Source of the DNA: Halorubrum sp. BOL3-1
Lineage (GTDB): Archaea; Halobacteriota; Halobacteria; Halobacteriales; Haloferacaceae
Direction of reading: 5' to 3'
Length of the DNA stretch: 64,000 nucleotides
Assembly: GCF_004114375.1 (NCBI RefSeq)
Contig: NZ_CP034692.1
Location: forward strand, 682,001 to 746,000
A program made the position numbers and the translations under genes. Of this stretch, positions 1 through 64,000 are shown piece by piece (the first letter of the stretch is position 1; the number at the start of each line of letters is the position of its first letter). The notes beneath the pieces are model-generated. The model searched no databases. It saw only the letters and a program-made list of their open reading frames with translations, and was not told the DNA's origin.

Positions 1-385
1 CCGCACCCTTCGTCGAGAGCCGGCCCTCGGACAGCAGAAGGCCGGCGAACACCGGCGTCAAGATCGGATTGAGGCTGAACACGACGGCGGCCACGCCGCT
101 GGTGACGTGCTGTTGGCCGACGAACAGCAGCGCGTTCGTGAGGCCGATGACGAGCACGCCGGTCGCGAGGATGCCGACGGCGTCGCCCGCCGTCCGCGGC
201 CGCAGGTCCGACCGCGACAGCTTCGTCGCGGCGAAGGCGGCGAGCACGACCGCGCCGATGTCGAACCGGACCGCGACGAAGAACAGCGGCGGGAGGTGTG
301 CGAGGCCGGCCTTCGCGGCGACGAACGTCCCGCCGAAGAGGAGCGCCGACACGGCGAACAACAGACCGCTACGTCGCGTGAACAC
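1..385 (-). CDS. EamA/DMT-family membrane transporter (C-terminus beyond window)
   Basis: N-terminal part of a drug/metabolite-transporter superfamily permease, reading leftwards out of the window. The visible 128 residues form about four hydrophobic helices. The order is typical of one EamA repeat: a first helix with FGGTFVAAKAGL, a short loop with VRFDIGAVVL, and a helix pair ending FSLNPILTPVFAGLLLSEGR. The proline-rich helix followed by an E-G-R loop is characteristic of EamA domains. I start it at the GTG ending at 385 because an in-frame TGA lies two codons upstream. The substrate cannot be told from sequence. Confidence 0.8.
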   Translation of the reverse strand, partial: MFTRRSGLLFAVSALLFGGTFVAAKAGLAHLPPLFFVAVRFDIGAVVLAAFAATKLSRSDLRPRTAGDAVGILATGVLVIGLTNALLFVGQQHVTSGVAAVVFSLNPILTPVFAGLLLSEGRLSTKGA

Positions 386-626
386 GTGTCAGTCCACCGT
401 GACGGTTCTTTCGCGGGTTCGGTCGGCGGGCGTGGAGGCGGCTATCATGGTAGTACGAAGGGTCTAGACCCGTATAACGGATCTCGGAAAGGATTCCGAG
501 ACGAGAAACTCACGGGGGTCGCGACAGCCGATCACGGCGTGAAACAGTTTCTCGGCGGGGGGTCGTCCGGTCGCGATCCCGACGAACGAGCGAAGTCTGT
601 TTCCCGCCACGCCCGTTACGCGTGGT

Positions 627-1421
627 ATGGACGCGCCGATCGAGGGGATCGAGTTCCTCGCCCGTTCGAAAAACCGGGTCGAAGTGTTGCGGCTGGTGGC
701 GGCGGAGCCGCGCACCCGGGCGAGCCTCGCCCGCACCACCGGCGCGTCGCAGGCGACGCTCGGGCGGATCCTTGAGGACTTCACCGACCGCTCGTGGGTC
801 AGGCGCGATCCCGACGGGTACGTCGCGACGGCCACGGGCGAGCTCGTCGCCGACGCCGTCGGCGACCTGCTATCGGTACTCGAGACGGAGAATCGGCTGC
901 GGGGCGTGGTCGGGTACCTCCCGGAGGCGGAGTTGGGCTTCGACCTGCGTGAACTCGCCGACGCGACCGTCGCGGTGCCGACCCCCACGCACCCGAGCGC
1001 CCCGCTCCAGCGGGTCATCGACGCGATGGAGCGCGCCGACACGCTTCGGGCGTTCTCGCACGCGCTCAACGAACAGAGCCTGTCGACGGCGCTGTCTCGG
1101 GTTCAGTCCGGGGACCTAGTCTTCAAGACCGTCCTCTCGGAGAGCGCCATCGAAGCGCTCGCGGCCGAGGACGCACTCTGGGGTCGCCTGCGTGACCTGA
1201 CCGCAGAGGACGGCGCCGAGGTCCGCGTCCGCCGGGCCGACATCCCGCTCGCCGTGACCGTGGCCGACGGGACCGTCTCGGTACTCGTCCGCGACGAGCA
1301 CGGCGTCTTGCGGGCCTCGCTCCACACCGACGCGGAAGCGGTGAGGGGCTGGGCCGACGACCGGTTCGAGCGCTACTGGGAGGGAGCGACGCCATTCGAC
1401 CCCGCGGCGTTCGAGCGTTGA
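627..1421 (+). CDS. winged-helix regulator, FilR1-like middle domain
   Basis: A 264-residue DNA-binding protein. Residues about 1-75 form a winged helix (recognition-helix region TTGASQATLGRILEDF, then the wing RRDPDGYVATATG). The rest is an alpha/beta sensor domain resembling the PF08350 'methanogenesis regulator FilR1 middle domain' found in many haloarchaeal regulators. The start gives the usual short N-terminus (MDAPIEGIEFLARSKNR). It is divergent from the EamA gene, so it may control it, but the 240-bp gap shows no clear operator. Family assignment is from recalled motif order; the ligand is unknown. Confidence 0.75.
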   Translation: MDAPIEGIEFLARSKNRVEVLRLVAAEPRTRASLARTTGASQATLGRILEDFTDRSWVRRDPDGYVATATGELVADAVGDLLSVLETENRLRGVVGYLPEAELGFDLRELADATVAVPTPTHPSAPLQRVIDAMERADTLRAFSHALNEQSLSTALSRVQSGDLVFKTVLSESAIEALAAEDALWGRLRDLTAEDGAEVRVRRADIPLAVTVADGTVSVLVRDEHGVLRASLHTDAEAVRGWADDRFERYWEGATPFDPAAFER

Positions 1422-1796
1422 GCTGACGCGCCGCGTGCCGTCGAGCGCGCGGGCGGACTAGCTCAGCCGTTTCCGCAGACTAGCCAGTCGACCTCTCACC
1501 CCGTCCGCTGTCCGTGAGTGACGATTCCGTCCGGTAAGCCGTGTGGTTCCAGCGATTTTCAAGGACCACGACTACGAATTCCGAGAGCGGTACCGTTCGG
1601 ACGGGAGTGCCGTCGTTGGGTCGCGCTGTGGTTCCGGGATCCGACCCGAAACTGTGAGATCACAGAGACTCAATTTAATATAGCGACATACGATACACAT
1701 ATCGCGCTCGCCACACTAATCTGTTGCTAAAGAGGCAACAAATTACTCGGCAGGCCCGTCGAACTCCGGAATAATTACCCCCACGCCCGCGCAGCG
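1422..1796. other. intergenic region, no gene seen
   Basis: The first 240 bases are GC-rich and lack a convincing reading frame. From about 1670 the sequence becomes AT-rich (TTTAATATAGCGACATACG) and probably carries the promoter of the downstream hydrolase. No RNA gene or repeat was recognised. Confidence 0.4.
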
Positions 1797-2636
1797 ATGC
1801 TCATGGTCGACTCCGACTGGGGCGACTGGCTGCCGCGCGCGGTGGCCGACGCCGACCCCGACACGGTGGCGCTGTGGTATCTCGGCTGTAACGGCTTCGC
1901 GATCAAGGGCAGCGAGGGGACCGTCTTCTGGATCGACCCGTACGTCGGGACTGGCGACCCCCCGCGAACGATTCGGATGATTCCGATCCCGTTCGATCCC
2001 GACGACGTCGACGTCGCGGACGCGGTGCTGGCGACCCACGAACACACCGACCACGTCCACGGTCCCTCGCAGGCGCCGATTCTGGCGAACACCGACGCCG
2101 ACTTCGTCGCCCCGGACGACTCGCTCGCGGTCGCGCGCGAGGCGGAGCGGTGGACCGACGAATACGCGGTCGACGGGGCCGCTTTCACCGAAGTGCGAGA
2201 GGGCGACGAGCTGCGGATCGGTGAGTTCACCATTCACGTCGTCGAGACGCACGACCCGGACGCCACCCACCCGGTCGGCTACGTGGTCGAACACCGGGCG
2301 GGAACGGTGTTCCACGCGGGCGACAGCAAGCCGTCCGACTCGTTCAGGAGTCTCGCAGAGCGGTTCGACATCGACATCGGTATCCTCGCGTTCGGTTCCG
2401 AGGGCACGGTCCCAGACAAGGAGACGGACGAACCGGTCCGCACGAAGTGGTACAGCGACGAGAACGAGGTCGCCCGGGCGGCCGCCGACCTCGGACTCGA
2501 CCGGTTAGTGCCGACCCACTGGGACATGTGGAAGGGGCTGACCGCCGACCCGACCGCGCTCCACGGCCACGTCCGGAGCTACGAGTCACCGAACCGGCTG
2601 GATATCGTCGAGATCGGCGACCGAATCGACCTGTAG
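1797..2636 (+). CDS. MBL-fold metal-dependent hydrolase, UlaG-like
   Basis: Cytoplasmic metallo-beta-lactamase-fold hydrolase of 279 residues. The metal-binding motif THEHTDHVHG (about residue 80) is the HxHxDH signature. A later HAGDS supplies the bridging aspartate, and a C-terminal PTHWDMWKG supplies the last histidine. The N-terminal YLGCNGFAIKGSEGTVFWIDPY matches the UlaG (L-ascorbate-6-phosphate lactonase) branch rather than RNase Z or beta-CASP enzymes. A second ATG lies two codons in (1803). The true substrate is not evident; no sugar-use genes are nearby. Confidence 0.85.
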   Translation: MLMVDSDWGDWLPRAVADADPDTVALWYLGCNGFAIKGSEGTVFWIDPYVGTGDPPRTIRMIPIPFDPDDVDVADAVLATHEHTDHVHGPSQAPILANTDADFVAPDDSLAVAREAERWTDEYAVDGAAFTEVREGDELRIGEFTIHVVETHDPDATHPVGYVVEHRAGTVFHAGDSKPSDSFRSLAERFDIDIGILAFGSEGTVPDKETDEPVRTKWYSDENEVARAAADLGLDRLVPTHWDMWKGLTADPTALHGHVRSYESPNRLDIVEIGDRIDL

Positions 2637-2730
2637 ACGGGAGTCGAGCGGCCGTTTTCGCGGTGTTTCGGTTATCAACCACGAAACGCGGCCCGTGGAA
2701 TTTAAGCCCCTGCTCCGGGACCGTGCGGGT

Positions 2731-4539
2731 ATGAGCGAACGGACGGCGGAGGCGGCCACGACCGTCGACGAGGACGGCATCCGCGTCGAGAAATCCTTCA
2801 CGGACGACGCGTTCCCCGTGCCCGCGGTGAGGTACACCCTCTCTTCACACCGCGAGGACCCCGTACGGGTGCGTATCGTCGACCGGATCCCAGAGTCATT
2901 TCCGATGGACCAGGTGGGGTTCCACCCGGAGTACGAAAGCGAAAATTGGACGGCGTACAAGGACCACCGCGTGGAGTTCGAACGGGTGATAGAACCCGAC
3001 GAGACCGTCGAGACGGTGTTCGGGATCCGCGACGAGGACCCCGACCTCGACGGCTTCCTCGGGACGCCGGTCATCGAACACGTGCCTGTTGGCGAGGAGA
3101 TCGAAGACGTCCTCGGCGCCGGCGACACGGACGCGGTCCGCGAGGTGCTCTCGGGCGACCGCGCGACGCTTCCCGGCATGGCGGAAGACGACGATCCGTT
3201 ACCCGAAGACCCCGCAAAAGAAGCGGATGAGGCGTCTGCGACCGGAGATACCGACGCGGATACCGTCTCGGAGGAGGGGGCGGACGCCGAGATGGAGCCG
3301 GAGACCGACGTAGACGGCCGCGAACCGGAAACCGACGCTCCGGAGCCCCGAGCGGTTACCGACGACGGCACGGTCGCCATGACCCCACACGAGGGTGCGC
3401 CGCTCGGGTCTGTCGACGAGACGAACGCCGAGTCTGGATTCGGCTCGGACGCCATCGACGAGCCGGATAAACCGCCCGAAGTCGACGATATAAACGCTGA
3501 AGCGACCGTTACGGACGAATCTGAGGGTCCCGGCGACGAACCGTCGGAAGACGACGAGGAGACCGACGCCGCCGCGGCCCTCCCCGGCGAGGGAGGCCTC
3601 GCGGCCGCGCTGGCAGCCGAAATCCGGACCGGTGCGGCCGACGAGGAGGACATCGCAACCATAGACGAGGCGTTCGACGCGGCCGTGCCGCGCAGCGTCG
3701 ACGTGCGGATCGCTCGCCTCCAGTCGAGCGTGGCCGACATCGAGGCGTACGCCGACGCGCTCGCGGAGTTCATCGACGGCGAGGGGACCGCCCGGGAAAT
3801 TCTCGACGGAATCGACAACCGGGTCGACGCCGTCGAGTCCGAGGTCTCCACGCTCGACGACCGTCTCGACGACGCGGACGACGAGCGCCAGGCGATCGAG
3901 TCAGACGTCGTCCGCGTCGATTCCGCGGTCGACTCCGCCTCGGACGCGGTCGGCGCGGTCGAAGAACGGGTCGACGCGGTCGAGGGCGACGTTCGCGACG
4001 TAGAAGGCGACATCGACGCGGTCGAGGGCGACGTTCGCGACGTAGAAGGCGACATCGACGCGGTCGAAGGCGAGGTCGCGTCCGTCGACGAGGCGGTCGG
4101 TTCGGTCCGAGACGCCGTCTCGGCGGTCGAGGGCGATGTCGACGATCTCGGCGCCGACCTCGACCGGGTCGAGGGCGAAGCCGAGGCCGTCGCGGAGACG
4201 GTCGACGACCTGGGGGACGACGTCGAGACGCTGTACGAGGAGGTCGACAGGGCGGCCGAGCGCGCCGAGAACGCCGAGAATCGGGCGGGAGAGGCCGAAG
4301 ACCGAGCCGACGACACAGCGGACCGCGTCGACGACGTGGAGTCCGATCTCGACCGGTTCGACGAGGAGTTCGACGACCTGTGGGGCGACCTCGCGGAGGT
4401 CGACACGCGGATCACGGACATCGAAGGCCGGCTCGGGGAGGACCTCGACGACGTGGCCGCCGAGTTGGACGACATCAACGACCACCTCGACGAACTCGAC
4501 GAGTTCCGTACCCGTCTCAACGAAGCGTTCGGTCCGTAG
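2731..4539 (+). CDS. acidic protein with long coiled coil, function unknown
   Basis: A 602-residue protein starting at the ATG at 2731; an upstream in-frame ATG exists, but 2731 gives the sensible N-terminus MSERTAEAATTV. Residues about 10-145 form a beta-rich domain (RYTLSSHREDPVRVRI, EYESENWTAYKDHRVEFERV). Residues about 150-310 are a low-complexity linker of Asp, Glu and Ala. From about 325 to the end the sequence is heptad-like (VDAVESEVSTLDDRLDDAD), i.e. an extended coiled coil. No enzyme or membrane motif is visible. It resembles haloarchaeal proteins of unknown role. The coil contains an exact 42-bp tandem duplication at 3979-4062. Confidence 0.75.
   Translation: MSERTAEAATTVDEDGIRVEKSFTDDAFPVPAVRYTLSSHREDPVRVRIVDRIPESFPMDQVGFHPEYESENWTAYKDHRVEFERVIEPDETVETVFGIRDEDPDLDGFLGTPVIEHVPVGEEIEDVLGAGDTDAVREVLSGDRATLPGMAEDDDPLPEDPAKEADEASATGDTDADTVSEEGADAEMEPETDVDGREPETDAPEPRAVTDDGTVAMTPHEGAPLGSVDETNAESGFGSDAIDEPDKPPEVDDINAEATVTDESEGPGDEPSEDDEETDAAAALPGEGGLAAALAAEIRTGAADEEDIATIDEAFDAAVPRSVDVRIARLQSSVADIEAYADALAEFIDGEGTAREILDGIDNRVDAVESEVSTLDDRLDDADDERQAIESDVVRVDSAVDSASDAVGAVEERVDAVEGDVRDVEGDIDAVEGDVRDVEGDIDAVEGEVASVDEAVGSVRDAVSAVEGDVDDLGADLDRVEGEAEAVAETVDDLGDDVETLYEEVDRAAERAENAENRAGEAEDRADDTADRVDDVESDLDRFDEEFDDLWGDLAEVDTRITDIEGRLGEDLDDVAAELDDINDHLDELDEFRTRLNEAFGP
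3979..4062 (+). repeat. exact 42-bp tandem duplication inside the coiled-coil gene
   Basis: Two identical, adjacent 42-base units (3979-4020 and 4021-4062) encode two copies of VEGDVRDVEGDIDA. The length is 14 codons, exactly two heptads, so the duplication lengthens the coil without breaking frame or heptad phase. Synonymous positions are identical too, which suggests a recent slippage event. Confidence 0.95.
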
Positions 4540-4646
4540 ATCGGGACCGGCGTCGATATGCGACGGATCCGGAGTTCCGGTTTCCGTTCTCGCCCGATCG
4601 GTCCGAAAACGCAACCCGTTTTACGCACGCGGCCACAGATACGCCA

Positions 4647-5552
4647 ATGACTGACCCGGCTCCGGTCGCCGTCCCTCGCAAGGGACGCCCGCTCGAAGCG
4701 GTCTTAGAGCGGATCGCGGCCGTTTCGGACGACGACCACCTCGACCGGCTCGCGGACAGCGTGAGTAACACGCTCCGGTACGAGAAGGCCGTCACCAAGG
4801 GGGCGGTCGACGCCGACGGCGGACCGTACGAACGGTTGGCCGAGTACTCCGATCCCGTGACACCGGCGGAGCCGGAGTTCACGCTGCTGCGCGACGACCG
4901 GAACGGGAAACCCCGCCGGATCGTCTTCGACGCCGCCACGGTCGGGTTGGGCGACGTGACGGTCAAACTCGTCGGTCGCGAGGAGCCGTTTCGCGCGCTG
5001 CGAACGCACGAGTTCGCGCTCGGATTCGACTCCGCGGATCTCGTTTTGGAGGAGGTCGTCGAGATCAGAGACGCCGGTCTCGGAAACATCTCGGATGTCA
5101 ACGACCGGATCGACCCGGTCGACACCGACGTTCGCGTCGTGACCGGACTCGGAGACACGGTGTATCACACCCTGATGGGACGGGAAGACGAGCGTACCCC
5201 GGGAGCGGCGTTCGATCGCGCGCACCTCGACGCGTACGAGGGTCCGCTGTGTATCTCGCCGCGGTACGAACGGCTCGTCACCGCGGTGTTGGGAACCGAC
5301 GCGCTCGACGGCGTCGAATTCGTCTACCCCGACGCGGACGAGGAAGAAGAGGCCGCCATCGCCCGAGTCGGTCTCGGTGTGTACCTCACCGTCACCGGTT
5401 CGACCGCTCGCGAACACGGGCTTTCCGTCGGTGAACACCTCTTCCCTAGTGAGACCGTCCTCATGCGTAACGCGGCCGAGACGGACGAATCGGTGTCCCG
5501 CGTTCTCCGGAATCTCAAACGCGAGACCGCCGACTCTGAGATACGCGTCTGA
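4647..5552 (+). CDS. HisG-like (ATP phosphoribosyltransferase fold) paralogue
   Basis: A 301-residue protein. The N-terminal VAVPRKGRPLEAVLERI looks like the HisG opening (VPNKGRL), and the C-terminal VYLTVTGSTAREHGLSVGE aligns by eye with the HisG PRPP-binding signature DxxSTGTTLxxNGL. The acidic residue of that signature is Tyr here, and the middle diverges (LLRDDRNGKPRRIVFDAA), so histidine biosynthesis is doubtful. The ATG at 4647 is preferred over longer in-frame extensions, which run into the upstream gene. No his genes are nearby. It could be a HisZ-like non-catalytic relative or a new haloarchaeal family. Confidence 0.5.
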   Translation: MTDPAPVAVPRKGRPLEAVLERIAAVSDDDHLDRLADSVSNTLRYEKAVTKGAVDADGGPYERLAEYSDPVTPAEPEFTLLRDDRNGKPRRIVFDAATVGLGDVTVKLVGREEPFRALRTHEFALGFDSADLVLEEVVEIRDAGLGNISDVNDRIDPVDTDVRVVTGLGDTVYHTLMGREDERTPGAAFDRAHLDAYEGPLCISPRYERLVTAVLGTDALDGVEFVYPDADEEEEAAIARVGLGVYLTVTGSTAREHGLSVGEHLFPSETVLMRNAAETDESVSRVLRNLKRETADSEIRV

Positions 5553-5819
5553 TGCCGGATAGAATATAGCGGAATACACTATAATTGTCCGCGCTGAGAC
5601 GCAATTTGGTTCAATACGCGGTCGCTGAAGTCGTAAGTCAGATTTCGAGACAGCGAAGTCTCCGATACCTCTACCTCTCTTCGAGACCGGACCGCGTGAT
5701 GTCGAACGAATGAACTCGCGTGGCCGGTCGACAAGCATGGAGGGGGAACCGATCCGAAGCAAACGGACCGCGTAAAGCCGGATTGGTCTGGGTCACACTC
5801 ACTGGGTGTCTCAGACACA

Positions 5820-5944
5820 TATCCGGAAATATGGGATAGTTACTCTGGAAATAAGGTACTATATTTTGAGATATACTGTTCACTACGGTCGGATTATAGC
5901 ACTACAAACGAGTATAAGTGACCTTATCCGGAAATCTGGGATAG
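5820..5944 (+). promoter_or_regulatory. pair of 20-bp direct repeats upstream of the integrase operon
   Basis: TATCCGGAAATATGGGATAG at 5820-5839 recurs at 5925-5944 with one mismatch (19/20), and each copy is partly palindromic (ATCC...GGAT). The spacing of 105 bp is about ten helical turns. They lie in the 430-bp gap (5553-5982) before the small regulator and integrase. They could bind the regulator, the integrase or a host factor. I see no gene in this gap. Confidence 0.6.
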
Positions 5945-5982
5945 ATTGAAGTGAGTGACACGAGAACCCCCGTTCGAGAACG

Positions 5983-6363
5983 ATGGGAGGAGATCGGCAG
6001 TCGGTGAAGACGTACGTACCGACGGAACAGAAGGGCGTGTGGCGCGACCACGCCGACGAACTCGACATGTCGTTGAGCGAATTCGTCAGGACGATGGTTC
6101 AGGCCGGACGTAAGGGGTTCGTACCGAACGGGGCGACGGAGAGCGAGGGACCCGCTTCCGAACCGTCAGACCCTGGAGGTCGCGACCTCGAAACACGTGT
6201 CCACGCGGTTCTCGAATCGGGTCCCAGCTCGTGGGACGAACTCGTCCAAGCGGTCGTCGGTGACGTGGAAGACGAGTTGGAGGCGACGCTCGACGATCTC
6301 CAAGATCGCAACCGCGTTCGGTACAGCGGCCGAGACGGGGGGTACGTGTTAACCGATGAGTAG
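5983..6363 (+). CDS. DUF5805-like small DNA-binding protein beside the integrase
   Basis: A 126-residue protein with an N-terminal ribbon-helix-helix-like stretch (VKTYVPTEQKGVWRDHADELDMSLSEFVRTMV), a Ser/Pro/Gly linker, and a C-terminal winged-helix-like domain (SWDELVQAVVGDVEDELEATLDDLQDRNRVRY). This order and the overlap with an integrase fit the haloarchaeal DUF5805 family. Its stop overlaps the integrase start by 8 nt, so the two are probably co-translated. A role as excision/integration regulator is inferred from context only. Confidence 0.75.
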   Translation: MGGDRQSVKTYVPTEQKGVWRDHADELDMSLSEFVRTMVQAGRKGFVPNGATESEGPASEPSDPGGRDLETRVHAVLESGPSSWDELVQAVVGDVEDELEATLDDLQDRNRVRYSGRDGGYVLTDE

Positions 6364-7387
6364 CACGCGTGCGGCGGCCGACCCCGACGATCCGATCGGT
6401 TACTTTCTTGAGGACCTCACGTACCACGGGAAGACGAACCGAACCAGAGAGGCGTACGAACGCGTCCTACGGCGGTTCGAGTCGTTCCTCGACGACGCGG
6501 AACCGGGGTCCGCGACTCACCGCAACTGTATGTCGTTCGTTCACTCGCTTCGGGGCGACGTCGCCGACAGCACCGTCGCCACCTACGCGGCGTATCTCCA
6601 CCGGTTTTACGGGTATATGACGGAGGTAGGGACCTTCGACGGGAATCCGATGACGTTGGTGATGGAGGAGATGGACGAGACGGTCGACAAGGACCCCGCC
6701 CGTCGCGACATCTCGATTCCGGCGATGCGGTCGTTCGTCGCCGGCGTTCGCCATCCCCTCCATCGCGCGCTCGTGGTGATACTCCTGAAGACCGGAATGC
6801 GGGTGGGTGAGCTGTGTAACCTCGACTTGCGGGACGTGACGGTCACCGATCCGGAACTCAACGCGACGTACTCGCTCGGCGGTCGCCCGGCGCTGTCCGG
6901 ACGGCCGGATTCGCTGTTCGTGACCGCCGAGGCGACCGTCGGCGAGGAGTTGAACGGCGAGGTGCGGAGGGCCGCGAACAAGCGCAAGTGCGGGACCGTA
7001 ATCCCGGTTGACGACGAACTCCGTCGAACGCTGAAAGGCTGGCTCGCCGTTCGACCGGACTCGCCGTCGCCGGCAGAACCGCTGTTCGTCGGCACCGCGG
7101 AGGGGTGGGGCGAGCGGCTGGAACCGCAGGCGGTCAGACACGTCGTTGAGCGATACGCCCGCGAGGAGGGGTGGTATCGGACCGGCGGCGGCGCCGACGA
7201 GAACGTCACGCCGCACTACTTCCGGCACTTCTTTACGACGCACCTCCGGGACCGAACAGGCGACCGCGGCGTGGTAAAATACCTCCGCGGCGACGTCGCC
7301 GACGACGTGATCGACACGTACACCCACAACTGGGGAGATCAGGTGCGGGAAACCTACGAGGCGAACGTGTATCGTCTGCTAGTGTAG
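6356..7387 (+). CDS. tyrosine recombinase / integrase, XerC/D-like
   Basis: A 343-residue integrase. Residues about 10-110 form the SAM-like core-binding domain (YHGKTNRTREAYERVLRRF...ATYAAYLHRFYGYM). The catalytic domain follows, with the first arginine in LLKTGMRVGELCNL, the HxxR box in TPHYFRHFFTTHLRDR, and the C-terminal histidine in IDTYTHNWGD followed by the nucleophile region RETYEANVYRLLV. The length and residues are complete, so it should be active. It is the best marker that the following DNA is an integrated element, but I could not find matching att repeats or a tRNA target in this window. Confidence 0.92.
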   Translation: MSSTRAAADPDDPIGYFLEDLTYHGKTNRTREAYERVLRRFESFLDDAEPGSATHRNCMSFVHSLRGDVADSTVATYAAYLHRFYGYMTEVGTFDGNPMTLVMEEMDETVDKDPARRDISIPAMRSFVAGVRHPLHRALVVILLKTGMRVGELCNLDLRDVTVTDPELNATYSLGGRPALSGRPDSLFVTAEATVGEELNGEVRRAANKRKCGTVIPVDDELRRTLKGWLAVRPDSPSPAEPLFVGTAEGWGERLEPQAVRHVVERYAREEGWYRTGGGADENVTPHYFRHFFTTHLRDRTGDRGVVKYLRGDVADDVIDTYTHNWGDQVRETYEANVYRLLV

Positions 7388-7678
7388 CGTGTCGGAGGAC
7401 TGGTCTAATTCCGTTGTTATCTTAACAATGAGATTTTGGCCCGAAATCGAACACGTAAATTGTATATCGCTATATTAAAATCCCGGCCAATACTCTCCAC
7501 AGTTTCGGAGGGCGGACCAGTTTTGGGTTGAATCGGCATTAATTCGTGGTCCTCTCACCAATCAGGTGCCAACTTGGGGCCCTCTTGGTCGTATCCATCA
7601 GGCGAACGTGCGAAATTGCGTTGATTTTGACACTGTCGAGCAGGGTTGTCACTCACGAACGGCAGACTCAGCGAGGGT
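7388..7678. other. AT-rich intergenic region after the integrase
   Basis: About 290 bases with an AT-rich core near 7455-7490 (TTGTATATCGCTATATT). No reading frame or RNA recognised. It may contain one end of the decayed transposon that follows; I could not define terminal repeats. Confidence 0.4.
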
Positions 7679-8960
7679 TCAGCCGATCAGTCGTGCGGGA
7701 TCAACGCCGAGGCAACGTTCAACACACTCACCCGCAGTCAACACCGGGTACATGGTCCATCTCACCGTCGACGTCCGCTTTCAGCAGGAAGTCGGTGAGC
7801 CGCCAGATACTGTACAAGAGTACCGCGAACACGAAGCAGAACAACGAACGCGGTAGTCTTTCGAGGAGGTCTTGGCGAGAAAGTCACCTTTGATCGATTT
7901 GTACTCGCTCTCGATTTGCCACCGGCGACTATATCGTTTACAGAACGTCTCGGCCTCGTCGGGTCCGACTCGGAGATCCGTCGCGAAGACGGCCGTCCCC
8001 TCACCACCGTCGACGGCACGTACAGGAGCCGCATTGGATGCGATCCAGATTCCACATGGACAGAACCCGACTCAACAGCCACGTCTTAGTCGTCTTTTCT
8101 CCATTTGTTCATCCCGTTCAGAGCTGGAGACCCGCTTCGGAATGAGGTAGTTCACATCGAGGTTTGAGAGCGTCTGGAACACTTGTATCGAGTCAAACTC
8201 TCGATCACACAGCACTGTCTCGATTGGAACATGCTCTTTCGCTCGTCGAACGAGCCGTCACACAGTACGATGGATCTGATTCGACGGGTTCTCGTCCCAC
8301 TCAGAGCTCTCTCGAACCGGATCGACAGCCAAAATCAGCGGGATGTTCTGCCCGATGATCGAAAGCGTCGCAAATTTGAATGCTCGACCGTCTCTGTCCT
8401 TGGTCCCGCTGACCATCGGCATTCCTTCGACCTCTCGGTAATAGGGAATGGTTGTGATGTCGATCGCGGCCGTGACTGGACGCCGGAACGATGCTTCAGA
8501 GGCGATCACGGAGAGTAAGCGATCCGTCGTTCTGTTGAATCCGCTCACGAACTCTCCGGGATCGAATTGCTTGACTGCGCGGAGGTGGGTATCACCATGC
8601 GGTCCGTACTCTTCCCCGCGCCGATATTGGAAGCGAGTCGCTCCCTGCGCGGTTCCGCACCGAACCATCCCCATGAACGTCTGTAACTCGAAAAATTGCG
8701 TGTCTTCGTAAGAGGCGTTCGACGCCCGATCAGGGACCATCGCGCGAAAAGAGAGCGGCGCAGGATGCCACCGCTGGATACCCGTCTTCGATCGCGTCAA
8801 TCGAGTGGTCGAGGTTCTCGAACGCAATGACGAGGTCCGATACTCCGAGTTCGTTCCGGATGGCGATCCCGAGTTGGTACGCTTCGCACAAAGAGCGCAT
8901 TCGCAGATTCTCACCGCGAGCAGGGTCGTCAAAACCGTTCATCGGGTTGCTGAGGTGGAG
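7679..8960 (-). pseudogene. decayed DDE transposase
   Basis: Remains of a roughly 430-residue insertion-sequence transposase spread over shifting frames on the minus strand. The N-terminal part (MRSLCEAYQLGIAIRNELGVSDLVIAF...) ends near 8730 and the frame shifts. The middle (DPGEFVSGFNRTTDRLLSVIAS...PVTAAIDITTIPYY) runs to an in-frame TGA at 8258-8260. The same frame then continues with ETVLCDREFDSIQVF, a DDE-type second acidic block. The C-terminus has the typical W-x-IE-x-EYKSIKGDFLAKTSS motif, with a further shift near 7745. It abuts the 3' end of nosL at 8981. Family resemblance is to haloarchaeal IS4-type transposases; I could not place it in a named IS. Confidence 0.75.
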
Positions 8961-8980
8961 ATGGGGGTGAAGAGGCTGAC

Positions 8981-9610
8981 CTACTCCATCCCGGTCATCT
9001 GAATTCCCTCAACGAGTGATCGATCTATATCATCGTACCCGAGAGTCCGCCCACCGTGATCCTCCGCGAACGTTTCGGCTTCATCACTGTCAGAGAACGG
9101 CAGTAGGTCCGGTCCCATTCCCCCCATCACGTCCGTTTCGACGGCGTAGGTGAGACCAGTCGCATCGGCGAAGGTGTCTGGCGCGGTCGGCGCGGGCATC
9201 TTCTTCCGTTCGGTTTCCTCGGGGATTTCCCAGTCGACGCGAGAGTAGTCCGTGACGTAGATCGCGGTCGCCTCCGCACCGTCATCCACCGTGTCGAAGT
9301 GATACGGAAAGAGCCCGTGCGCGAGCGTGTGGAACCAAGCGAGATGCGCTGTATCTTCAGTATCTTCGGCGGGTCCCTGTTTGGGTTCCGGCTGTGTGTC
9401 GGAGTAGAAGACCTGTCCGTTCGGTCCGCCGTGGTCTCCGATCACCATTCCGCCTTGGTAGTCCGTTTTTTGTCCAGACAGGTCCACCGGTTCGGGAGCT
9501 GATTCGGCAGAGCTACCGAGACAGCCGGCGAGACCCATCGCGGCTCCAGTACCGACCGCATGAACAGCGTGTCGACGCGACACCGAACGCTGGCTAAAGT
9601 CGAGATCCAT
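8981..9610 (-). CDS. nosL: NosL copper-chaperone lipoprotein
   Basis: A 209-residue exported lipoprotein related to NosL, which delivers Cu(I) for nitrous-oxide reductase maturation. The twin-arginine signal SRRHAVHAVGTGAAMGLAGC includes a lipobox cysteine. The mature part has the haloarchaeal NosL pattern: GGMVIGDHGGPNGQVFY, WFHTLAHGLFPYHF, and the C-terminal MGGMGPDLLPFSDSDEAETFAEDHGG. The methionine-rich MGGMGP and the F-x-D-x2-EA-x2-FA-x3-GG motif are typical. No nosZ is in the window, so it may be an orphan or serve another copper enzyme. The decayed transposase ends directly after its stop. Confidence 0.85.
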   Translation of the reverse strand: MDLDFSQRSVSRRHAVHAVGTGAAMGLAGCLGSSAESAPEPVDLSGQKTDYQGGMVIGDHGGPNGQVFYSDTQPEPKQGPAEDTEDTAHLAWFHTLAHGLFPYHFDTVDDGAEATAIYVTDYSRVDWEIPEETERKKMPAPTAPDTFADATGLTYAVETDVMGGMGPDLLPFSDSDEAETFAEDHGGRTLGYDDIDRSLVEGIQMTGME

Positions 9611-9705
9611 ACGATACCGTTCGGCTACACATCAAATATCGTTCTGGTGCGGGCGTCGAACGCCGGCTGCTTAACGGGACGAGCGACCCGCAGAACGTAT
9701 CGGTG

Positions 9706-9808
9706 TCACATCCCGCCGAGCGGCTGGTAGTGCGGAAACATCAGGTGCGGGATGTTGATACCGAGCGCCATCAGTCCGTGTGCGAACAGCACGGTCGCGT
9801 TAAGTTAA
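9706..9808 (-). pseudogene. 3' fragment of an unidentified gene
   Basis: An open stretch on the minus strand ending in TGA at 9706-9708 encodes VLFAHGLMALGINIPHLMF and then PHYQPLGGM. It looks like the last ~34 residues of a membrane or cofactor protein, cut off at the left edge of the 9793-10007 inverted-repeat element. The identity of the parent gene is not clear. Confidence 0.45.
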
Positions 9809-10007
9809 GCAGAATTCGCGGGCAGCGAGCTGATCGACTCAATTGATGATACACTGTTTATCCCCTCATAATAATCAGAGAAGCAATAATTTCGCAGAGG
9901 TCGTCAAAAACCGGCTGTTCAGTGGACCAGTTCTGAACGAGATCTGGTCTTAGGTTTGGTTCAAATCGCAAGATGGCGGCCGAACTCCCCACTAACTTAA
10001 CGCGACC
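9793..10007. mobile_element. 215-bp element with 15-bp perfect inverted ends (MITE-like)
   Basis: GGTCGCGTTAAGTTA at 9793-9807 is repeated in exact inverted orientation at 9993-10007. The interior has no gene. The left end truncates the gene fragment described at 9706-9808. I found no clear target-site duplication, so this may be a MITE or the shrunken remains of an IS whose transposase is gone. Confidence 0.7.
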
Positions 10008-10954
10008 CTTATGTCGTCTAGTGCGATCCTCGACAAACTGACCCGGTCAAGTGTCGCGACGACATCCTAGAATTGATACTGTGTGGACCCCGCGATTGTA
10101 TACATTGTGTATGTGAAATCTATCATAGGAGATGGTTTTGACCCGTTACGGTCAATATAGATAGTCTGACGCCCGATCGATTCGGATGTACTGAGAGACC
10201 AGCGACTGATTCCGTGTTCTTCAGATCAGCTGTCAGACTATCCGGTAGTATGGACGAAGATAGCTCTCACACGAACGTCGTCCCCGGGAGTGATGAGGAA
10301 ATCGAGACGGCTGACGTACGTGGCTACGACTTCCGTGGAGAATTCGACTTTCACGAGATGCTTGACGCCTACGCGACGACGGGGTTCCAAGCGACGCAAC
10401 TCGCGGAGGCCATCGACATCGTCGAACGCATGCAGGAGGCGGACGCCACCGTCTACCTCACGTTCACGTCGAACATCATCTCGTCGGGGCTGCGCGAGAC
10501 CGTCGCGTACCTCGTTCGAGAGGGGTACGTAGACGTGCTCATCACCACGTCCGGATCGCTGACCGAAGACGTCATCAAGACTGCGAAGCCGTTCAAGATG
10601 GGGAAATGGGACGCAGACGAGGAGTCGCTCCGTGAGCGTGGAATCAACCGGCTCGGTAATCTCTTCGTCCCCTCCGACCGGTACGTCTGGCTGGAGGAGT
10701 ACCTCTACAACTTCTTCGACGACTTCTTCGCGGAAGAGAAAGTCAGGACGCCGACGGCGTTCGCACGCGAGTTAGGCGAAACCCTCAGCGATGAGGACTC
10801 GGTCCTGAAGCAGGCGGCGGACAACGACGTACCGGTGTACTGCCCGGCACTGACGGACTCCGAGGTCGGCAACTTCCTCTACTACTACCGTCAGGGGTAC
10901 GACTCAGACGTCGGTATCGAGATACTGGACGACTACGACTCACTCATTGAGGAT

Positions 10955-12353
10955 CAGTACTTCACAAAGCCGCTTAGTTAGAACGTCTGCTTGCTGAAGG
11001 TGTGTCTACGACCCAGCAAGCAGACGGTGAGATTCACGAGGACCAGCTTCTTAACTTTCTCGTCAACCGCCTTGACGAGGAAGTTTCGCTTTCCTTAGCC
11101 AATAACGCTGAAATCACTGCTGAGGACATCTATGAGGTCCTCGTCGGCGCGTGCGCCGACGGGACCTCTGTCTCTACACTCTGTGCGTCGAGCCAGAACG
11201 CACCCGCTGCGAACACGGTTCTCTACCATCTCCGGACGAAGCTCGAGCCGGATCGGCTCGAACGAGTCGCTAACACGCTCCTCCGGAAGGATCTCGATGA
11301 ACTGCTCCCCGAGCAGGTGGAGGTCTGCGCGGACCTCCACCTGCGGCCCTACTACGGTGACGAAGACGACACAGACGGCCTCTATCACTCGGTAGCGAAG
11401 CGTGGAACCACTGCGTTCCATGCCTACGCCACACTCTACGCGCGTGTGAAGAACAAACGCTACACGCTGGCGGTACGCCGTCTCAAAGACGGCGATACCG
11501 CCAGCAGTGTCCTCGCTGAGTTCTTCGGTGTCCTCGACGGCCTTGACACCGAGGTCAAGGCCGTCTACCTTGATCGCGGATTCTACGACAGCAAGTGTCT
11601 CACGCTGCTTCAGGCGCACAATTACGCGTACGTGATCCCGATCATCCGGTGGGGAGAGACGATTCAGCAAGAGCTCTCGGAAGGGTGGAGTCGCGTCATT
11701 CAGCATGATCTGACGGGGAAACTCGACGGTCACAGCTGGACCGTCGAGTTTCCCGTCTACATCGACTGTACGTACCTAAACGGGAAGTACGACGAGAACG
11801 GCGTGGCGCGTCACGGCTATGCCGCTGACGCGCCGTTTATTGACTCACCACGCGACGCTCGATACCACTACAGCAAGCGGTTCGGTATCGAATCAAGCTA
11901 TCGCTTGTTCGAGCAAGCGATAGCGATAACGACAACACGAGATCCAACGGTACGGCTGTTGTACGTCGTGGTGAGTCTCCTCTTACAGAACGTCTGGCGG
12001 TACCTTCACTACGAATATGTGGCGACGCCCCGCCGAGGCGGGCGTCGCCTCTGGTGGTGGCCGTACAAGGAGTTCGTTAATATGGTTCGACGAGCTGCGT
12101 GGACGGCCCTCGCGGTGCGTCGGGCCGTCCCCGCAAATCGGCCACCTGACGACCGATTCCACCGCTAACCACCGACCGAGCAAGCCAGCAGAGTGAGTGG
12201 CGACGCTGTCGCGTCGGCGGCTGACCGCCGCCGACAGCGACAGCTCCCCGTCGATCCGTCCATAATTCTCTCGTCAAGACCGTCAGTACAACCGCTTCGA
12301 CACAGAACTCAGGCCGCAGAAACAGCTAGCCGAGGATGCTTTGTGAGGTACTG
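10955..12353 (+). mobile_element. complete ISH3-family insertion sequence (1,399 bp)
   Basis: The left end CAGTACTTCACAAAGC (10955-10970) matches the right end read inwards on the other strand, CAGTACCTCACAAAGC (12338-12353), at 15 of 16 positions. The element is flanked by a 5-bp direct repeat AGGAT (10950-10954 and 12354-12358), the expected target duplication. Its length is close to the roughly 1.39 kb known for ISH3-type elements. It carries one intact transposase gene and sits inside the deoxyhypusine synthase gene. Confidence 0.93.
11002..12168 (+). CDS. ISH3-family transposase
   Basis: A 388-residue DDE transposase, full length for ISH3, starting at GTG. Typical ISH3 stretches are EDQLLNFLVNRLDEEVSLSL, ADLHLRPYYGDEDDTDGLYH, VKAVYLDRGFYDSKCL (second aspartate region) and YHYSKRFGIESSYR (glutamate region). 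It ends in a basic tail AVRRAVPANRPPDDRFHR. No stops or frameshifts are present, and together with intact ends this suggests the element can still move. Confidence 0.95.
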   Translation: MSTTQQADGEIHEDQLLNFLVNRLDEEVSLSLANNAEITAEDIYEVLVGACADGTSVSTLCASSQNAPAANTVLYHLRTKLEPDRLERVANTLLRKDLDELLPEQVEVCADLHLRPYYGDEDDTDGLYHSVAKRGTTAFHAYATLYARVKNKRYTLAVRRLKDGDTASSVLAEFFGVLDGLDTEVKAVYLDRGFYDSKCLTLLQAHNYAYVIPIIRWGETIQQELSEGWSRVIQHDLTGKLDGHSWTVEFPVYIDCTYLNGKYDENGVARHGYAADAPFIDSPRDARYHYSKRFGIESSYRLFEQAIAITTTRDPTVRLLYVVVSLLLQNVWRYLHYEYVATPRRGGRRLWWWPYKEFVNMVRRAAWTALAVRRAVPANRPPDDRFHR

Positions 12354-12759
12354 AGGATGGATTGTTGGCGGACACCACGGGCCTCATCGTGGTCGGTGGT
12401 GGCGTGCCGAAACACCACGCGATCATGACGAATCTCTTCCGCGGAGGAGCGGATTACGTCGTCTATATTTCGACGGGGGTGGAGGGCGACGGATCGTTAT
12501 CGGGTACACCGCCGAACGAGGCGGTCTCTTGGGGTAAAATCAAGGAGAAACAGACGAACTACACACAGGTCGAAGCGGAGGCGACACTCGTCTTCCCGCT
12601 GCTCGTGGCGGAGGCATTCAAATAATAACACTTCCGGTGTAGTACCCTCTCGGGTGTGTGAGTCTCTCAGTCTAGTGTACAGAGGACATCAGAGAATATT
12701 TTAGGGCCCTACCGTGTTATCCGCCCAGCCTGCCTCGGTCGACCACTCCGCCCTGAACG

Positions 12760-13576
12760 CTTTCGACGTTCCGGAGGCGAGACCTACGCGGTGTCGGACG
12801 GGAGTTATTCTCTTAGACCGGCCTCGTATGCCGATGAGGTCGGTCGGCGGGGGCGGGGAGGCCGGGTTTATCTTGGCAGTCGTTGACCTTCTGGTCCTAA
12901 CAGAGCTACTCGTCCCGCATCTCGCGATAGTGTTCGGGTACCGCGCATTGCGCATCGGCGCCGCGAGCGGTGAGTCCGCCGTGATGAACCTATCCTGTGA
13001 GTACCGTCGGCTACGTTCTCGGCGTGTTACTGGCGCGTATCGCGGCGCTCGTCGCGCTTATTGGCGTTCCCTTCGCGCTGTCGGGCTGTAGTCTGGACGA
13101 CTGCGGCGCCGGACACGGGGATCTTCGCGACGCACAGCGGAGTTGACTCGCCGCTTCTATTCATGAGGGTCCTCAGGTTCGCCTCCTTTTTGCGACCGCG
13201 TACCTGTCGTTGTCGGCAGTAGTATTGGCGCTGGCGTTGAGCTGACGGAGTGCGATCGCGCTCGGTCTCCTCGCATTGTTCGTCGGTGTCCTCGGCAGGG
13301 ACCTCGCGATCCTCCGGTCGCTGGCGGGCGGTATGACTTCGCTAAATCGCCGGATCGATCGCGCTGACGCCGAACTAGGCGTTTCGCGGGCTGATATTCG
13401 AACATGGTATTTGCGTCGCTTTCACACCTGATGGTCAGTTTATCCGAACCGGCTGCGCGGTCGGATCGCTCGTCGGCCGGATGGCCTCAGAAGCCGTGAT
13501 CGCGATTGTGACCCTCCGGTACGGCTCTCGGATCGATGTCACCGTTGAGCGGGTTTATAAGCGGATCACCGGTTGA
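12760..13576 (+). pseudogene. ruined nosY-type ABC permease (copy 1)
   Basis: This stretch aligns by eye with the nosY gene at 48916-49780. GGCAGTCGTTGACCTTCT and CGCGATAGTGTTCGGGTACC correspond to almost the same bases there, and the C-terminal coding TPDGQFIRTGCAVGSLVG aligns with the other copy. It has several frameshifts and stops and no usable start. The end corresponds to the TGA at 13574-13576. At the frameshift of the other copy this one keeps two extra bases, so it preserves the ancestral frame there. Confidence 0.8.
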
Positions 13577-13625
13577 GCCGTCGAAGCGAACTGGACGCCT
13601 CTTCGCCTGGATCGCTACGAGCCGT

Positions 13626-13979
13626 TCAATCGGAGGCGGTGTCGTCGCCGACTGCTCCTGGCGCGTGCGTGTACACCGCGTAGAGGACGATCGCCGCGAT
13701 CGAGAAATCGAGACTGTACTCGAGGAAGTGATGAACCGGCATCGGCACGATACCGAGGATCGTTCCGGCACCTACGACCGATCGGAACAGGAGGACACCG
13801 ACTGCGAGGGCGATCAGACGGTATTGTGTCTCTCGCCGCCGGCGATACGCGACAACGCTGACGGCGAAGAGCGTCCCCGTGCCGATCCCGGCGACGACTG
13901 CGACCGCGAGTAGCGGGAGCGAACCCTCTACTGACCGGCCGTCGAGCGTGGACAGCGGGACGGCGATCGGCTGCGTCAC
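13626..13979 (-). CDS. small three-to-four-helix membrane protein, DUF7521-like (copy 1)
   Basis: A 117-residue membrane protein with helices around LLAVAVVAGIGTGTLFAVSV, YRLIALAVGVLLFRSVVGA, and FSIAAIVLYAVYTHA. I chose GTG at 13979 because the sister gene at 49822-50175 starts at the same codon with ATG and has the same length. The family (DUF7521 as I recall it) is often paired with ArsR/TrmB-type regulators in haloarchaea, as here with the divergent gene at 14142. The function is unknown. It may be a membrane partner of the regulator. Confidence 0.75.
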   Translation of the reverse strand: MTQPIAVPLSTLDGRSVEGSLPLLAVAVVAGIGTGTLFAVSVVAYRRRRETQYRLIALAVGVLLFRSVVGAGTILGIVPMPVHHFLEYSLDFSIAAIVLYAVYTHAPGAVGDDTASD

Positions 13980-14141
13980 ACGCCATTTTGAACGGGGACA
14001 AACAAGAAATCGACCCTTCGGACGGGATCGGCTCACAACGCCGATCCCGTCCGGTGGCTACTGGGCTTTCGTCTGCTCCCGAGCGGGGAGAACGGACGGA
14101 TACGTTTTATCTGGGAATCGACTAGGGCCGGGTAACTCCAT

Positions 14142-14660
14142 ATGACGGACACCCGGACTCAGATCCGACGCCACGTTCGCGACACACCTGGTGTCCACTT
14201 CAACCAGGTCGGCCGCGACCTCGATATCGCGACGGGCCAGGTACAGTATCATCTCCGTCGTCTCGTCCGGAACGACGAACTCGCCATCGAGCGGGTCGGC
14301 GGACGCACGCACTACTTCGCTCCATCGTTCGATTCTTGCGAGCGACGAGCCCTCGCGTTCCTCAGACGGGAGACCGCCCGCGGGATCCTCGTCCGACTTC
14401 ACGCTGACGGCCCGAAGCGGCCGAAGACCCTCGCGAATGACCTTGATCTCGCACGAAGCACGGTCTCGTGGCATGTTTCGGCGCTCGTTGAGAACGAGAT
14501 TGTCGAGAAATCTGCCGACCGACCGGTAACGGTGTCACTTGCTCGTCCCGAACGGACGGCCGCCCTCCTTGACGAGGTGTCGCCCTCGTTACCCGACCGG
14601 ATCGTCGATCGCTTCGTGCGTACGGTTGATACGATCTTTGAGTCCTCTACCGACCACTGA
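14142..14660 (+). CDS. double winged-helix transcription regulator (copy 1)
   Basis: A 172-residue cytoplasmic regulator with two winged-helix domains in tandem. The first covers residues about 5-65 (HFNQVGRDLDIATGQVQYHLRRL, wing VGGRTHYFAP). The second covers about 75-135 (ARGILVRLHADGPKRPKTLANDL, then STVSWHVSALVENEIVEKS). Duplicate HTH architecture of this kind is common among haloarchaeal ArsR/MarR-like proteins. It is divergent from the DUF7521-like gene with 162 bp between them. A close copy lies at 50340. The regulated gene is probably scO or nosY next door, by context only. Confidence 0.85.
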   Translation: MTDTRTQIRRHVRDTPGVHFNQVGRDLDIATGQVQYHLRRLVRNDELAIERVGGRTHYFAPSFDSCERRALAFLRRETARGILVRLHADGPKRPKTLANDLDLARSTVSWHVSALVENEIVEKSADRPVTVSLARPERTAALLDEVSPSLPDRIVDRFVRTVDTIFESSTDH

Positions 14661-14748
14661 CCTCGGAGGCGTGACCGCCGTGATGTCACGGAGACTCGTT
14701 CGTCAATCGAACCAGATGCGTTACGTGTGGCCACCGTTTCGATGACTT

Positions 14749-15438
14749 ATGAAACGTCGAACACTCCTTTCCGGGGTCGGAGCGACGACGATGACGACGA
14801 CTGCGGGCTGTACTGCGCGACTGTTCGGCAACGAGTCTGATGGGACCGTGCTCGGTCCGCAAGAGGATCAAGTCGCCGACAGCGAGGACCTCGCATATCC
14901 GGCGTACGGACAGTCGCTCCCGTCGTTCGAACTCCACGACCCGATCGCAGATGTGACGATTGACATCGACGAACTCGATCGAACCGCGATCGTGACCGGT
15001 GTATTCACCTTTTGTCCGGCCGAGTGTGGGATCCTTCTCCGACGATTGGTCACCATCCAGAGCCGCCTCAAGAAGGCGGGATTCACCGGCGATATCGTGT
15101 TTCTTCCGATCACGTTCGATCCCGAGCGCGACGACGAGGCACAACTGCGACGCAACGCCGAGGGGATCGGCGTCGATCTGGAGGCCGGAAACTGGCACTA
15201 TCTCCGGCCCAAGTCGCCGGAGCGGGCGAAGGATGTCGTGGAAGACCGACTGGGTATCGGTTTCGAGCGGACGACCGAGAGCTCTCGTCTGGAAGGGTAC
15301 GATTTCACACACAACGTCGTGACGTTCTTAGTTAATCCCGACGGGCTCGTTGAGCGCGCCTATCGCGGTGAACAGCTCGATCGTGATCGAGTTGTCGGGG
15401 ACGTTCGGACGGTCGTCAAAGCGGTTTCCGACGAGTGA
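14749..15438 (+). CDS. SCO1/SenC-family copper chaperone lipoprotein
   Basis: A 229-residue exported lipoprotein with signal KRRTLLSGVGATTMTTTAGC. The thioredoxin-like domain has the Cu-binding motif CPAEC (C-x3-C) in TGVFTFCPAECGILL and the distal histidine in GYDFTHNVVTFLVNPDG. Other SCO features are PITFDPERDD and NWHYLRPKSPE. SCO proteins deliver copper to the CuA site of cytochrome oxidase or nitrous-oxide reductase. It is intact here, while the sister gene at 50947-51868 is broken. Confidence 0.88.
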   Translation: MKRRTLLSGVGATTMTTTAGCTARLFGNESDGTVLGPQEDQVADSEDLAYPAYGQSLPSFELHDPIADVTIDIDELDRTAIVTGVFTFCPAECGILLRRLVTIQSRLKKAGFTGDIVFLPITFDPERDDEAQLRRNAEGIGVDLEAGNWHYLRPKSPERAKDVVEDRLGIGFERTTESSRLEGYDFTHNVVTFLVNPDGLVERAYRGEQLDRDRVVGDVRTVVKAVSDE

Positions 15439-15626
15439 GTTCTATTCAAACCCATGTTCTGAGATTCTTCGACCGGCAATGTACTTCACCACAGTGGGTG
15501 TAGTTTCGGTTACTGCTGATTAATTTACTCTGATCGAAGCCGAATGTATCTATCTCACTCGTCGGAAATTTCATCAGAGCGAAAAGAATAACAATTTTTA
15601 ATATTTAATGGAGGCTAAGTTAGTAC

Positions 15627-16055
15627 ATGAGCGTCGTCAGCGTCTCAATGCCGGAAGAGTTGCTCGAACGGATCGACCAATTCGCAGATGACCACGGGTA
15701 TACCGGTCGCAGTGAAGTGGTCCGTGAGGGAAGTCGGAATTTGCTCGGTGAGTTTGAGGACAAGAAGCTCGAAGGTCGCGAGCTGATGGGTGTTGTTACA
15801 GTCCTTTTCGATTACGAGACGACAAGTGTCGAGGAGAAAATGATGCATCTCCGTCATGAGCATGAAGACATCGTTGCCTCGAACTTCCACAGTCATGTGG
15901 GCGGTCACCACTGTATGGAACTGTTCGTATTAGAAGGATCACTCGAAGATATTTCGACGTTCGTAGGGAAGATTCGAGCGACACAAGACACGATCACGAT
16001 CGACTACTCTGTGTCGCCGGTAGATGACTTCGGCCCGCTGGCAGACATAAATTAA
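15627..16055 (+). CDS. nikR: NikR-type nickel-responsive regulator (copy 1)
   Basis: A 142-residue regulator. Residues 1-45 are a ribbon-helix-helix DNA-binding domain ([19 protein letters not shown]...[14 protein letters not shown]). The rest is the ACT-like metal-binding domain. The high-affinity nickel ligands of E. coli NikR (H76, H87, H89, C95) correspond to H77, H88, H90 and C96 with identical spacing. It should therefore sense Ni(II). It shares about 136 of 142 residues with the gene at 52079. It is followed by an ABC transporter operon it may control. Confidence 0.92.
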
Positions 16056-16182
16056 TTCTTCCGTACTTCTCACGGAAATTGCGTTTTTCTAGCGGCTCCC
16101 ACATCGCGAGTAACTAGTATGTTATCTGCGTCTACTCAAATCACAGGAATTATTACAACTAAGACTAGAATTAGCAACACTA

Positions 16183-17211
16183 ATGGATCAGATCCCGCGC
16201 CGAAAACTGCTACAGAGTGTGGGCGCAACCACAGTCGCCGCGACGGGAATTGCTGGTTGCCTCGGTCAGGGTGGCGGCTCACTCGACTCGGTCACCATCG
16301 CGTACGTCCCGATCTATCCGAATATGCAACACTACGTGATGGAACGAGAGAGTTACTACGAGGACGTCCCAGCAGAGGTCACGATAGAACGGTTCAACTC
16401 TGGCCCTAGCGTCGTCAAGGCGTTCGCCAGCGGTGAAGTAGATGCCGCACTCTTCGGGATTACTCCCGCGATGGTTCTCGCCGACAAAGGTACCGACGCC
16501 GGTATCCTCGCGGCGAATTCGAGAAACGGGTTCAAAATCATGGGGACGACCGAACTCGTCGATCTCTACGAGCAGGAAGGCAAAGCGGCGTTCGAGCGCT
16601 TCGAGCAGGAGCGCGGCCGCAAGATCCGGTTCGGTGCGCCGCCCGACGGGAGTGTACCCGATATCGTCCTTCGATACTGGATCCAGGAGGATCTCGACCT
16701 CGGAGAGATGGAATCGGTCATTGCCAAATCGAAAGTCCCGCCGGCGAAGGCGGTCCAGACGATCCAGTCGGGCGATATCGACGCGACGATCATTCAAGAG
16801 CCGTTCGCGACGATTATCAGTCAGAACGATGACTTCGGGGAGCTCGCGTGGTCCGGGGACATACTGGAAAACCACCCAGTCACGGTGCTGTTCGCGAACC
16901 GGAAAGTCTTCGACGACACCGAAGTCGCCCAATCGCTAGTTGAACAACACACCGCCGCGACCGAGTTCACGGCAGACTCACAGGATCGAGCCGCCGGCCA
17001 CGCCGCATCGGTGATCGGCTCCGGCGTGAGCGAGGACCTCGCGAAAGCCGCAATGGAGTCCAAGGCGTCGGATTTCCTCTCGGATCCGCACGCGATCACC
17101 GACCAAGCCGCGACGATGGGAGCGTTCGTCGCGAACGTCGGCAACGTCGAGGAACCGGTCGCGACTGAGACCCTATTCGCGTTCGATCCCTACGACACCG
17201 TTCAGGAATGA
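16183..17211 (+). CDS. ABC transporter substrate-binding lipoprotein, NMT1/SsuA-like
   Basis: A 342-residue extracytoplasmic binding protein. The Tat lipoprotein signal is PRRKLLQSVGATTVAATGIAGC. The body has the NMT1/SsuA/TauA fold pattern: YVPIYPNMQHYVME, SGPSVVKAFASGEVDAALFG, GSVPDIVLRYW, VQTIQSGDIDATIIQEPFA. SsuA relatives bind sulfonates, nitrate, pyrimidine precursors or other small molecules. Here the flanking NikR genes suggest a metal or metal-chelate substrate, which is inference. The start overlaps nothing upstream; an inverted repeat ATTAG-CAACA-CTAAT lies directly before the ATG. It overlaps the permease by 4 nt. Confidence 0.85.
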   Translation: MDQIPRRKLLQSVGATTVAATGIAGCLGQGGGSLDSVTIAYVPIYPNMQHYVMERESYYEDVPAEVTIERFNSGPSVVKAFASGEVDAALFGITPAMVLADKGTDAGILAANSRNGFKIMGTTELVDLYEQEGKAAFERFEQERGRKIRFGAPPDGSVPDIVLRYWIQEDLDLGEMESVIAKSKVPPAKAVQTIQSGDIDATIIQEPFATIISQNDDFGELAWSGDILENHPVTVLFANRKVFDDTEVAQSLVEQHTAATEFTADSQDRAAGHAASVIGSGVSEDLAKAAMESKASDFLSDPHAITDQAATMGAFVANVGNVEEPVATETLFAFDPYDTVQE

Positions 17212-18050
17212 GCACGCGTACCGACACCAGATCCGACACGCCGGTCGCCTACGGTTTTGAGGGGAATCTGCGGCGGTATCTCCGCGGACTGGGCGGACTC
17301 GCCGTGTTCCTCCTCGTCTGGTGGGTCGGCGCGATGATGACTCGACCGTCGTACCTGGTGCCGAGCCCGCTCGACTCGGTCCGCGCGTTCGTCGATTTGT
17401 TCGCGACCACGACCGCAATCGTCGTCCCCGTCTCGGGGTCGAGTCTGGTGCTGCCGACCGGGCTTGCACACCTCGCAGAGACGTTGTTCCACTACGTTCC
17501 CGGCCTTCTCCTCGGAGCCAGTTGTGGTATCGGGCTCGGGTTGTTAATGGGCTGGAACGGGGCGCTCGACGACTGGTTACGACCGCTCGTTCGGGTACTT
17601 CGTCCGATCCCGCCGCTGGCGTGGATCGTCTTCGCGATCGTCTGGTTCGGCATTCATCACACCGGTGCGGCGTTCATCGTCTTCATCGGTGCGTTCTGGA
17701 TCAACTTCTACGCCGCCTACGGTGGCGTCGAAGGCGTCTCGAGCGAGTTGACCGATGCCGCATCGATGCTCGGCGTGGAACGCGATCTCTCGATGCTGAA
17801 ACTCGTCGCCCTCCCGAGTGCCGCGCCGCAAGTGCTGACTGGGTTCCGGACGAGCATCGGTCGGTGCTGGATGATCGTCGTCGGTGCCGAGCTGTTCGGC
17901 GCGCCCGGCGTCGGGTACGAGATCATCAACGCCTCGAACAACCTCGCGATGGCGACGAGCGTCGCCTACATGTTCCTGATCAGCCTGGCGTTCCTGTGTA
18001 TGGACGTCGGGTTTCGCCTTCTCGAAGGGAGGGTTCTCGCATGGCGCTGA
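17208..18050 (+). CDS. ABC transporter permease, SsuC-like
   Basis: A 280-residue inner-membrane permease with about six helices. The binding-protein-dependent transport motif (EAA loop) is SELTDAASMLGVERDLSMLK followed by LPSAAPQVLTGFRTSIGR, as in SsuC/TauC/NrtB. The ATGA overlap with the binding-protein gene and the 10-nt overlap with the ATPase gene show one translational unit. Confidence 0.9.
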   Translation: MSTRTDTRSDTPVAYGFEGNLRRYLRGLGGLAVFLLVWWVGAMMTRPSYLVPSPLDSVRAFVDLFATTTAIVVPVSGSSLVLPTGLAHLAETLFHYVPGLLLGASCGIGLGLLMGWNGALDDWLRPLVRVLRPIPPLAWIVFAIVWFGIHHTGAAFIVFIGAFWINFYAAYGGVEGVSSELTDAASMLGVERDLSMLKLVALPSAAPQVLTGFRTSIGRCWMIVVGAELFGAPGVGYEIINASNNLAMATSVAYMFLISLAFLCMDVGFRLLEGRVLAWR

Positions 18051-18823
18051 GTTCCGAGTCGTCCAACGGCCGGGAGTCACGCGAGAAGATCACTGTCCGG
18101 AACGTCAGCAGGGCGTACGACTCTACCCAAGCGCTTGAGGGTGTCTCGCTCTCGGTCGGGAAGGGTGAGTTCTGCTGTATCGTCGGTCCGTCGGGATGCG
18201 GAAAGACGACGCTGCTGCGAGCGATGGCGGGCCTCGACGACCCCGATAGCGGGTCGATACTGGTCAGCGGAGACCCGGTTACCGGCCCCGGGTTGGACCG
18301 GGGGATGGTCTTTCAGGAATACGCGCTGTTCCCGTGGCGAACGGTCCGCGGCAACATCCGGTTCGGCCTCGACCGGCCCGCGTGTGGCTGTCCCGACTGC
18401 GAGGCGCGGACTCGAGAGTTGATCGAGTTAGTAGGACTCGACGGATTCGAGGACGCGTATCCCAAGGAGCTGTCTGGCGGGATGAAACAGCGCGTCGGGA
18501 TCGCTCGCGCGCTCGCGCCCGACCCGGAGATCCTCTTGATGGACGAGCCGTTCGGCAGCGTTGACGCCCGAACGCGCGACCGATTGCACGCCGAACTGCT
18601 CGATATCTGGGCGCAGACGGAACAGACGGTCGTCTTCGTTACGCACGACATCGACGAGGCAGTAAAGCTCGCTGACCGCGTGGTCGTTATGGATGCCGAC
18701 CCAGGAACGGTCCAGTCGACCGTCTCGATCGACGTAGAGCGCCCACGCGAACGGACAGCACACGACTTCGTTGAGTACGTCGCGCAGATCCGGGCCGAAC
18801 TTGGGGAGCCTGAACCGCGTTAG
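18041..18823 (+). CDS. ABC transporter ATPase, SsuB-like, with CGCPDC insertion
   Basis: A 260-residue ATPase starting at the ATG at 18041 inside the end of the permease gene. Walker A is GPSGCGKT (residues about 49-56), the Q-loop is MVFQEYALFPW, the signature is LSGGMKQR, Walker B is ILLMDEPFGSVD, and the switch histidine is in FVTHDIDEA. Between the Q-loop and the helical domain (residues about 115-120) is CGCPDC, a CxCxxC cluster that I do not associate with SsuB proteins and that could bind metal. The C-terminus has no extra sensor domain. Confidence 0.9.
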   Translation: MALSSESSNGRESREKITVRNVSRAYDSTQALEGVSLSVGKGEFCCIVGPSGCGKTTLLRAMAGLDDPDSGSILVSGDPVTGPGLDRGMVFQEYALFPWRTVRGNIRFGLDRPACGCPDCEARTRELIELVGLDGFEDAYPKELSGGMKQRVGIARALAPDPEILLMDEPFGSVDARTRDRLHAELLDIWAQTEQTVVFVTHDIDEAVKLADRVVVMDADPGTVQSTVSIDVERPRERTAHDFVEYVAQIRAELGEPEPR

Positions 18824-18906
18824 TCGCTGATATCCTGCTGGAATAAAGTTATTAATAATATTTTCTACATCGTTATATCTATTATCTCTGAGTTATTCTT
18901 TAATAT

Positions 18907-19338
18907 ATGCCCATTGTGAGTTCTTCGATGACGGAGCAACTCCGAGAGGATCTCGACAGTTTTGCTGAAGGACATGGCTATAGCGGGCGCAGCGAGGTCA
19001 TACGCGAAGCGTGTCAGGCACTGCTTGAAGAGTATCAAAAGAGCGATTACGAGGACCGACGTGTCTTAGCGACAGTTACTGCCGGATTTGAATATGATGC
19101 ACCGGATATCGAACACAAAATGATGGACATTCGGCACGAATTCGAATCGCTGATCCGGTCGAATTCGCACAACTGCCTGGAAAGTAACGCCGGCTGTGTC
19201 GAGACGTTCGTCATCGAAGCGACTGGTGACGACGTGTTAAAATTCATCGGGACCATTCGGGGAACGGACGAGTCGGTTTCAGTCGAATACACAGTCATGC
19301 CCGTCGATGACTTGGACGCGGAACCCAGTGAAGACTGA
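18907..19338 (+). CDS. NikR-family regulator with altered metal ligands
   Basis: A 143-residue protein with a ribbon-helix-helix N-terminus (MPIVSSSMTEQLREDLDSF...GRSEVIREACQALL) and ACT-like domain. Of the four canonical nickel ligands it keeps H77 and H88. The third position is Cys (SHNC, C90), and the last cysteine is one residue later (C97 in NAGC). The resulting His2Cys2 set suggests a changed metal or affinity. It lies between the SsuABC-like operon and cbiM, and an AT-rich promoter region precedes it (18840-18906). Confidence 0.85.
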   Translation: MPIVSSSMTEQLREDLDSFAEGHGYSGRSEVIREACQALLEEYQKSDYEDRRVLATVTAGFEYDAPDIEHKMMDIRHEFESLIRSNSHNCLESNAGCVETFVIEATGDDVLKFIGTIRGTDESVSVEYTVMPVDDLDAEPSED

Positions 19339-19475
19339 GTCCGAAATATATCAATAGTAACGAAAGCATTGATTCTACTTATCAATACTTGAGCCTACTC
19401 TGTACTACTATTGTTATCTGGACCCCGTTGCTGCGACAAGTTTATTATAATAGGTCTTAGAAATGTGAAACAGAC

Positions 19476-20156
19476 ATGCCACATATCCACCTTGGAGAAG
19501 GTTCCTTCCCACTCTGGGCGCTGGTGCTTTGGACGCTGATCGGGACCGCGTTGATAAGCACCGTGGTCTACCGGGTTCGGAAAGGCGGTATCAAAACACA
19601 TCAGATTGCGCTCGCGGGTATTGGAGCGGCCGCGAGTTTCGCAATTTTTCAACTGAATATCCCCGTCTGGGGTGGAATTCATATGAATCTCACCGGCTTA
19701 GTGGGTATCATCGCCGGACCGCTGCTCGGCGCGATCGTCGCGCTCGTCGTTAATATCTTCTCGGCGGCTCTCGGCCACGGAGCCGTCGGCCTAATCGGAG
19801 CAAACACTATTATCAACGCCAGTGAGGCGATCGTCGCCTACTACGCGTTTAAAACTCTGATAGGAATGGACTGGGACGTCTTCCCCGCTGGCGCGAGTGC
19901 AACGACACTCGGTCTTTCGGCAGGAGCCTTCCTGATGGCCGCGATCATCGTCATCAGTGGGGTAAACGGGAGCGCGCTACCGCGTGGTGACCTGACAGTT
20001 GCCGTGGCCGGACTCGCGGGACTCAACCTCGGTGTCGCTGTCATCGAGGGGATTCTCACCGGCCTCATCGTCCAGTTCCTCGCGTCCGTCCGTCCGGACC
20101 TCTTGGGACTCGCGGAACGTACCACTCAGGAGGAGGCCACCGGGGTGACGGCCTGA
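19476..20156 (+). CDS. cbiM: CbiM/NikM-like substrate-specific component of ECF Ni/Co transporter
   Basis: A 226-residue membrane protein with about seven helices. It has the CbiM family motifs HMNLTGLVGIIAGPLLGAIVALVVN and GHGAVGLIGANTIINASEAI (each split across helices) in the usual order. The family uses the N-terminal Met-His and later histidines to coordinate Ni or Co. Here the N-terminus is MPHIHLGEGS, so the metal-site histidine falls at position 2 only after removal of the initiator Met. It overlaps the next gene by 1 nt (TGATG). Confidence 0.88.
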   Translation: MPHIHLGEGSFPLWALVLWTLIGTALISTVVYRVRKGGIKTHQIALAGIGAAASFAIFQLNIPVWGGIHMNLTGLVGIIAGPLLGAIVALVVNIFSAALGHGAVGLIGANTIINASEAIVAYYAFKTLIGMDWDVFPAGASATTLGLSAGAFLMAAIIVISGVNGSALPRGDLTVAVAGLAGLNLGVAVIEGILTGLIVQFLASVRPDLLGLAERTTQEEATGVTA

Positions 20157-20479
20157 TGCAGCGCTGGAAGCAGTACGGCGGGTTGTCTGGCCTCTTCGCA
20201 GCCTTTCTTGCTGCTGGATACTGGGGTTTCACCGCGACCGGCGGCGCCCTTCCGTGGGCGAAGCGCTCCTCGAAGGCGCTTCAGCGCGGTATTCAAGAGG
20301 GTGGTGGAGGGCTCGTCAATTTGGGACGTGGTATCGTCGTAGCGGGCCCTATCCGAAAAGGGGGAATGATGCTCGAGTTCGGCGGACTCGTGCTCCTACT
20401 GCTGCTCCTCGGTATCGGAATGTACGTTTACGTCGACCGCTACGGCGGCTTCGGGGACGGGGAACGCGCGTCCCGGTAA
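20156..20479 (+). CDS. small CbiN/NikN-like membrane subunit
   Basis: A 107-residue protein with two membrane helices (LSGLFAAFLAAGYWGFTAT and LEFGGLVLLLLLLGIGMYV) separated by a glycine-rich loop. Position between cbiM and cbiQ, size and topology fit CbiN/NikN-type auxiliary subunits. Sequence similarity to classical CbiN is weak by eye, so this is a positional call. Confidence 0.7.
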   Translation: MQRWKQYGGLSGLFAAFLAAGYWGFTATGGALPWAKRSSKALQRGIQEGGGGLVNLGRGIVVAGPIRKGGMMLEFGGLVLLLLLLGIGMYVYVDRYGGFGDGERASR

Positions 20480-20481
20480 TC

Positions 20482-21294
20482 GTGACAACGCTCTCGAACC
20501 ACGTCCCGGACCCCCGACTTATCACCGCGTTCGCCGAGCGGCGGGACGGGCCGATGCACCGGGTTAACCCTTGGACGAAGGTCGGAATTATCGGCGCGCT
20601 CGTCCTCGCAGTTACGGTGTTCGACCGCCTCGCACTCCTCGCGGGACTGTACGGGACCGTCCTCATCGTCTACGGTCTGGCTGAGCTACCGTATCGGCGT
20701 CTCATCGGCTGGTACACACTCCCGATGTTGTTCATCGTCTCCGTCGCAGGGCCGCTGGCGTTTTTCGAACCGGGTACGCCGATCGGTGGTGCGCTTTCGA
20801 CGCCACTCGGCAATGTCTCGGTCACGTGGGCTGGGGTCGTCCTCTTCTTAGAGCTCAGCTGTCGGTCACTTACCGTCGTCACGTTTACACTGACGGCATC
20901 AATGACGACGAAGTACACCGACGTGGCGTATATGCTTGGACGGTTGCTCCCTAGACCGATCGATCAGGTCGCGTTACTCACGTATCGGTTCACCTTTGTC
21001 ATGCTCGAGACGCTCGAAGACCTCGTGAAAGCCGCACTCTCCCGTGGAGCGAACTTCTCGGAGTTTTGGTCGAACAAACGGCTGTACGCGAGAATTCTCG
21101 GCATGACGATGCTATCAGCGATCGAGCAGTCCGAACGGCTGGTCAAATCGATGGAGGCTCGCGGTTACGACGGAGACATCGTGCTGTACGGGGACGTTTC
21201 GCGACCGCCGATCCACGAACTGTTCGTCGTCGCCGGTTCGTACGTCGCCGTCGTGGCGTACGCGCTGATTGCGGTCTACGAGGTGGGGCTATGA
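20482..21294 (+). CDS. cbiQ: CbiQ/NikQ-like ECF transmembrane subunit
   Basis: A 270-residue protein starting at GTG 20482, two bases after the previous stop. HRVNPWTKVGIIGALVLAV is the usual N-terminal feature of EcfT proteins. The coupling motifs are ALSRGANFSEF and SMEARGYDGD (the A-R-G boxes that contact the ATPase). About five helices are predicted. It overlaps the ATPase gene by 4 nt (ATGA). Confidence 0.88.
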   Translation: MTTLSNHVPDPRLITAFAERRDGPMHRVNPWTKVGIIGALVLAVTVFDRLALLAGLYGTVLIVYGLAELPYRRLIGWYTLPMLFIVSVAGPLAFFEPGTPIGGALSTPLGNVSVTWAGVVLFLELSCRSLTVVTFTLTASMTTKYTDVAYMLGRLLPRPIDQVALLTYRFTFVMLETLEDLVKAALSRGANFSEFWSNKRLYARILGMTMLSAIEQSERLVKSMEARGYDGDIVLYGDVSRPPIHELFVVAGSYVAVVAYALIAVYEVGL

Positions 21295-22172
21295 GCCGAG
21301 ACGATTCGGCGTTGGTCGAGCTTCAGTGTGAAGCTCACACCTATCCTGACGGGACGGTCGGCATGCATGACGTCGACTTCTCGGTGTACCCCGACGAAGT
21401 CGTCGCGCTCGTCGGTGGCAACGGTGCCGGGAAGTCGACGCTGCTCGAACACCTGAACGCGACGCTCGTTCCCGACGTCGGCAAGCTTGTCGTTGACGGC
21501 ACGCCAATCACCGAAGACAACAAGTCATACGCTCGGAAAGCGGTCGGATTCGTCTTTCAGGACGCCGATACGCAACTGGTCGCCCCCACGGTTCTCGACG
21601 ACGTCATGTTCGGTCTCCAAAACTACGGCGTACCGAGTGACGAAGCGAAAGAGCGCGCCCGTGAGGCGCTCGCGACCGTCGACGCGAGTCACCTCGAAGA
21701 CCGGATTCCCCACTACCTGAGCGGCGGCGAAAAACGTCTCGTCGGCCTCGCCGGTGTGCTGGTACTTGAACCGAGCGTAGTCGTGCTGGACGAACCACTC
21801 GCAGGACTCGATCCCGAGCGGTCACAACTCGTGGCTGACCGAATCGAACAGGTCCATCAGGAGGGTATTAGCGTCGTTCTCTCGACGCACGACCTCGACT
21901 TTGCTGCCACGGTCGCAGACCGTGTCTGCGTGATGGCCGACGGCAACGTCGTCGGGAACGGAACGCCCCGAGAGGTGTTCTACGACGACGCATTATTGGC
22001 AGAAGCCAATCTTCACCCCCCGAGTACAGTTCGTATAGCTCGCGATACGGGACTGGGAGAGGAAGCACGGCCCGTCACGGAATCCGAGCTTGTCAGGCAC
22101 CTCACAGCGGCAGTTGACAGTGTGAACTCGAATCAAGTCTCATCTGTCGATACCACCCCAACGAATCGGTAG
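21291..22172 (+). CDS. cbiO: CbiO/NikO-like ECF transporter ATPase
   Basis: A 293-residue ATPase of the energy-coupling-factor class. Walker A is GGNGAGKST, the Q-loop is VGFVFQDADTQLVAPTVLDDV (typical EcfA wording), the signature is LSGGEKRLV, Walker B is VVVLDEPLAGLDP and the switch is STHDLDFA. It drives metal uptake with the CbiM, CbiN-like and CbiQ subunits. A NikR-like gene starts 4 nt after its stop, making the regulator part of the operon. Confidence 0.92.
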   Translation: MSRDDSALVELQCEAHTYPDGTVGMHDVDFSVYPDEVVALVGGNGAGKSTLLEHLNATLVPDVGKLVVDGTPITEDNKSYARKAVGFVFQDADTQLVAPTVLDDVMFGLQNYGVPSDEAKERAREALATVDASHLEDRIPHYLSGGEKRLVGLAGVLVLEPSVVVLDEPLAGLDPERSQLVADRIEQVHQEGISVVLSTHDLDFAATVADRVCVMADGNVVGNGTPREVFYDDALLAEANLHPPSTVRIARDTGLGEEARPVTESELVRHLTAAVDSVNSNQVSSVDTTPTNR

Positions 22173-22176
22173 ACCG

Positions 22177-22567
22177 ATGCGGACGAGTTTCAATATATCC
22201 GATGACCTCCTCGCCGAGTTCGATGAAACGCGGCAGTCGGAAGGACTAGACTCGCGTTCGCGCGGCGTTCGCGAGGCGATGCAGGAGTACATCGAAGACC
22301 ACGCGAGACTGGAAGATATCGAAGGCGATGTCGTCGTCATCATTTCCTTCCGATTATGAGCACGAAGCAGTCATCGAAGACATTCATGACGTGCAACACC
22401 AGTTTCAGGACGTCATCACGACGACGAATCATATCCACGAAGGAGAATTGTGTCTCGAGACGCTCTTCTGTAGCGGGGCCGCATCACGCGTCAGAAACCT
22501 CACGTACCGCCTGCGTAACTTCGATGCGGTAAGTCAAGTCAAATTGATGCTTCTCGCGGAGCAGTAG
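22177..22567 (+). pseudogene. NikR-like regulator, frameshifted between its two domains
   Basis: The first frame (22177-22359) encodes a ribbon-helix-helix domain MRTSFNISDDLLAEF...VREAMQEYIE and the beginning of the sensor domain (DVVVIISF). One extra C near 22350 breaks the frame. The second frame continues DYEHEAVIEDIHDVQHQFQDVI and HIHEGELCLETLF to 22567. The ligand pattern is H, H+11, H+13, C+18, nearly that of NikR. Restoring the frame gives a full-length protein of about 129 residues. It may be a true frameshift, a sequencing error, or two separately made halves. Confidence 0.8.
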
Positions 22568-22603
22568 CGCGTTCACAGAGGCACGAGGCGGAAGCCCACA
22601 ACT

Positions 22604-23046
22604 TCAGTCGTGGGTCACTGACGACTCGATAGGTCGATTGAGAGGTACAGTATCGAGCGAGGTAATCGAGTACTCGACTGCTCGGACATCTGGCACTGCT
22701 CGGACCGCGTTGACGAATCCGGACAGTTCCTCAGTAATTCCTTCCAGGACGTACAACTCCATACAGTACTGGTCCTGTACGTGTACGTGGGTGGTTGCGG
22801 AGACGACACCGTCGTACTCGTGACGCACTCCCGTGAGACGTTGCTGGACCACGGGCTGACAGTACTCGAAGAACACTGTTACTGTATACATATTTTTTTG
22901 TCGATACCTTGCGCTTGGAACTCTTCGAGCAGCGTGCGTGTACCTTCGCGTACGACCTCGCTCCGGCCACTGTACCCGTGTTCGTCGGCGAACTCATCGA
23001 TGTGTTCGAGTAACGCTTCTGGCATCGAGATGCTAACTACACTCAT
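22604..23046 (-). pseudogene. NikR-like regulator, frameshifted at a poly-A run in the linker
   Basis: The first frame, starting with ATG at 23046, encodes the DNA-binding domain [19 protein letters not shown]...[17 protein letters not shown] and stops at 22879. The second (ATG at 22891 to 22604) encodes the ACT-like sensor [15 protein letters not shown]...VRHEYDGVVSATTHVHV...YCMELYVLEG, with all four Ni ligands in canonical spacing. The frames are separated by a run of seven A (bases 22893-22899, T on the plus strand); eight A would join them. It is divergent from the first CobW gene and convergent with the NikR-like gene at 22177. Confidence 0.8.
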
Positions 23047-23149
23047 ATATTATACTAAAATTGTATTCTAATATATTATTTCCTGCTATTACTTGATGTC
23101 TAGTAACATAACAATTAGTATTTTAACCTTCAACTTTCATAATACAGAT

Positions 23150-24367
23150 GTGCTACTCAACAACGGTCCGATTCCGGTAACGGTCCTCAGCGGAAGCCTC
23201 GGCGCCGGAAAGACGACGACCCTCAATCACATTCTCGAGAGCGAGCAGGAACTGAACGCCGCGGTCCTCGTCAACGACATGGGGGAGGTAAACGTCGACG
23301 CCGACCTCGTCGAGCGTGAATCGGACCTCACGCAGAACGACGACGAGATCATCGAGATGTCGAACGGGTGTATCTGTTGTCGGCTTCGCGGCGATATGCT
23401 CGACGAGGTGGGACGGCTAGCAGACGAACGGGACTTCGAGTATCTCCTCGTCGAGTCGTCCGGAATCAGCGAGCCGATCCCGGTCGCCCAGACGTTCGCT
23501 CGCGGGTTCGAGGACGCCGACTTCGATCCCACGGGAGTGTACGAGCTCGACACGATGGTCAGCGTCGTCGACGCACACAGCTTCTGGAAGGGATTCGACT
23601 CCGGGCAGGCACTCACCGACGACTCGGTCGACCCGCAAGGGAATCGCGTTCCGGAAGAAGCGCTCATGGACCAGATCGAGTTCTGTGACGTCCTCCTGTT
23701 GAACAAGTGTGACCTCGTCCCGGACGACGAACTCGAAGGGATCGAGGCGGTGTTGAAGACGCTACAACCGCGGGCGAAGATCATTCAGACGGAACACGGT
23801 GCGGTCGCTCCCGAGGAAATCCTCAACACTGGTCGGTTCGACTTCAAGTGGGCGAGCCAATCGGCCGGCTGGAAGCGAGAACTCCAACACGGACATCACC
23901 ACGAGTCGGCCTCCGACGAACACGGCGTCACGTCGTTCGTCTTCGACGCGGACCGACCGTTCCACCCCGAACGCCTCTCGGAGCTGTTCACGGACCTACC
24001 GGACGGGATCATCCGCGCGAAGGGCTTCTTCTGGTCGGCGGGTCGCGAAGACGCCGCGATGGGGCTGGACAAGTCCGGCCAGTCGGTCCGAGCCGGTCGG
24101 AAGGGGACGTGGGTCGCCACGCTCCCGAAGGCCCAACAGGAGCGCTACTTCGCCGCTCGGCCCGAGATCAGAGAGAACTGGGACGAACAGTGGGGCGATC
24201 GGGGGTCGGAACTCGTGTTTATCGGTCGCGAGTTCGACCAGGAGTCGCTCGTTACAGACCTCGAAGACTGCGTCCTCTCGGACGCGGAAATGGACGAGAA
24301 CTGGAACGAGTACCCGGACCCGTTCGGTCGGGACGAGCAGCGCGAACTCGCGTTAGCCGACGACTGA
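23150..24367 (+). CDS. CobW-family (COG0523) metal-chaperone GTPase 1
   Basis: A G3E-family GTPase of about 405 residues. Walker A is GSLGAGKTT, the metal-binding CxCC motif is GCICCRLRGD, the G-motifs include ESSGISEP and LLNKCDLV, and a short GHHHES segment precedes the C-terminal domain (TSFVFDADRPFHPERL...IRAKGFFW...LVFIGREFD). COG0523 proteins hand Zn or Co to client enzymes. I prefer GTG 23150 (VLLNNGPIPVTVLSG), which matches the start distance of its paralogues. In-frame TTG 23093 and ATG 23096 would add 19 hydrophobic, AT-rich codons. Its stop overlaps the next start by 1 nt. Confidence 0.9.
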   Translation: MLLNNGPIPVTVLSGSLGAGKTTTLNHILESEQELNAAVLVNDMGEVNVDADLVERESDLTQNDDEIIEMSNGCICCRLRGDMLDEVGRLADERDFEYLLVESSGISEPIPVAQTFARGFEDADFDPTGVYELDTMVSVVDAHSFWKGFDSGQALTDDSVDPQGNRVPEEALMDQIEFCDVLLLNKCDLVPDDELEGIEAVLKTLQPRAKIIQTEHGAVAPEEILNTGRFDFKWASQSAGWKRELQHGHHHESASDEHGVTSFVFDADRPFHPERLSELFTDLPDGIIRAKGFFWSAGREDAAMGLDKSGQSVRAGRKGTWVATLPKAQQERYFAARPEIRENWDEQWGDRGSELVFIGREFDQESLVTDLEDCVLSDAEMDENWNEYPDPFGRDEQRELALADD

Positions 24368-25710
24368 TGGCCGTCGACGAACAACCTCCCGTGACGATCC
24401 TCAGTGGCGGGCTCGGAGCCGGCAAGACGACCCTGCTGAACCACCTGCTTCGGGTCGCTGGCGAGCAGCGCGATATCGCCGTCCTCGTCAACGATGTCGG
24501 AGAAATGAACGTCGACGCCGAACTCATCGAGAACGGTTCCGAGCTCTCGATGGAAGACGGCGGCGTCACCGAACTGTCGAACGGGTGTATCTGCTGCGGG
24601 CTCCAGAACGAGCTCGATCAGGAGCTACTGCGTCTCGCCTTCGACGAGGAGTTCGATCACCTCGTCATCGAAGCCTCGGGGATCAGCGATCCGGTTCCCA
24701 TCGCTCAGCGGTTCGTTTCCCCCGCACGTGCCGCCACCCTGTACGAACTCGACACGACTGTTACCGTGGTTGACGCCGCACAGTTTCACCGTGCGTTTGT
24801 CGACGGTCACCCGGTCAAGCCGGCGGACGACGAGGCTCGACCGCTCTCAGACCTCCTCGCCGAACAGGTCGAGTTCTGTGACGTACTCGTCCTCAACAAG
24901 TGCGATCTCGTCTCGGATGAAGAGTGTGAGGCGGTCGAACGCGTGCTCGAAACGCTTCATCCAGGCGTCGACATCGTCCGCACGACTGAGAGCGCCGTCG
25001 AACCCGACGACGTTCTCGGAACCGGACGATCCGACAGAGAGCAAGCAAAACAGTCCGCTCGGTGGAAGCAGGTACTCTCGACCGACCGCGGGGGCGCCAC
25101 GGAACCGAGTGAATACGGACACGGTGACCATAACGGTCATGAAGACGGGTCCGGACACAACGACTCTGGACACGGAGACGATCACGGTCATACCCACGAC
25201 GAAGACGCCGGTGACGACCACGATCACCTGCATCCGCCCGAGGAGTTCGGCGTCGGCTCGTTCGTGTACGAGCGCCACCGGCCGTTACACCCGGAACGAT
25301 TCAAGGAGTGGCTCAGCTCGTTCCCCGAGTCCGTCGTGAGAGCGAAAGGGCATCTGTGGGTCGCCGGACGCGAACGATACGCGCTCGACCTGAGCCAAGC
25401 GGGCACGCAGACACACGTCGAAGTCAACGGTCGTTGGGCGGCCACGGTCCCCGAGTTTCAACGGGACTCCTACCGGGAGTCGCGACCGGATCTCCACTGG
25501 GACGAGCAATGGGGCGACCGCGAAGTGAAACTCGTCTTCATCGGCGCGGGAATGGACGAGTCGGCGATTACTACCGCCCTCGACGACTGTCTCCTCTCGG
25601 AGCCGGAGATGGAGGACAACTGGGACAAACTCGAGAATCCGTTTCCGGGGACGATGGACCGGTCGCAGCCACCGATGGAACAACGCCTCGTGGTCGGTGA
25701 CGGACCATGA
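24367..25710 (+). CDS. CobW-family GTPase 2 with long His-rich loop
   Basis: A 447-residue G3E GTPase. Walker A is GGLGAGKTT, CxCC is GCICCGLQNE, and the switch/NKxD region is VLVLNKCDLV. Between the two domains lies a roughly 45-residue metal-storage-like loop rich in His, Asp and Gly (GHGDHNGHEDGSGHN, HGDDHGHTHDEDAGDDHDH). The C-terminal domain keeps SFVYERHRPLHPERF and VRAKGHLW. I use the ATG at 24367; the frame stays open far upstream but only as antisense-like readthrough of the first CobW gene. It is co-transcribed with CobW 1 and moaB. Confidence 0.92.
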   Translation: MAVDEQPPVTILSGGLGAGKTTLLNHLLRVAGEQRDIAVLVNDVGEMNVDAELIENGSELSMEDGGVTELSNGCICCGLQNELDQELLRLAFDEEFDHLVIEASGISDPVPIAQRFVSPARAATLYELDTTVTVVDAAQFHRAFVDGHPVKPADDEARPLSDLLAEQVEFCDVLVLNKCDLVSDEECEAVERVLETLHPGVDIVRTTESAVEPDDVLGTGRSDREQAKQSARWKQVLSTDRGGATEPSEYGHGDHNGHEDGSGHNDSGHGDDHGHTHDEDAGDDHDHLHPPEEFGVGSFVYERHRPLHPERFKEWLSSFPESVVRAKGHLWVAGRERYALDLSQAGTQTHVEVNGRWAATVPEFQRDSYRESRPDLHWDEQWGDREVKLVFIGAGMDESAITTALDDCLLSEPEMEDNWDKLENPFPGTMDRSQPPMEQRLVVGDGP

Positions 25711-26291
25711 CCGAGAGTCACTCGGAACTCCCGTCGCCGGCGGATCGACGGACGACGGACGCCGACGGTCACGACTGCGTCGATCCGCTCGGCGTCGCCG
25801 TCGTGACCGTCTCGTCGTCTCGGGGAACCGCCACGGAAGCAGATCCGTCCGATCCCGGTGGTGACGCTGTCGAGACCATTCTCGTCGATGCGGGTCACGT
25901 CGTCACGTCACGCCTGACGATTCCCGACGATTACGTCCGGATCAAGACCACCGTGGGCGGATACCTCGAACGTCCGGATGTCGACCTCGTCGTGACCACT
26001 GGCGGGACAGGGGTCACCGTCGATGACGTCACTCCGGACGCAGTGAGAGAACTCTTCGACCGCGAGCTCCCGGGCTTCGGGGAAGCGTTCAGGCGGCTCT
26101 CGTGGGAGGAGGTCGGAACGCGCGTCGTCGCGACCCGCGCGACGGCGGGTATCGCTCGCGACGTCCCGGTGTTCGTGTTACCGGGAAGCGTGAACGCCGT
26201 CGAACTCGCCACGGCGGAGATCATCGCCGAAGAAGCCCCGCATCTCGCCGGACTCGCGACGCGACACACGGTCGGTGAGACCGATGCGTGA
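25707..26291 (+). CDS. MoaB/MogA-family molybdopterin biosynthesis protein
   Basis: A 194-residue protein of the molybdenum cofactor adenylyltransferase fold. The signature TTGGTGVTVDDVTPDAVREL is present, as is LPGSVNAVELATAEI. A roughly 30-residue acidic N-terminal extension precedes the domain (which begins LGVAVVTVSSSRGT). It overlaps CobW 2 by 4 nt, unusual company for a Mo-cofactor gene; the operon may serve several metallo-cofactors. Confidence 0.88.
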   Translation: MTESHSELPSPADRRTTDADGHDCVDPLGVAVVTVSSSRGTATEADPSDPGGDAVETILVDAGHVVTSRLTIPDDYVRIKTTVGGYLERPDVDLVVTTGGTGVTVDDVTPDAVRELFDRELPGFGEAFRRLSWEEVGTRVVATRATAGIARDVPVFVLPGSVNAVELATAEIIAEEAPHLAGLATRHTVGETDA

Positions 26292-26330
26292 ACACGTGAG
26301 CGGAGTCTCGACTCCACGGAGGCGTCATTC

Positions 26331-26996
26331 ATGACACTGTACGGAATCGGACTGGGACCGGGTGCGACCGACCTGCTTGCGGTTCGCGGGAAGCGACGAC
26401 TCGAATCGGTCGACGTCGTCTACTCGCCGGGGCGATTGTCGCGGCGCGTCGCGACCGAGTACGTTCCCGACTCGAAACTGGGCGACCTCGAGTTCCCGAT
26501 GACGACCGATCCCGACGAACTACAGGCGGCGTGGAAGGCGGCGGCCGCTGAAGTCGCACCGAACGCGCGAGACGCTGACGCGGCGTTCGTCACGCTCGGC
26601 GATCCCTGTATCTATTCGACGTTCGGACACCTACGTCGGACGCTCCGTGACCGGCACCCGGACGTCGACGTTGAGGTCGTCCCGGGAGTCAGTAGTATGA
26701 CGGCGTTCGCCTCCGTCCTCGGGATCGACATCGATGTCGGTGCGGAGTTGACGCTCCGCGAGGCGACCGACGGTGTAGCGCCGACCGGCCCGAATCGGTT
26801 GATCCTGTTCAAAGTGACCGACGCACCGACGACCCACGAAAAACTGGTTGAGGCAGGATACGACGTGACGTTCGGCCGGCGACTCTTCATGGACACGGAA
26901 GAGACACTCGTTACGAACGATCCCGAAGACGTGACCGACCGGGACTACTACACGCTCGCGTACGCTGAGAAACGGAACCCGACCGGCTCCGAGTGA
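26331..26996 (+). CDS. cbiL: CbiL-like cobalt-factor II C20-methyltransferase
   Basis: A 221-residue SAM-dependent methyltransferase of the cobalamin pathway. The N-terminal YGIGLGPGATDLLAVRGKRRL, the central TLGDPCIYSTFGHL, the pair PGVSSMTAFASVLG and the C-terminal YYTLAYAEKR are typical CbiL/CobI features. No other cob genes are in the window, so this is either an orphan duplicate or part of a dispersed pathway fed by the adjacent Ni/Co transporter. Confidence 0.88.
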   Translation: MTLYGIGLGPGATDLLAVRGKRRLESVDVVYSPGRLSRRVATEYVPDSKLGDLEFPMTTDPDELQAAWKAAAAEVAPNARDADAAFVTLGDPCIYSTFGHLRRTLRDRHPDVDVEVVPGVSSMTAFASVLGIDIDVGAELTLREATDGVAPTGPNRLILFKVTDAPTTHEKLVEAGYDVTFGRRLFMDTEETLVTNDPEDVTDRDYYTLAYAEKRNPTGSE

Positions 26997-27039
26997 CGCG
27001 AGCGCTATCGGTCGTTCAGGTCGAGCCGATGTGGGGAAC

Positions 27040-27174
27040 TCAGGCGGTGACGCCGAGGCTCTCTATTTCCTCGGTGGAGTATTCGGCGCGGAGTTCTTCG
27101 GTCGAGTGTTCGTCGACGATTTCCGCTTGCTCTTCGTCGCTCATTTCGGTCAGTTCGCTGAAGCAGTGGCACAT
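27040..27174 (-). CDS. 44-residue CHC-containing mini-protein, function unknown
   Basis: Starts at ATG 27174 and encodes MCHCFSELTEMSDEEQAEIV, then an acidic helix and a second one (STEELRAEYSTEEIESLGVTA). The N-terminal CHC could bind a metal. No ribosome-binding site is visible; the TATA-like box at 27190-27204 is placed for a leaderless mRNA. I have a faint memory of similar small haloarchaeal proteins, but no function. Confidence 0.6.
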   Translation of the reverse strand: MCHCFSELTEMSDEEQAEIVDEHSTEELRAEYSTEEIESLGVTA

Positions 27175-27189
27175 CGCGATCGTACCTGA

Positions 27190-27204
27190 GGCCCATAGAT
27201 ACAA
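27190..27204 (-). promoter_or_regulatory. promoter box shared with the C2H2 mini-protein gene
   Basis: GGCCCATAGATACAA (plus-strand reading) lies 15 bp upstream of the 44-residue gene. A 14/15 match, GGCCCATATATACAA, lies at exactly the same distance before the zinc-finger gene at 33229-33381. The ATA-rich part is the likely TATA box, and the GGGCC side nearest the start codon is not needed for a TATA box, so it may be an operator. Confidence 0.65.
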
Positions 27205-27379
27205 AATGCCTGTTAGCACGCTTCTTAGCATTATGTAATACAGGATCTGGGGTAGCAACTACTAGCAATTCTAGGACTCGCATTATTTAATAAGACTGCT
27301 ATCTATCCAGTAAGGAATTACTAAACTTACTATCTTAAATCATAGCATTTATTATTTAGTCTATTTACGTTAGCAATAG

Positions 27380-28866
27380 ATGGCTCAATACACTCGGCGA
27401 CGCCTTGTTACAACCGGGATTGGATTCACCGCTATCAGCGCACTCGCTGGCTGTACCTCGAATGACGCCGACACCGGTGACTCAACTGGAGATGGACTGG
27501 GAGCCCAGTCTTCCTTCTTCGTGTTCGGCGACTTCGCCACACACGTCGCGGGCGACGCCGCGACTGCCGAGACGCTCGTGCCGGTCGGCCAACACGGTCA
27601 CGGCTGGGAGCCCGGTCCGGATATTCAGGGAAACATCCTCGAATCCGATCTGTTCGTCTGCGGTACCGACGGGTTCCAGCCGTGGGTCGGCGACCTCATT
27701 ACGAGCCTCCGTGACGACGAAGCAGACGTCGAAATTGTCTCCGTCGGCGAAGGAGTTGACCTTATCGAGGGGGTCACGACCACGGGAGCGAAGACGGTCA
27801 CGAGGGCGAACACGACGACCACGACGAACACGAGGACGACCACGACGACCACGAGGGAGAAAGCGGGACTCCGTGGGAGTACGCTGGACTGTACCATCTC
27901 GAAGCGGGATCGTACAGCTATACGTTCGGGGAAGGGCCGGATCCGGAGATGTCACTCGCGGTGCTCGCGACTGACGAAGGCGGCGATCACGGGATCGAAC
28001 ACGTCGAAGAAACAGCGAGGGAACTCTACGCAAGTGATCACGAGACACATACCGTGGTCAAAGACGAGGATACACTCTCGCCCTCGCAAGATAGCCTCTA
28101 CATCTTGGAGTTCTCGGACTCCGGCGAGACGAACTTTAGCCTCGATATCGACACCGAGGGTCACTACGTGCTGTTTAGCCAGCACGTTCCGGCCGAGTTT
28201 GCTGCAGCACTCACCGATAGCGGTGGGGCTGCTATTGAGCCTGAGACGAGCGAGACGGCTGGTGGACATGACCACGAGGACGAACACGACCACGAAGGTG
28301 AGGACGAACACGAAGACGAACACGACCACGGAGCGATGGATCCGCACTTCTGGCTCGATCCCCAGCGGGCCGCCCAAGCGGTCGGGGCTCTTGAAGCGAC
28401 GTTCGCCGAGATGGACGGCGAAAACGCCGAGGTGTACGCCGACAACGCGGCCGCTTACCGCGACCAGCTCGAGGAACTCGACAGCGAGATCCAGTCGGTA
28501 GCCGACGACGCGTCGAAGAACACGCTGTTCGTCGCCGGTCACGACGCCTTCCAGTACCTCGAAGACCGCTACGGCCTGCGTGTCGAGTCGCTGACGGGCC
28601 TCTCGCCGGACGATCAGCCCACTCCGCGAGACATCGAGCGCGCCCAAGACATAATCGACGAACACGGGCTCGCACACGTCTGTGCCGACCCGCTGGAGTC
28701 ACAGACCGCAGCCGAACAGCTCGTTGAGGAAACCGACGCAACTGGGATGCTACCGCTGACGGCGATCCCGGGGCAGACGGGTGAGTGGGCCGACAACGAC
28801 TGGGGGTACATCGAGATCATGGAGAACATCAATCTCGACACGCTCGAAACCGCGCTCAACGCATGA
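27380..28866 (+). pseudogene. znuA: ZnuA-like zinc-binding lipoprotein, one-base frameshift
   Basis: Cluster A-I binding protein. The signal TRRRLVTTGIGFTAISALAGC is followed by FVFGDFATHVAGDAATAETLVPVGQHGHGWEP (split here for length: the GQHGHGWEP part holds a ligand His). A frameshift follows within a run of five G (27769-27773). With one more G the frame continues through a His/Asp/Glu-rich loop (HDDHDEHEDDHDDHEG), a roughly 110-residue extra domain (LYHLEAGSYSYTF to LFSQHVPAEF), a second His-rich loop and the ligand-bearing MDPHFWLDP. FVAGHDAFQYLEDRYGL then follows. The operon continues with DUF7511-like, ZnuC and ZnuB. Sequencing error is possible. Confidence 0.85.
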
Positions 28867-29084
28867 ACAATACGGACCCCGACAGAACGCGTCCGAGTTG
28901 GGACGGAACGGAAGCGCCCGGTCCGTCCGACCGCCAGCGACCGGAACTCCTCGCGCTCGTCGTCGGGTCCACAGACGAGCCGACGTGTACGATCTATCCG
29001 CCGGACGTGGCGGCCCCCTACCGGTCGACGACATGGATCAGCGCGTCTGGTGACGACTTCGTACGTCTCGAACAGTGCCGATGA
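28863..29084 (+). CDS. 73-residue DUF7511-like protein in the zinc operon
   Basis: Starts at ATG 28863, overlapping the znuA stop (ATGA). The C-terminal half TCTIYPPDVAAPYRSTTWI and ASGDDFVRLEQCR resembles a small haloarchaeal domain I recall as DUF7511. Two cysteines are present. It overlaps the znuC start by 4 nt. Function unknown; location suggests a role in zinc uptake or its control. Confidence 0.6.
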   Translation: MNNTDPDRTRPSWDGTEAPGPSDRQRPELLALVVGSTDEPTCTIYPPDVAAPYRSTTWISASGDDFVRLEQCR

Positions 29085-29866
29085 CGACCGAAACAGCAGG
29101 AACTGAATCGCCCCGAGAACGCTCGACAGAACCCGTCGTCAGCGTCGATGACGTCAGCTTCGCGTACGGGGACCTCCCCGTTATCGAATCGGTGTCGATC
29201 GACGTCGAACCGGGGGCGTTTCTCGGGCTCGTCGGACCGAACGGCAGCGGAAAGAGCACGTTGTTGAACCTGATGCTCGGCCTCCACAAGCCGGACACGG
29301 GAGGGGTTCGGCTGTTCGGTGAGCCCGCAGGCGGGTTCGACGCCGGGGAGCGGATCGGCTACGTGCCACAGAACGCGACGACCGCTGCTCAACGGATGCC
29401 GGTTACCGTTCGCGAACTCGTCACGATGGGGCGATACCCGCGGCGGCTCGTCGGTCGGTTCTCGGATGAAGACCGCCGCGCGATCGACGACGCGCTCCGC
29501 GCGGTCGAGATCACGGACCTGGCCGACCGTCGGGTCGGTCAGCTCTCCGGAGGCCAGCGCCAGCGCGTCTTCATCGCGCGTGCGCTCGCCGCCGAAGCCG
29601 ACCTGCTCGCGCTTGACGAACCGACCGTCGGCGTCGACGCCGAGTCCAGGGAGGCCTTCTACGAGCTGTTAGCTGACCTCAACGACTCGGGGCTCACCAT
29701 CCTGCTGATCGAACACGACATCGGTGTCGTCACGACCTACGCCAGCGAGATCGCCTGTCTCAATCGACGACTGTACTTCGACGGCGATCCCGAGGACTTC
29801 GTCGCAACCGACGCCCTCGCAGCCGCGTACGGCACCGATCAACACGTGTTAACTCACGATCACTGA
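29081..29866 (+). CDS. znuC: ZnuC-like ABC ATPase
   Basis: A 261-residue ATPase of the metal-ABC (ZnuC/MntB) type. Walker A is GPNGSGKST, VTMGRYPRRLVGRF is the characteristic Mn/Zn family insertion, the signature is LSGGQRQRV, Walker B is LLALDEPTVGVD, and the switch is LIEHDIGVV. The short linker VNEL-like coupling is to the ZnuB permease 2 nt downstream. ATG 29081 is preferred over GTG 29075. Confidence 0.92.
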   Translation: MTTETAGTESPRERSTEPVVSVDDVSFAYGDLPVIESVSIDVEPGAFLGLVGPNGSGKSTLLNLMLGLHKPDTGGVRLFGEPAGGFDAGERIGYVPQNATTAAQRMPVTVRELVTMGRYPRRLVGRFSDEDRRAIDDALRAVEITDLADRRVGQLSGGQRQRVFIARALAAEADLLALDEPTVGVDAESREAFYELLADLNDSGLTILLIEHDIGVVTTYASEIACLNRRLYFDGDPEDFVATDALAAAYGTDQHVLTHDH

Positions 29867-29868
29867 CT

Positions 29869-30924
29869 ATGGTTGCTCACTCCCCCGCGATGGTCCTGTT
29901 ACAGGCGTCGGCAGATCGCTTTTCGCCGGGCGAGAGCCTCTGGTTGGCCTTTGAGTGGTTGCTCACCGGCGTGTACGGAACCGGAATGAACCTCCTGTCC
30001 GAGCTGTTGGGCGTGCGGATGCTCGGCTATCCGTACATGCAGCGAGCCTATCTCGCGGCGGTCTGTATCGCCGTGATCGGCCCGCTCGTCGGCACGTTCC
30101 TCGTCCACCGTGAGCTCTCGATGCTCGCCGACACGCTCGCTCACACCGCCTTCGCGGGCGTGGCGGTCGGGCTGTTCCTCAACGCGGCGCTATCGCTGTC
30201 GCTGTCCCCGTTGTTGACAGCCATGATCGTCGCCGTCGGAACGGCGCTGCTCGTCGAACTGCTGATCGATTACGCGGGGGCCTACAGCGACACGTCGCTG
30301 GCGATCGTCCTCACGACCGGGTTCGCGCTCGGAAGCGTCCTCATCACCGCGACAGACGGCGGGATCGCCGTCGGAATCGACGCGTATCTCTTCGGAAGTC
30401 TCTCGACCGTCTCGAAGGGCAACGTCGGGCTGCTCGTCGCGATGAGCCTTCTCATCGGCACGCTCGTCACGGTCGCGTACCGTCCGCTGTTGTACGTCAC
30501 CGTTGACGCGACCGCGGCACGGGCCGCCCGGATCAACGTTCGGCTCTACAAGCGCCTGATGGTCGTGCTCACGGCGCTCGTCGTCGTCAGCGCGATGCAG
30601 ATCATGGGCGTGATCCTCGTCGCGGCGATGCTCGTCGTACCGGTCGCCACGGCGGGATTCGTCGCACAGAGTTTCAAGCAGTCGATACTGCTGGCGATCC
30701 TCGCGGCCGAGTTCGCCGTGCTATCGGGCGTGACGCTCGCGTATGTGTATGGAATTGCGGCCGGCGGTTCGATCGTCCTCTCGGCTGCGGCGGTCTACGC
30801 GACGGTTCTCGTGGTGACAAAAGCCGACGCCCGGTGGATACTTCGGCTGCTCCCGACGCGTTCCGGACCGTCAGTCGAGCATGCGGAGCAGGGGCTCGAA
30901 GCCGACGGCGGTGAGCGAGAGTGA
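29869..30924 (+). CDS. znuB: ZnuB-like ABC-3 family permease
   Basis: A 351-residue membrane permease with about eight helices. Family motifs are REISMLADTLAHTAFAGVAVG-like text (HRELSMLADTLAHTAFAG) and MGVILVAAMLVVPVATAG. About 40 residues precede the first ABC-3 helix (an amphipathic segment with SLWLAFEWLLTGVYG), longer than in bacterial ZnuB. Stop overlaps the next GTG start. Confidence 0.92.
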   Translation: MVAHSPAMVLLQASADRFSPGESLWLAFEWLLTGVYGTGMNLLSELLGVRMLGYPYMQRAYLAAVCIAVIGPLVGTFLVHRELSMLADTLAHTAFAGVAVGLFLNAALSLSLSPLLTAMIVAVGTALLVELLIDYAGAYSDTSLAIVLTTGFALGSVLITATDGGIAVGIDAYLFGSLSTVSKGNVGLLVAMSLLIGTLVTVAYRPLLYVTVDATAARAARINVRLYKRLMVVLTALVVVSAMQIMGVILVAAMLVVPVATAGFVAQSFKQSILLAILAAEFAVLSGVTLAYVYGIAAGGSIVLSAAAVYATVLVVTKADARWILRLLPTRSGPSVEHAEQGLEADGGERE

Positions 30925-32213
30925 CGACCAACGACGCTCCCGGTGAACGCCTACCTATCGACCGCCAGCCGTACGAGTACGTGATCGTCGGCGGCGGGAT
31001 CCACGGCGCGTGTCTCACGAACTACCTCCTCACAGAGGGCGAGTACACGCACGACGAAATTCGAATTCTCGACCCGCGCGAGGAGTTGCTCACGTCGTTC
31101 GCGAAGAAGGCCCGTCAGTGCGGGATGGAGACGCTTCGGTCGACGTTCGTCCACCATATCGGTATAGAGCCGTTCTCGCTGGAATCGTTCGCAGAGGAGG
31201 CGGGTCGAGAGGGCGAACTCGTGTCGACGGAGAGCTATCCGGATCGACCGACGCTCGACCTCTTTCTCGACCACGCGCGCGACGTCGTCGATCGCCACGA
31301 CCTCGACGATTGTCACCACCAGTCGAGAGTGACGGACGTTACCCGATCTACATCTCAGGAGGCCTATCTCGTGGAAACGGACACGGGAACGATCGAGGCC
31401 CACCGCGTCGTTTTGTCCGTCGGGCTTGGCGCGACGCCGACGCTCCCAAGGTGGACGACGTCGCTCTCGGACGACGCGCCGCTCGCACACGTCTGGGACG
31501 ACGGGTTCGATCCCACGACGACGGACGAGTTCGAGGGGCGGACGTTCGTCGTCGGAGGCGGCATCACGGCCGGGCAGTTCGCCTGTCGCTTGGCAGAGCG
31601 GACTGACGTGACGCTCCTGTCGCGTCACGAACTCGATATCGAGCTGACCGAGGCCGACCCGTACTGGATCAACTGGCGTCACATCGGCGAAGAAATCCAC
31701 ACGTTACCACCGGGGTCGGAGGCTCGTCTCGATCGGATTCGGGCCGCCCGCAACGACGCCACAATCCCGCCGTACGTCGAACGACGACTGACCGAAGCGT
31801 GTGACGATGGTGCGCTCAAACTCCGTCGAGGCGAAATCACGTCTGCGCACGCGACAGACCAGGGGTTGTCCCTCCGCTTCGACGACGGCAAGAGGGCGAC
31901 GGCCGCGCGGGTCGTCCTTGCCACCGGACTCGAACCGGTCCCGGACCAGCCGTTGGTCGAACGCGTCAGCGGATCGCTGTCGCTCGCACGCGGAGCGGAG
32001 GGGTTCCCCGTCCTCGACGACCGAACGCTCGCGTGGAGACGGACCGACGGCACCGAGTCCGCGGTGTACGTCTCGGGCGCGCTTGCGGAGCCCAGCGTCG
32101 GCCCCTTCGCTCGTAACATCGTCGGCGCTCGACGCGCCGCGGAACGAATCCTCGATCCCCCAGACCAGACGCGGGCGGACTCGCTCTCGGTGAGCTCGCG
32201 AGGGGGGTCCTGA
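30921..32213 (+). CDS. FAD/NAD(P)-binding protein in the zinc operon
   Basis: A 430-residue flavoprotein. The FAD-binding motif YVIVGGGIHGACLTNYLL is N-terminal, and a second dinucleotide motif, RTFVVGGGITAGQFACRLA, is near residue 210. A third, RVVLATGLEPVPDQPLV, follows. Overall layout recalls FAD-dependent N-hydroxylase or YdhS-like proteins. It starts with GTG overlapping the znuB stop. Linkage to Zn uptake suggests a role in making or handling a metal ligand; that is inference. Confidence 0.75.
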   Translation: MTTNDAPGERLPIDRQPYEYVIVGGGIHGACLTNYLLTEGEYTHDEIRILDPREELLTSFAKKARQCGMETLRSTFVHHIGIEPFSLESFAEEAGREGELVSTESYPDRPTLDLFLDHARDVVDRHDLDDCHHQSRVTDVTRSTSQEAYLVETDTGTIEAHRVVLSVGLGATPTLPRWTTSLSDDAPLAHVWDDGFDPTTTDEFEGRTFVVGGGITAGQFACRLAERTDVTLLSRHELDIELTEADPYWINWRHIGEEIHTLPPGSEARLDRIRAARNDATIPPYVERRLTEACDDGALKLRRGEITSAHATDQGLSLRFDDGKRATAARVVLATGLEPVPDQPLVERVSGSLSLARGAEGFPVLDDRTLAWRRTDGTESAVYVSGALAEPSVGPFARNIVGARRAAERILDPPDQTRADSLSVSSRGGS

Positions 32214-32214
32214 C

Positions 32215-32598
32215 GTGGCTTCGACCGATCTCACGCTCGCCGTCTCGCTGGGCGCACTCGATCGACTCGCACGGCCCGACCGCGCCCTCGAAGATGCCGC
32301 CACGTGGGCGAGTCACGTCGGGATCGTCTCCTCGGAGCCGCCGTACATCGAACGACGGCGAGTGCGGGAGGCCGATTATCACCAGGATTTTTTGTCTGGG
32401 CCGCGTTCCATATCAGAGGCGCTCTCGGCCGTTCGTAACAACTTCCAGACGGAGCGGTACGTGTTCGTCGGGACAGACGACACGGGCGGTGCGGTGGAGA
32501 CGGTCCCCGACTGGACGTATCAATCGGTGACGGACGCCGCGACGGCTGCGGACTGGCGACTCGCGACTCCCTCCACTGTGGACCGCGACTGGCCGTAG
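32215..32598 (+). CDS. DUF7124-like protein
   Basis: A 127-residue protein starting at GTG 32215, one base after the preceding stop. SLGALDRLARPDRALEDAATWASHVGIVS and DFLSGPRSISEALSAVRNNF followed by RYVFVGTDDTGG match a haloarchaeal family I recall as DUF7124 (strings are given in parts). No catalytic motif. It ends the zinc operon. Confidence 0.6.
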   Translation: MASTDLTLAVSLGALDRLARPDRALEDAATWASHVGIVSSEPPYIERRRVREADYHQDFLSGPRSISEALSAVRNNFQTERYVFVGTDDTGGAVETVPDWTYQSVTDAATAADWRLATPSTVDRDWP

Positions 32599-32659
32599 CG
32601 GAAGCCGGCGAGCGGTGCGTAGCGGCATTCAAACAGGTCCTGAGCGGGGGTCGCACCCG

Positions 32660-33151
32660 TCAGAGAAACCGTTCGTCGGCCTGTTCCGACCGAATCGTCG
32701 ACGCCGACGCGTCCATCCACCCCGTCTCCGTTTCGGACGGAACGTCGAACTCCGGAACGAACGGCTTGACGTCCAGCAACGGTGTTCCGTCGACGACATC
32801 GATACCGCCCACCGTCAGTTCGCGTCCCTCGACGGACTCGACCGAGACCACGGAGAGCCCGATCGGGTTCGGTCGTTGCGGGGCCCGCGTCGAGAAGACA
32901 CCGCGTTGCTCGTCGTCGAGAAACGGCTCGACGCTCAGCGGAGCGTCGTCACCAGACGCGTGGAAATGGTACAACAGGATACAGTGCGAAAACCCGTCGA
33001 GGTCCGCCAGTCCGTCTGCATACGACGAGTCGACCTCGACGGTTCCTTCGGTCGCATCTGCGCCGACGGGCTGAATCGGCATCCCGTCGGGCGATTCGAA
33101 CGGGGTCCGGATCACTCCGATCGATTCGTAGCTGAACGTATCTCTGGGCAC
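32660..33151 (-). CDS. trmO: TrmO/TsaA-family tRNA methyltransferase-like protein
   Basis: A 163-residue protein of the TrmO (YaeB/VirR) family, whose members use SAM to N6-methylate t6A37 of tRNA. YESIGVIRTPFESPDGMPIQ is the N-terminal strand set, DGFSHCILLYHFHAS follows, and the signature APQRPNPIGLSVVSVE is complete. It lies tail-to-tail with the zinc operon. In archaea members of this family are sometimes found near metal genes, but here a role outside tRNA modification is speculative. Confidence 0.88.
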   Translation of the reverse strand: MPRDTFSYESIGVIRTPFESPDGMPIQPVGADATEGTVEVDSSYADGLADLDGFSHCILLYHFHASGDDAPLSVEPFLDDEQRGVFSTRAPQRPNPIGLSVVSVESVEGRELTVGGIDVVDGTPLLDVKPFVPEFDVPSETETGWMDASASTIRSEQADERFL

Positions 33152-33228
33152 GGCCGTGTCTCCGCCCGCGGGTAAAAAGTCAGTGTCGCAATCAACGTTG
33201 CGGCTGTACCGTACCGGGGAGTGACTGA

Positions 33229-33381
33229 TTAGTGACTCTCGTGGACGTGCTCGCGCAGCGAGTCGGTTCCTTCGAACTCTTCGTCACACACGGCACATCG
33301 GTCGTGGTGTAAGGCGACGTGCTGGGTCACGCCGGCAGCGCTCTGGAACTGTGCATCGCAGTTGGTGCATGCGTAGGACAT
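33229..33381 (-). CDS. 50-residue two-finger C2H2 zinc mini-protein
   Basis: Starts with ATG 33381: MSYACTNCDAQFQSAAGVTQH leads finger 1 (C-x2-C-x12-H-x4-H) and CAVCDEEFEGTDSLREHVHESH makes finger 2 (C-x2-C-x12-H-x4-H; both given with one residue trimmed or noted by pattern). The whole protein is the two fingers. Such mini zinc-finger proteins are common in haloarchaea and may bind nucleic acid or buffer zinc. Its upstream box is shared with the CHC mini-protein gene. Confidence 0.8.
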   Translation of the reverse strand: MSYACTNCDAQFQSAAGVTQHVALHHDRCAVCDEEFEGTDSLREHVHESH

Positions 33382-33396
33382 TACATTAACAACCTA

Positions 33397-33411
33397 GGCC
33401 CATATATACAA
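33397..33411 (-). promoter_or_regulatory. promoter box shared with the CHC mini-protein gene
   Basis: GGCCCATATATACAA (plus-strand reading), 15 bp upstream of the zinc-finger gene start. See the matching site at 27190-27204. The TATATA core fits a haloarchaeal TATA box for a leaderless transcript. The region 33412-33519 beyond it is AT-rich and without a gene. Confidence 0.65.
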
Positions 33412-33519
33412 GAATGTTATTAAGAAATGGTGTACAATAACTGCTTTAGAATATTAATTAGAGCCACAGGCTAACTAATTCCCGTACACACAACGAGAAC
33501 CGACGAACCAGACGAAGCG

Positions 33520-33786
33520 TTAGCGCAGCTGGTCCGCCCGCTCTCGGAGCGCTGTCGGCAGGCTCGCGTCGTCGGCAAGCGCCGCGAGCTCTGCCGTCGC
33601 TCGGCACCGACCCAGCCCGTTCAACGCCTGCCGGCGGAACGACCCGTTAAAGCCGTCTGCGACGACGATAACGCGGAGCTGTGTCGCCGCAGCGATCTCA
33701 GCGAGTTCATCGATCGCCGCTTTACGGGTCTCGTGTGGCGCGTTCTTGTCGACGGCCGTCCGGAAGAGGGAGCGTGGCGAGGACAT
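33520..33786 (-). CDS. small HEAT-repeat-like protein
   Basis: An 88-residue helical protein. ETRKAAIDELAEIAAATQL and FRRQALNGLGRCRATAELA look like two HEAT/PBS-lyase-type helical hairpins. It starts 2 nt after the stop of the CobW 3 gene, so both are probably in one transcript. Such repeats usually serve protein binding; the partner may be the CobW GTPase. Confidence 0.65.
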   Translation of the reverse strand: MSSPRSLFRTAVDKNAPHETRKAAIDELAEIAAATQLRVIVVADGFNGSFRRQALNGLGRCRATAELAALADDASLPTALRERADQLR

Positions 33787-33788
33787 CG

Positions 33789-35074
33789 TCAGTCCGCGAG
33801 GCCGACCTCCTCGGCGCTGTCGTCGGTCGTCTCAGTCGGCTTCTCGGTACCCTCGCCGGGTTCGGCGTCGTCTTCGACGTCCCACGTCGGGAACCGGTCG
33901 TCGAAGGCGGTCCAATCGGCGTCCATCTCCTCGTCGGTCAACAGAGTCGCGTCGAGGTCGGCGCGGAGCGCGTCGTGGTCCATATCCGTCCCGATAAGCA
34001 CGAGTTGGGTCCCCCTGTCGCCCCACTCGTCGTCCCATATCTCTTCGAGTTCCGGATCGGCCTCGAAGTGGGTCTCGCGCTCTTCTTCCGGCAGCGTCGC
34101 GACCCAGTCGCCGGCCGACCCGACTCGGATCGACTGTCCCGCGACGTTCAGCCCGAGCGCCGTCCTCTCGCGGCCTGCCACCCAGAAGTGGCCCTTCGAG
34201 CGGACGACGTTCGCGGGGAACGAGTCGAGCAGAGCGGCGAACCGCTCGGGGTGGAACGGACGGCGCGACGTGTAGACGAACGAGGTGACGCCGTGTTCCT
34301 CCTCGGCGGACTCGTGTGGCTGCTGGAGTTCCCGTAACCACCCCGCGGACTGACTCGCTTCCTCGAAGTCGAACCGGCCCGTGTCGAGGATCTCGTCTGG
34401 ATCGACCGCGCCGTGTTCCGTCCGGATGACCTCCGCACGCGGCTGGAGCACCTCGATCATCTCCTCGATCTCGTCGAGTGTCGCCTCGTCGACGAGGTCG
34501 CACTTGTTCAACAGGAGGACGTCACAGAACTCGATCTGTTCGACGAGGAGGTTCCCGAGGTCTTTCTCGGTATCACCGTCCATCAGCGATTCCTTCGAAT
34601 CGAACGCCGTCCAGAACTGGTGGGCGTCGACGACGGTGACCGTCGTGTCGAGCTCGTAGTAGTCCATCACCTCGATGCCGGTCTCATCGTAGAACTCCGT
34701 CGGGTCGAGGTCGCCCTGATCGAACCCATCGTGAGGGTCTGTGCGACGGGCAACGGCTCGGCGACGCCCGTCGATTCGATGACGAGGTAGTCGAACTCCC
34801 GGGCCTGAGCGAGTTTCGCGAGCGCGTCCAGCAGGTCGCCGCGCAACTCACAGCAGATACACCCGTTCGACAGTTCGATCAGGTCGTCGTCGTCTTCGGA
34901 GATGTCCGAGTGCTCGGCGACGCGTTCCGCGTCGACGTTCACCTCGCCCATGTCGTTGACGAGGACCGCGATATCGAGGTCCGTTCGCGTGTTCAGAAGG
35001 TTGTTCAACGCGGTCGTCTTTCCCGCACCGAGGTTGCCGCTCAGTACCGTGACGGGGATCGTCTCTCGACTCAT
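33789..35074 (-). pseudogene. CobW-family GTPase 3, one-base frameshift
   Basis: The start (MSRETIPVTVLSGNLGAGKTT by its first 20 residues) with CxCC in GCICCELRGD and ESTGVAEPLPVAQTLTMG is in one frame, down to about 34730. The rest (FDQGDLDPTEFYDETGIEV, DYYELDTTVTVVDAHQFW, LLLNKCDLV, SFVYTSRRPFHPERF, VRSKGHFW) is in another. A missing T in the codon after MG (TT where TTT is expected, near 34727) explains the break. The gene is otherwise complete. It is divergent from the flavoprotein and uS14 operon with 64 bp between starts. The context points to zinc delivery. Confidence 0.82.
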
Positions 35075-35081
35075 CTATTAT

Positions 35082-35101
35082 TAATACTAGAGCGTGTATT
35101 A
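35082..35101. promoter_or_regulatory. inverted repeat between divergent CobW 3 and flavoprotein genes
   Basis: TAATAC-N8-GTATTA lies 8 bp before the CobW 3 start codon and about 38 bp before the flavoprotein start, within an AT-rich divergent promoter. Position and symmetry fit a shared operator for a dimeric metal sensor. Other AT-rich symmetry is possible by chance in this composition. Confidence 0.45.
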
Positions 35102-35138
35102 TTTATATTTGGCTATTTAGAACTAGATATTGTTAACA

Positions 35139-36296
35139 GTGACATCGACAAACCTCCGAAAGTGCGAGTCGCTCGATGCGGTGATCGTCGGCGCGGGCGC
35201 CGCCGGCGTCGGAACCGGCGTCGTCCTCGAAGACCTCGGTCTGGATTCCTACGCGATTCTCGACCGAGAGGCGGTCGGTGCGTCGTTCAGAGGGTGGCCC
35301 GACGAGATGCGACTGATCACGCCCTCGTTTCCGAGTAACAGCTTCGGCTGCCGGGATTTGAACGCCGTCACCACCGACACGTCGCCCGCGTTCACGCTCG
35401 ACAGCGAACACCCGAGCGGCGAGGCGTACGCCGAATACCTCGACGGGGTCGTCGAGTTCTACGACCTCCCCGTCCGGACCGGCGTCGACGTGGAGTCGGT
35501 ACAGCGTCACGACGACGAGTTCGTCCTCCAGACGTCGAGTGGTCCGATCCAGAGCCGGTTCGTCGTCTGGGCGACCGGACAGTTCGGGCGGCCGAACGAC
35601 GAGCCGTTCCCGGGTGCGAGCCACTGCGTTCACAACACTCGGGTCGGGTCGTGGGGCTCGTTCGCCGACGAGTGCGTCGACGACCCGGTCGTGGTCGTCG
35701 GCGGGTACGAGAGCGGGATCGACGCGGCGCTCACGCTCGCCGACGTGGGGCAAGAGACGATCGTTCTCGACGAGGAGGGGCCGTGGCGGTTCCGCGGGCC
35801 CGACCCGAGCGAGGTGCTCTCACCGTACACGAGCCAACAGTTGCGCGAAGCGTTCGAACGGGACGCGCCGATCACGCTCGAAGACGGTGTCCGCGTCGAA
35901 CGGGTCGAACGCGCCGAAAGCGATGGCGAGGCGTTCGAGGTCGTCAGCACGGACGGTGAGACGTTTACGACGCGAAATCGACCCGTACTGGCGACGGGGT
36001 TCCAAGGCGGACTCGGCCCCGCAGACGAGCACTTCGCGTTCGACGACGGCCGACCGGAACTGACCGAACGGGACGAGTCGACGACGACTCCCGGCGTGTT
36101 TCTGGTCGGCCCACAGGTTTCGCATAACGGCCAGCTGTTCTGTTTTATTTATAAGTTCAGACAGCGCTTCGCCGTCGTCGCCGACGAGATCGCTGCCAGA
36201 CTCGATATCGACCGCACTCCACTCGAGGAGTACCGTGAGAAGGACATGTTCCTCGAGGACCTGTCCTGCTGTGAGCCCGACATGTGCGACTGCTGA
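35139..36296 (+). CDS. flavin-dependent oxidoreductase with Cys-rich tail
   Basis: A 385-residue NAD(P)/FAD protein of the CzcO/flavin-monooxygenase type. The FAD motif is [21 protein letters not shown], the substrate-loop is [19 protein letters not shown], and the second dinucleotide motif is [19 protein letters not shown]. The last residues are [11 protein letters not shown], five cysteines that could hold a metal. GTG 35139 is the more usual start; TTG 35130 is also in frame. It is the first gene of a four-gene overlapping unit with uS14, the GTPase and the FeoB-like permease. Confidence 0.75.
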
Positions 36297-36298
36297 TC

Positions 36299-36484
36299 AT
36301 GACACGAGACACATCAGACGAAGACGGTAGCATCGAGCAATCGACCGAGGCGAATAATGACGATCGACACGTCTGTCGGGTGACCGGCCGCGAACAGGGT
36401 CTCGTCGGGAAGTACGACATCTGGCTCTGTCGGCAGTCGTTCCGCGAGCTGGCCCCCGAAATCGGGTTCGAGAAGTATGACTGA
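36299..36484 (+). CDS. uS14 ribosomal protein paralogue lacking two zinc cysteines
   Basis: A 61-residue small-subunit protein uS14. [19 protein letters not shown] followed by [13 protein letters not shown] is the archaeal uS14 core. The zinc-binding form has CxxC twice; here the pairs read CRVT and CRQS, so each keeps one Cys. The normal gene belongs to the spc ribosomal operon, so this stand-alone copy is a paralogue. In bacteria, cysteine-poor ('C-minus') ribosomal paralogues replace zinc-bound ones during zinc starvation; the neighbours here make the same role likely. Overlaps the next gene by 8 nt. Confidence 0.85.
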
Positions 36485-37034
36485 AAGCCGGGAACGACCG
36501 GCCGACACACCGGCTGCGGAGGATGCCGACAGAGAGACCGTCGTGGTCGTCGGGAAGGAGAGCGTCGGGAAGTCCGAACTCGTCTCCTCGCTCACGGGCG
36601 ACCGGCCGACCAGCGGGAACTTCCGCGGTACCACCACCCGCAGTGAGCGGTACACGACCGATCGGTACGAGTTCGTCGACACGCCCGGGATCGTCCTCGA
36701 TGCCGACACCGAAGGAACGCGGGACGCACTGGCGCAGGTCGACGACGACGAGACGGTGTTGCTCGTCGTCCCGGCGACGGACGTCGACGACGACCTCGAC
36801 GCGCTACTACCGCTGGTCGAATCGCATCTCGGAGCCGTGGTCGTCACCTTCTGGGACAAAGTCGAAGAGCGAACCGAAACTCGCCGGGCACTCGAGGAAC
36901 TGAGCGCCGATATCGGCGTTCCGGTCGTCCCCGTCGACGCTCGCACAGTCGAGCGGCCGATGGTCGACGGCGGGACACCGGAGGCGAGCGCCGGAACGTC
37001 GACCGATGCCTACGGAAAATCATGGATGCCTTAG
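36477..37034 (+). CDS. FeoB-like G-domain protein, separate from its membrane part
   Basis: A 185-residue GTPase-like protein. G1 is [17 protein letters not shown]2 is in [11 protein letters not shown]3 is DTPGI, as in the cytoplasmic domain of FeoB. G4 (normally NKxD) reads TFWDKVEE, so the guanine-specificity motif is degenerate. There is no membrane helix. The gene overlaps the permease gene by 13 nt. Together they look like a FeoB-type transporter split into soluble and membrane chains. Confidence 0.8.
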
Positions 37035-38197
37035 CCCAGCCGGGGATCTTTCCGAACGCTGCGCGCAAGCAGGTCGGTCGGCGGATCGAACCGCCGAAAA
37101 CGGTGTTCGAGTGGCCGGTCGTCGGTCCGCTAGTGAGTCTGTTGCTCCTGTTGGTCCCGGCCGGCGCGGCGGTCTGGTTCGCCAACACGCTCGCCGGCGA
37201 ACTCGATCCGATCGTGGGGGCCGCCTTCGAGCCGCTGGTCGCGGCCGCCGAGCGGCTTCCGGAGCCGCTAGCAGTGCTGTTGACGAACGAGTACGGTCTG
37301 CTGTCGATGGGACCGTTTCTGTTCGTCTGGGCCGGCCCGACGATGCTCCTCTTCGCGGTGATCCTCGGCGTGTACAAGAACACGGGCGTCGTCACCCGCA
37401 TGACCGTCGCACTACATCCGATGATGCGACGGATCGGCCTCTCTGGTCGGGATCTCATCCGCGTCGTGATGGGCTTCGGCTGTAACGTCCCCGCGGTGGT
37501 CAACACCCGCTCGTGTTCGGACTGTACGCGGTGTACGACTATTTCGGCCATCTCGTTCGGCTCGGCCTGTTCGTACCAGTTTCCCGCGACGCTCGCGGTG
37601 TTCGCGGCGGTCGGCATGGGCTGGCTCGTCGGCCCCTACCTGCTCGTGTTGGCGGTCACGACGTTCATCTACGTCGGGCTGATCGCGCCCGCCGAAGCCC
37701 GAGAGTCGACCACCGTGATCGACCGCCGAACGTTCCTCCAGTGGCCCGACCCGAAGGCGGTCGCCCGTGAGGCCTGGAGCGCGCTCAGGGAGTTCTTTAT
37801 GAAGGCACTCCCTGTCTTCGTCGTCATCACCTTCGTCGCCGCCGCGCTCGACCGTCTCGGCGTGATCGACGCGCTGGGATCGGTGCTTGGACCGGCGATG
37901 AGCCTGTTCAACCTCCCGGCAGATGCCGCGATCACGGTCGTGCTGGCGTCGATTCGGAAGGACGGAATCGCCCTGCTGACTGCTGACGGCGCGTCGACGG
38001 CGGCCGCGCTCTCGCCGGTACAGGTGCTCGTGGTCGTCTACCTTGCCGGGGTCTTGTTGCCGTGTCTGGTGACAGCGTTCACCGTTGCCCGCGAAGTCTC
38101 ACCGCGATGGGCACTGACAATGATGCTTCGGCAGGCGGCTGCTGCGATCGGCTTCGCGGCCGTGATCGCGTGGGGAGGTGTAGCCGTCTTCGGCTGA
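37022..38197 (+). CDS. FeoB-like gate-domain permease
   Basis: A 391-residue membrane protein with two Gate (nucleoside-recognition) domains and about eight helices. GFGCNVPAVVNTRSCSDCTR matches the FeoB gate motif GxGCNVP, and the second gate contains ASIRKDGIALL. Extra cysteines (CSDCTRC) follow the gate motif and could select or bind a metal. No N-terminal G domain is fused. FeoB moves Fe(II), but in this zinc-limitation context the cargo may be Zn(II); the sequence does not decide. Confidence 0.82.
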   Translation: MDALAQPGIFPNAARKQVGRRIEPPKTVFEWPVVGPLVSLLLLLVPAGAAVWFANTLAGELDPIVGAAFEPLVAAAERLPEPLAVLLTNEYGLLSMGPFLFVWAGPTMLLFAVILGVYKNTGVVTRMTVALHPMMRRIGLSGRDLIRVVMGFGCNVPAVVNTRSCSDCTRCTTISAISFGSACSYQFPATLAVFAAVGMGWLVGPYLLVLAVTTFIYVGLIAPAEARESTTVIDRRTFLQWPDPKAVAREAWSALREFFMKALPVFVVITFVAAALDRLGVIDALGSVLGPAMSLFNLPADAAITVVLASIRKDGIALLTADGASTAAALSPVQVLVVVYLAGVLLPCLVTAFTVAREVSPRWALTMMLRQAAAAIGFAAVIAWGGVAVFG

Positions 38198-38646
38198 TAT
38201 CTGGGAGGTCTAGAGAGCAGGATCCTCGGTTGGATTTATTCATTCCGATGATTTTTGATAAGAAGACGCGTATCAAATCTATCCCCCGAGATCGCGTGAT
38301 CTTCCATCTTTGGCGTAACCGCTAGCGACGATTCGGGCGTATCTGGGTGTTCAGAGTCGGGGGGACTCATTCAGTCTATTTGGAGTGTAATGTTTGATGT
38401 ATTTGGTAATGCTGGCGGTGGGTCCCCACCCGTGACCATGTAGACCGGTAGGAACGAGATTATCAACCGACTGCGGAACGGCGAGTTCGACCCTGACTAC
38501 CGACTGACGCGGCTTCACGACACCATGCCACAGGTTCAGCAACTCCGGGAACTCGAGGGGGCACCGCACGCGACCGCCTTCCCCGACGGTGAACCACGGA
38601 GTTGAAGCCACTGGTCGCGAAATCGAGTCGTATATCGACGAGACCG
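38198..38646. other. intergenic region with a possible gene remnant
   Basis: From about 38434 to 38604 one plus-strand frame encodes NEIINRLRNGEFDPDYRL and then HDTMPQVQQLRELEGAPH, ending in TGA at 38602-38604. The acidic composition looks genuine, but there is no start (an in-frame TAG sits at about 38419), so it may be the tail of a deleted gene. The AT-rich stretch 38220-38290 has no gene. Confidence 0.35.
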
Positions 38647-39654
38647 ATGACATCCTCTGACCAGCCGCCGTCACCGAACCAGCTGTTTTCGCTCCTCAGC
38701 GAGGACGCCTTCGAAGAGGCGGTGACGTGGCTGGACGACCTCACCACAGCAGAGGATGAGCCCCGTAAACACGCCCTACAGGCGGTTCGAAGCCACGCCG
38801 AAGCGCATCCCGAACGATTCGACGGGCTGGCCGCCCCGCTCACGACGTTCCTGACCGACGAAGAGCGCGCAATCAGGCTGACGACCGCGAAGCTGTTCGT
38901 CACGCTCAGCCGGACGGAACCAGTAGCCGTTCTACCGGTCGTCGACGCTCTCGCCGATCGACTGGCAGATGACGAGGCGTTCTATTACGTCCGGGCGCGA
39001 TGCGCGGAAGCGCTGGGGTACGTCGGCCGCGAACACCCCGAGGCGGTCAGCGATCCGGAGATACTGGCCGACTTCCGCATCGGCCTCTCCTTTGACGAAC
39101 CGGAAGTCAAGGAGAAACTCGCGAAGGCGCTGGAGTGCGTCGCGCTGGGTGACCCGAGCCGACTCCGACATCAGGTCGGGTCGTTGTCTAAGCACCTCAA
39201 CGACGAGGAAGAGCTGGTCCGGCATCACCTCTGTACGGCGTTGGCGGCGGTTGGCTGTGAGCACCCGACGAAGCTCTCGGACGGTCGTGACGCCCTCGCG
39301 GCCCGGCTGTCGGATGTAGACGAGAACCCGTACACTCGCGGTCGGGCCGCCGAGGCGCTGGGGCTGCTGGAGGACATCGATGGTGAGGAAGTGGTCGTTC
39401 CCGACGAGATCGAAGCAGACGAGGACGAAGCGGACGAGTTCGTCCGCTCGCGGCTCGCGTTTCTCCGGGGGACACAGACGGAGCAATCAGCCGGGAGGAC
39501 TGATGACGTGGGAACGCTGGACTCGCTCCGGGGCGGAACCGAGGGGGTCGTCGACGCGATGACGACACCCGACGGCGAGGATTGTCCGCACTGTGGACTC
39601 GCGGTTCCGGAAGGCGGGCCGCCGATGTGTCCGCGGTGTGGCGCACCGCGCTGA
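38647..39654 (+). CDS. HEAT-repeat protein with C-terminal zinc ribbon
   Basis: A 335-residue soluble protein. Helical repeats run through residues about 20-250 (for example LLSEDAFEEAVTWLDDLTT, RARCAEALGYVGREHPEA, EEELVRHHLCTALAAVG, NPYTRGRAAEALGLL). The last 30 residues hold a zinc ribbon, CPHCGLAVPEGGPPMCPRCG. ATG 38647 is preferred over an upstream in-frame ATG that lies in the remnant region. Probably a scaffold; no enzyme motif is visible. Confidence 0.75.
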   Translation: MTSSDQPPSPNQLFSLLSEDAFEEAVTWLDDLTTAEDEPRKHALQAVRSHAEAHPERFDGLAAPLTTFLTDEERAIRLTTAKLFVTLSRTEPVAVLPVVDALADRLADDEAFYYVRARCAEALGYVGREHPEAVSDPEILADFRIGLSFDEPEVKEKLAKALECVALGDPSRLRHQVGSLSKHLNDEEELVRHHLCTALAAVGCEHPTKLSDGRDALAARLSDVDENPYTRGRAAEALGLLEDIDGEEVVVPDEIEADEDEADEFVRSRLAFLRGTQTEQSAGRTDDVGTLDSLRGGTEGVVDAMTTPDGEDCPHCGLAVPEGGPPMCPRCGAPR

Positions 39655-39662
39655 CCGGGGAG

Positions 39663-39711
39663 TTTGGCCGGCCTAAATCCGGAAGTCTTTACAACTATTA
39701 GGCGAGCCTAA
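39663..39711. promoter_or_regulatory. DtxR-type operators before the siderophore-binding gene
   Basis: TTAGGCGAGCCTAA (39698-39711) is a palindrome of the TTAGG-N4-CCTAA type ending 5 bp before the ATG at 39717. A weaker copy, TTTGGCCGGCCTAAA, lies at 39663-39677. The same arms occur at 42603 and 47461. Location over the start site of a leaderless transcript fits repression by the DtxR-type protein encoded at 47019. Confidence 0.75.
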
Positions 39712-39716
39712 ATCAT

Positions 39717-40876
39717 ATGTCGAGAGACGCCGAGGCACACGAGGCACCGACGCGGCGAGACTACCTGAAGTACGGCGGCGCGGTTATCGGTGGCGGACTG
39801 CTCGCAGGATGTACGGGGAGCAGTGAACCGGAGTCGACGCCGACTGAGACGAGTACGAACGCGGAGTCCCCTACCGAAGAGAACGGTAGCTACACTGTGT
39901 CGATGGAACCCGTCGGCGGTGTCGAATTCGAAAGCGTCCCCGAGACGTGGGTCGCAAACAACGGCAGCCGGGCCGATATGGGAATCGCGCTGGGCCAAGA
40001 ACTACCCGAGGGTGTTTGGCTCACCAGCCGGTATCATACTCAGTACTACGACGAGATTCCGGGCGTCTCCGTCGACAAGAGTGAGATGGCCGACCTATAC
40101 CAGGACGGTGTCAGCAAGGAACTCTTCCACGAGCTCGACGGCGATATCCACGTCATCGATCCGAACTTCCTGATGAACCCGTTCGAAGGCTGGGAGAAGG
40201 AAGCTATCGACGAAATCCGCGAGAACATCTCGCCGTTCTCCGGGAACAGTATCTTTTCGCGAGGCTACCCGTGGCACGAGAACTACCGGTACTACTCCCC
40301 GTACGAGGCGTTCGAAAAGCGAGTCAGGTATTTCAACAGCAGGCCCGCTACGAAGCGTTCGTGTCGGTACACGAGTCGTTCCGGGAGAACCTCGCACCCG
40401 TAGTTCCAGGGCGTAGTGACCGTCCATCGGTGGCCGTCCTCTGGGCGAGTGGTGACCAACCGGAGACGTTCTTACCATACGTTATCGGAGGCGGGTCCGG
40501 TTTCAAGCACCTCCGCGATCTGAAACTCCGGGACGCGCTTGCGCGCTCCGATATCAAAGACTTCCACACCAATCGCGGCGAAATCGACTACGAGACGTTA
40601 CTCGACATCGATCCGGACGTGCTTCTCCTCCGCGGTCAGGAGGCAAAATCGGCCGACGAGTTCGAGCAGACGGTCGTCGAATTCATGCGAAATCACGATG
40701 TCGCAAGCAGTCTCACCGCCGTCGAGGACGGTGCTGTCTACCGCGCGGGTGGCCTGTATCAGGGGCCGATTACGAACCTCGTCCTGACTGAACGACTGGC
40801 GGCGGACGTGTACGACACTGACGAGGAACTCTTCGACCGACAGCAGGTCGCAGACATCGTCAACGGTGATATCTGA
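39717..40876 (+). pseudogene. iron-siderophore-type binding lipoprotein, one-base frameshift
   Basis: Periplasmic-binding-protein family PF01497-like. The Tat lipoprotein signal is TRRDYLKYGGAVIGGGLLAGC. GGVEFESVPETWVANNGSRA and DIHVIDPNFLMNPFEGWEK fill the first lobe. The frame breaks at a run of four A in GCGTTCGAAAAGCGAG near 40317. One more A would give EKASQVFQQQARYEAFVSV, continuing to 40876 (PYVIGGGSGFKHLRDLKL, DIDPDVLLLRGQEAKS). The downstream half is uncorrupted. No permease or ATPase is adjacent. Preceded by two operator-like palindromes. Sequencing error is possible. Confidence 0.82.
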
Positions 40877-40878
40877 TT

Positions 40879-41820
40879 ATGACTGCCGCCGAAACCGGAC
40901 AGGCACTCGAGCACGACCACGATGTCGTCATCGTCGGCGGCGGCCCGGCGGGCTGCTCGGCGGGCGTGTTCTGCGCCCGCGAGGGGCTCGACACGGCCGT
41001 CTTCGACCGCGGGCGCTCCTCGCTCCAGCGGTGTGCCCACCTCGGGAACTGCCTCGGCTTCCCGGCCGGGATCGCTATCGACGATTTCACCGCCCTCATG
41101 TACGCCCACGTCAGCGAGGCGGGCTGTGACATCGTCGAGGAACGGGTTGAATCGGCCACGCAGGCGGACGCCGACGCGCGGTTCGTCGTCGAGACACGGG
41201 CCGGGGAGGTACACGCTGCGAAGTACGTCATCGCCGCAGCGTGGTACGACGGCTCGTACCTTCGCGGACTGAACGACGAGGACACGTTCGAGCAACAGGA
41301 GCATCACGGCGAGGTCGAGGAACGGTTCGATCCGGAGTATCCCGATGGGGACGGTCGAACACCCGTCGACGGGCTGTACGTCGCCTCGCCGGCCGGCGAT
41401 CGAAGTGCACAGGCCATCGTCGTTGCGGGGCACGGCGCGCACGTCGCCCGATGGCTGTCGGAAGACCGTCGAAGTGAGCGCGGGTACTCGGGTGAGGTCG
41501 CACCCCATTACGATTGGCTCAGATCCGACGCGGAGTTCGCGGGAGAATGGGCGGAGCGCGAGCGCTGGCGCACGTGGTTCGACGACGAGATGGGAGCCGA
41601 CCTCTCCGAGGATCGAGTGGCAGACCTGCGGGAGGCGTACATCGATCGGGCGTTCGACACGCGTCGGACTGACCAGGAGGTCGAGGCGGCGACAGAGCGC
41701 GGTCTCCGGCGATTGGTCGAGGTCATCGGCCAGGATCGGCTACTCGATGTTATCGACGACGATGAGATTCGGTCGCGTGTGAGCGAACTCGAAGACACGG
41801 ATACCGCTCATGAAAGCTGA
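40879..41820 (+). CDS. thioredoxin-reductase-like flavoprotein A (no CxxC)
   Basis: A 313-residue FAD protein. The FAD motif is VVIVGGGPAGCSAGVFCAREG, and RCAHLGNCLGFPAGIAIDDF is the following TrxR-like loop. GLYVASPAGDRSAQAIVVAG is the C-terminal FAD motif. The redox CxxC of thioredoxin reductase is absent. The C-terminal 100 residues are a helical extension. It follows the siderophore-binding gene by 2 bp and overlaps flavoprotein B by 11 nt. A ferric-chelate reductase role is plausible by context. Confidence 0.75.
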   Translation: MTAAETGQALEHDHDVVIVGGGPAGCSAGVFCAREGLDTAVFDRGRSSLQRCAHLGNCLGFPAGIAIDDFTALMYAHVSEAGCDIVEERVESATQADADARFVVETRAGEVHAAKYVIAAAWYDGSYLRGLNDEDTFEQQEHHGEVEERFDPEYPDGDGRTPVDGLYVASPAGDRSAQAIVVAGHGAHVARWLSEDRRSERGYSGEVAPHYDWLRSDAEFAGEWAERERWRTWFDDEMGADLSEDRVADLREAYIDRAFDTRRTDQEVEAATERGLRRLVEVIGQDRLLDVIDDDEIRSRVSELEDTDTAHES

Positions 41821-42544
41821 ACGCCATGATACGACGATAATCGGCGGCGGCGTCGCTGGGCTCTCAGCGGCGACTTTTACCGCCCGTCACGGCCTCGACA
41901 CGCTCGTTGTCGATTCGGGCGACTCGATCCTCCGGCGCAACGCGCACCTGGAGAACTTCCCCGGGTTCCCGGCCGGCGTCAACGCCCGCCGGCTGCTCGA
42001 CCTGCTCGGCGAACAGGCCGAGGCGGCGGGCGCGACACGTCACGAGGCGACAGTTACGGAAGTCACGCGAACCGACGAGGGGTTCGTCGTCGAGACCGAC
42101 GAGGACGACCGCTACCGCACCGAGTACGTCGTCGCGGCGACGAAGAACGAGGTCGGCTACCTCGGCGATATTGACGGTGTCGGGGTCATCGAACGCGGGA
42201 AGGCCTTCGTCGACGTCGACGAGCGGGGCCGTACGGGCGTGGAGGGGCTGTACGCGGCCGGTCGACTCGCCGAGAAGCCCCACCAGGCGATCGTCTGTGC
42301 CGGCCACGGCGCTGAGGTCGGCGCGACCCTTCTCGAAGACGACGACCGGCCGTTCTACCACGACTGGGTCGCGCCCGAGGGCTACTTCACCGACCGCGGG
42401 CGTGACCTCCCGCCGGGCTGTGAGGAGATCGACGACGAGGAGCGAGAGCGCCGGGAAGACGCGTCGCTGGAAGCCGTGCGAGACCGCTTCGCGGAACCGC
42501 ATCCGGACGAGCAGGAGACGCACCCGAGCCTTCGACGCGACTGA
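41810..42544 (+). CDS. thioredoxin-reductase-like flavoprotein B (no CxxC)
   Basis: A 244-residue FAD protein related to the preceding one: TTIIGGGVAGLSAATFTARHG, RRNAHLENFPGFPAGVNAR, GLYAAGRLAEKPHQAIVCAG. It lacks the NADPH-binding insert of full thioredoxin reductases and the CxxC. Two unequal paralogues in tandem may form a heterodimer. Downstream is the halocyanin-fusion operon with its own operator. Confidence 0.75.
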   Translation: MKAERHDTTIIGGGVAGLSAATFTARHGLDTLVVDSGDSILRRNAHLENFPGFPAGVNARRLLDLLGEQAEAAGATRHEATVTEVTRTDEGFVVETDEDDRYRTEYVVAATKNEVGYLGDIDGVGVIERGKAFVDVDERGRTGVEGLYAAGRLAEKPHQAIVCAGHGAEVGATLLEDDDRPFYHDWVAPEGYFTDRGRDLPPGCEEIDDEERERREDASLEAVRDRFAEPHPDEQETHPSLRRD

Positions 42545-42602
42545 CTCGATAGCTCGTCTCGTCCGCTTTTTCGCGACGGCGAAACTACCGGTGGAACTAA
42601 AT

Positions 42603-42624
42603 ATTTTTAGGGCGACCTAAAAAT
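42603..42624. promoter_or_regulatory. DtxR-type operator touching the halocyanin-fusion start codon
   Basis: The 22-base palindrome has arms ATTTTTAGG and CCTAAAAAT around a GCGA centre, and the ATG follows immediately at 42625. It overlaps the TATA-like stretch, so binding would block initiation. It is the most symmetric of the three sites. Confidence 0.8.
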
Positions 42625-45092
42625 ATGCGACCGACCAGACGACAGCTGATCGCGGCCGGCAGTTCGGCATTCGCAGCCGGTCTCGCAGGATGTAACGAGT
42701 CCGGAGAGAACAGTCTCGGTGACTCGGCGGGGACGCCCAAGTCGGAATCCACCGCCGATGGGACGACGGCGTCAGTCGAGACGGCCGTCGCCGCCGAGTG
42801 GAACGCGATGCGTGCGCGGGTACGGGACGCACTTTCGCTCGGCGTCGCCGGCGACGCAGGTGGCGGTGCCGCCGTCGCGCAGGCGACGTTCGCTCGCTTC
42901 GAGGGGCCCCCGGAGAACACGGCGCTCACGAGATGCTCGAGGAGACTGACGAGTCGAACTACGAGGAGTTCGAGGAGGCGCTCGGCGAGCTCCGGACCGA
43001 AGGCCTCCGAGCGGAGGACATCTCTCGGGCGCGCGAGGAGGCGACGATCGCCAGCGCCCAACTCGCCGAAGCCCAGCGGACGCTCGTCGGGGACGAAACG
43101 GCTCGACTCCTCGACCTCCAGCTGCTCGGGGCGTCGGTACAGGACGCGGCCTTCCTCGCGGCGGCCGGAAGCTTCGAGGCGGCACGGACAACGGCCGAGT
43201 CGGTGTCGAGTCGCCTCGAAGACGCGGCAGTTCACGACGCCCTCGAAGCGGTGGAGGGCGACGCGTACGAGGCGTTCGAAGAGGCCGTCGCGTCCGTCGC
43301 CTCCGCCGCCGAGAACGAGGACGCCGACGCCGTTCGGACGGCCGCCGGCGACGCCTATCAGGCCGCCATCGACGGCAGTTACACGCTCGCCGACGCCGAA
43401 CACGCGGCGGGCGTCGGACACGTCGCGACGCTACAGGCTCGTGGGTGGGACGCCGCCGCCCTCGCGTCGATGGGCGGTCCCTCGACCTCGTTCGCCCACG
43501 CCGCCGCGCTGACCGTGTATCGCGCTCGCGCCTACGACGCCCAGTGGCTCGCTGCGCGCGGGGAGACCGACCGGGCGGCGACGACGGTGAGCGATGTCTT
43601 CGCCCACTTCGAGGAGGCGCGTGCCCACGAGGCGGTGGAGGAGGCGGACCGCGACGCGTACGAGGCCTTCGAAGGCGGACTCGCCGACCTCCAGTCGGCG
43701 ATCGAGAACGGGGACTCCGACGGGATCGACGGCGCGGTCGCGACCGTGGATGTGAACTTGGTGAGCGGTATCGAAGCGCTCGCCGGGACGGACGCCCCGC
43801 TTCTGGAGGCGGCGTTCTTCCGGGCGCGCTTTGCCGACGCTCGCGAGCTCTACCGACTCGGACAGAACAACGTCGCGGCCTCGATCGCCGAGGGGCTGTT
43901 CCAGCGGTTCGAGGAGAACGAGCTCGACGTTCACGAGACGGTCGAGTCGACGAGCGAGGAGCTGTACACACGGTTCGAGGACGAGCATCTCACCGCTCTC
44001 ATCGACGCGTTCGAGAACGCGAACGACTCCGGCGTCGCGACGCATTACGACGGCGCCCAGTCGACGCTGTTCGAGTTCGAGACGGCGGCCGGGACGGTGG
44101 CGACCGTGAGCGGCGCCGAGGGCGCGTACATGGCTATGCGCGGGTTCGACGCGGCCGTACTCGACGCGCTCGGAAAGAATGGCCGCGCACGGAATACCTC
44201 CCAGGACGCTTTCGAGCACTTCGAGTCGGGCGCCGGCGGCTACCACGAGGCGCTCGAAGAGGCGGACGAGGAAGTCTACGAGGCCTTTGCGGAGCGGCTC
44301 GGGGGGATCGCCACGGCGGCGAACGACGACGAGGACGTGTATCCGGCGGCGAAGGCGCTGAACGACGAAGCGCTCGCGTCGATTTACGCCATTATCGAGA
44401 CCAGCGGGGGTTCACAGTCACAGGCGGCGGCGACCTCCATGCGGGGGGTGTTCGCTCATTTCGAGGAAGCGCGCGTCCACGAACTCCTCGAAGAGGCCGA
44501 CCACAACGCGTACGAAACCTTCGAGGCACAGCTGGACGCGTACATCACCGCTCTCGAAGAAGGCGGGGACATCACGGCAGCCGCGACCGCGTTCGCCGAC
44601 GCGTCACAGTACGTACAGTTCTCGCTCGCCGACAGCGTCGAGGAGCTCCCGTTAGATCTCGATCTGGCGGGGGCGGCCGGCGGCTCTTCCGGCGGTACGG
44701 AAGAGAGCAGCGGAGCCGCCGAACTCAGTGGAGGTCCCAACGTCGTTGAGGGGGTTCCCGACGACGCCGACCACGTGATCGACATGAACGCCGTCGCGTT
44801 CGAGCCGGAGCGGCTCACGGTTTCGCCAGGAGACACCGTCGCGTGGGCACACAACGCGGGTGAGCCACACAACGTGGTCGCCCACGCGGACGAGATTCCG
44901 GAGACCGCCGACTACTGGGCGTCCGGGGGGTTCGAATCGGAAGAAGCCGCACGAACCGGCTGGGAGAACGGGGAGGGGGCCGTCCAGTCCGGACAGTCGT
45001 ATGTGCGCACCTTCGAAACGGCCGGGACACACGAGTACTTCTGCGTCCCGCACGAGGCTGCCGGCATGGTGGGGTCAGTCACTGTAGAATGA
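42625..45092 (+). pseudogene. DUF5059-like repeat lipoprotein fused to halocyanin, one-base frameshift
   Basis: The lipoprotein signal TRRQLIAAGSSAFAAGLAGC starts in one frame. A missing G near 42903 (GGGG where GGGGG is expected) shifts to the frame that runs to 45092. The body has six copies of a roughly 100-residue unit with motif H-F-E-x-A-x2-H-E-x-L-E-E-A-D-x3-Y-E-x-F-E. The C-terminus is a type-1 copper domain: VSPGDTVAWAHNAGEPHNVV supplies the first His, and FCVPHEAAGM supplies Cys, His and Met. The layout matches haloarchaeal DUF5059-halocyanin proteins. It is likely membrane-anchored outside the cell. Confidence 0.82.
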
Positions 45093-45114
45093 ATCCGACT
45101 CGAAGGGGAGGTCT

Positions 45115-46062
45115 ATGATTGGAACCACGCTCGCCGAAATCCGCGGCCACATCGAGTCGCTGGCCAGCGACGACGGCGAGTACTACCTCGTCTGTGCGCG
45201 ATACGGCGACCGGCCCGTTCCCGCCTCGAACCTCCGGTTCGACACGCGGGCCACAGCGAGGGCGGCCGCACAGGCGACCACCCAGTACCGGCAGGCGTTG
45301 CGTCGGTACGACCCACAGGTTCCGTACTACGACATCGTCGCGTGTCAGGCAGTCAGCGTTCGGACTCGATGCGTGCGCATCGAGCGACTGCGCTGTGACT
45401 CACAGTCCACGTACCCGGAAGCACTCGCTGAGCCGGTCGTGAATCGCTCGCCGTCGGTCGCCCGCGAACTCGTCGAGTTCTGTCACCGCGTCGCCGCCGC
45501 GGTCTTCGAGACGCTCTCTGAGCACGGGTACGACGCCGTCGAGTCCGCGATCATGGACGCGTACTTCGCGCACGCCGAAGAGCTCTCCGACCCCGACAGA
45601 CTCTGTATCCGGCTTCTGGAGAGCATGGCGGTCGAACTCGCCGACGGCCTCGATCCGTCCGAACAGGTCGCCTTCCTCTCGGCGGCGGCGGAACGACTGG
45701 AACACGGGCCGGGAGATGCGACGGGCTCCCCGACGCGGTCCTTAGGAGAACAGTCCGTCGACGAATCGCTCTCCGCGCTCCGGAACGCCGGACTCTATCG
45801 ACGGAGTACCCGAGTCATTGACGCCGAGGCGGGCGAACGGTCCGCGGAACTCGTCGTTGAGGTCTCTGGGTACGCGCTCCGACCGTCCGACGGCCGGTTA
45901 CCGCTGCTTCCGATCGCCCTCACCGTCCACCGGTGTGACGACGCATGGATCCCGACCCGGGTAGATGCGTCCGAGGATAGCGTCCAGATCGCTTTTCGGC
46001 CTATCGAGGACTCGGAGACGCTCGATCACTCCGGCCGGGTCTTCGCTCCGGAGGTGTGTTGA
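45115..46062 (+). CDS. haloarchaeal hypothetical protein (DUF7551-like) in the iron operon
   Basis: A 315-residue cytoplasmic protein 22 bp after the halocyanin-fusion gene. The N-terminus SDDGEYYLVCARYGDRPVP and DTRATARAAAQATTQYRQA, then YDPQVPYYDIVACQ, recalls a family I know only as DUF7551/7552. The middle is helical (FCHRVAAAVFETLSEHGYD) and the last 100 residues are beta-rich. No catalytic motif is seen. Its end overlaps the next coding frame. Confidence 0.65.
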   Translation: MIGTTLAEIRGHIESLASDDGEYYLVCARYGDRPVPASNLRFDTRATARAAAQATTQYRQALRRYDPQVPYYDIVACQAVSVRTRCVRIERLRCDSQSTYPEALAEPVVNRSPSVARELVEFCHRVAAAVFETLSEHGYDAVESAIMDAYFAHAEELSDPDRLCIRLLESMAVELADGLDPSEQVAFLSAAAERLEHGPGDATGSPTRSLGEQSVDESLSALRNAGLYRRSTRVIDAEAGERSAELVVEVSGYALRPSDGRLPLLPIALTVHRCDDAWIPTRVDASEDSVQIAFRPIEDSETLDHSGRVFAPEVC

Positions 46063-46864
46063 AACGCCGATCGAGACGCACATCGACAGCGCGCTGACGT
46101 GCGTCAAGCGGGAGCAAACCCACTTCGACGCAGAGCGTCGAGCCTACGAGCGCTTCCGATCAGGAGTCGCGTCGCTGTCGCCACAGTCGCCAGCGGCGCC
46201 CTCGACGAGCCTGTCGGCCGATGGAGCAACCCTCTCTGTCGCAGGCGGATCACGGCCAGACGCGGCGACCACCGACGCCGATTGCGTCCGTAAGCTGTTC
46301 ACCGAGACTGTCCGTCCCCACAGTGTTGCCGATCTCAACACCGAGGAACCGTTGCTCGAAACGATTCGAGAAGAGCTCGGTGATTCTCTCGCGTTCGTCC
46401 TCGCACCCGAAACGGATGCCGACGTAACCCCACAGGTTCAGCGTGCGATCTGTTCGAAGATCCAACAGCGACTGCGAGAAATCACTGCGATGAGTAGCGC
46501 GCTCGATAGGGAGGCTGAGTCGCTCCAAGCGGCTGCCCGCGACTGCCGAAGCGTTACCGGGTGGGTGGAGGATCACAACCAGACCTCGCTTCTTCAATTC
46601 GGATTCTCCGAACTCCAGCGATGCCATGAGCAGCTGTCGGCCCGCCGTGAACGGTGTGATGATCGTCTCCGTGTTCGACAGGAGACCATTCAGGCAACGA
46701 CGAGCAGGGGAGGCAAGACCGGACTCGAACAACGCTCACTCGTAACGTTTCTCTATCAGGAGTTTCCAGTTTCGTACTCCGTCCTGTCAGCGGTAACCCG
46801 TCTCGACGCGCTGTTGGCAGACTGTCAGCGATCTGTTCGCGATCATCTGACCCAGAGGGTATGA
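45965..46864 (+). CDS. DUF7260-like helical protein, start uncertain
   Basis: The credible protein begins near 46055 with VETPIETHIDSALTCVKREQ, then helical EQTHFDAERRAYERFRSGV, a Ser/Ala linker, and REITAMSSALDREAESLQAA. The only in-frame ATG before it, 45965, adds about 30 residues that look like an out-of-frame reading of the previous gene, and no ATG or GTG lies nearer. The start may be non-canonical or a lesion may have removed it. Overlaps the next small gene by 4 nt (ATGA). Confidence 0.6.
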   Translation: MRPRIASRSLFGLSRTRRRSITPAGSSLRRCVETPIETHIDSALTCVKREQTHFDAERRAYERFRSGVASLSPQSPAAPSTSLSADGATLSVAGGSRPDAATTDADCVRKLFTETVRPHSVADLNTEEPLLETIREELGDSLAFVLAPETDADVTPQVQRAICSKIQQRLREITAMSSALDREAESLQAAARDCRSVTGWVEDHNQTSLLQFGFSELQRCHEQLSARRERCDDRLRVRQETIQATTSRGGKTGLEQRSLVTFLYQEFPVSYSVLSAVTRLDALLADCQRSVRDHLTQRV

Positions 46865-47022
46865 CTATGGGTAAAAAATCTCATTCCCAACGTGTTCGGG
46901 TCTGGGCGTGGCTGTACGTCCAACTGTTTGGAACCCCCGAAGATGACGGCGACACTTCCGAAGAGGCTCGCGAAGCGGGACAACGGACGACGGAAGAGAC
47001 CACCGATGGGAAATCCAAATGA
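46861..47022 (+). CDS. 53-residue small protein between DUF7260-like and DtxR genes
   Basis: MTMGKKSHSQRVRVWAWLYV then QLFGTPEDDGDTSEEA and an acidic tail. The start overlaps the previous stop (ATGA at 46861-46864) and its own stop overlaps the DtxR start (47019), so it is translated as part of the operon. Function unknown. The Trp-rich VRVWAWLYVQLFG could be amphipathic. Confidence 0.6.
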   Translation: MTMGKKSHSQRVRVWAWLYVQLFGTPEDDGDTSEEAREAGQRTTEETTDGKSK

Positions 47023-47429
47023 CCGCAGAATCAGAGTACCTCCTCGCCTTGTTCATCGCTGAACAGCAGTCGTCTCCACCGATATCGTCGGGGCAGCTCG
47101 CGACGGCACTCGACCGCTCACAGGCCGCGACGACGGAGATGATCCAGCGGCTTGAGACGGAGGGGCTCGTCGAGTACGAACCGTACGAGAGAGCGAAATT
47201 GACGACCTCGGGCTGTGAGCAGGCGGAGGCGTTACACGAGACCTATGTGACGCTCTCGTGGTTTTTCCGCTCGGTTCTCGACCTCGATACGCACGAACGC
47301 GAGGCGATGCGAATGGCCGGACTGGTCAGTCCGACAGTTGCCGAGCGACTCGCAGAGACGCTCGTTCCGACCGGTGAAAGCTCGAACGAGAGCATGACGC
47401 GTTCACACAATGAGACCAGTGACCCGTAG
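47019..47429 (+). CDS. DtxR/SirR-type metal-dependent repressor
   Basis: A 136-residue regulator. The N-terminal winged helix is YLLALFIAEQQSSPPISSGQ, then ATALDRSQAATTEMIQRLE and the wing LVEYEPYERAKLT. The dimerisation/metal region follows (EQAEALHETYVTLSWFFR, LDTHEREAMRMAGLVSPTV), with His and Glu residues in the DtxR/MntR pattern. There is no C-terminal SH3 domain. Last gene of an operon that begins with its predicted operator at 42603, giving an autoregulatory loop. Fe(II) is the likely effector. Confidence 0.85.
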   Translation: MTAESEYLLALFIAEQQSSPPISSGQLATALDRSQAATTEMIQRLETEGLVEYEPYERAKLTTSGCEQAEALHETYVTLSWFFRSVLDLDTHEREAMRMAGLVSPTVAERLAETLVPTGESSNESMTRSHNETSDP

Positions 47430-47460
47430 GTCACGAGCGCGTCCGAATCCGAACTGTTTT

Positions 47461-47479
47461 ATTTTAGGTTTACCTAAAT
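47461..47479. promoter_or_regulatory. DtxR-type operator before the amphi-Trp operon
   Basis: TTTAGGTTTACCTAAA (within 47461-47479) is a palindrome of the TTAGG-N4-CCTAA type, 6 bp before the ATG at 47486 and overlapping a TATA-like TTTTATTTTA. It is the third strong copy of the site in this region. Confidence 0.75.
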
Positions 47480-47485
47480 GTGTGT

Positions 47486-47653
47486 ATGTCAACGGGTAGG
47501 AAGTCGGAAGCGGGGCGAGCCGTCGAGTCGGCCTCCGAGGATCAGCCGGAGCTTGCCGTCTGTGAGAGCCGTCCCGGCAAGGCGGTGTTCATCGAATCAG
47601 AGAACAGCGACGGCTGGATCGCGATCGACGAGCCCGTTGAGGTGACCACATAA
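47486..47653 (+). CDS. 55-residue haloarchaeal small protein (DUF7331-like)
   Basis: MSTGRKSEAGRAVESASEDQ leads to a compact beta segment, CESRPGKAVFIESENSDGW then IAIDEPVEVTT. It resembles a small haloarchaeal family I recall as DUF7331. The stop touches the next start (TAAATG). Under the iron-type operator at 47461. Confidence 0.6.
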   Translation: MSTGRKSEAGRAVESASEDQPELAVCESRPGKAVFIESENSDGWIAIDEPVEVTT

Positions 47654-47938
47654 ATGACCGACGCCGACGACGAGCGATCGACGATTCGGTCGGGACGGAA
47701 TTTCGAGGAGACGTATCGACTGGACGCGAGCGAGGCGGGCGAGTTCCTGATCGCGCTCGGCGAACAGCTCCGCGACGACGACGAACTGACGATCGCCGGC
47801 GACGACTGGGAGCTACCCTTCGCGTTCGGGGAGCCAGTCGAACTGGAAGTGGAATACGAGGGCGTCGACGAGCCGGAACTCGAAATCGAGCTCGAACTCC
47901 CGGGGCGGACCGACGAAAGCGGCCCCGAAATCAAATAG
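47654..47938 (+). CDS. amphi-Trp domain protein
   Basis: A 94-residue acidic protein. YRLDASEAGEFLIALGEQL is the helix and LTIAGDDWELPFAFGEPVEL with EVEYEGVDEPELEIELEL the amphipathic strands with the conserved Trp of the amphi-Trp (TIGR04354-like) domain. Function is unknown; members are often near iron or oxidative-stress genes. It runs convergently into dpsA, its stop ending 2 bp before that of dpsA. Confidence 0.8.
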   Translation: MTDADDERSTIRSGRNFEETYRLDASEAGEFLIALGEQLRDDDELTIAGDDWELPFAFGEPVELEVEYEGVDEPELEIELELPGRTDESGPEIK

Positions 47939-47939
47939 T

Positions 47940-48490
47940 CTACTGAGTCGCCGATTCGAGCACGAGCGTGTCGTCTTCGAGGTAGTGCTCGATGTGGTGA
48001 GCGTGTTCTTCGAGCGTTTCGAGCTGTTCACGAAGTATTTTTTTTCGGTCGCGTAGTCCCCGAGGTTCCCGGCCAGTTCGACGTGTTCGCGGTAGCTCTC
48101 GATGATGTCGCCCATCACTTCGAGGTCGTTCGACAGCGACGTCCTGATGTCGTAGACGTTCTCGTCTTCGACCTCGACGGTCGCGCGTTCCGCGAGCGTG
48201 GTCATGTTCCCATGCGGGACGCCGCCGAGCGCCTGGAGCCGCTCCGCGAGCCCGTCGGCCGCGTCTTCGACGTCCTCGTAGACCTCTTGTAGGAACACGT
48301 GGATCTCGAGGAACTCTGCGCCTTCGACGTTCCAGTGGTGTTTGTGGACCTGGTGGTAGAGGGAGTACGCGTTCGCGAGGTCCGCGTTCAACGCCTCAAC
48401 GATCTGTTCGGCTTTGCCCGTGTCGAGTCGGAGCGCGTTCTCTTCGACGGTGCCCGGCTCCTGTCGGATGGTCTTCCGTGTATTCATCAC
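47940..48490 (-). pseudogene. dpsA: DpsA ferritin-like protein, frameshift at poly-A
   Basis: DNA-protection/ferritin-like protein that oxidises and stores iron. LYHQVHKHHWNVEGAEFLEI holds the ferroxidase ligands, and VFLQEVYEDVEDAADGLAER the second helix; SLSNDLEVMGDIIESYREHV follows. The frame breaks in a run of eight A (T on the plus strand, about 48037-48044) after DYATEK. In another frame the C-terminus continues LREQLETLEEHAHHIEHYLE and DDTLVLESATQ to a TAG at 47940-47942. Two fewer, or one more, A would restore it. Sequencing error is likely because the rest is pristine. Confidence 0.82.
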
Positions 48491-48841
48491 ATTACAAATA
48501 AGGTCCCCCGGCTACTTCAAAATTCTTAATTAACAAATAATTTTTTGGAATATCTAAAATAGATTTCGTATTTGTCTCGGCGTACATCAGTGAATATAGG
48601 GACGGCCTCGATGAATTATTTATCAGAAGAGATATATTGAAATGGTTTCTGACGCGGTAGCGGATCGCGTTGTAGTACTCCCATGCTTTCTTTTAGCGTT
48701 TGAGTGGCAATTTTGAGCCATTTTCGAGGATGTTCTGAGTCGTCTGGTTTCCTCGATGTAAAGCTGAAAACTGACTCTATATATCTATCAAGTAAAACGA
48801 AGTAGAAAAGAAGGCACGCATCAGAGCTGTCCTCCGATTTG
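48491..48841. other. intergenic region with no recognised gene
   Basis: AT-rich up to about 48640, then a minus-strand stretch (about 48616-48820) that reads as FYFVLLDRYIESVFSF and later LKIATQTLKESMG without start or known family. It may be debris from an insertion that truncated the gene ending at 48919. Confidence 0.35.
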
Positions 48842-48919
48842 TGTGGCGACGACGGCCCCGAAGGTGCGGATGAGACCGCGTCGGAGTCCGTCCACATCAC
48901 GGGGGTGTCGGACCGATGA
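48842..48919 (+). pseudogene. 3' fragment of the gene upstream of nosY
   Basis: An open stretch DDGPEGADETASESVHITGV followed by SDR and TGA (48917-48919) overlaps the nosY start as ATGA. In nos clusters the ATPase gene nosF precedes nosY, so this is probably its last ~25 codons; the rest is missing, so the breakpoint is near 48840. Confidence 0.5.
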
Positions 48920-49780
48920 GTCGGTTGCTCGCGGATATCGGGACCGTGTTCCGTCGCGAACTGGTAACCGTTCGACGGACTCCCGGCTATGCCGTCCTCG
49001 CGGCCGGACTTCTCGTCGTGCTCGGCGGACTCGTCACGGTCGGCGGCGGCGGGGGGACCGGGTTCGTGCCGGCAGTCGTTGAGCTTCTTCTCCCGACAGA
49101 GATACTCGTCCCGCTTCTCGCGATAGTGCTCGGGTACCGTGCGCTGCTCACCGACGCTGCGAGCGGCGAGTTCGCCGTGATCCGGACCTATCCCGTGAGT
49201 ACCGTCGGCTACGTTCTCGGTGTGTTGCTGGCGCGGACTGTCGCACTCGTGGCGATCGTCGGCCTCCCCTTCGCACTCGTCGGGTTGTACGTCTGGCTGA
49301 CTGCGGCGCCGGACACGGGGATCTTCGCGACGCACAGCGGGGGAGACTCGCCGCTTCTGTTCGTGCGGTTCCTCGCGTTCGTCCTCCTCTTCGGGACCGC
49401 GTACCTGTCGCCGTCGGCGGCGGTCTCGGCGCTGGCGTCGAGCCGACGGAGCGCGATCGCGCTCGGTCTCCTCGCACTGCTCGCCGGCGTCCTCGGCGGT
49501 GACCTCGCGGTCCTCCGGTCGCTGGCGGGCAGTATGTCTCCGGACAGTATCGCCGGATCACTCGCGCTGACGCCGAACGGAGCCTTTCGCGGGCTGGTCT
49601 TGGAACACGTTATCGGCGTCGCCTTCACACCTGACGGCATTCGTTCAAACCGGTCGCGCGGTCGGCTCACTCGTCGGCTGGATCCTCGCCGGGATCGCGG
49701 TCGCTGTCGCGACGCTCACGTACGCCGCTCGGGTCGACGTCGTCGTTGAGCGGGCCCGGGAGCGGTTCGGAGAATACTGA
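48916..49780 (+). pseudogene. nosY: NosY-type ABC-2 permease with C-terminal frameshift (copy 2)
   Basis: A membrane permease of the NosDFY export complex type. The N-terminal VFRRELVTVRRTPGYAVLAA precedes six helices (AVVELLLPTEILVPLLAIV, LGVLLARTVALVAIVGLPFA, AIALGLLALLAGVLGG). The frame breaks near 49638: compared with the ruined copy at 12760-13576, two bases are missing after TPDG. In the other frame the end is FVQTGRAVGSLVGWILAGIA and VVVERARERFGEY, stopping at 49780. Only the last ~46 residues are affected. Confidence 0.82.
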
Positions 49781-49821
49781 GACGAAATTCTATTTCCGGT
49801 CGCTTCGGCAGATATCGCTTT

Positions 49822-50175
49822 TCAATCCGAGACGGTGTCGTTCCCGACCGATCCCGGCGCATGTGTGTACACCGTGTAGAGAATGATCGCTGCGATCAAA
49901 AAATCGAGACCATGTCCGAGGAAGTGGTGGACCGGCATCGGCACGATACCGAGAATCGTTCCAGTGCCCACAATCGATCGGAACAAGAGCATGCTGACCG
50001 CGACGGCGATCAGCCGGTACTGTGCCCCTTGACGACGACGATACGCGACGACGCTGACGACGAAGAGGATACCCGTACCCATTCCGGCGACGAGTGCAGC
50101 CGCGAGCAGCAGTAGCGACCCCTCTACGGACCACCCGTCGATCGCGGACAACAGGAGGGCGATTGGCTGCGTCAC
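49822..50175 (-). CDS. small membrane protein, DUF7521-like (copy 2)
   Basis: A 117-residue protein, the same length as copy 1 at 13626 and highly similar (RSIVGTGTILGIVPMPVHHF versus RSVVGAGTILGIVPMPVHHF). Three to four helices, starting with ATG 50175. Divergent from the regulator at 50340 with 164 bp between, the same arrangement as in copy 1. Confidence 0.75.
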   Translation of the reverse strand: MTQPIALLLSAIDGWSVEGSLLLLAAALVAGMGTGILFVVSVVAYRRRQGAQYRLIAVAVSMLLFRSIVGTGTILGIVPMPVHHFLGHGLDFLIAAIILYTVYTHAPGSVGNDTVSD

Positions 50176-50339
50176 AACAGGCTTTGAACGGGGACGAATA
50201 AGAAAACGACCCTTCGACCGGGGCTCCTGTGTAGTTTGGGACCGGTTTGTCGGCTAATCCCGCGATTTCGTCCGTTCCCAAGCAGAAATAACGAACGCAC
50301 ACGTTTTACTCGGGTAACGGTTATGTCGGCTGACCGCAA

Positions 50340-50843
50340 ATGCCGGACACCCGGACTCAGATCCGACGCCACGTTCGTGACACACCCGGTGTCCACTTCA
50401 ACCAGGTCGGCCGAGACCTCGATATCGCGACGGGGCAGGTACAGTACCACCTGCGGCGTCTGGTTCGCGACGACGAACTCGCCGTCGAGCGGGTCGGCGG
50501 CCGCACACACTACTTCGACCCGTCGTTCGATCCGTGGGAACGACGGGTTCTCGCGTTCCTCAGACGTGAGACCGCCCGCGGGATCCTCGTCCGGATTCAT
50601 GCCGGCGGCCCGAAGCGACCGAAAACGCTCGCGGGCGACCTCGACCTCGCACGAAGTACGATCTCGTGGCACGTCTCGACACTCGTCGAAAACGGGATCG
50701 TCGAGAAGTCCGAGGATCGGCCGATGACACTCGCATTGAGCCGTCCGAACCGCACGGTCGAACTTCTAGAACTAGTGTCGCCGTCGCTGCCGGATCGGCT
50801 CGTCGATCGGTTCGTCCGGACCGTCGACGAACTCCTTGAGTGA
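50340..50843 (+). CDS. double winged-helix regulator (copy 2)
   Basis: A 167-residue regulator, sister of 14142-14660. The first 60 residues are almost identical, including HFNQVGRDLDIATGQVQYHL, so both probably bind the same DNA. The second domain differs more (STISWHVSTLVENGIVEKSE). Its targets likely include the neighbouring membrane-protein gene. Confidence 0.85.
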   Translation: MPDTRTQIRRHVRDTPGVHFNQVGRDLDIATGQVQYHLRRLVRDDELAVERVGGRTHYFDPSFDPWERRVLAFLRRETARGILVRIHAGGPKRPKTLAGDLDLARSTISWHVSTLVENGIVEKSEDRPMTLALSRPNRTVELLELVSPSLPDRLVDRFVRTVDELLE

Positions 50844-50946
50844 CCACCGCCTCAGCAAGTCGAACACACTGGCAGATCGGACGCTGGAACACGCATTCGA
50901 GGACCACACCAGATACCTCCAGTCCTCAGATCTACCACGGGAGAGT

Positions 50947-51868
50947 ATGGACCGACGAACGTTTTGTAAATCGACCGGAGCAATATGTGCATTCGTCTTT
51001 AATTAAGCCTGATAGTAATATCTACTTGTAGTATTATGCCTAGTAGTATTTGAAAGCACTAATTGAACGAACCAGATACCGTACCCACCGAAACCAAGCA
51101 ATAAAGCAACCCTAGAAACACGGTTTTTCTCGCCGTAGCGGGAGTAAATCGACAGAATTCGAGTAGAAACTGGGCCTAGATAGTATTACTGAGAGTATTA
51201 ACTAAAGACGGATGGCAATAGGTGTAACCATCGGTACCGCCGGTTGTCTGGGTGTGCCTGGTGACGAAGGTGCTGAAGGAACTATTCTCGGTGCTCCAGA
51301 ACGGGACCTAAGCGAGGCCGTTTACCCGAGCTACGGCGATGAGATGCCACATTTCACCGTCCCGGACCCGATCACGAATGAAGAGATATCAATTAGTGAG
51401 TATGAAAGTGAACGGGCCATCCTATGGACATCGTTCTATACGAACTGCCCGGACGGGGTGTGTCCCGCACTTATCCTCCGGCTTCGTCGCACATAACAAG
51501 CTGCTACTGAAGAGGAATACGGTGACGAGGCAGCATTCCTCGCGCAGACGTTCGATCCCGAGCGCGACACCGCCGAAACGCTCCGTGAGTACGCCGGCCA
51601 GCGAGGAGTGAGCCTCGATGCGAGCAATTGGCACTTCCTTCGCCCGGATAGCTACGAACGGGGCTAGGAACTGTTAGACGAGCATTTTGGACTCGTGATC
51701 GAGAAGGCGCCGGCCGATCAGTACGAGAATCTTGAGTACCCGTTCCCGCACTACGGGTTGATTCTCCTCGCAAATAAGCAGGGGATCGTCGAGCGCGCGT
51801 ACCCGAGAGGGCCGAAAACGGACATCGAACGGCTCGTGAACGATGTCGAACGGGTTGCCACGGTATGA
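50947..51868 (+). pseudogene. SCO1-like gene broken by an insertion and point lesions (copy 2)
   Basis: The signal start MDRRTFCKSTGAICAF (50947-50993) is interrupted by the 217-bp element at 50994-51210. It resumes at AIGVTIGTAGCLGVPGD and ILGAPERDLSEAVYPSYGDE. The Cu motif is NCPDGVC, C-x4-C rather than the usual C-x3-C. A frameshift near 51490 and an in-frame TAG at about 51665 follow. The remaining TFDPERDTAETLREYAG, SNWHFLRPDSYERG and PHYGLILLANKQGIVERAYP show the SCO fold. The intact paralogue is at 14749. Confidence 0.8.
50994..51210. mobile_element. 217-bp AT-rich element with imperfect inverted ends (MITE-like)
   Basis: CGTCTTTAATTAA at the left end faces TTAACTAAAGACG at the right end (12 of 13 matching in inverted orientation), with further matching GTAATA segments inside. 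No coding capacity. It sits within the signal-peptide codons of the SCO1-like gene. I could not identify a target duplication, so exact borders may be off by a few bases. Confidence 0.6.
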
Positions 51869-52078
51869 AGCGCCGGTATAGCGTGCTCGGTCCGGTGTCT
51901 TTTGTGTGGGAGGGTATGTGCTGGTAGGAGCGGGCTGTGTCGTGCCCGTCTTCCTCACAGTCGTTGCCCGTGCTGCCACCCTGACTCGCGTATTGGCTTG
52001 TATCGTCTGGTACGAGCCACGATGATTGGGACAGCGTAGACAACAATCCTTAATAAATAAGAGACGTTGTGTTGTTAT

Positions 52079-52507
52079 ATGAGCGTCGTCAGCGTCTCAA
52101 TGCCGGAAGAGTTGCTCGAGCGACTCGACCAATTCGCAGATGATCACGGGTATACCGGCCGCAGCGAGGTGGTCCGTGAGGGGAGTCGGAATTTGCTCGG
52201 CGAGTTTGAGGATAAGAAACTCGAGAGTCGCGACTTGATGGGCGTTGTTACAGTCCTTTTCGATTACGAGACAACAAGTGTCGAGGAGAAAATGATGCAC
52301 CTCCGCCACGAGCACGAAGACATCGTCGCCTCGAACTTCCACAGCCACGTGGGCGGTCACCACTGTATGGAGCTGTTCGTATTGGAAGGATCGCTCGAAG
52401 ATATTTCGACGTTCGTAGGGAAGATCCGTGCGACGAGAGACACGCTTACAATCGACTACTCCGTGTCACCAGTAGATGACTTCGGTCCGCTGGCAGATAT
52501 GAACTGA
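52079..52507 (+). CDS. nikR: NikR-type nickel-responsive regulator (copy 2)
   Basis: A 142-residue regulator almost identical to the gene at 15627; I count six substitutions (I17L, G50S, E52D, and three near the end). All four Ni ligands (H77, H88, H90, C96) and the DNA-contacting N-terminal strand are the same, so both should recognise the same operators. ATG 52079 matches the other copy; four in-frame codons upstream are unlikely to be used. Confidence 0.92.
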
Positions 52508-52769
52508 TTCCGTCTTGTACTTCTCGTAGAACCTGTGTCGGCTCCGGCAACATCTACACTTAGGCACCTCGTATATTACCTGTCTGTTCTCAGACCACAG
52601 AAATTATTATAATTTACTTTCATTTGTTAATACGGAGAGAGTTTCATAGAACGCTTCACAAGATGTTGTTTTCGCTATTTTTAACCGAGTCACCCGGTAG
52701 AATGAATTGCTTGTCGGACGGTTGTTTCGTGACTGATGTTAGTGATGAGAATAGAGTCGATGCTGGCGC
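52508..52769. other. AT-rich intergenic region, no gene seen
   Basis: Low-GC spacer between the second NikR gene and the GC-rich hairpin block. Several short AT runs (TTATTATAATTTAC near 52602) but no frame or RNA I recognise. This is the likely right-hand boundary of the metal island. Confidence 0.4.
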
Positions 52770-53245
52770 GGTGAACACGGCCGAAGCCCCGGTCGCGAGG
52801 ACTCGGGCGCCTCGCTGTGCGCCTCGCTCAGTCGCTCTGCTCCTTCGCTGCGGTGTCGCCGACGGCGAAGCCGCCGGCTGCCCGTGGCGCGTCGCGCTAC
52901 TTACTTCGGCGTGCTTCGCCCTCGCGACTGCCCCTTCGAGTCCCGGCCCTCCGGAAGACGACCCTGCTCGCTTCGCTGCGCGGGCTGGGACTTCCGTGCT
53001 CCCGCTCGCTTCGTCGCCGGCGTCCACGCCGGCTGCTCGTGGCGCGGAGCGCCACGCTGCTCGCGGGAACGCCAGCAACCGCACCTCACGCCTCCCCAGC
53101 CTCGTCGCTCGCTGCTCGCGGCTTCGCCGCTCGCGTCGAGGTGCTCGCTTCGCTTACACCTCGCACCGCTCGCGACTCCCTCGCACGCGCTCCTCGCGCC
53201 CTGTCGGGCGCTCGGAGGCGCGCGCCACCGCACCGATCCAGCAGA
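52770..53245. repeat. GC-rich block dense in short CTTCG-loop hairpins
   Basis: About 475 bases built of short inverted repeats around CTTCG, such as GCGGCTTCGCCGC, CGCTTCGCTGCG and CGCTCGCTTCGTCGC. Long frames are open on both strands here but their translations are Arg/Ser/Ala-rich and lack the acidic bias of real haloarchaeal proteins. In RNA the units would fold as stable UUCG-type tetraloop stems. It lies downstream of purA (convergent side), so it might affect termination or mRNA ends. Confidence 0.6.
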
Positions 53246-53320
53246 TCGACCGCTCCGTCATCTGTACTGAACGATTCCCTCACGACACGAGGATACCGAA
53301 TATTCAGTAACGCCCCCGTC

Positions 53321-54673
53321 CTACTCGTCGAACGGGTTCGTCAGCTCGACCGTCTCCTCGCGGTCGGGACCGACGCCGACGGCGTAAATGGGGGTGTCGA
53401 TCTCGTCGGCGACGAACTCCAAGTACTCGCGGGCGGCCTCGGGGAGGGCGTCGTATCCCGCCTCGGCGACCGCAGCCGAGTCGAACTCCTCCCACGTGTC
53501 GAGCTCAGCGAACACCGGCTCGCAGCGCTCCCAGCGCTCCGTCGTGGTGGGGACGGTGTCGACCGTTTCACCCTCGAGCTCGTAGCTCGTACACACCTTC
53601 AGCTCGTCGAGTCCGGCGAGCACGTCGACGTGGTTGACGGCGACGCCGGTGAACCCGGAGACGCGCGCGGCGTGGCGGAGCATGGGGAGGTCGAGCCAGC
53701 CGATTCTGCGGGGACGTCCGGTGACCGTTCCGAACTCGCCGCCCTTCTCGCGGATCTCGTCCGCGAGCGCCTCCTCGTCGGCGTCGCCGTCGAGTTCGGT
53801 CGGAAGCGGTCCCTCACCGACCCGCGAGAGGTACGACTTCACGATGCCGACGACCTCGCCGTCGCCGACTTTCGTCACGCCGAGCCCGGAGCCGACGGCC
53901 GCGCCGCCGGCGGTCGGGTTCGAGGAGGTGACGAACGGGTAGTTCCCGTGGTCGACGTCGATGTGCGTCCCCTGTGCGCCCTCGAAGAGGATCTCGTCGC
54001 CGTCGGCGTGGCGGCGGTGGAGGTAGTCGGAGCAGTTGACGGTCACCCCCTCGTCGGCGAGGCGCTCACCGATGGCGGCGAACTCCTCGTGGAGCGCGTC
54101 GACGTCGAACGCCGCGGCGCGGTCGTCTCCTGATAGGTCGAGTCCGTACACGTCCTCGACGAGCGCGCGCTTCTGCGGGACGGCGTACTCCAGCTTCTCG
54201 CGGAGCACCGCCGGATCGAGCAGGTCAGCGACCCGGATCCCGCGGCGGCCGGCCTTGTCCTCGTAGGTCGGACCGATACCGCGGCCGGTCGTGCCGACCT
54301 CGTCGCCGGCGTCGTCGTCCGCCTTGATTTCCTCTTCGATTCCGTCCAGCACGCGGTGGTACGGCAGGATGACGTGCGCGCGGCGAGCGATCCGGACGTC
54401 GGGGTCCAGTCCCCGCTCGCGGAGGTCGTCGATCTCCGAGAACAGCGTCTTCGGGTTGACGACGCAGCCGTTCCCGAGGACGCCGACGGTCCCGCGGACT
54501 GCGCCGCTGGGAACCAAGGATAGCTTGTACTCCGCGCCGCCCTCAACGACGGTGTGGCCGGCGTTGTCGCCGCCCTGATAACGGACTACGACGTCCGCGT
54601 CCCCTCCCCACCGGTCGACGAGCGCGCCCTTGCCCTCGTCGCCGAGCTGGGAGCCGACGATGGTGAGTGTCAT
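53321..54673 (-). CDS. purA: adenylosuccinate synthetase
   Basis: A 450-residue enzyme joining IMP and aspartate with GTP hydrolysis in AMP synthesis. MTLTIVGSQLGDEGKGALVD carries the N-terminal GDEGKG signature with the catalytic Asp. GRGIGPTYEDKAGRRGIRV is the second signature (IMP loop), and EGAQGTHIDVDHGNYPFVTS the third. VNHVDVLAGLDELKVC binds guanine. ATG 54673 matches the conserved start; an in-frame upstream ATG at 54736 is too early. Complete and ordinary. Confidence 0.97.
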   Translation of the reverse strand: MTLTIVGSQLGDEGKGALVDRWGGDADVVVRYQGGDNAGHTVVEGGAEYKLSLVPSGAVRGTVGVLGNGCVVNPKTLFSEIDDLRERGLDPDVRIARRAHVILPYHRVLDGIEEEIKADDDAGDEVGTTGRGIGPTYEDKAGRRGIRVADLLDPAVLREKLEYAVPQKRALVEDVYGLDLSGDDRAAAFDVDALHEEFAAIGERLADEGVTVNCSDYLHRRHADGDEILFEGAQGTHIDVDHGNYPFVTSSNPTAGGAAVGSGLGVTKVGDGEVVGIVKSYLSRVGEGPLPTELDGDADEEALADEIREKGGEFGTVTGRPRRIGWLDLPMLRHAARVSGFTGVAVNHVDVLAGLDELKVCTSYELEGETVDTVPTTTERWERCEPVFAELDTWEEFDSAAVAEAGYDALPEAAREYLEFVADEIDTPIYAVGVGPDREETVELTNPFDE

Positions 54674-54966
54674 ACGACCTGCCGATTCCCCGCGAGGGGT
54701 AAAACCGATTACGGTCTGCGACCGCGAGGACACCACGTTCGTGGACTATTAAATAAACACACCGCAAAGAATAGGCTCGTTCGTGTATTCTCACCCGTTC
54801 GCCCGCATCAGTCCCCTCGCGATCGTCCGTCGCGATTCGGTCGCGAACCACCGTGTCGCGATCGAACACGTTAACTACTATCACGTCAAATGAACGGATC
54901 TGGAAACTCGTTTTCCCGCCGCCGACAGCAACTTTTAAACAGGGGCACGACGAGTTAACATGTGGC

Positions 54967-55272
54967 ATGATAGATCGACTAGAGAAAGAGGTAGACATGC
55001 TGGAACGTCACCTCCAGGTCCTGCGGATGGTCATCGAAAACGAGCCGATCGGCATCGTGAAGATGTCGAACGAGACCGGCTACCCGCATCACAAGGTCCG
55101 GTACTCGCTGCGCGTCCTCGAAGAGGAGAACCTCATCGAGCCGTCCAGTCAGGGCGCGATCACCACGGAGCGGACCTTCGAGTTCGTCGACGAGTTGGAC
55201 GAGAAGCTCGACGAAACGGTCGAGAAGCTCGGTTCCATGCGGATCGACGACGCTGCCGAACTCGAGAACTGA
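54967..55272 (+). CDS. conserved haloarchaeal winged-helix-like protein
   Basis: A 101-residue protein: a short N-terminal helix (LEKEVDMLERHLQVLRMV), then a winged helix (GIVKMSNETGYPHHKVRYSL, RVLEEENLIEPSSQGAITT) and a C-terminal acidic helix. ATG 54967 is 8 bp after another possible start region; the compact form is favoured. Probably a conserved chromosomal DNA-binding protein; targets unknown. Confidence 0.75.
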   Translation: MIDRLEKEVDMLERHLQVLRMVIENEPIGIVKMSNETGYPHHKVRYSLRVLEEENLIEPSSQGAITTERTFEFVDELDEKLDETVEKLGSMRIDDAAELEN

Positions 55273-55355
55273 CCCCGATTTCGACTTCGCCCGCCGACGC
55301 TCGCATCGCGTTTTCTCTCCGCGCGCAGCCGTGAACACAAGACGCTTGGCGACGG

Positions 55356-57647
55356 CTACAGGTCAGGGACCGTCATGTGGAACCCGCCGTCGCGCGCCTC
55401 GACGAGACACAGGTGGAACCCCTGCTTGCGCGAGAGCTTCACGAAGCTCGCCCGCTTCGACCGACTGAACAGACCGCCGCCGACCGCGTCGCTCGCGGTC
55501 TCTAACGCGCCCGGCTCGAAGAAGCTCTCCGTCACCGCGAACGCGCCGGCGAACGTCCCGTTCGACCCCGCGATGTCGCGTCCGTTGCCGACGAGCGACT
55601 CCAGCGTCCCCTCGGGCGTCGGGTCGCGGCTGTCGTTCAGGTCGGCCACGAACAGCGGGTGGCCCATCCGGTCGCGCAACACGAGGTCGAACGTCCGCTG
55701 CTCGCGGGTTTCCTCGCCGTCCTCACGGGTTTTGACCGACACCGTCCCGCCGATCTCGGCGCGGTCGACCTCGGGGAGCGCGTCATAGAGGTCTCGGAGC
55801 GTCCCCTCGTTACCGGTCCCGTGGACCTCGAACGGGAGGTCCTCGACGAGCCAGCGGGTGAACCCGTACTCGATGGTGTCCGCTAAGAACTCCTCGAACG
55901 GTCGCCCGTCCACCGAGAGCCCGTCGGTCTCGAAGCTCGTGTGGTGTTCGACCCGAAGGTTCTCGCGGAGCGTGTCGCGGTCGACGCTCTCCCCGTGGGC
56001 GTCGGCCAGCGTCGCCCCCTCTTTCGAGTCGTACCTGATGAACAGGTTCGTCCCGTTCCGCGCCTCGGCGGGCGTGAGCGTCCGCTCCGCGTCCGGAAGC
56101 CGCTCTTTCGCGTTCGAGAGCTCGCGGCGGAGCCGGTCGCGCTCCTCCCTGATGTCGTCGGTCTCGGCTTCGAGGCGCTCGACCTCGCCGGCCAGTTTGT
56201 CGCGCTCCGTCTCGATCTCGTCGCGCTCGGCCGCCAGTCGGTCGCGTTCGTCCGCGAGCGACTGCCGCTCCGTCTCGGTCTCCTCTAAGGCCGCTTCGAG
56301 CTTCCGGACTCGTTCGGGGTCCGCACCGCTCGCCGCGTCGCTGGTGTCGCGCTTCGAGACGGCCGACGGCGTCGACGCCGACTGTTCGGTCGAGCGCGGC
56401 GACGGCGACCCGCCCTTCGACCCCGACTCGCTCCGTCCGGAGCGACTGCGTTCGTCGGCCGACCGAGCGCGCTGCGACGACGCGGCGCGGCGGCCGTCTT
56501 CCGCTCTGGGCTCGTCGCCCGCTTCGGCGGGGTCAAGCGCCGGGATAGACTTCTGCTCGCGCCACTCGGCCTCCTCGGAGAAGACGTCCTCGGAGTCGGG
56601 AACGTCGGGGGCATCGGCGGTGTCAGGGGGGTCCGGATCGCCGCCCTGCGAGTCGACGGGACCCGGAGCCGCGGCGTCGCCGGTCGTGTCGGCGTCCCCG
56701 ATCCGGACCGCGTCCCGACCGGACTCGGTACCAGCTCCCGAGGTCGTTCCGGCCGCTTCGGCGCCGTCGTCCGGGACGCTCCCGTCGTCGGCGCCGATCG
56801 AGCGGTCCGCCGCCGGCTCGTCGGACCGGGCCGACGCCGTCGGGTCGCCGTCTCGACCGGTGTTCGGTGCGGGATCGACCGCGCTCGCGGGGGCGTCGGC
56901 GTCGCCTTCGTCCGTCGTCCCCGCCTCGTCGGTGCTCGTCGTCCCGCCGTTGTCCGTCGTCTCGGGGCCGCTCCCGACGTCTCCCGTCCCGTCGGCCGTC
57001 GCTTCGTCCGCGTCGTTCGCGGTCCCGGGACCGGCCGGGGTAGCGGAGTCGGTCGGGTCGCTCGTCTCGGTCGTCTCGACCGGGTCGGCGGCGCCCGAGT
57101 CGCCCGCACCCTCCGGGAGCGGGCGGACGTCGAGGCCGACCTCGTACACGGTGTAGATGCCGACCTCGTCGGCGGCGAGGTCGAACGCCTCGTCGCCGGT
57201 TTCGAGCCGCCCGGCGTTCCCGACGTACGCCGCAGCCATCGACTCGCCGCCCGTGTACGCGACGTAGTAGTCGCCGGAGAGGATGTTCTCTGACAGTTCG
57301 ATGTAGCCGGTGAACCCACCCTGCGATAGCTTGCGGTCGGCCTCAGTCAGCGGCGTGTCGTTGGTGTAGTACTTCGCCCGCGGCTCGCCGCCCAACTCCT
57401 GCATCGCGAAGAGCACGGGGAGCGCCTCGGCCGGGGCCCGGTAGACGGTCCCCGAGGCGTCGGCGAAGGCGTCGAGCGTCCCGTCGACGACGCCGACGAC
57501 CTGCCCGTCGACGAGGAACAGCCAGCCGGCGCCGTCCGTCGCAGCGCCGGAAAACCCGTCGCTGACGATCCGTCCGAGTCCCGCGAACCCGTCGGAGAAC
57601 GAGCGGTCGTCCCACTCGTCGATCGCTTCCCGTCGCTGTGCGTCCAT
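55356..57647 (-). CDS. DUF7527-like protein with coiled coil
   Basis: A 763-residue protein. Residues about 1-175 form a conserved domain (GWLFLVDGQVVGVVDGTLDA, YTNDTPLTEADRKLSQGGF, GDYYVAYTGGESMAAAYVG). Residues about 180-440 are a disordered Ala/Asp/Glu/Thr linker. About 445-530 is a coiled coil (ETERQSLADERDRLAAERDE). The C-terminal 230 residues are alpha/beta (NLFIRYDSKEGATLADAHGE, RTFDLVLRDRMGHPLFVADL). I recall the family as DUF7527; the C-terminal part looks nuclease-like but I see no certain catalytic set. Confidence 0.7.
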   Translation of the reverse strand: MDAQRREAIDEWDDRSFSDGFAGLGRIVSDGFSGAATDGAGWLFLVDGQVVGVVDGTLDAFADASGTVYRAPAEALPVLFAMQELGGEPRAKYYTNDTPLTEADRKLSQGGFTGYIELSENILSGDYYVAYTGGESMAAAYVGNAGRLETGDEAFDLAADEVGIYTVYEVGLDVRPLPEGAGDSGAADPVETTETSDPTDSATPAGPGTANDADEATADGTGDVGSGPETTDNGGTTSTDEAGTTDEGDADAPASAVDPAPNTGRDGDPTASARSDEPAADRSIGADDGSVPDDGAEAAGTTSGAGTESGRDAVRIGDADTTGDAAAPGPVDSQGGDPDPPDTADAPDVPDSEDVFSEEAEWREQKSIPALDPAEAGDEPRAEDGRRAASSQRARSADERSRSGRSESGSKGGSPSPRSTEQSASTPSAVSKRDTSDAASGADPERVRKLEAALEETETERQSLADERDRLAAERDEIETERDKLAGEVERLEAETDDIREERDRLRRELSNAKERLPDAERTLTPAEARNGTNLFIRYDSKEGATLADAHGESVDRDTLRENLRVEHHTSFETDGLSVDGRPFEEFLADTIEYGFTRWLVEDLPFEVHGTGNEGTLRDLYDALPEVDRAEIGGTVSVKTREDGEETREQRTFDLVLRDRMGHPLFVADLNDSRDPTPEGTLESLVGNGRDIAGSNGTFAGAFAVTESFFEPGALETASDAVGGGLFSRSKRASFVKLSRKQGFHLCLVEARDGGFHMTVPDL

Positions 57648-57744
57648 CCTTAGGGGTATGTCGCCAGCACCGACCCAAATACCTTCCGAAGCGTGAGACG
57701 GCCGTCTGACACCGAGAGCGGCCGACCGGTCCCGTCGGTCCCGC

Positions 57745-58218
57745 TCACCGACCGGCGACGGCGTCGATCGCCTCCCGCCCGAGGTCGACGACGTCCTCCG
57801 GGAGGTCGCTCGCCGTCAGCTCCGCCGGGGTGTACCAGTCCCACCGGTCCGGGTCGACCTCGTCGTCGCCGTCGGGGGATACTTCGCGGGAGTCGACCCG
57901 CGCGTAATAGAGGTGATCGACGTGCTGGTGCCCGACCGATCCGTCCTCGTGGACGTTGATGTCGTGGAGCATGAGATGGGCCGGCTCCGGGAGGCCGCGG
58001 GTGTTCGGTCCCGTGATCGACGACTCCGTCGCGACCAGCTCGGCCCGCAGCCCCGTCTCCTCGCGGACCTCGCGTATCGCCGCCTCGTGCGGGAGTTCGT
58101 CGCGGTCGACGTGGCCGCCGGGCGGCAGCCGAATGCCGAGCCGCTCGTGTTCGTGAAGGGCGGTCGCCCCGTCGTTGACGACGTACGTCGTCGCCGTGAA
58201 GTGCCGCGTCGTCTCCAT
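57745..58218 (-). CDS. NUDIX hydrolase
   Basis: A 157-residue hydrolase of nucleoside-diphosphate-linked compounds. The Nudix box is complete from G34: GGHVDRDELPHEAAIREVRE followed by ETGL (G-x5-E-x7-REUxEExGU). The ends add beta strands with HHLYYARV-like text (HVDHLYYARVDSREV). Substrate cannot be predicted. Confidence 0.9.
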   Translation of the reverse strand: METTRHFTATTYVVNDGATALHEHERLGIRLPPGGHVDRDELPHEAAIREVREETGLRAELVATESSITGPNTRGLPEPAHLMLHDINVHEDGSVGHQHVDHLYYARVDSREVSPDGDDEVDPDRWDWYTPAELTASDLPEDVVDLGREAIDAVAGR

Positions 58219-58328
58219 GCGTTCGGGTGACGGCGCGTCGTCTTCGCGGTTTCGGATCGCGTCGGCGCACGGGGGCGGACGCTCCCCGGACGCGAAGAGC
58301 TTTCAGACGGCCGAGCGACGCACGCCTT

Positions 58329-58835
58329 ATGCCACCCGTCAACGCTGACGACCTGTCGTGGACGACCCCGGAGACCGAGAACGGGAAGTGGCGGCGGAAG
58401 CAGCTGGGTGAGGCCGCCAACGGCGACGCGCTCGGCTGTAGCCTCTACGAGCTCCCGCCGGGCGAGCGCTCGTGGCCGTACCACTATCACACCGCCAACG
58501 AGGAGGCCCTGTACGTCCTCGCCGGCGAGGGGACGCTGCGGCTCGACGGGGAGGCCCATCCGCTCCGACCGGGCGAGTACGCCGCGTTCCCGGCCGACGA
58601 GTCCGGCGCCCACCGCGTCGTGAACGACGGCGACGCGACGCTCCGATATCTCGTCGTCTCGACGATGCGCGAGCCGGAGGTGACGGTGTATCCGGACTCC
58701 GAGAAGCTCGGCGTGTACGTCGGGTCGCCGCCCGGCGGGCGCGAGTCGCGCTCGCTGGAGGGGTACTATCGGGTCGACGACGACGTCGGCTACTGGGCGG
58801 ACGAGGCGAACGGAGCGGACGGATCGGCCGAATAG
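58329..58835 (+). CDS. cupin-domain protein
   Basis: A 168-residue single-cupin protein. Motif 1 is WPYHYHTANEEALYVLAGEG (H-x-H-x-E), motif 2 is PGEYAAFPADESGAHRVVN with the last His. The C-terminal tail (EVTVYPDSEKLGVYVGSPPG) matches a branch often annotated as sugar-binding or dioxygenase-like cupins. ATG 58329 follows a leaderless-type promoter; divergent from the Nudix gene. Confidence 0.85.
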   Translation: MPPVNADDLSWTTPETENGKWRRKQLGEAANGDALGCSLYELPPGERSWPYHYHTANEEALYVLAGEGTLRLDGEAHPLRPGEYAAFPADESGAHRVVNDGDATLRYLVVSTMREPEVTVYPDSEKLGVYVGSPPGGRESRSLEGYYRVDDDVGYWADEANGADGSAE

Positions 58836-58866
58836 ACACCAATCGAAGGCGCGGACGACGGCGCGA

Positions 58867-59844
58867 TCAGTTCAGCGCGACGGAGTCCTCGGCTTCGAGC
58901 AGCTCGTGGTACCGGTTCCGGATTGTGACCTCGCTGATGTTCGCGACCTCGCTGACCTCGCTTTGGGTCACCTTCTCGTTGACGAGCAGCGAGGCGGCGT
59001 AGACCGCGGCGGCGGCGAGTCCGACCGGCGACTTCCCGGAGTGGATCCCCTGTTCCTTCGCGGTGTCGAGCAGGCTGCGGGCGCGGCGCTCGGCCTCGTC
59101 GGAGAGGCCCAGGTCGGAGGCGAACCGCGGCACGTAGCTCTCGGGGTCGGCGGGCTGGATCTCCAGTTTCAGCTCGCGGACGACGTAGCGGTACGTCCGG
59201 GCGATCTCGTCTTTCTCGACCCGGGAGACGCCCGCGATCTCGTCGAGGCTCCGCGGCGTTCCCGCCTGCCGAGCGGCGGCGTACAGCGACGACGTCGAGA
59301 CGCCCTCGATGGAGCGGCCGGGGAGCAGGTCCTCGTCGAGCGCGCGGCGGTAGATGACGGAGGCGGTCTCGCGGACGTTGTCGGGGAGACCGAGCGCGCT
59401 CGCCATGCGGTCGATCTCACCGAGCGCCTGCTTGAGGTTGCGCTCCTTGGAGTCGCGGGTGCGGAACCGCTCGTTCCACGTCCGCAGCCGCTGCATCTTC
59501 TCGCGCTGGCGGCTGGAGAGCGACTTACCGTAGGCGTCCTTGTCCTGCCAGCCGATGTTCGTCGACAGCCCCTTGTCGTGCATCATGTTCGTCGTCGGGG
59601 CCCCCACCCGGGACTTGTTGTCCTTCTCCTTGGAGTCGAACGCGCGCCACTCAGGTCCGCGGTCGATCTCGTCCTCCTCGACGACGAGCCCGCAGTCGAC
59701 GCAGACCGTCTCGCCGTGTTCCGTGTCGCTCGCTAACTGCCCGCCGCACTCCGGGCACTGTAGCTCTTCTTCCTCGGATTCCGACTCTGTCTCGCTCTCG
59801 TCGTCGACGTGCTCCGTCGTGTACGTTCGAAGGTTCTCGCTCAT
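58867..59844 (-). CDS. tfb: transcription initiation factor TFB
   Basis: A 325-residue TFIIB homologue. The acidic N-terminus is followed by the zinc ribbon CPECGGQLASDTEHGETVCV with DC, the B-finger/linker (GPEWRAFDSKEKDNKSRVGA) and two cyclin repeats (ALGEIDRMASALGLPDNVRE, ...; LGLSDEAERRARSLLDTAKE, ...). The last helix carries the BRE-contacting HTH VTQSEVSEVANISEVTIRNR. Haloarchaea have many TFBs; this one has a perfect palindrome over its start site. Confidence 0.96.
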   Translation of the reverse strand: MSENLRTYTTEHVDDESETESESEEEELQCPECGGQLASDTEHGETVCVDCGLVVEEDEIDRGPEWRAFDSKEKDNKSRVGAPTTNMMHDKGLSTNIGWQDKDAYGKSLSSRQREKMQRLRTWNERFRTRDSKERNLKQALGEIDRMASALGLPDNVRETASVIYRRALDEDLLPGRSIEGVSTSSLYAAARQAGTPRSLDEIAGVSRVEKDEIARTYRYVVRELKLEIQPADPESYVPRFASDLGLSDEAERRARSLLDTAKEQGIHSGKSPVGLAAAAVYAASLLVNEKVTQSEVSEVANISEVTIRNRYHELLEAEDSVALN

Positions 59845-59904
59845 TGGTTTAGTGCGTGGAAGGAACAACGAAACCGAGAGACGATTCTCGTTGTTTTCCT
59901 CACC

Positions 59905-59923
59905 CTTAGGTAAGCGACCTAAG
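59905..59923. promoter_or_regulatory. palindrome at the tfb transcription start
   Basis: CTTAGGTAAGCGACCTAAG has perfect 7-bp arms (CTTAGGT/ACCTAAG). On the tfb strand it lies directly downstream of a TATA-like TTTAAATA (59924-59931), where the start site is expected. It shares TTAGG/CCTAA arms with the iron-type operators but with a 7-bp, not 4-bp, centre. The rest of the 310-bp gap (59845-60154) shows no gene. Confidence 0.6.
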
Positions 59924-60154
59924 TATTTAAATGTTTGTGTATCTGATGTCTCGGAGACACGGCCAAAAACACCGTGTAAAACCCTGTACAATTCGGGATT
60001 AGTGATACGGAGTGCGGAACAGAGACGAGAACCGAACTGACGCGGTTTGAGCGTGGGTGTGATATATAACCGTTTCGCGATCCGTCGCGGTCCCGGATCC
60101 GCTCGCAGTTCCGCGAGGACAACCGCTTTGAGCGTCGCCCGAGCAGGGTGACAC

Positions 60155-61339
60155 GTGAACCGAACGCGACTCGACGACCGCCTGGCCGACCTCGACGCGG
60201 ACGGCTACCTGATCGACGCCTCGCAGGACGACGCCAACCAGCTCTACCTCTCCGGGTTCACCGGTCCCGACCCGTTCCTCACGCTGTACGCCGACGGCGA
60301 GGTCCACGTCCTCGTCGGCGGCTTGGAGTACGGTCGCGCGAAGGCGGAGGCGACGGCTGACACCGTCGAACGCCACGCCGACTACGACTACGAGTACGGC
60401 GGCCGAGAGGCCCGAAACGACATGTACGCCCGGTTCGTCCGCGACAAGGGCGTCGAGTCCGTCTCGATGCCGCCACGCGGGCCGATCGGCACGGCGGACG
60501 CCCTCCGCGAGCGCGGCGTCGACGTCGCGGTCGACACGGACGACAGGCTTCGGGAAGTCCGTGCGGTGAAGACCGACGACGAAATCGACGAGATCCGCGA
60601 GGCGCAGCGCGCCAACGAGGCGGCGATGCGCGCCGCCGAGGACCTGATCGCCGGCGCCGACGTGGCGGACGGGGACGCCGCCGCGGGCGACGTCGACCCG
60701 GGCGTCCTGATTCACGAGGGCGAACCCCTCACGAGCGAGCGCGTCGCGGAGGAGATCGAGGTGACCCTCCTGCGCCACGGCTGCGCGCTCGACGAGACGA
60801 TCGTCGCCGGCGGCGCGCAGGCCGCGGACCCACACGACCGCGGTTCCGGACCGCTCCGGGCGGACGAGGCGATCATCGTCGACATCTTTCCGCGGTCGAA
60901 GGCGACGAAGTACAACGCCGACATGACGCGGACGCTCTGCGTCGGCGAGCCGAGCGAGACGCTCCGCGAGTGGTACGACCTCACCGAGTGCGCCCTCGAC
61001 GCCGCGCTCGACGCGGTCGAACCCGGCGCCACGGGCGAGGACGTCCACGCCGCCGCCTGTGAGGTGTACGAGGAGGCGGGCGAACCCACCTTTCGGACCG
61101 ACCCCGAGACGGAGACGGGGTTCATCCACTCGACCGGCCACGGCATCGGTCTCGCCGTCCACGAGTCGCCGCGGCTCGCGAGCGGCGGCGAGGAGCTGGA
61201 GCCGGGCCACGTGGTCACCGTCGAACCGGGGCTCTACGACCCCGAGGTCGGCGGCGTCCGGATCGAGGACCTCGTCGTCGTCACCGAGGACGGGTACGAG
61301 AACCTCACCGACTACCCGATCCGGTTCGCGGCCGAGTGA
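60155..61339 (+). CDS. M24 family Xaa-Pro peptidase
   Basis: A 394-residue metallopeptidase of the creatinase/prolidase fold, starting at GTG. The N-terminal creatinase-like domain (DANQLYLSGFTGPDPFLTLY) precedes the catalytic domain. The metal ligands are the Asp in VDIFPRSKATKYNADMTRTL, His in STGHGIGLAVHESPRL, and Glu in VTVEPGLYDPEVGGVRIEDL. It removes amino acids preceding proline. Confidence 0.92.
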   Translation: MNRTRLDDRLADLDADGYLIDASQDDANQLYLSGFTGPDPFLTLYADGEVHVLVGGLEYGRAKAEATADTVERHADYDYEYGGREARNDMYARFVRDKGVESVSMPPRGPIGTADALRERGVDVAVDTDDRLREVRAVKTDDEIDEIREAQRANEAAMRAAEDLIAGADVADGDAAAGDVDPGVLIHEGEPLTSERVAEEIEVTLLRHGCALDETIVAGGAQAADPHDRGSGPLRADEAIIVDIFPRSKATKYNADMTRTLCVGEPSETLREWYDLTECALDAALDAVEPGATGEDVHAAACEVYEEAGEPTFRTDPETETGFIHSTGHGIGLAVHESPRLASGGEELEPGHVVTVEPGLYDPEVGGVRIEDLVVVTEDGYENLTDYPIRFAAE

Positions 61340-61424
61340 GCCGCCGACGGCGGGCCCTCGGACCCGGGGCGTTCGCCGCGCGACACCCGGTCCGTCTGAC
61401 CGCGATCGGAAGCCGCTTTGACCC

Positions 61425-62627
61425 GTGTCGGGAACGTCGACCGTGAACTGGCGGTACGAACACGTGGCGCTCGCGCTCTGTACGCTCGCGTTCACGGGAA
61501 CGATGGTGGCGCGGCTCGTCGTCAGCCCGCTCGTCCCAGAGATCACGGCGGAGTTCGACGTGACCAACGGCACCGTCGGGCTCGCGCTCAGCGGGATGTG
61601 GCTCACGTACGCGCTGGCGCAGTTCCCCTCCGGCGTCCTCGGGGACCGCTACGGCGAGCGCCGCGTGATCCTCACCGCGGTCGGCGCCACCGCGGTCGCG
61701 TCGATGCTCCTCGCGGCGTCGCCGTCGATGCTCGCGTTCGCGCTGTTCGCGGCCGCGCTCGGCGCGGGAGCGGGACTCCACTACTCGGTCGCGACGGCGT
61801 TCCTCACGCGGCAGTTCGACGACATCGGCCGCGCCGTCGGCGTCCACGTCGCCGGCGGCCCGCTCGCGGGGCTGGCGGCGCCGCCGGCCGCCGCGCTCGT
61901 CGGGTCGCGGTACGGCTGGCGCGCCGGCGTCCTCCTCGGCGCCGCCGTCGCGGCCCCCGTGTTCGTCCTGTTCGCGTGGCGGGTCCGGCCGACCGACCCC
62001 CTCCGTCCAGACCAGCCGATGGGCGAGCGGTTCGCGCTCGGTCCGCTCGTCGAACTGCTCTCGCGCCCCCGTATCCTCTACACGACCGCGTTGGCGACGA
62101 TGGGCGCGTTCACGTGGCAGGCGACCGCCTCCTTCCTCCCGACGTTTCTGGAGGTCGGGACCGGGCTGTCGAGCGCGCTGTCGGCGCTTTTATTCTCGGT
62201 GTACTTCCTCGTCCACGGCGGCACCCAGCCGGTGACCGGGTCGGTGTCCGACCGGATCGGCCGCGACGCCACCACGATGGCGACGATGACTGCGGGCGTC
62301 GTCGGCTACGGGACCCTCGTCGCGGCCGCGACGCTCGACTTGAGGCTACCCGTCACCGTCGCCGGCGTCGGGTTCGTCGGTCTCGCGATGTCGTGGGGCG
62401 CGCCCGTCCAGTCGCGGTTCATGGACCTGCTCTCCGACGAGGAGCGCGGGGCCGGATTCGGGCTCGTTCGGACCGCGTACATGGTCACGGGCGCGTCCGG
62501 CAGCGTCGTCGTCGGGAGCGTCTCCGACGCCGCGGGGTGGCCCGTCGCGTTCGGCCTGCTCGCCTGCGTGATGGCGCTCGGACTGGCGGCGCTGTCGGCG
62601 AACCGGCTGTTCGGGCTGGGGTACTGA
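61425..62627 (+). CDS. MFS transporter
   Basis: A 400-residue permease with about twelve helices, start GTG 61425 (GTG 61443 is possible). The motif between helices 2 and 3 is GVLGDRYGERRVIL (GxxxDRxGRR), and SVSDRIGRDATTM is its second-half counterpart. The first helix has SPLVPEITAEFDVTNGTVG, as in many drug/metabolite exporters. Substrate unknown. Confidence 0.88.
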   Translation: MSGTSTVNWRYEHVALALCTLAFTGTMVARLVVSPLVPEITAEFDVTNGTVGLALSGMWLTYALAQFPSGVLGDRYGERRVILTAVGATAVASMLLAASPSMLAFALFAAALGAGAGLHYSVATAFLTRQFDDIGRAVGVHVAGGPLAGLAAPPAAALVGSRYGWRAGVLLGAAVAAPVFVLFAWRVRPTDPLRPDQPMGERFALGPLVELLSRPRILYTTALATMGAFTWQATASFLPTFLEVGTGLSSALSALLFSVYFLVHGGTQPVTGSVSDRIGRDATTMATMTAGVVGYGTLVAAATLDLRLPVTVAGVGFVGLAMSWGAPVQSRFMDLLSDEERGAGFGLVRTAYMVTGASGSVVVGSVSDAAGWPVAFGLLACVMALGLAALSANRLFGLGY

Positions 62628-62642
62628 CGCGGCCGGCGGACG

Positions 62643-63176
62643 CTACGCGAACTCGGGGAGCCGTTCCTCGTAGCCCGCCTCGCGGGCCCGCTCCGTCAGC
62701 GAGCGGACCACCTCGAACTTGGCGTCGGTGTACGCCTCCATGTCGTCGGCGTGTGCGTCGGCCGCCTCTCGCTTGACGCGGGCGTACTCCGCCCGCGCGT
62801 CCGGGTCGTCGGTGAGGTAGTCTCGGAACACGAGTATCGGTCGCCACTGCTCCGCGTCGGTAGTGTGTATTCGTACGGCGACGACGTGGTCGTCGTCGCG
62901 GCGCACGAGCACTATCGTGTCGTCGTCGCGTTCGCGATCGAACCCGTCGGTCACCAGTCGGTCCGCGGCGGTGCGCATTCCTTCGTACTCGGCGTAGATA
63001 GGCATCACGTCCAGCACAGGCTTTCCCGGAACGCCCGGGATGGCGGTGCTACCGACGTGAAACACGTCGAGCAGACGCGAGTCGGAGGCGTCCTCGACGC
63101 GCGCTCGTTCGGTCTCGTACCGGTCGTCCCAGACCGGATCCGGTTCGAGCGTGATTCCGTCCGCTTTAGGATCCAT
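62643..63176 (-). CDS. GrpB/UPF0157 nucleotidyltransferase-like protein
   Basis: A 177-residue protein. VFHVGSTAIPGVPGKPVLDV is the GrpB signature (GS-x-A-x-PG-x3-KP-x-DV), resembling a minimal nucleotidyltransferase GS...D motif. Later RDYLTDDPDARAEYARVKRE and YTDAKFEVVRSLTERA are the usual C-terminal helices. Exact reaction unknown. Confidence 0.9.
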   Translation of the reverse strand: MDPKADGITLEPDPVWDDRYETERARVEDASDSRLLDVFHVGSTAIPGVPGKPVLDVMPIYAEYEGMRTAADRLVTDGFDRERDDDTIVLVRRDDDHVVAVRIHTTDAEQWRPILVFRDYLTDDPDARAEYARVKREAADAHADDMEAYTDAKFEVVRSLTERAREAGYEERLPEFA

Positions 63177-63390
63177 GTGGCGTTCGAAATACGAGTCGCG
63201 CCCGGAAAAAAGTATATATTATATTGAATTTACTTTCTGCTTACTGTTTCGCGCGTCTCGTCTCTATATGTTTCGGCGGACCGGCTGCTGTGGCGGCTCC
63301 GAACGCGTCTTGACCGCCTGCTTCGGACGGCCGCGTTGCTACGTGAAAAAGCGAGTCGACCGGAGAAACTCGGAGAGCGGTCGCCGCGTC

Positions 63391-63627
63391 TCAGAGCCGG
63401 TCGTCTTCGAGGCTACCGGGGTCTTCCGCGGTGTCGAACATGTTGTTCTCGGCACCGTCGAGCATCTCGTCGCGGCGCTCGTCGTCCACGACGCTCACGT
63501 TGTACGCCTCGATGCCGGACGCGATGAGGTCCTCGGCGGCCTGCTCCTCCGAGACGAACTCCTGTTCCGCCAGCTGCTGGAACTCCCCGTACACGTCGTC
63601 CGAGAGGTTCAGCTCGAAAGTGGGCAT
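63391..63627 (-). CDS. small DUF7120-like protein
   Basis: A 78-residue protein starting MPTFELNLSDDVYGEFQQLA and continuing EQEFVSEEQAAEDLIASGIE, a strand-helix-helix layout like ribbon-helix-helix proteins. The C-terminus is acidic and disordered. A haloarchaeal family I recall as DUF7120. The 214-bp gap towards GrpB contains a TATA-like GTATATATTATATT but no gene. Confidence 0.65.
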   Translation of the reverse strand: MPTFELNLSDDVYGEFQQLAEQEFVSEEQAAEDLIASGIEAYNVSVVDDERRDEMLDGAENNMFDTAEDPGSLEDDRL

Positions 63628-63758
63628 ACCTTCCGTTCCGACCGTACACTTTTAAATCGTTCCCTCGTCGCGGGCGGCGGCATCGGCGGTGTCGACCGCG
63701 TCGACACCCCGAACGTCTTCGGGGTTAGGAGTACCCGGCCGGGACGGTAACCCCCTCC

Positions 63759-64000
63759 ATGCCCGGTTTCCCGTCTCCCTTCGGCGACGACGACGACGAC
63801 CTGTTCGACGGCTACGACGAGTTCGTCCCCGCGAGCCTCCCGCGGCCGGGCGAGTCCCTCGACGGTCACGACGTTCTCACGGGCGCGGACCACCTCGCGT
63901 TCCACCGCCTCACCCGCGACTGCTTCGAGGAGCGGAAGGTGTACGACATGACGTTCGACTACAACCTCGCGCGGCTGAACTTAGACACGCGCCACGAGAG
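63759..64000 (+). CDS. hypothetical protein, C-terminus beyond window
   Basis: Starts at ATG 63759, MPGFPSPFGDDDDDLFDGYD and onward through HDVLTGADHLAFHRLTRDC and VYDMTFDYNLARLNLDTRH, and remains open to the window edge. The composition is acidic and codon use fits the genome. No family recognised. Confidence 0.7.
   Translation, partial: MPGFPSPFGDDDDDLFDGYDEFVPASLPRPGESLDGHDVLTGADHLAFHRLTRDCFEERKVYDMTFDYNLARLNLDTRHE

Follow-up and report, generated by a model that had tools for sequence, protein, structure and literature searches.

What might a large haloarchaeal lipoprotein do if it joins six repeats rich in His, Glu and Tyr to a blue-copper domain and is encoded behind an iron-type operator? 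The question is raised by a gene in the window, by which we mean the whole 64,000-nucleotide stretch of Halorubrum sp. BOL3-1 DNA analysed here (Table 1). To our knowledge, extracellular iron handling in haloarchaea is poorly understood. The reading that we favour, with a probability of roughly one half, is that of a redox protein that binds iron outside the cytoplasm, is induced by iron starvation and works like EfeO but belongs to a separate family.

A frame-broken member of the DUF5059 family

The gene matched the Pfam profile DUF5059 (PF16502; gathering score, 25 bits) with 726.8 bits over profile positions 41–619 in frame 3 and with 46.4 bits over positions 1–41 in frame 1. Judged by these matches, the window protein belongs to a known family to which Pfam attaches no function. 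Full-length profile matches link it to the DUF5059 proteins HVO_1228 (HcpE) of Haloferax volcanii and HcpG of H. mediterranei. In its relatives, signal, six repeats and cupredoxin follow one another as in the window protein, and the operator has the same position; the relatives in alignment A2 are 48–73% identical to the window copy, which differs from them by a one-base frameshift in repeat 1. PF16502 scored above its cut-off in 98 of 391 Halobacteria genomes; of 14 named control genomes, Haloferax volcanii was the only one with such a match. The 72 DUF5059 loci from the GTDB contigs were haloarchaeal by record title. A viral origin was dropped, as the viral contigs of IMG/VR yielded zero DUF5059 relatives and a viral fold search gave no match at E ≤ 0.001.

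The lipoprotein start, operator, six repeats and copper domain were each recovered where the sequence-only reading had placed them, so that its account of the parts of the gene stood; its single reading frame did not. At GGGGCCCCC, frame 1, with the signal and the beginning of repeat 1, gives way to frame 3, which carries the remainder, and the full-length protein is therefore not one open reading frame in the BOL3-1 assembly. Two nearby genes are broken as well: the binding-protein gene at 39717 near an A run at 40315, and the gene for Dps at an eight-T run (48038) close to the end of its ferritin match. Because three breaks within about 9 kb lie at homopolymers, the one-base deficit at GGGGCCCCC is probably a sequencing indel; alternatively, the gene may be a recent pseudogene. 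Programmed frameshifting was rejected as a likely cause, since intact relatives are in a single frame at this spot and two neighbours are also homopolymer-broken. A CobW-like gene (33789–35074) is possibly frameshifted too, and the clustering of breaks points to indel errors in the assembly. Broken DUF5059 genes were also seen in two other genomes.

Table 1 Features of the DUF5059 gene and its surroundings, numbered from the first letter of the window
Feature	Positions	Strand	Basis or remark
Tat lipoprotein with Peripla_BP_2 (ferric siderophore/B12-type) binding protein, frameshifted	39717..40876	+	Pfam
Two thioredoxin-reductase-like FAD proteins (40879–41820 and 41810–42544)	40879..42544	+	Pfam, NCBIfam
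Second operator copy, before binding-protein/flavoprotein genes	39698..39711		
Operator TTAGGGCGACCTAA, TTAGG-N4-CCTAA palindrome, exact	42607..42620		ends 4 nt before ATG
DUF5059 family gene (Halorubrum sp. BOL3-1)	42625..45092	+	Tat lipoprotein signal, six helical repeats, blue-copper domain
Tat lipoprotein signal MRPTRRQLIAAGSSAFAAGLAGC, RR motif, lipobox Cys23	42625..42693	+	sequence; layout common to relatives
Frame-1 gene piece: signal, linker, DUF5059 start (profile positions 1–41)	42625..42906	+	E 3.4e-12
Frame-3 gene piece: DUF5059 (profile 41–619), Copper-bind	42897..45092	+	E 3.4e-218; E 1.7e-20
GGGGCCCCC run, site of frame change	42903..42911		1 base short of open frame
Repeat 1, spans frameshift	42784..43088	+	motif, hhalign, conservation
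Repeat 2, degenerate in family	43092..43388	+	motif, hhalign, model, conservation
Repeat 3	43485..43796	+	motif, hhalign, model, conservation
Repeat 4, extra invariant His (FExEH)	43797..44090	+	motif, hhalign, model, conservation
Repeat 5	44097..44402	+	motif, hhalign, model, conservation
Repeat 6	44418..44633	+	motif, hhalign, model, conservation
Low-confidence linker, probably flexible	44634..44729	+	model, residues 582–608 pLDDT < 50
Blue-copper (type-1) cupredoxin, ligands H658, C716, H719, M724	44730..45089	+	Pfam, alignment, fold match
Short DtxR/MntR-type regulator (Fe_dep_repress)	47019..47429	+	Pfam, NCBIfam
Third operator copy	47464..47477		
Dps-type ferritin-like protein	47813..48490	-	family match

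The operator and its genomic setting

The window contains three exact copies of TTAGG-N4-CCTAA, which we take to be the FerR motif, within 8 kb, compared with a chance expectation of 0.18 with one mismatch allowed; the 3.67-Mb genome holds only eight exact copies and 0 of a reversed control pattern. By its promoter, the DUF5059 gene would fall into the haloarchaeal FerR/DtxR-type iron regulon and would be derepressed in low iron, and the A/T-rich stretch adjoining TTAGGGCGACCTAA could be a TATA box. Sailer et al. cite Leyn and Rodionov 2015, in which the FerR regulon is described, for ferR signals before fhu genes. Outside the window, the palindrome precedes a set of Fe(III)-type ABC genes (binding protein first, then permease and ATPase), a glycosyltransferase gene adjoining one for a GMC oxidoreductase, and RGP-like, LPG-synthase-TM and DUF7260 genes, the last of these beside a second Dps gene. 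That one of the eight genomic sites stands before the Fe(III)-type ABC genes and one before the Peripla_BP_2 gene counts in favour of iron uptake. The RGP-like, LPG-synthase-TM and DUF7260 genes (operators at 13466, 14694 and 15833 of L032 and at 4076 of L033) are not obviously iron-related.

Across relatives, the operator was present, exactly or with one mismatch, in 101 of the 109 ORFs listed (some genomes appear twice), usually 17–22 nt upstream. Of the other eight, three are fragments without a start, and five encode small halocyanins (145–156 aa) that lie near some of the family genes, are themselves outside the family and serve as a negative control. Every start-intact family gene among those fetched is thus preceded by the palindrome, and this pattern likewise favours iron uptake. 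An exact copy was found within 70 nt at 59 of the 72 loci of the GTDB set. About 20 relatives carry a second operator, mostly 36–37 nt further upstream, an arrangement that suggests paired binding of the regulator.

Published data from H. volcanii add to this pattern. Passages in two papers, which annotate HVO_1228 as DUF5059 or halocyanin without discussion, report it among the ten most up-regulated genes upon endA knock-down, together with siderophore synthesis and iron-ABC genes (PMC7714728), and as down-regulated along with siderophore/iron-ABC-type genes in a cas1 fen1 mutant (PMC9051519). This grouping supports a role in iron uptake and, with the palindrome before the relatives, gives good support to the earlier proposal of iron-operator control. 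Weighing against that role, both sets come from mutants, not iron shifts, and the main text on the iron-starvation proteome of H. volcanii (PMC11349517) makes no mention of HVO_1228.

The local genes are in keeping with iron uptake, as they include the binding protein, the DtxR-type regulator, Dps and an FeoB-like membrane protein. FeoB itself is seemingly split, with a G-protein gene (36477–37034) recognised by eye and a membrane gene (37022–38197) that matches FeoB of NCBIfam. The two FAD-protein genes apparently share a transcription unit with the binding-protein gene at 39717. Since this binding protein and both flavoproteins adjoin the DUF5059 gene under the same type of operator, the repeats could be imagined as a receptor that holds haem or a ferric siderophore through His and Tyr, both common haem ligands, while the copper domain reduces the iron for release. 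We regard such a receptor as improbable. Siderophore synthesis (IucA/IucC) is absent from the window's genome, and its tie to the family is weak, IucA/IucC occurring in 37 of the 98 DUF5059 genomes (odds ratio 1.8, p 0.02, relatedness uncorrected); this co-occurrence was discarded as a functional clue for the same reason.

The neighbourhood is mostly not kept in relatives, which also speaks against the iron-uptake reading, and conservation of neighbours was set aside as a clue to partners. In a few relatives, as an exception, DUF7551, DUF7260, a DtxR-type gene and Dps lie downstream of DUF5059. The order over 45115–48490 (DUF7551, DUF7260, short DtxR-type, Dps) is kept at 80–93% identity at locus L042 of Halorubrum and in part at three further loci. 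One Halorubrum genome (G206) has two DUF5059 genes, of which L042 has the window's downstream neighbours and L041 is closer in sequence.

Helical repeats and the copper domain

The pattern H-x3-E-x6-Y-x2-F occurs six times in the frame-3 product (residues 11, 113, 244, 346, 450 and 528), compared with a maximum of two in 5000 shuffles of the sequence. Its spacings of 102, 131, 102, 104 and 78 residues agree, as an average, with the interval of about 100 residues given before. When the six segments were turned into profiles from the 49-sequence alignment A2, all 15 pairs aligned as homologues (hhalign probability, 97.3–99.6%), with the pooled consensus AR..DA..L...G....AA..A...F..FE.A...HEALEEAD...YE.FE..L.....A...GD. 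In repeats 1, 3, 4, 5 and 6, residues E38, H44, E48, Y55 and E59 (consensus numbering) are conserved at 98–100%; in repeat 2, which is degenerate family-wide, the His is kept in 53% of sequences. Short relatives of about 500 residues contain approximately three repeats, one to three of which fit the strict pattern. Near several of these short forms lies a distinct gene for a small halocyanin, which is without the operator.

AlphaFold modelled the frame-3 protein of the window with a mean pLDDT of 90.5. For the Halorubrum amylolyticum relative, the helical domain was modelled alone, because plastocyanins had dominated the first PDB fold search, and reached 93.9. Each modelled repeat opens with a helix that ends in FE; a short one with HExLE, one with YExFE and one or two more follow. 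Foldseek returned nothing significant for the helical part in the PDB (E ≤ 0.001), and sequence comparison of this domain with solved structures gave matches at chance level only.

The near-invariant Glu/His/Glu/Tyr/Glu set fits repeats that act as metal sites, and its retention in five repeats argues for iron uptake. The same sites could in principle serve copper, with repeats and cupredoxin binding the metal at the surface, either as a supply or as protection, and the operator reflecting crosstalk between metals. Neither Cys nor Met, the usual copper-storage ligands, is found among the strongly conserved repeat positions, and the operator is common to iron-type transport genes. Copper handling is hence an unlikely role, even if copper can be bound by His/Glu sites and is, with iron and zinc, among the metals that EfeM prefers in vitro (PMC9174327).

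The C-terminal domain had been described as a halocyanin-like copper site. Its copper-site assignment is supported by the four type-1 ligands, all invariant in 49 sequences, which again favours the iron-uptake reading; the domain scored 45.3 bits with the halocyanin model TIGR03102 (curated cut-off, 93.8) and 78.8 bits with plastocyanin, the best NCBIfam match (cut-off, 87.85), both below threshold. PF00127 gave 73.7 bits, and Foldseek led to plastocyanins in the PDB. The protein thus has the type-1 copper fold and ligands in common with halocyanins and plastocyanins and differs from them in being a large repeat protein with the cupredoxin at its C-terminus.

An intact type-1 site behind an iron-type operator is also what an iron-sparing electron carrier would show, and this is the chief rival, which fits most of the same facts. 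A blue-copper protein would replace iron-containing carriers in respiration under iron limitation; the repeats would be a spacer or docking scaffold that brings the cupredoxin to its partners, and their conserved polar residues would hold the bundles together. Halocyanins are mobile electron carriers in haloarchaea (PMC6267482), and respiratory-chain proteins of H. volcanii are reported to drop in iron starvation (PMC11349517). Such a carrier leaves unexplained why Glu/His/Glu/Tyr/Glu is retained in nearly every repeat and why the array spans 600 residues when other halocyanins are small, and we consider it rather unlikely.

Proposed role and comparison with EfeO, P19 and Fet3p

Under the favoured reading of an iron-binding redox protein, a DtxR-family repressor would leave TTAGGN4CCTAA when iron is scarce, and the gene would be expressed. 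The product, to judge from its signal, would be exported by the Tat route and lipid-anchored on the outer face of the membrane. There, the helical array of about 600 residues could offer several Glu-His-Glu-Tyr-Glu sites, provided that these residues cluster and that the metal bound is iron. The tethered cupredoxin, presumably loaded with copper, might alter the oxidation state of the iron or shuttle electrons to or from it, and the iron might then be handed to a transporter.

The analysis contributes an operator that is near-universal in the family, a dissection of the repeats, helical models of high confidence and the elimination of obvious bacterial relatives. With roughly one in four of the Halobacteria searched having the family, DUF5059 becomes a concrete candidate for extracellular iron handling. 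If the repeats bind iron and the copper site is redox-coupled to them, the family would be an archaeal counterpart of the copper-assisted iron uptake of bacteria and yeast; otherwise, it would offer a good example of an iron-saving copper carrier.

The closest precedent is EfeO of the bacterial EfeUOB system, which unites a cupredoxin and helical bundles bearing a His/Glu/Tyr site for iron uptake. As is predicted for the window protein, EfeO/EfeM proteins (M75, imelysin-like) are extracytoplasmic and iron-regulated and combine a cupredoxin with His/Glu/Tyr helices, a precedent that supports the iron-uptake reading; the cupredoxin is N-terminal in EfeO and C-terminal in the window protein, which, unlike EfeO, has six tandem modules. 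Kinship of the repeats with FTR1 or M75, suggested by a look at the motifs, was rejected: FTR1 and M75 are absent among the 25 Pfam families listed for 49 DUF5059 members, and hhalign against E. coli EfeO gave a probability of 0.15%. In the PDB search with the helical model, which had no match at E ≤ 0.001, E. coli EfeO (7wgu_A) ranked 47 at E 3.3. Neither PF09375 (M75) nor PF03239 (the FTR1/EfeU permease) was found in 145 Halobacteria, the window's genome included, and the lack of the permease counts against the iron-uptake reading. The window protein would therefore best be read as working like EfeO outside the M75 family, with EfeO as its nearest working model.

P19 and Fet3p have a copper site adjoining an acidic iron site (PMC9174327); in this comparison from the literature, the proposed copper–iron coupling is alike, and the folds and partners differ. 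We tentatively raise the possibility, which we hold to be doubtful, that archaea invented DUF5059 for copper-assisted iron capture, with three to six iron sites, a flexible linker and a blue-copper gate, set in a class in which the FTR1 permease was not found. The family would then converge with EfeO, P19 and Fet3p, unrelated to them by descent.
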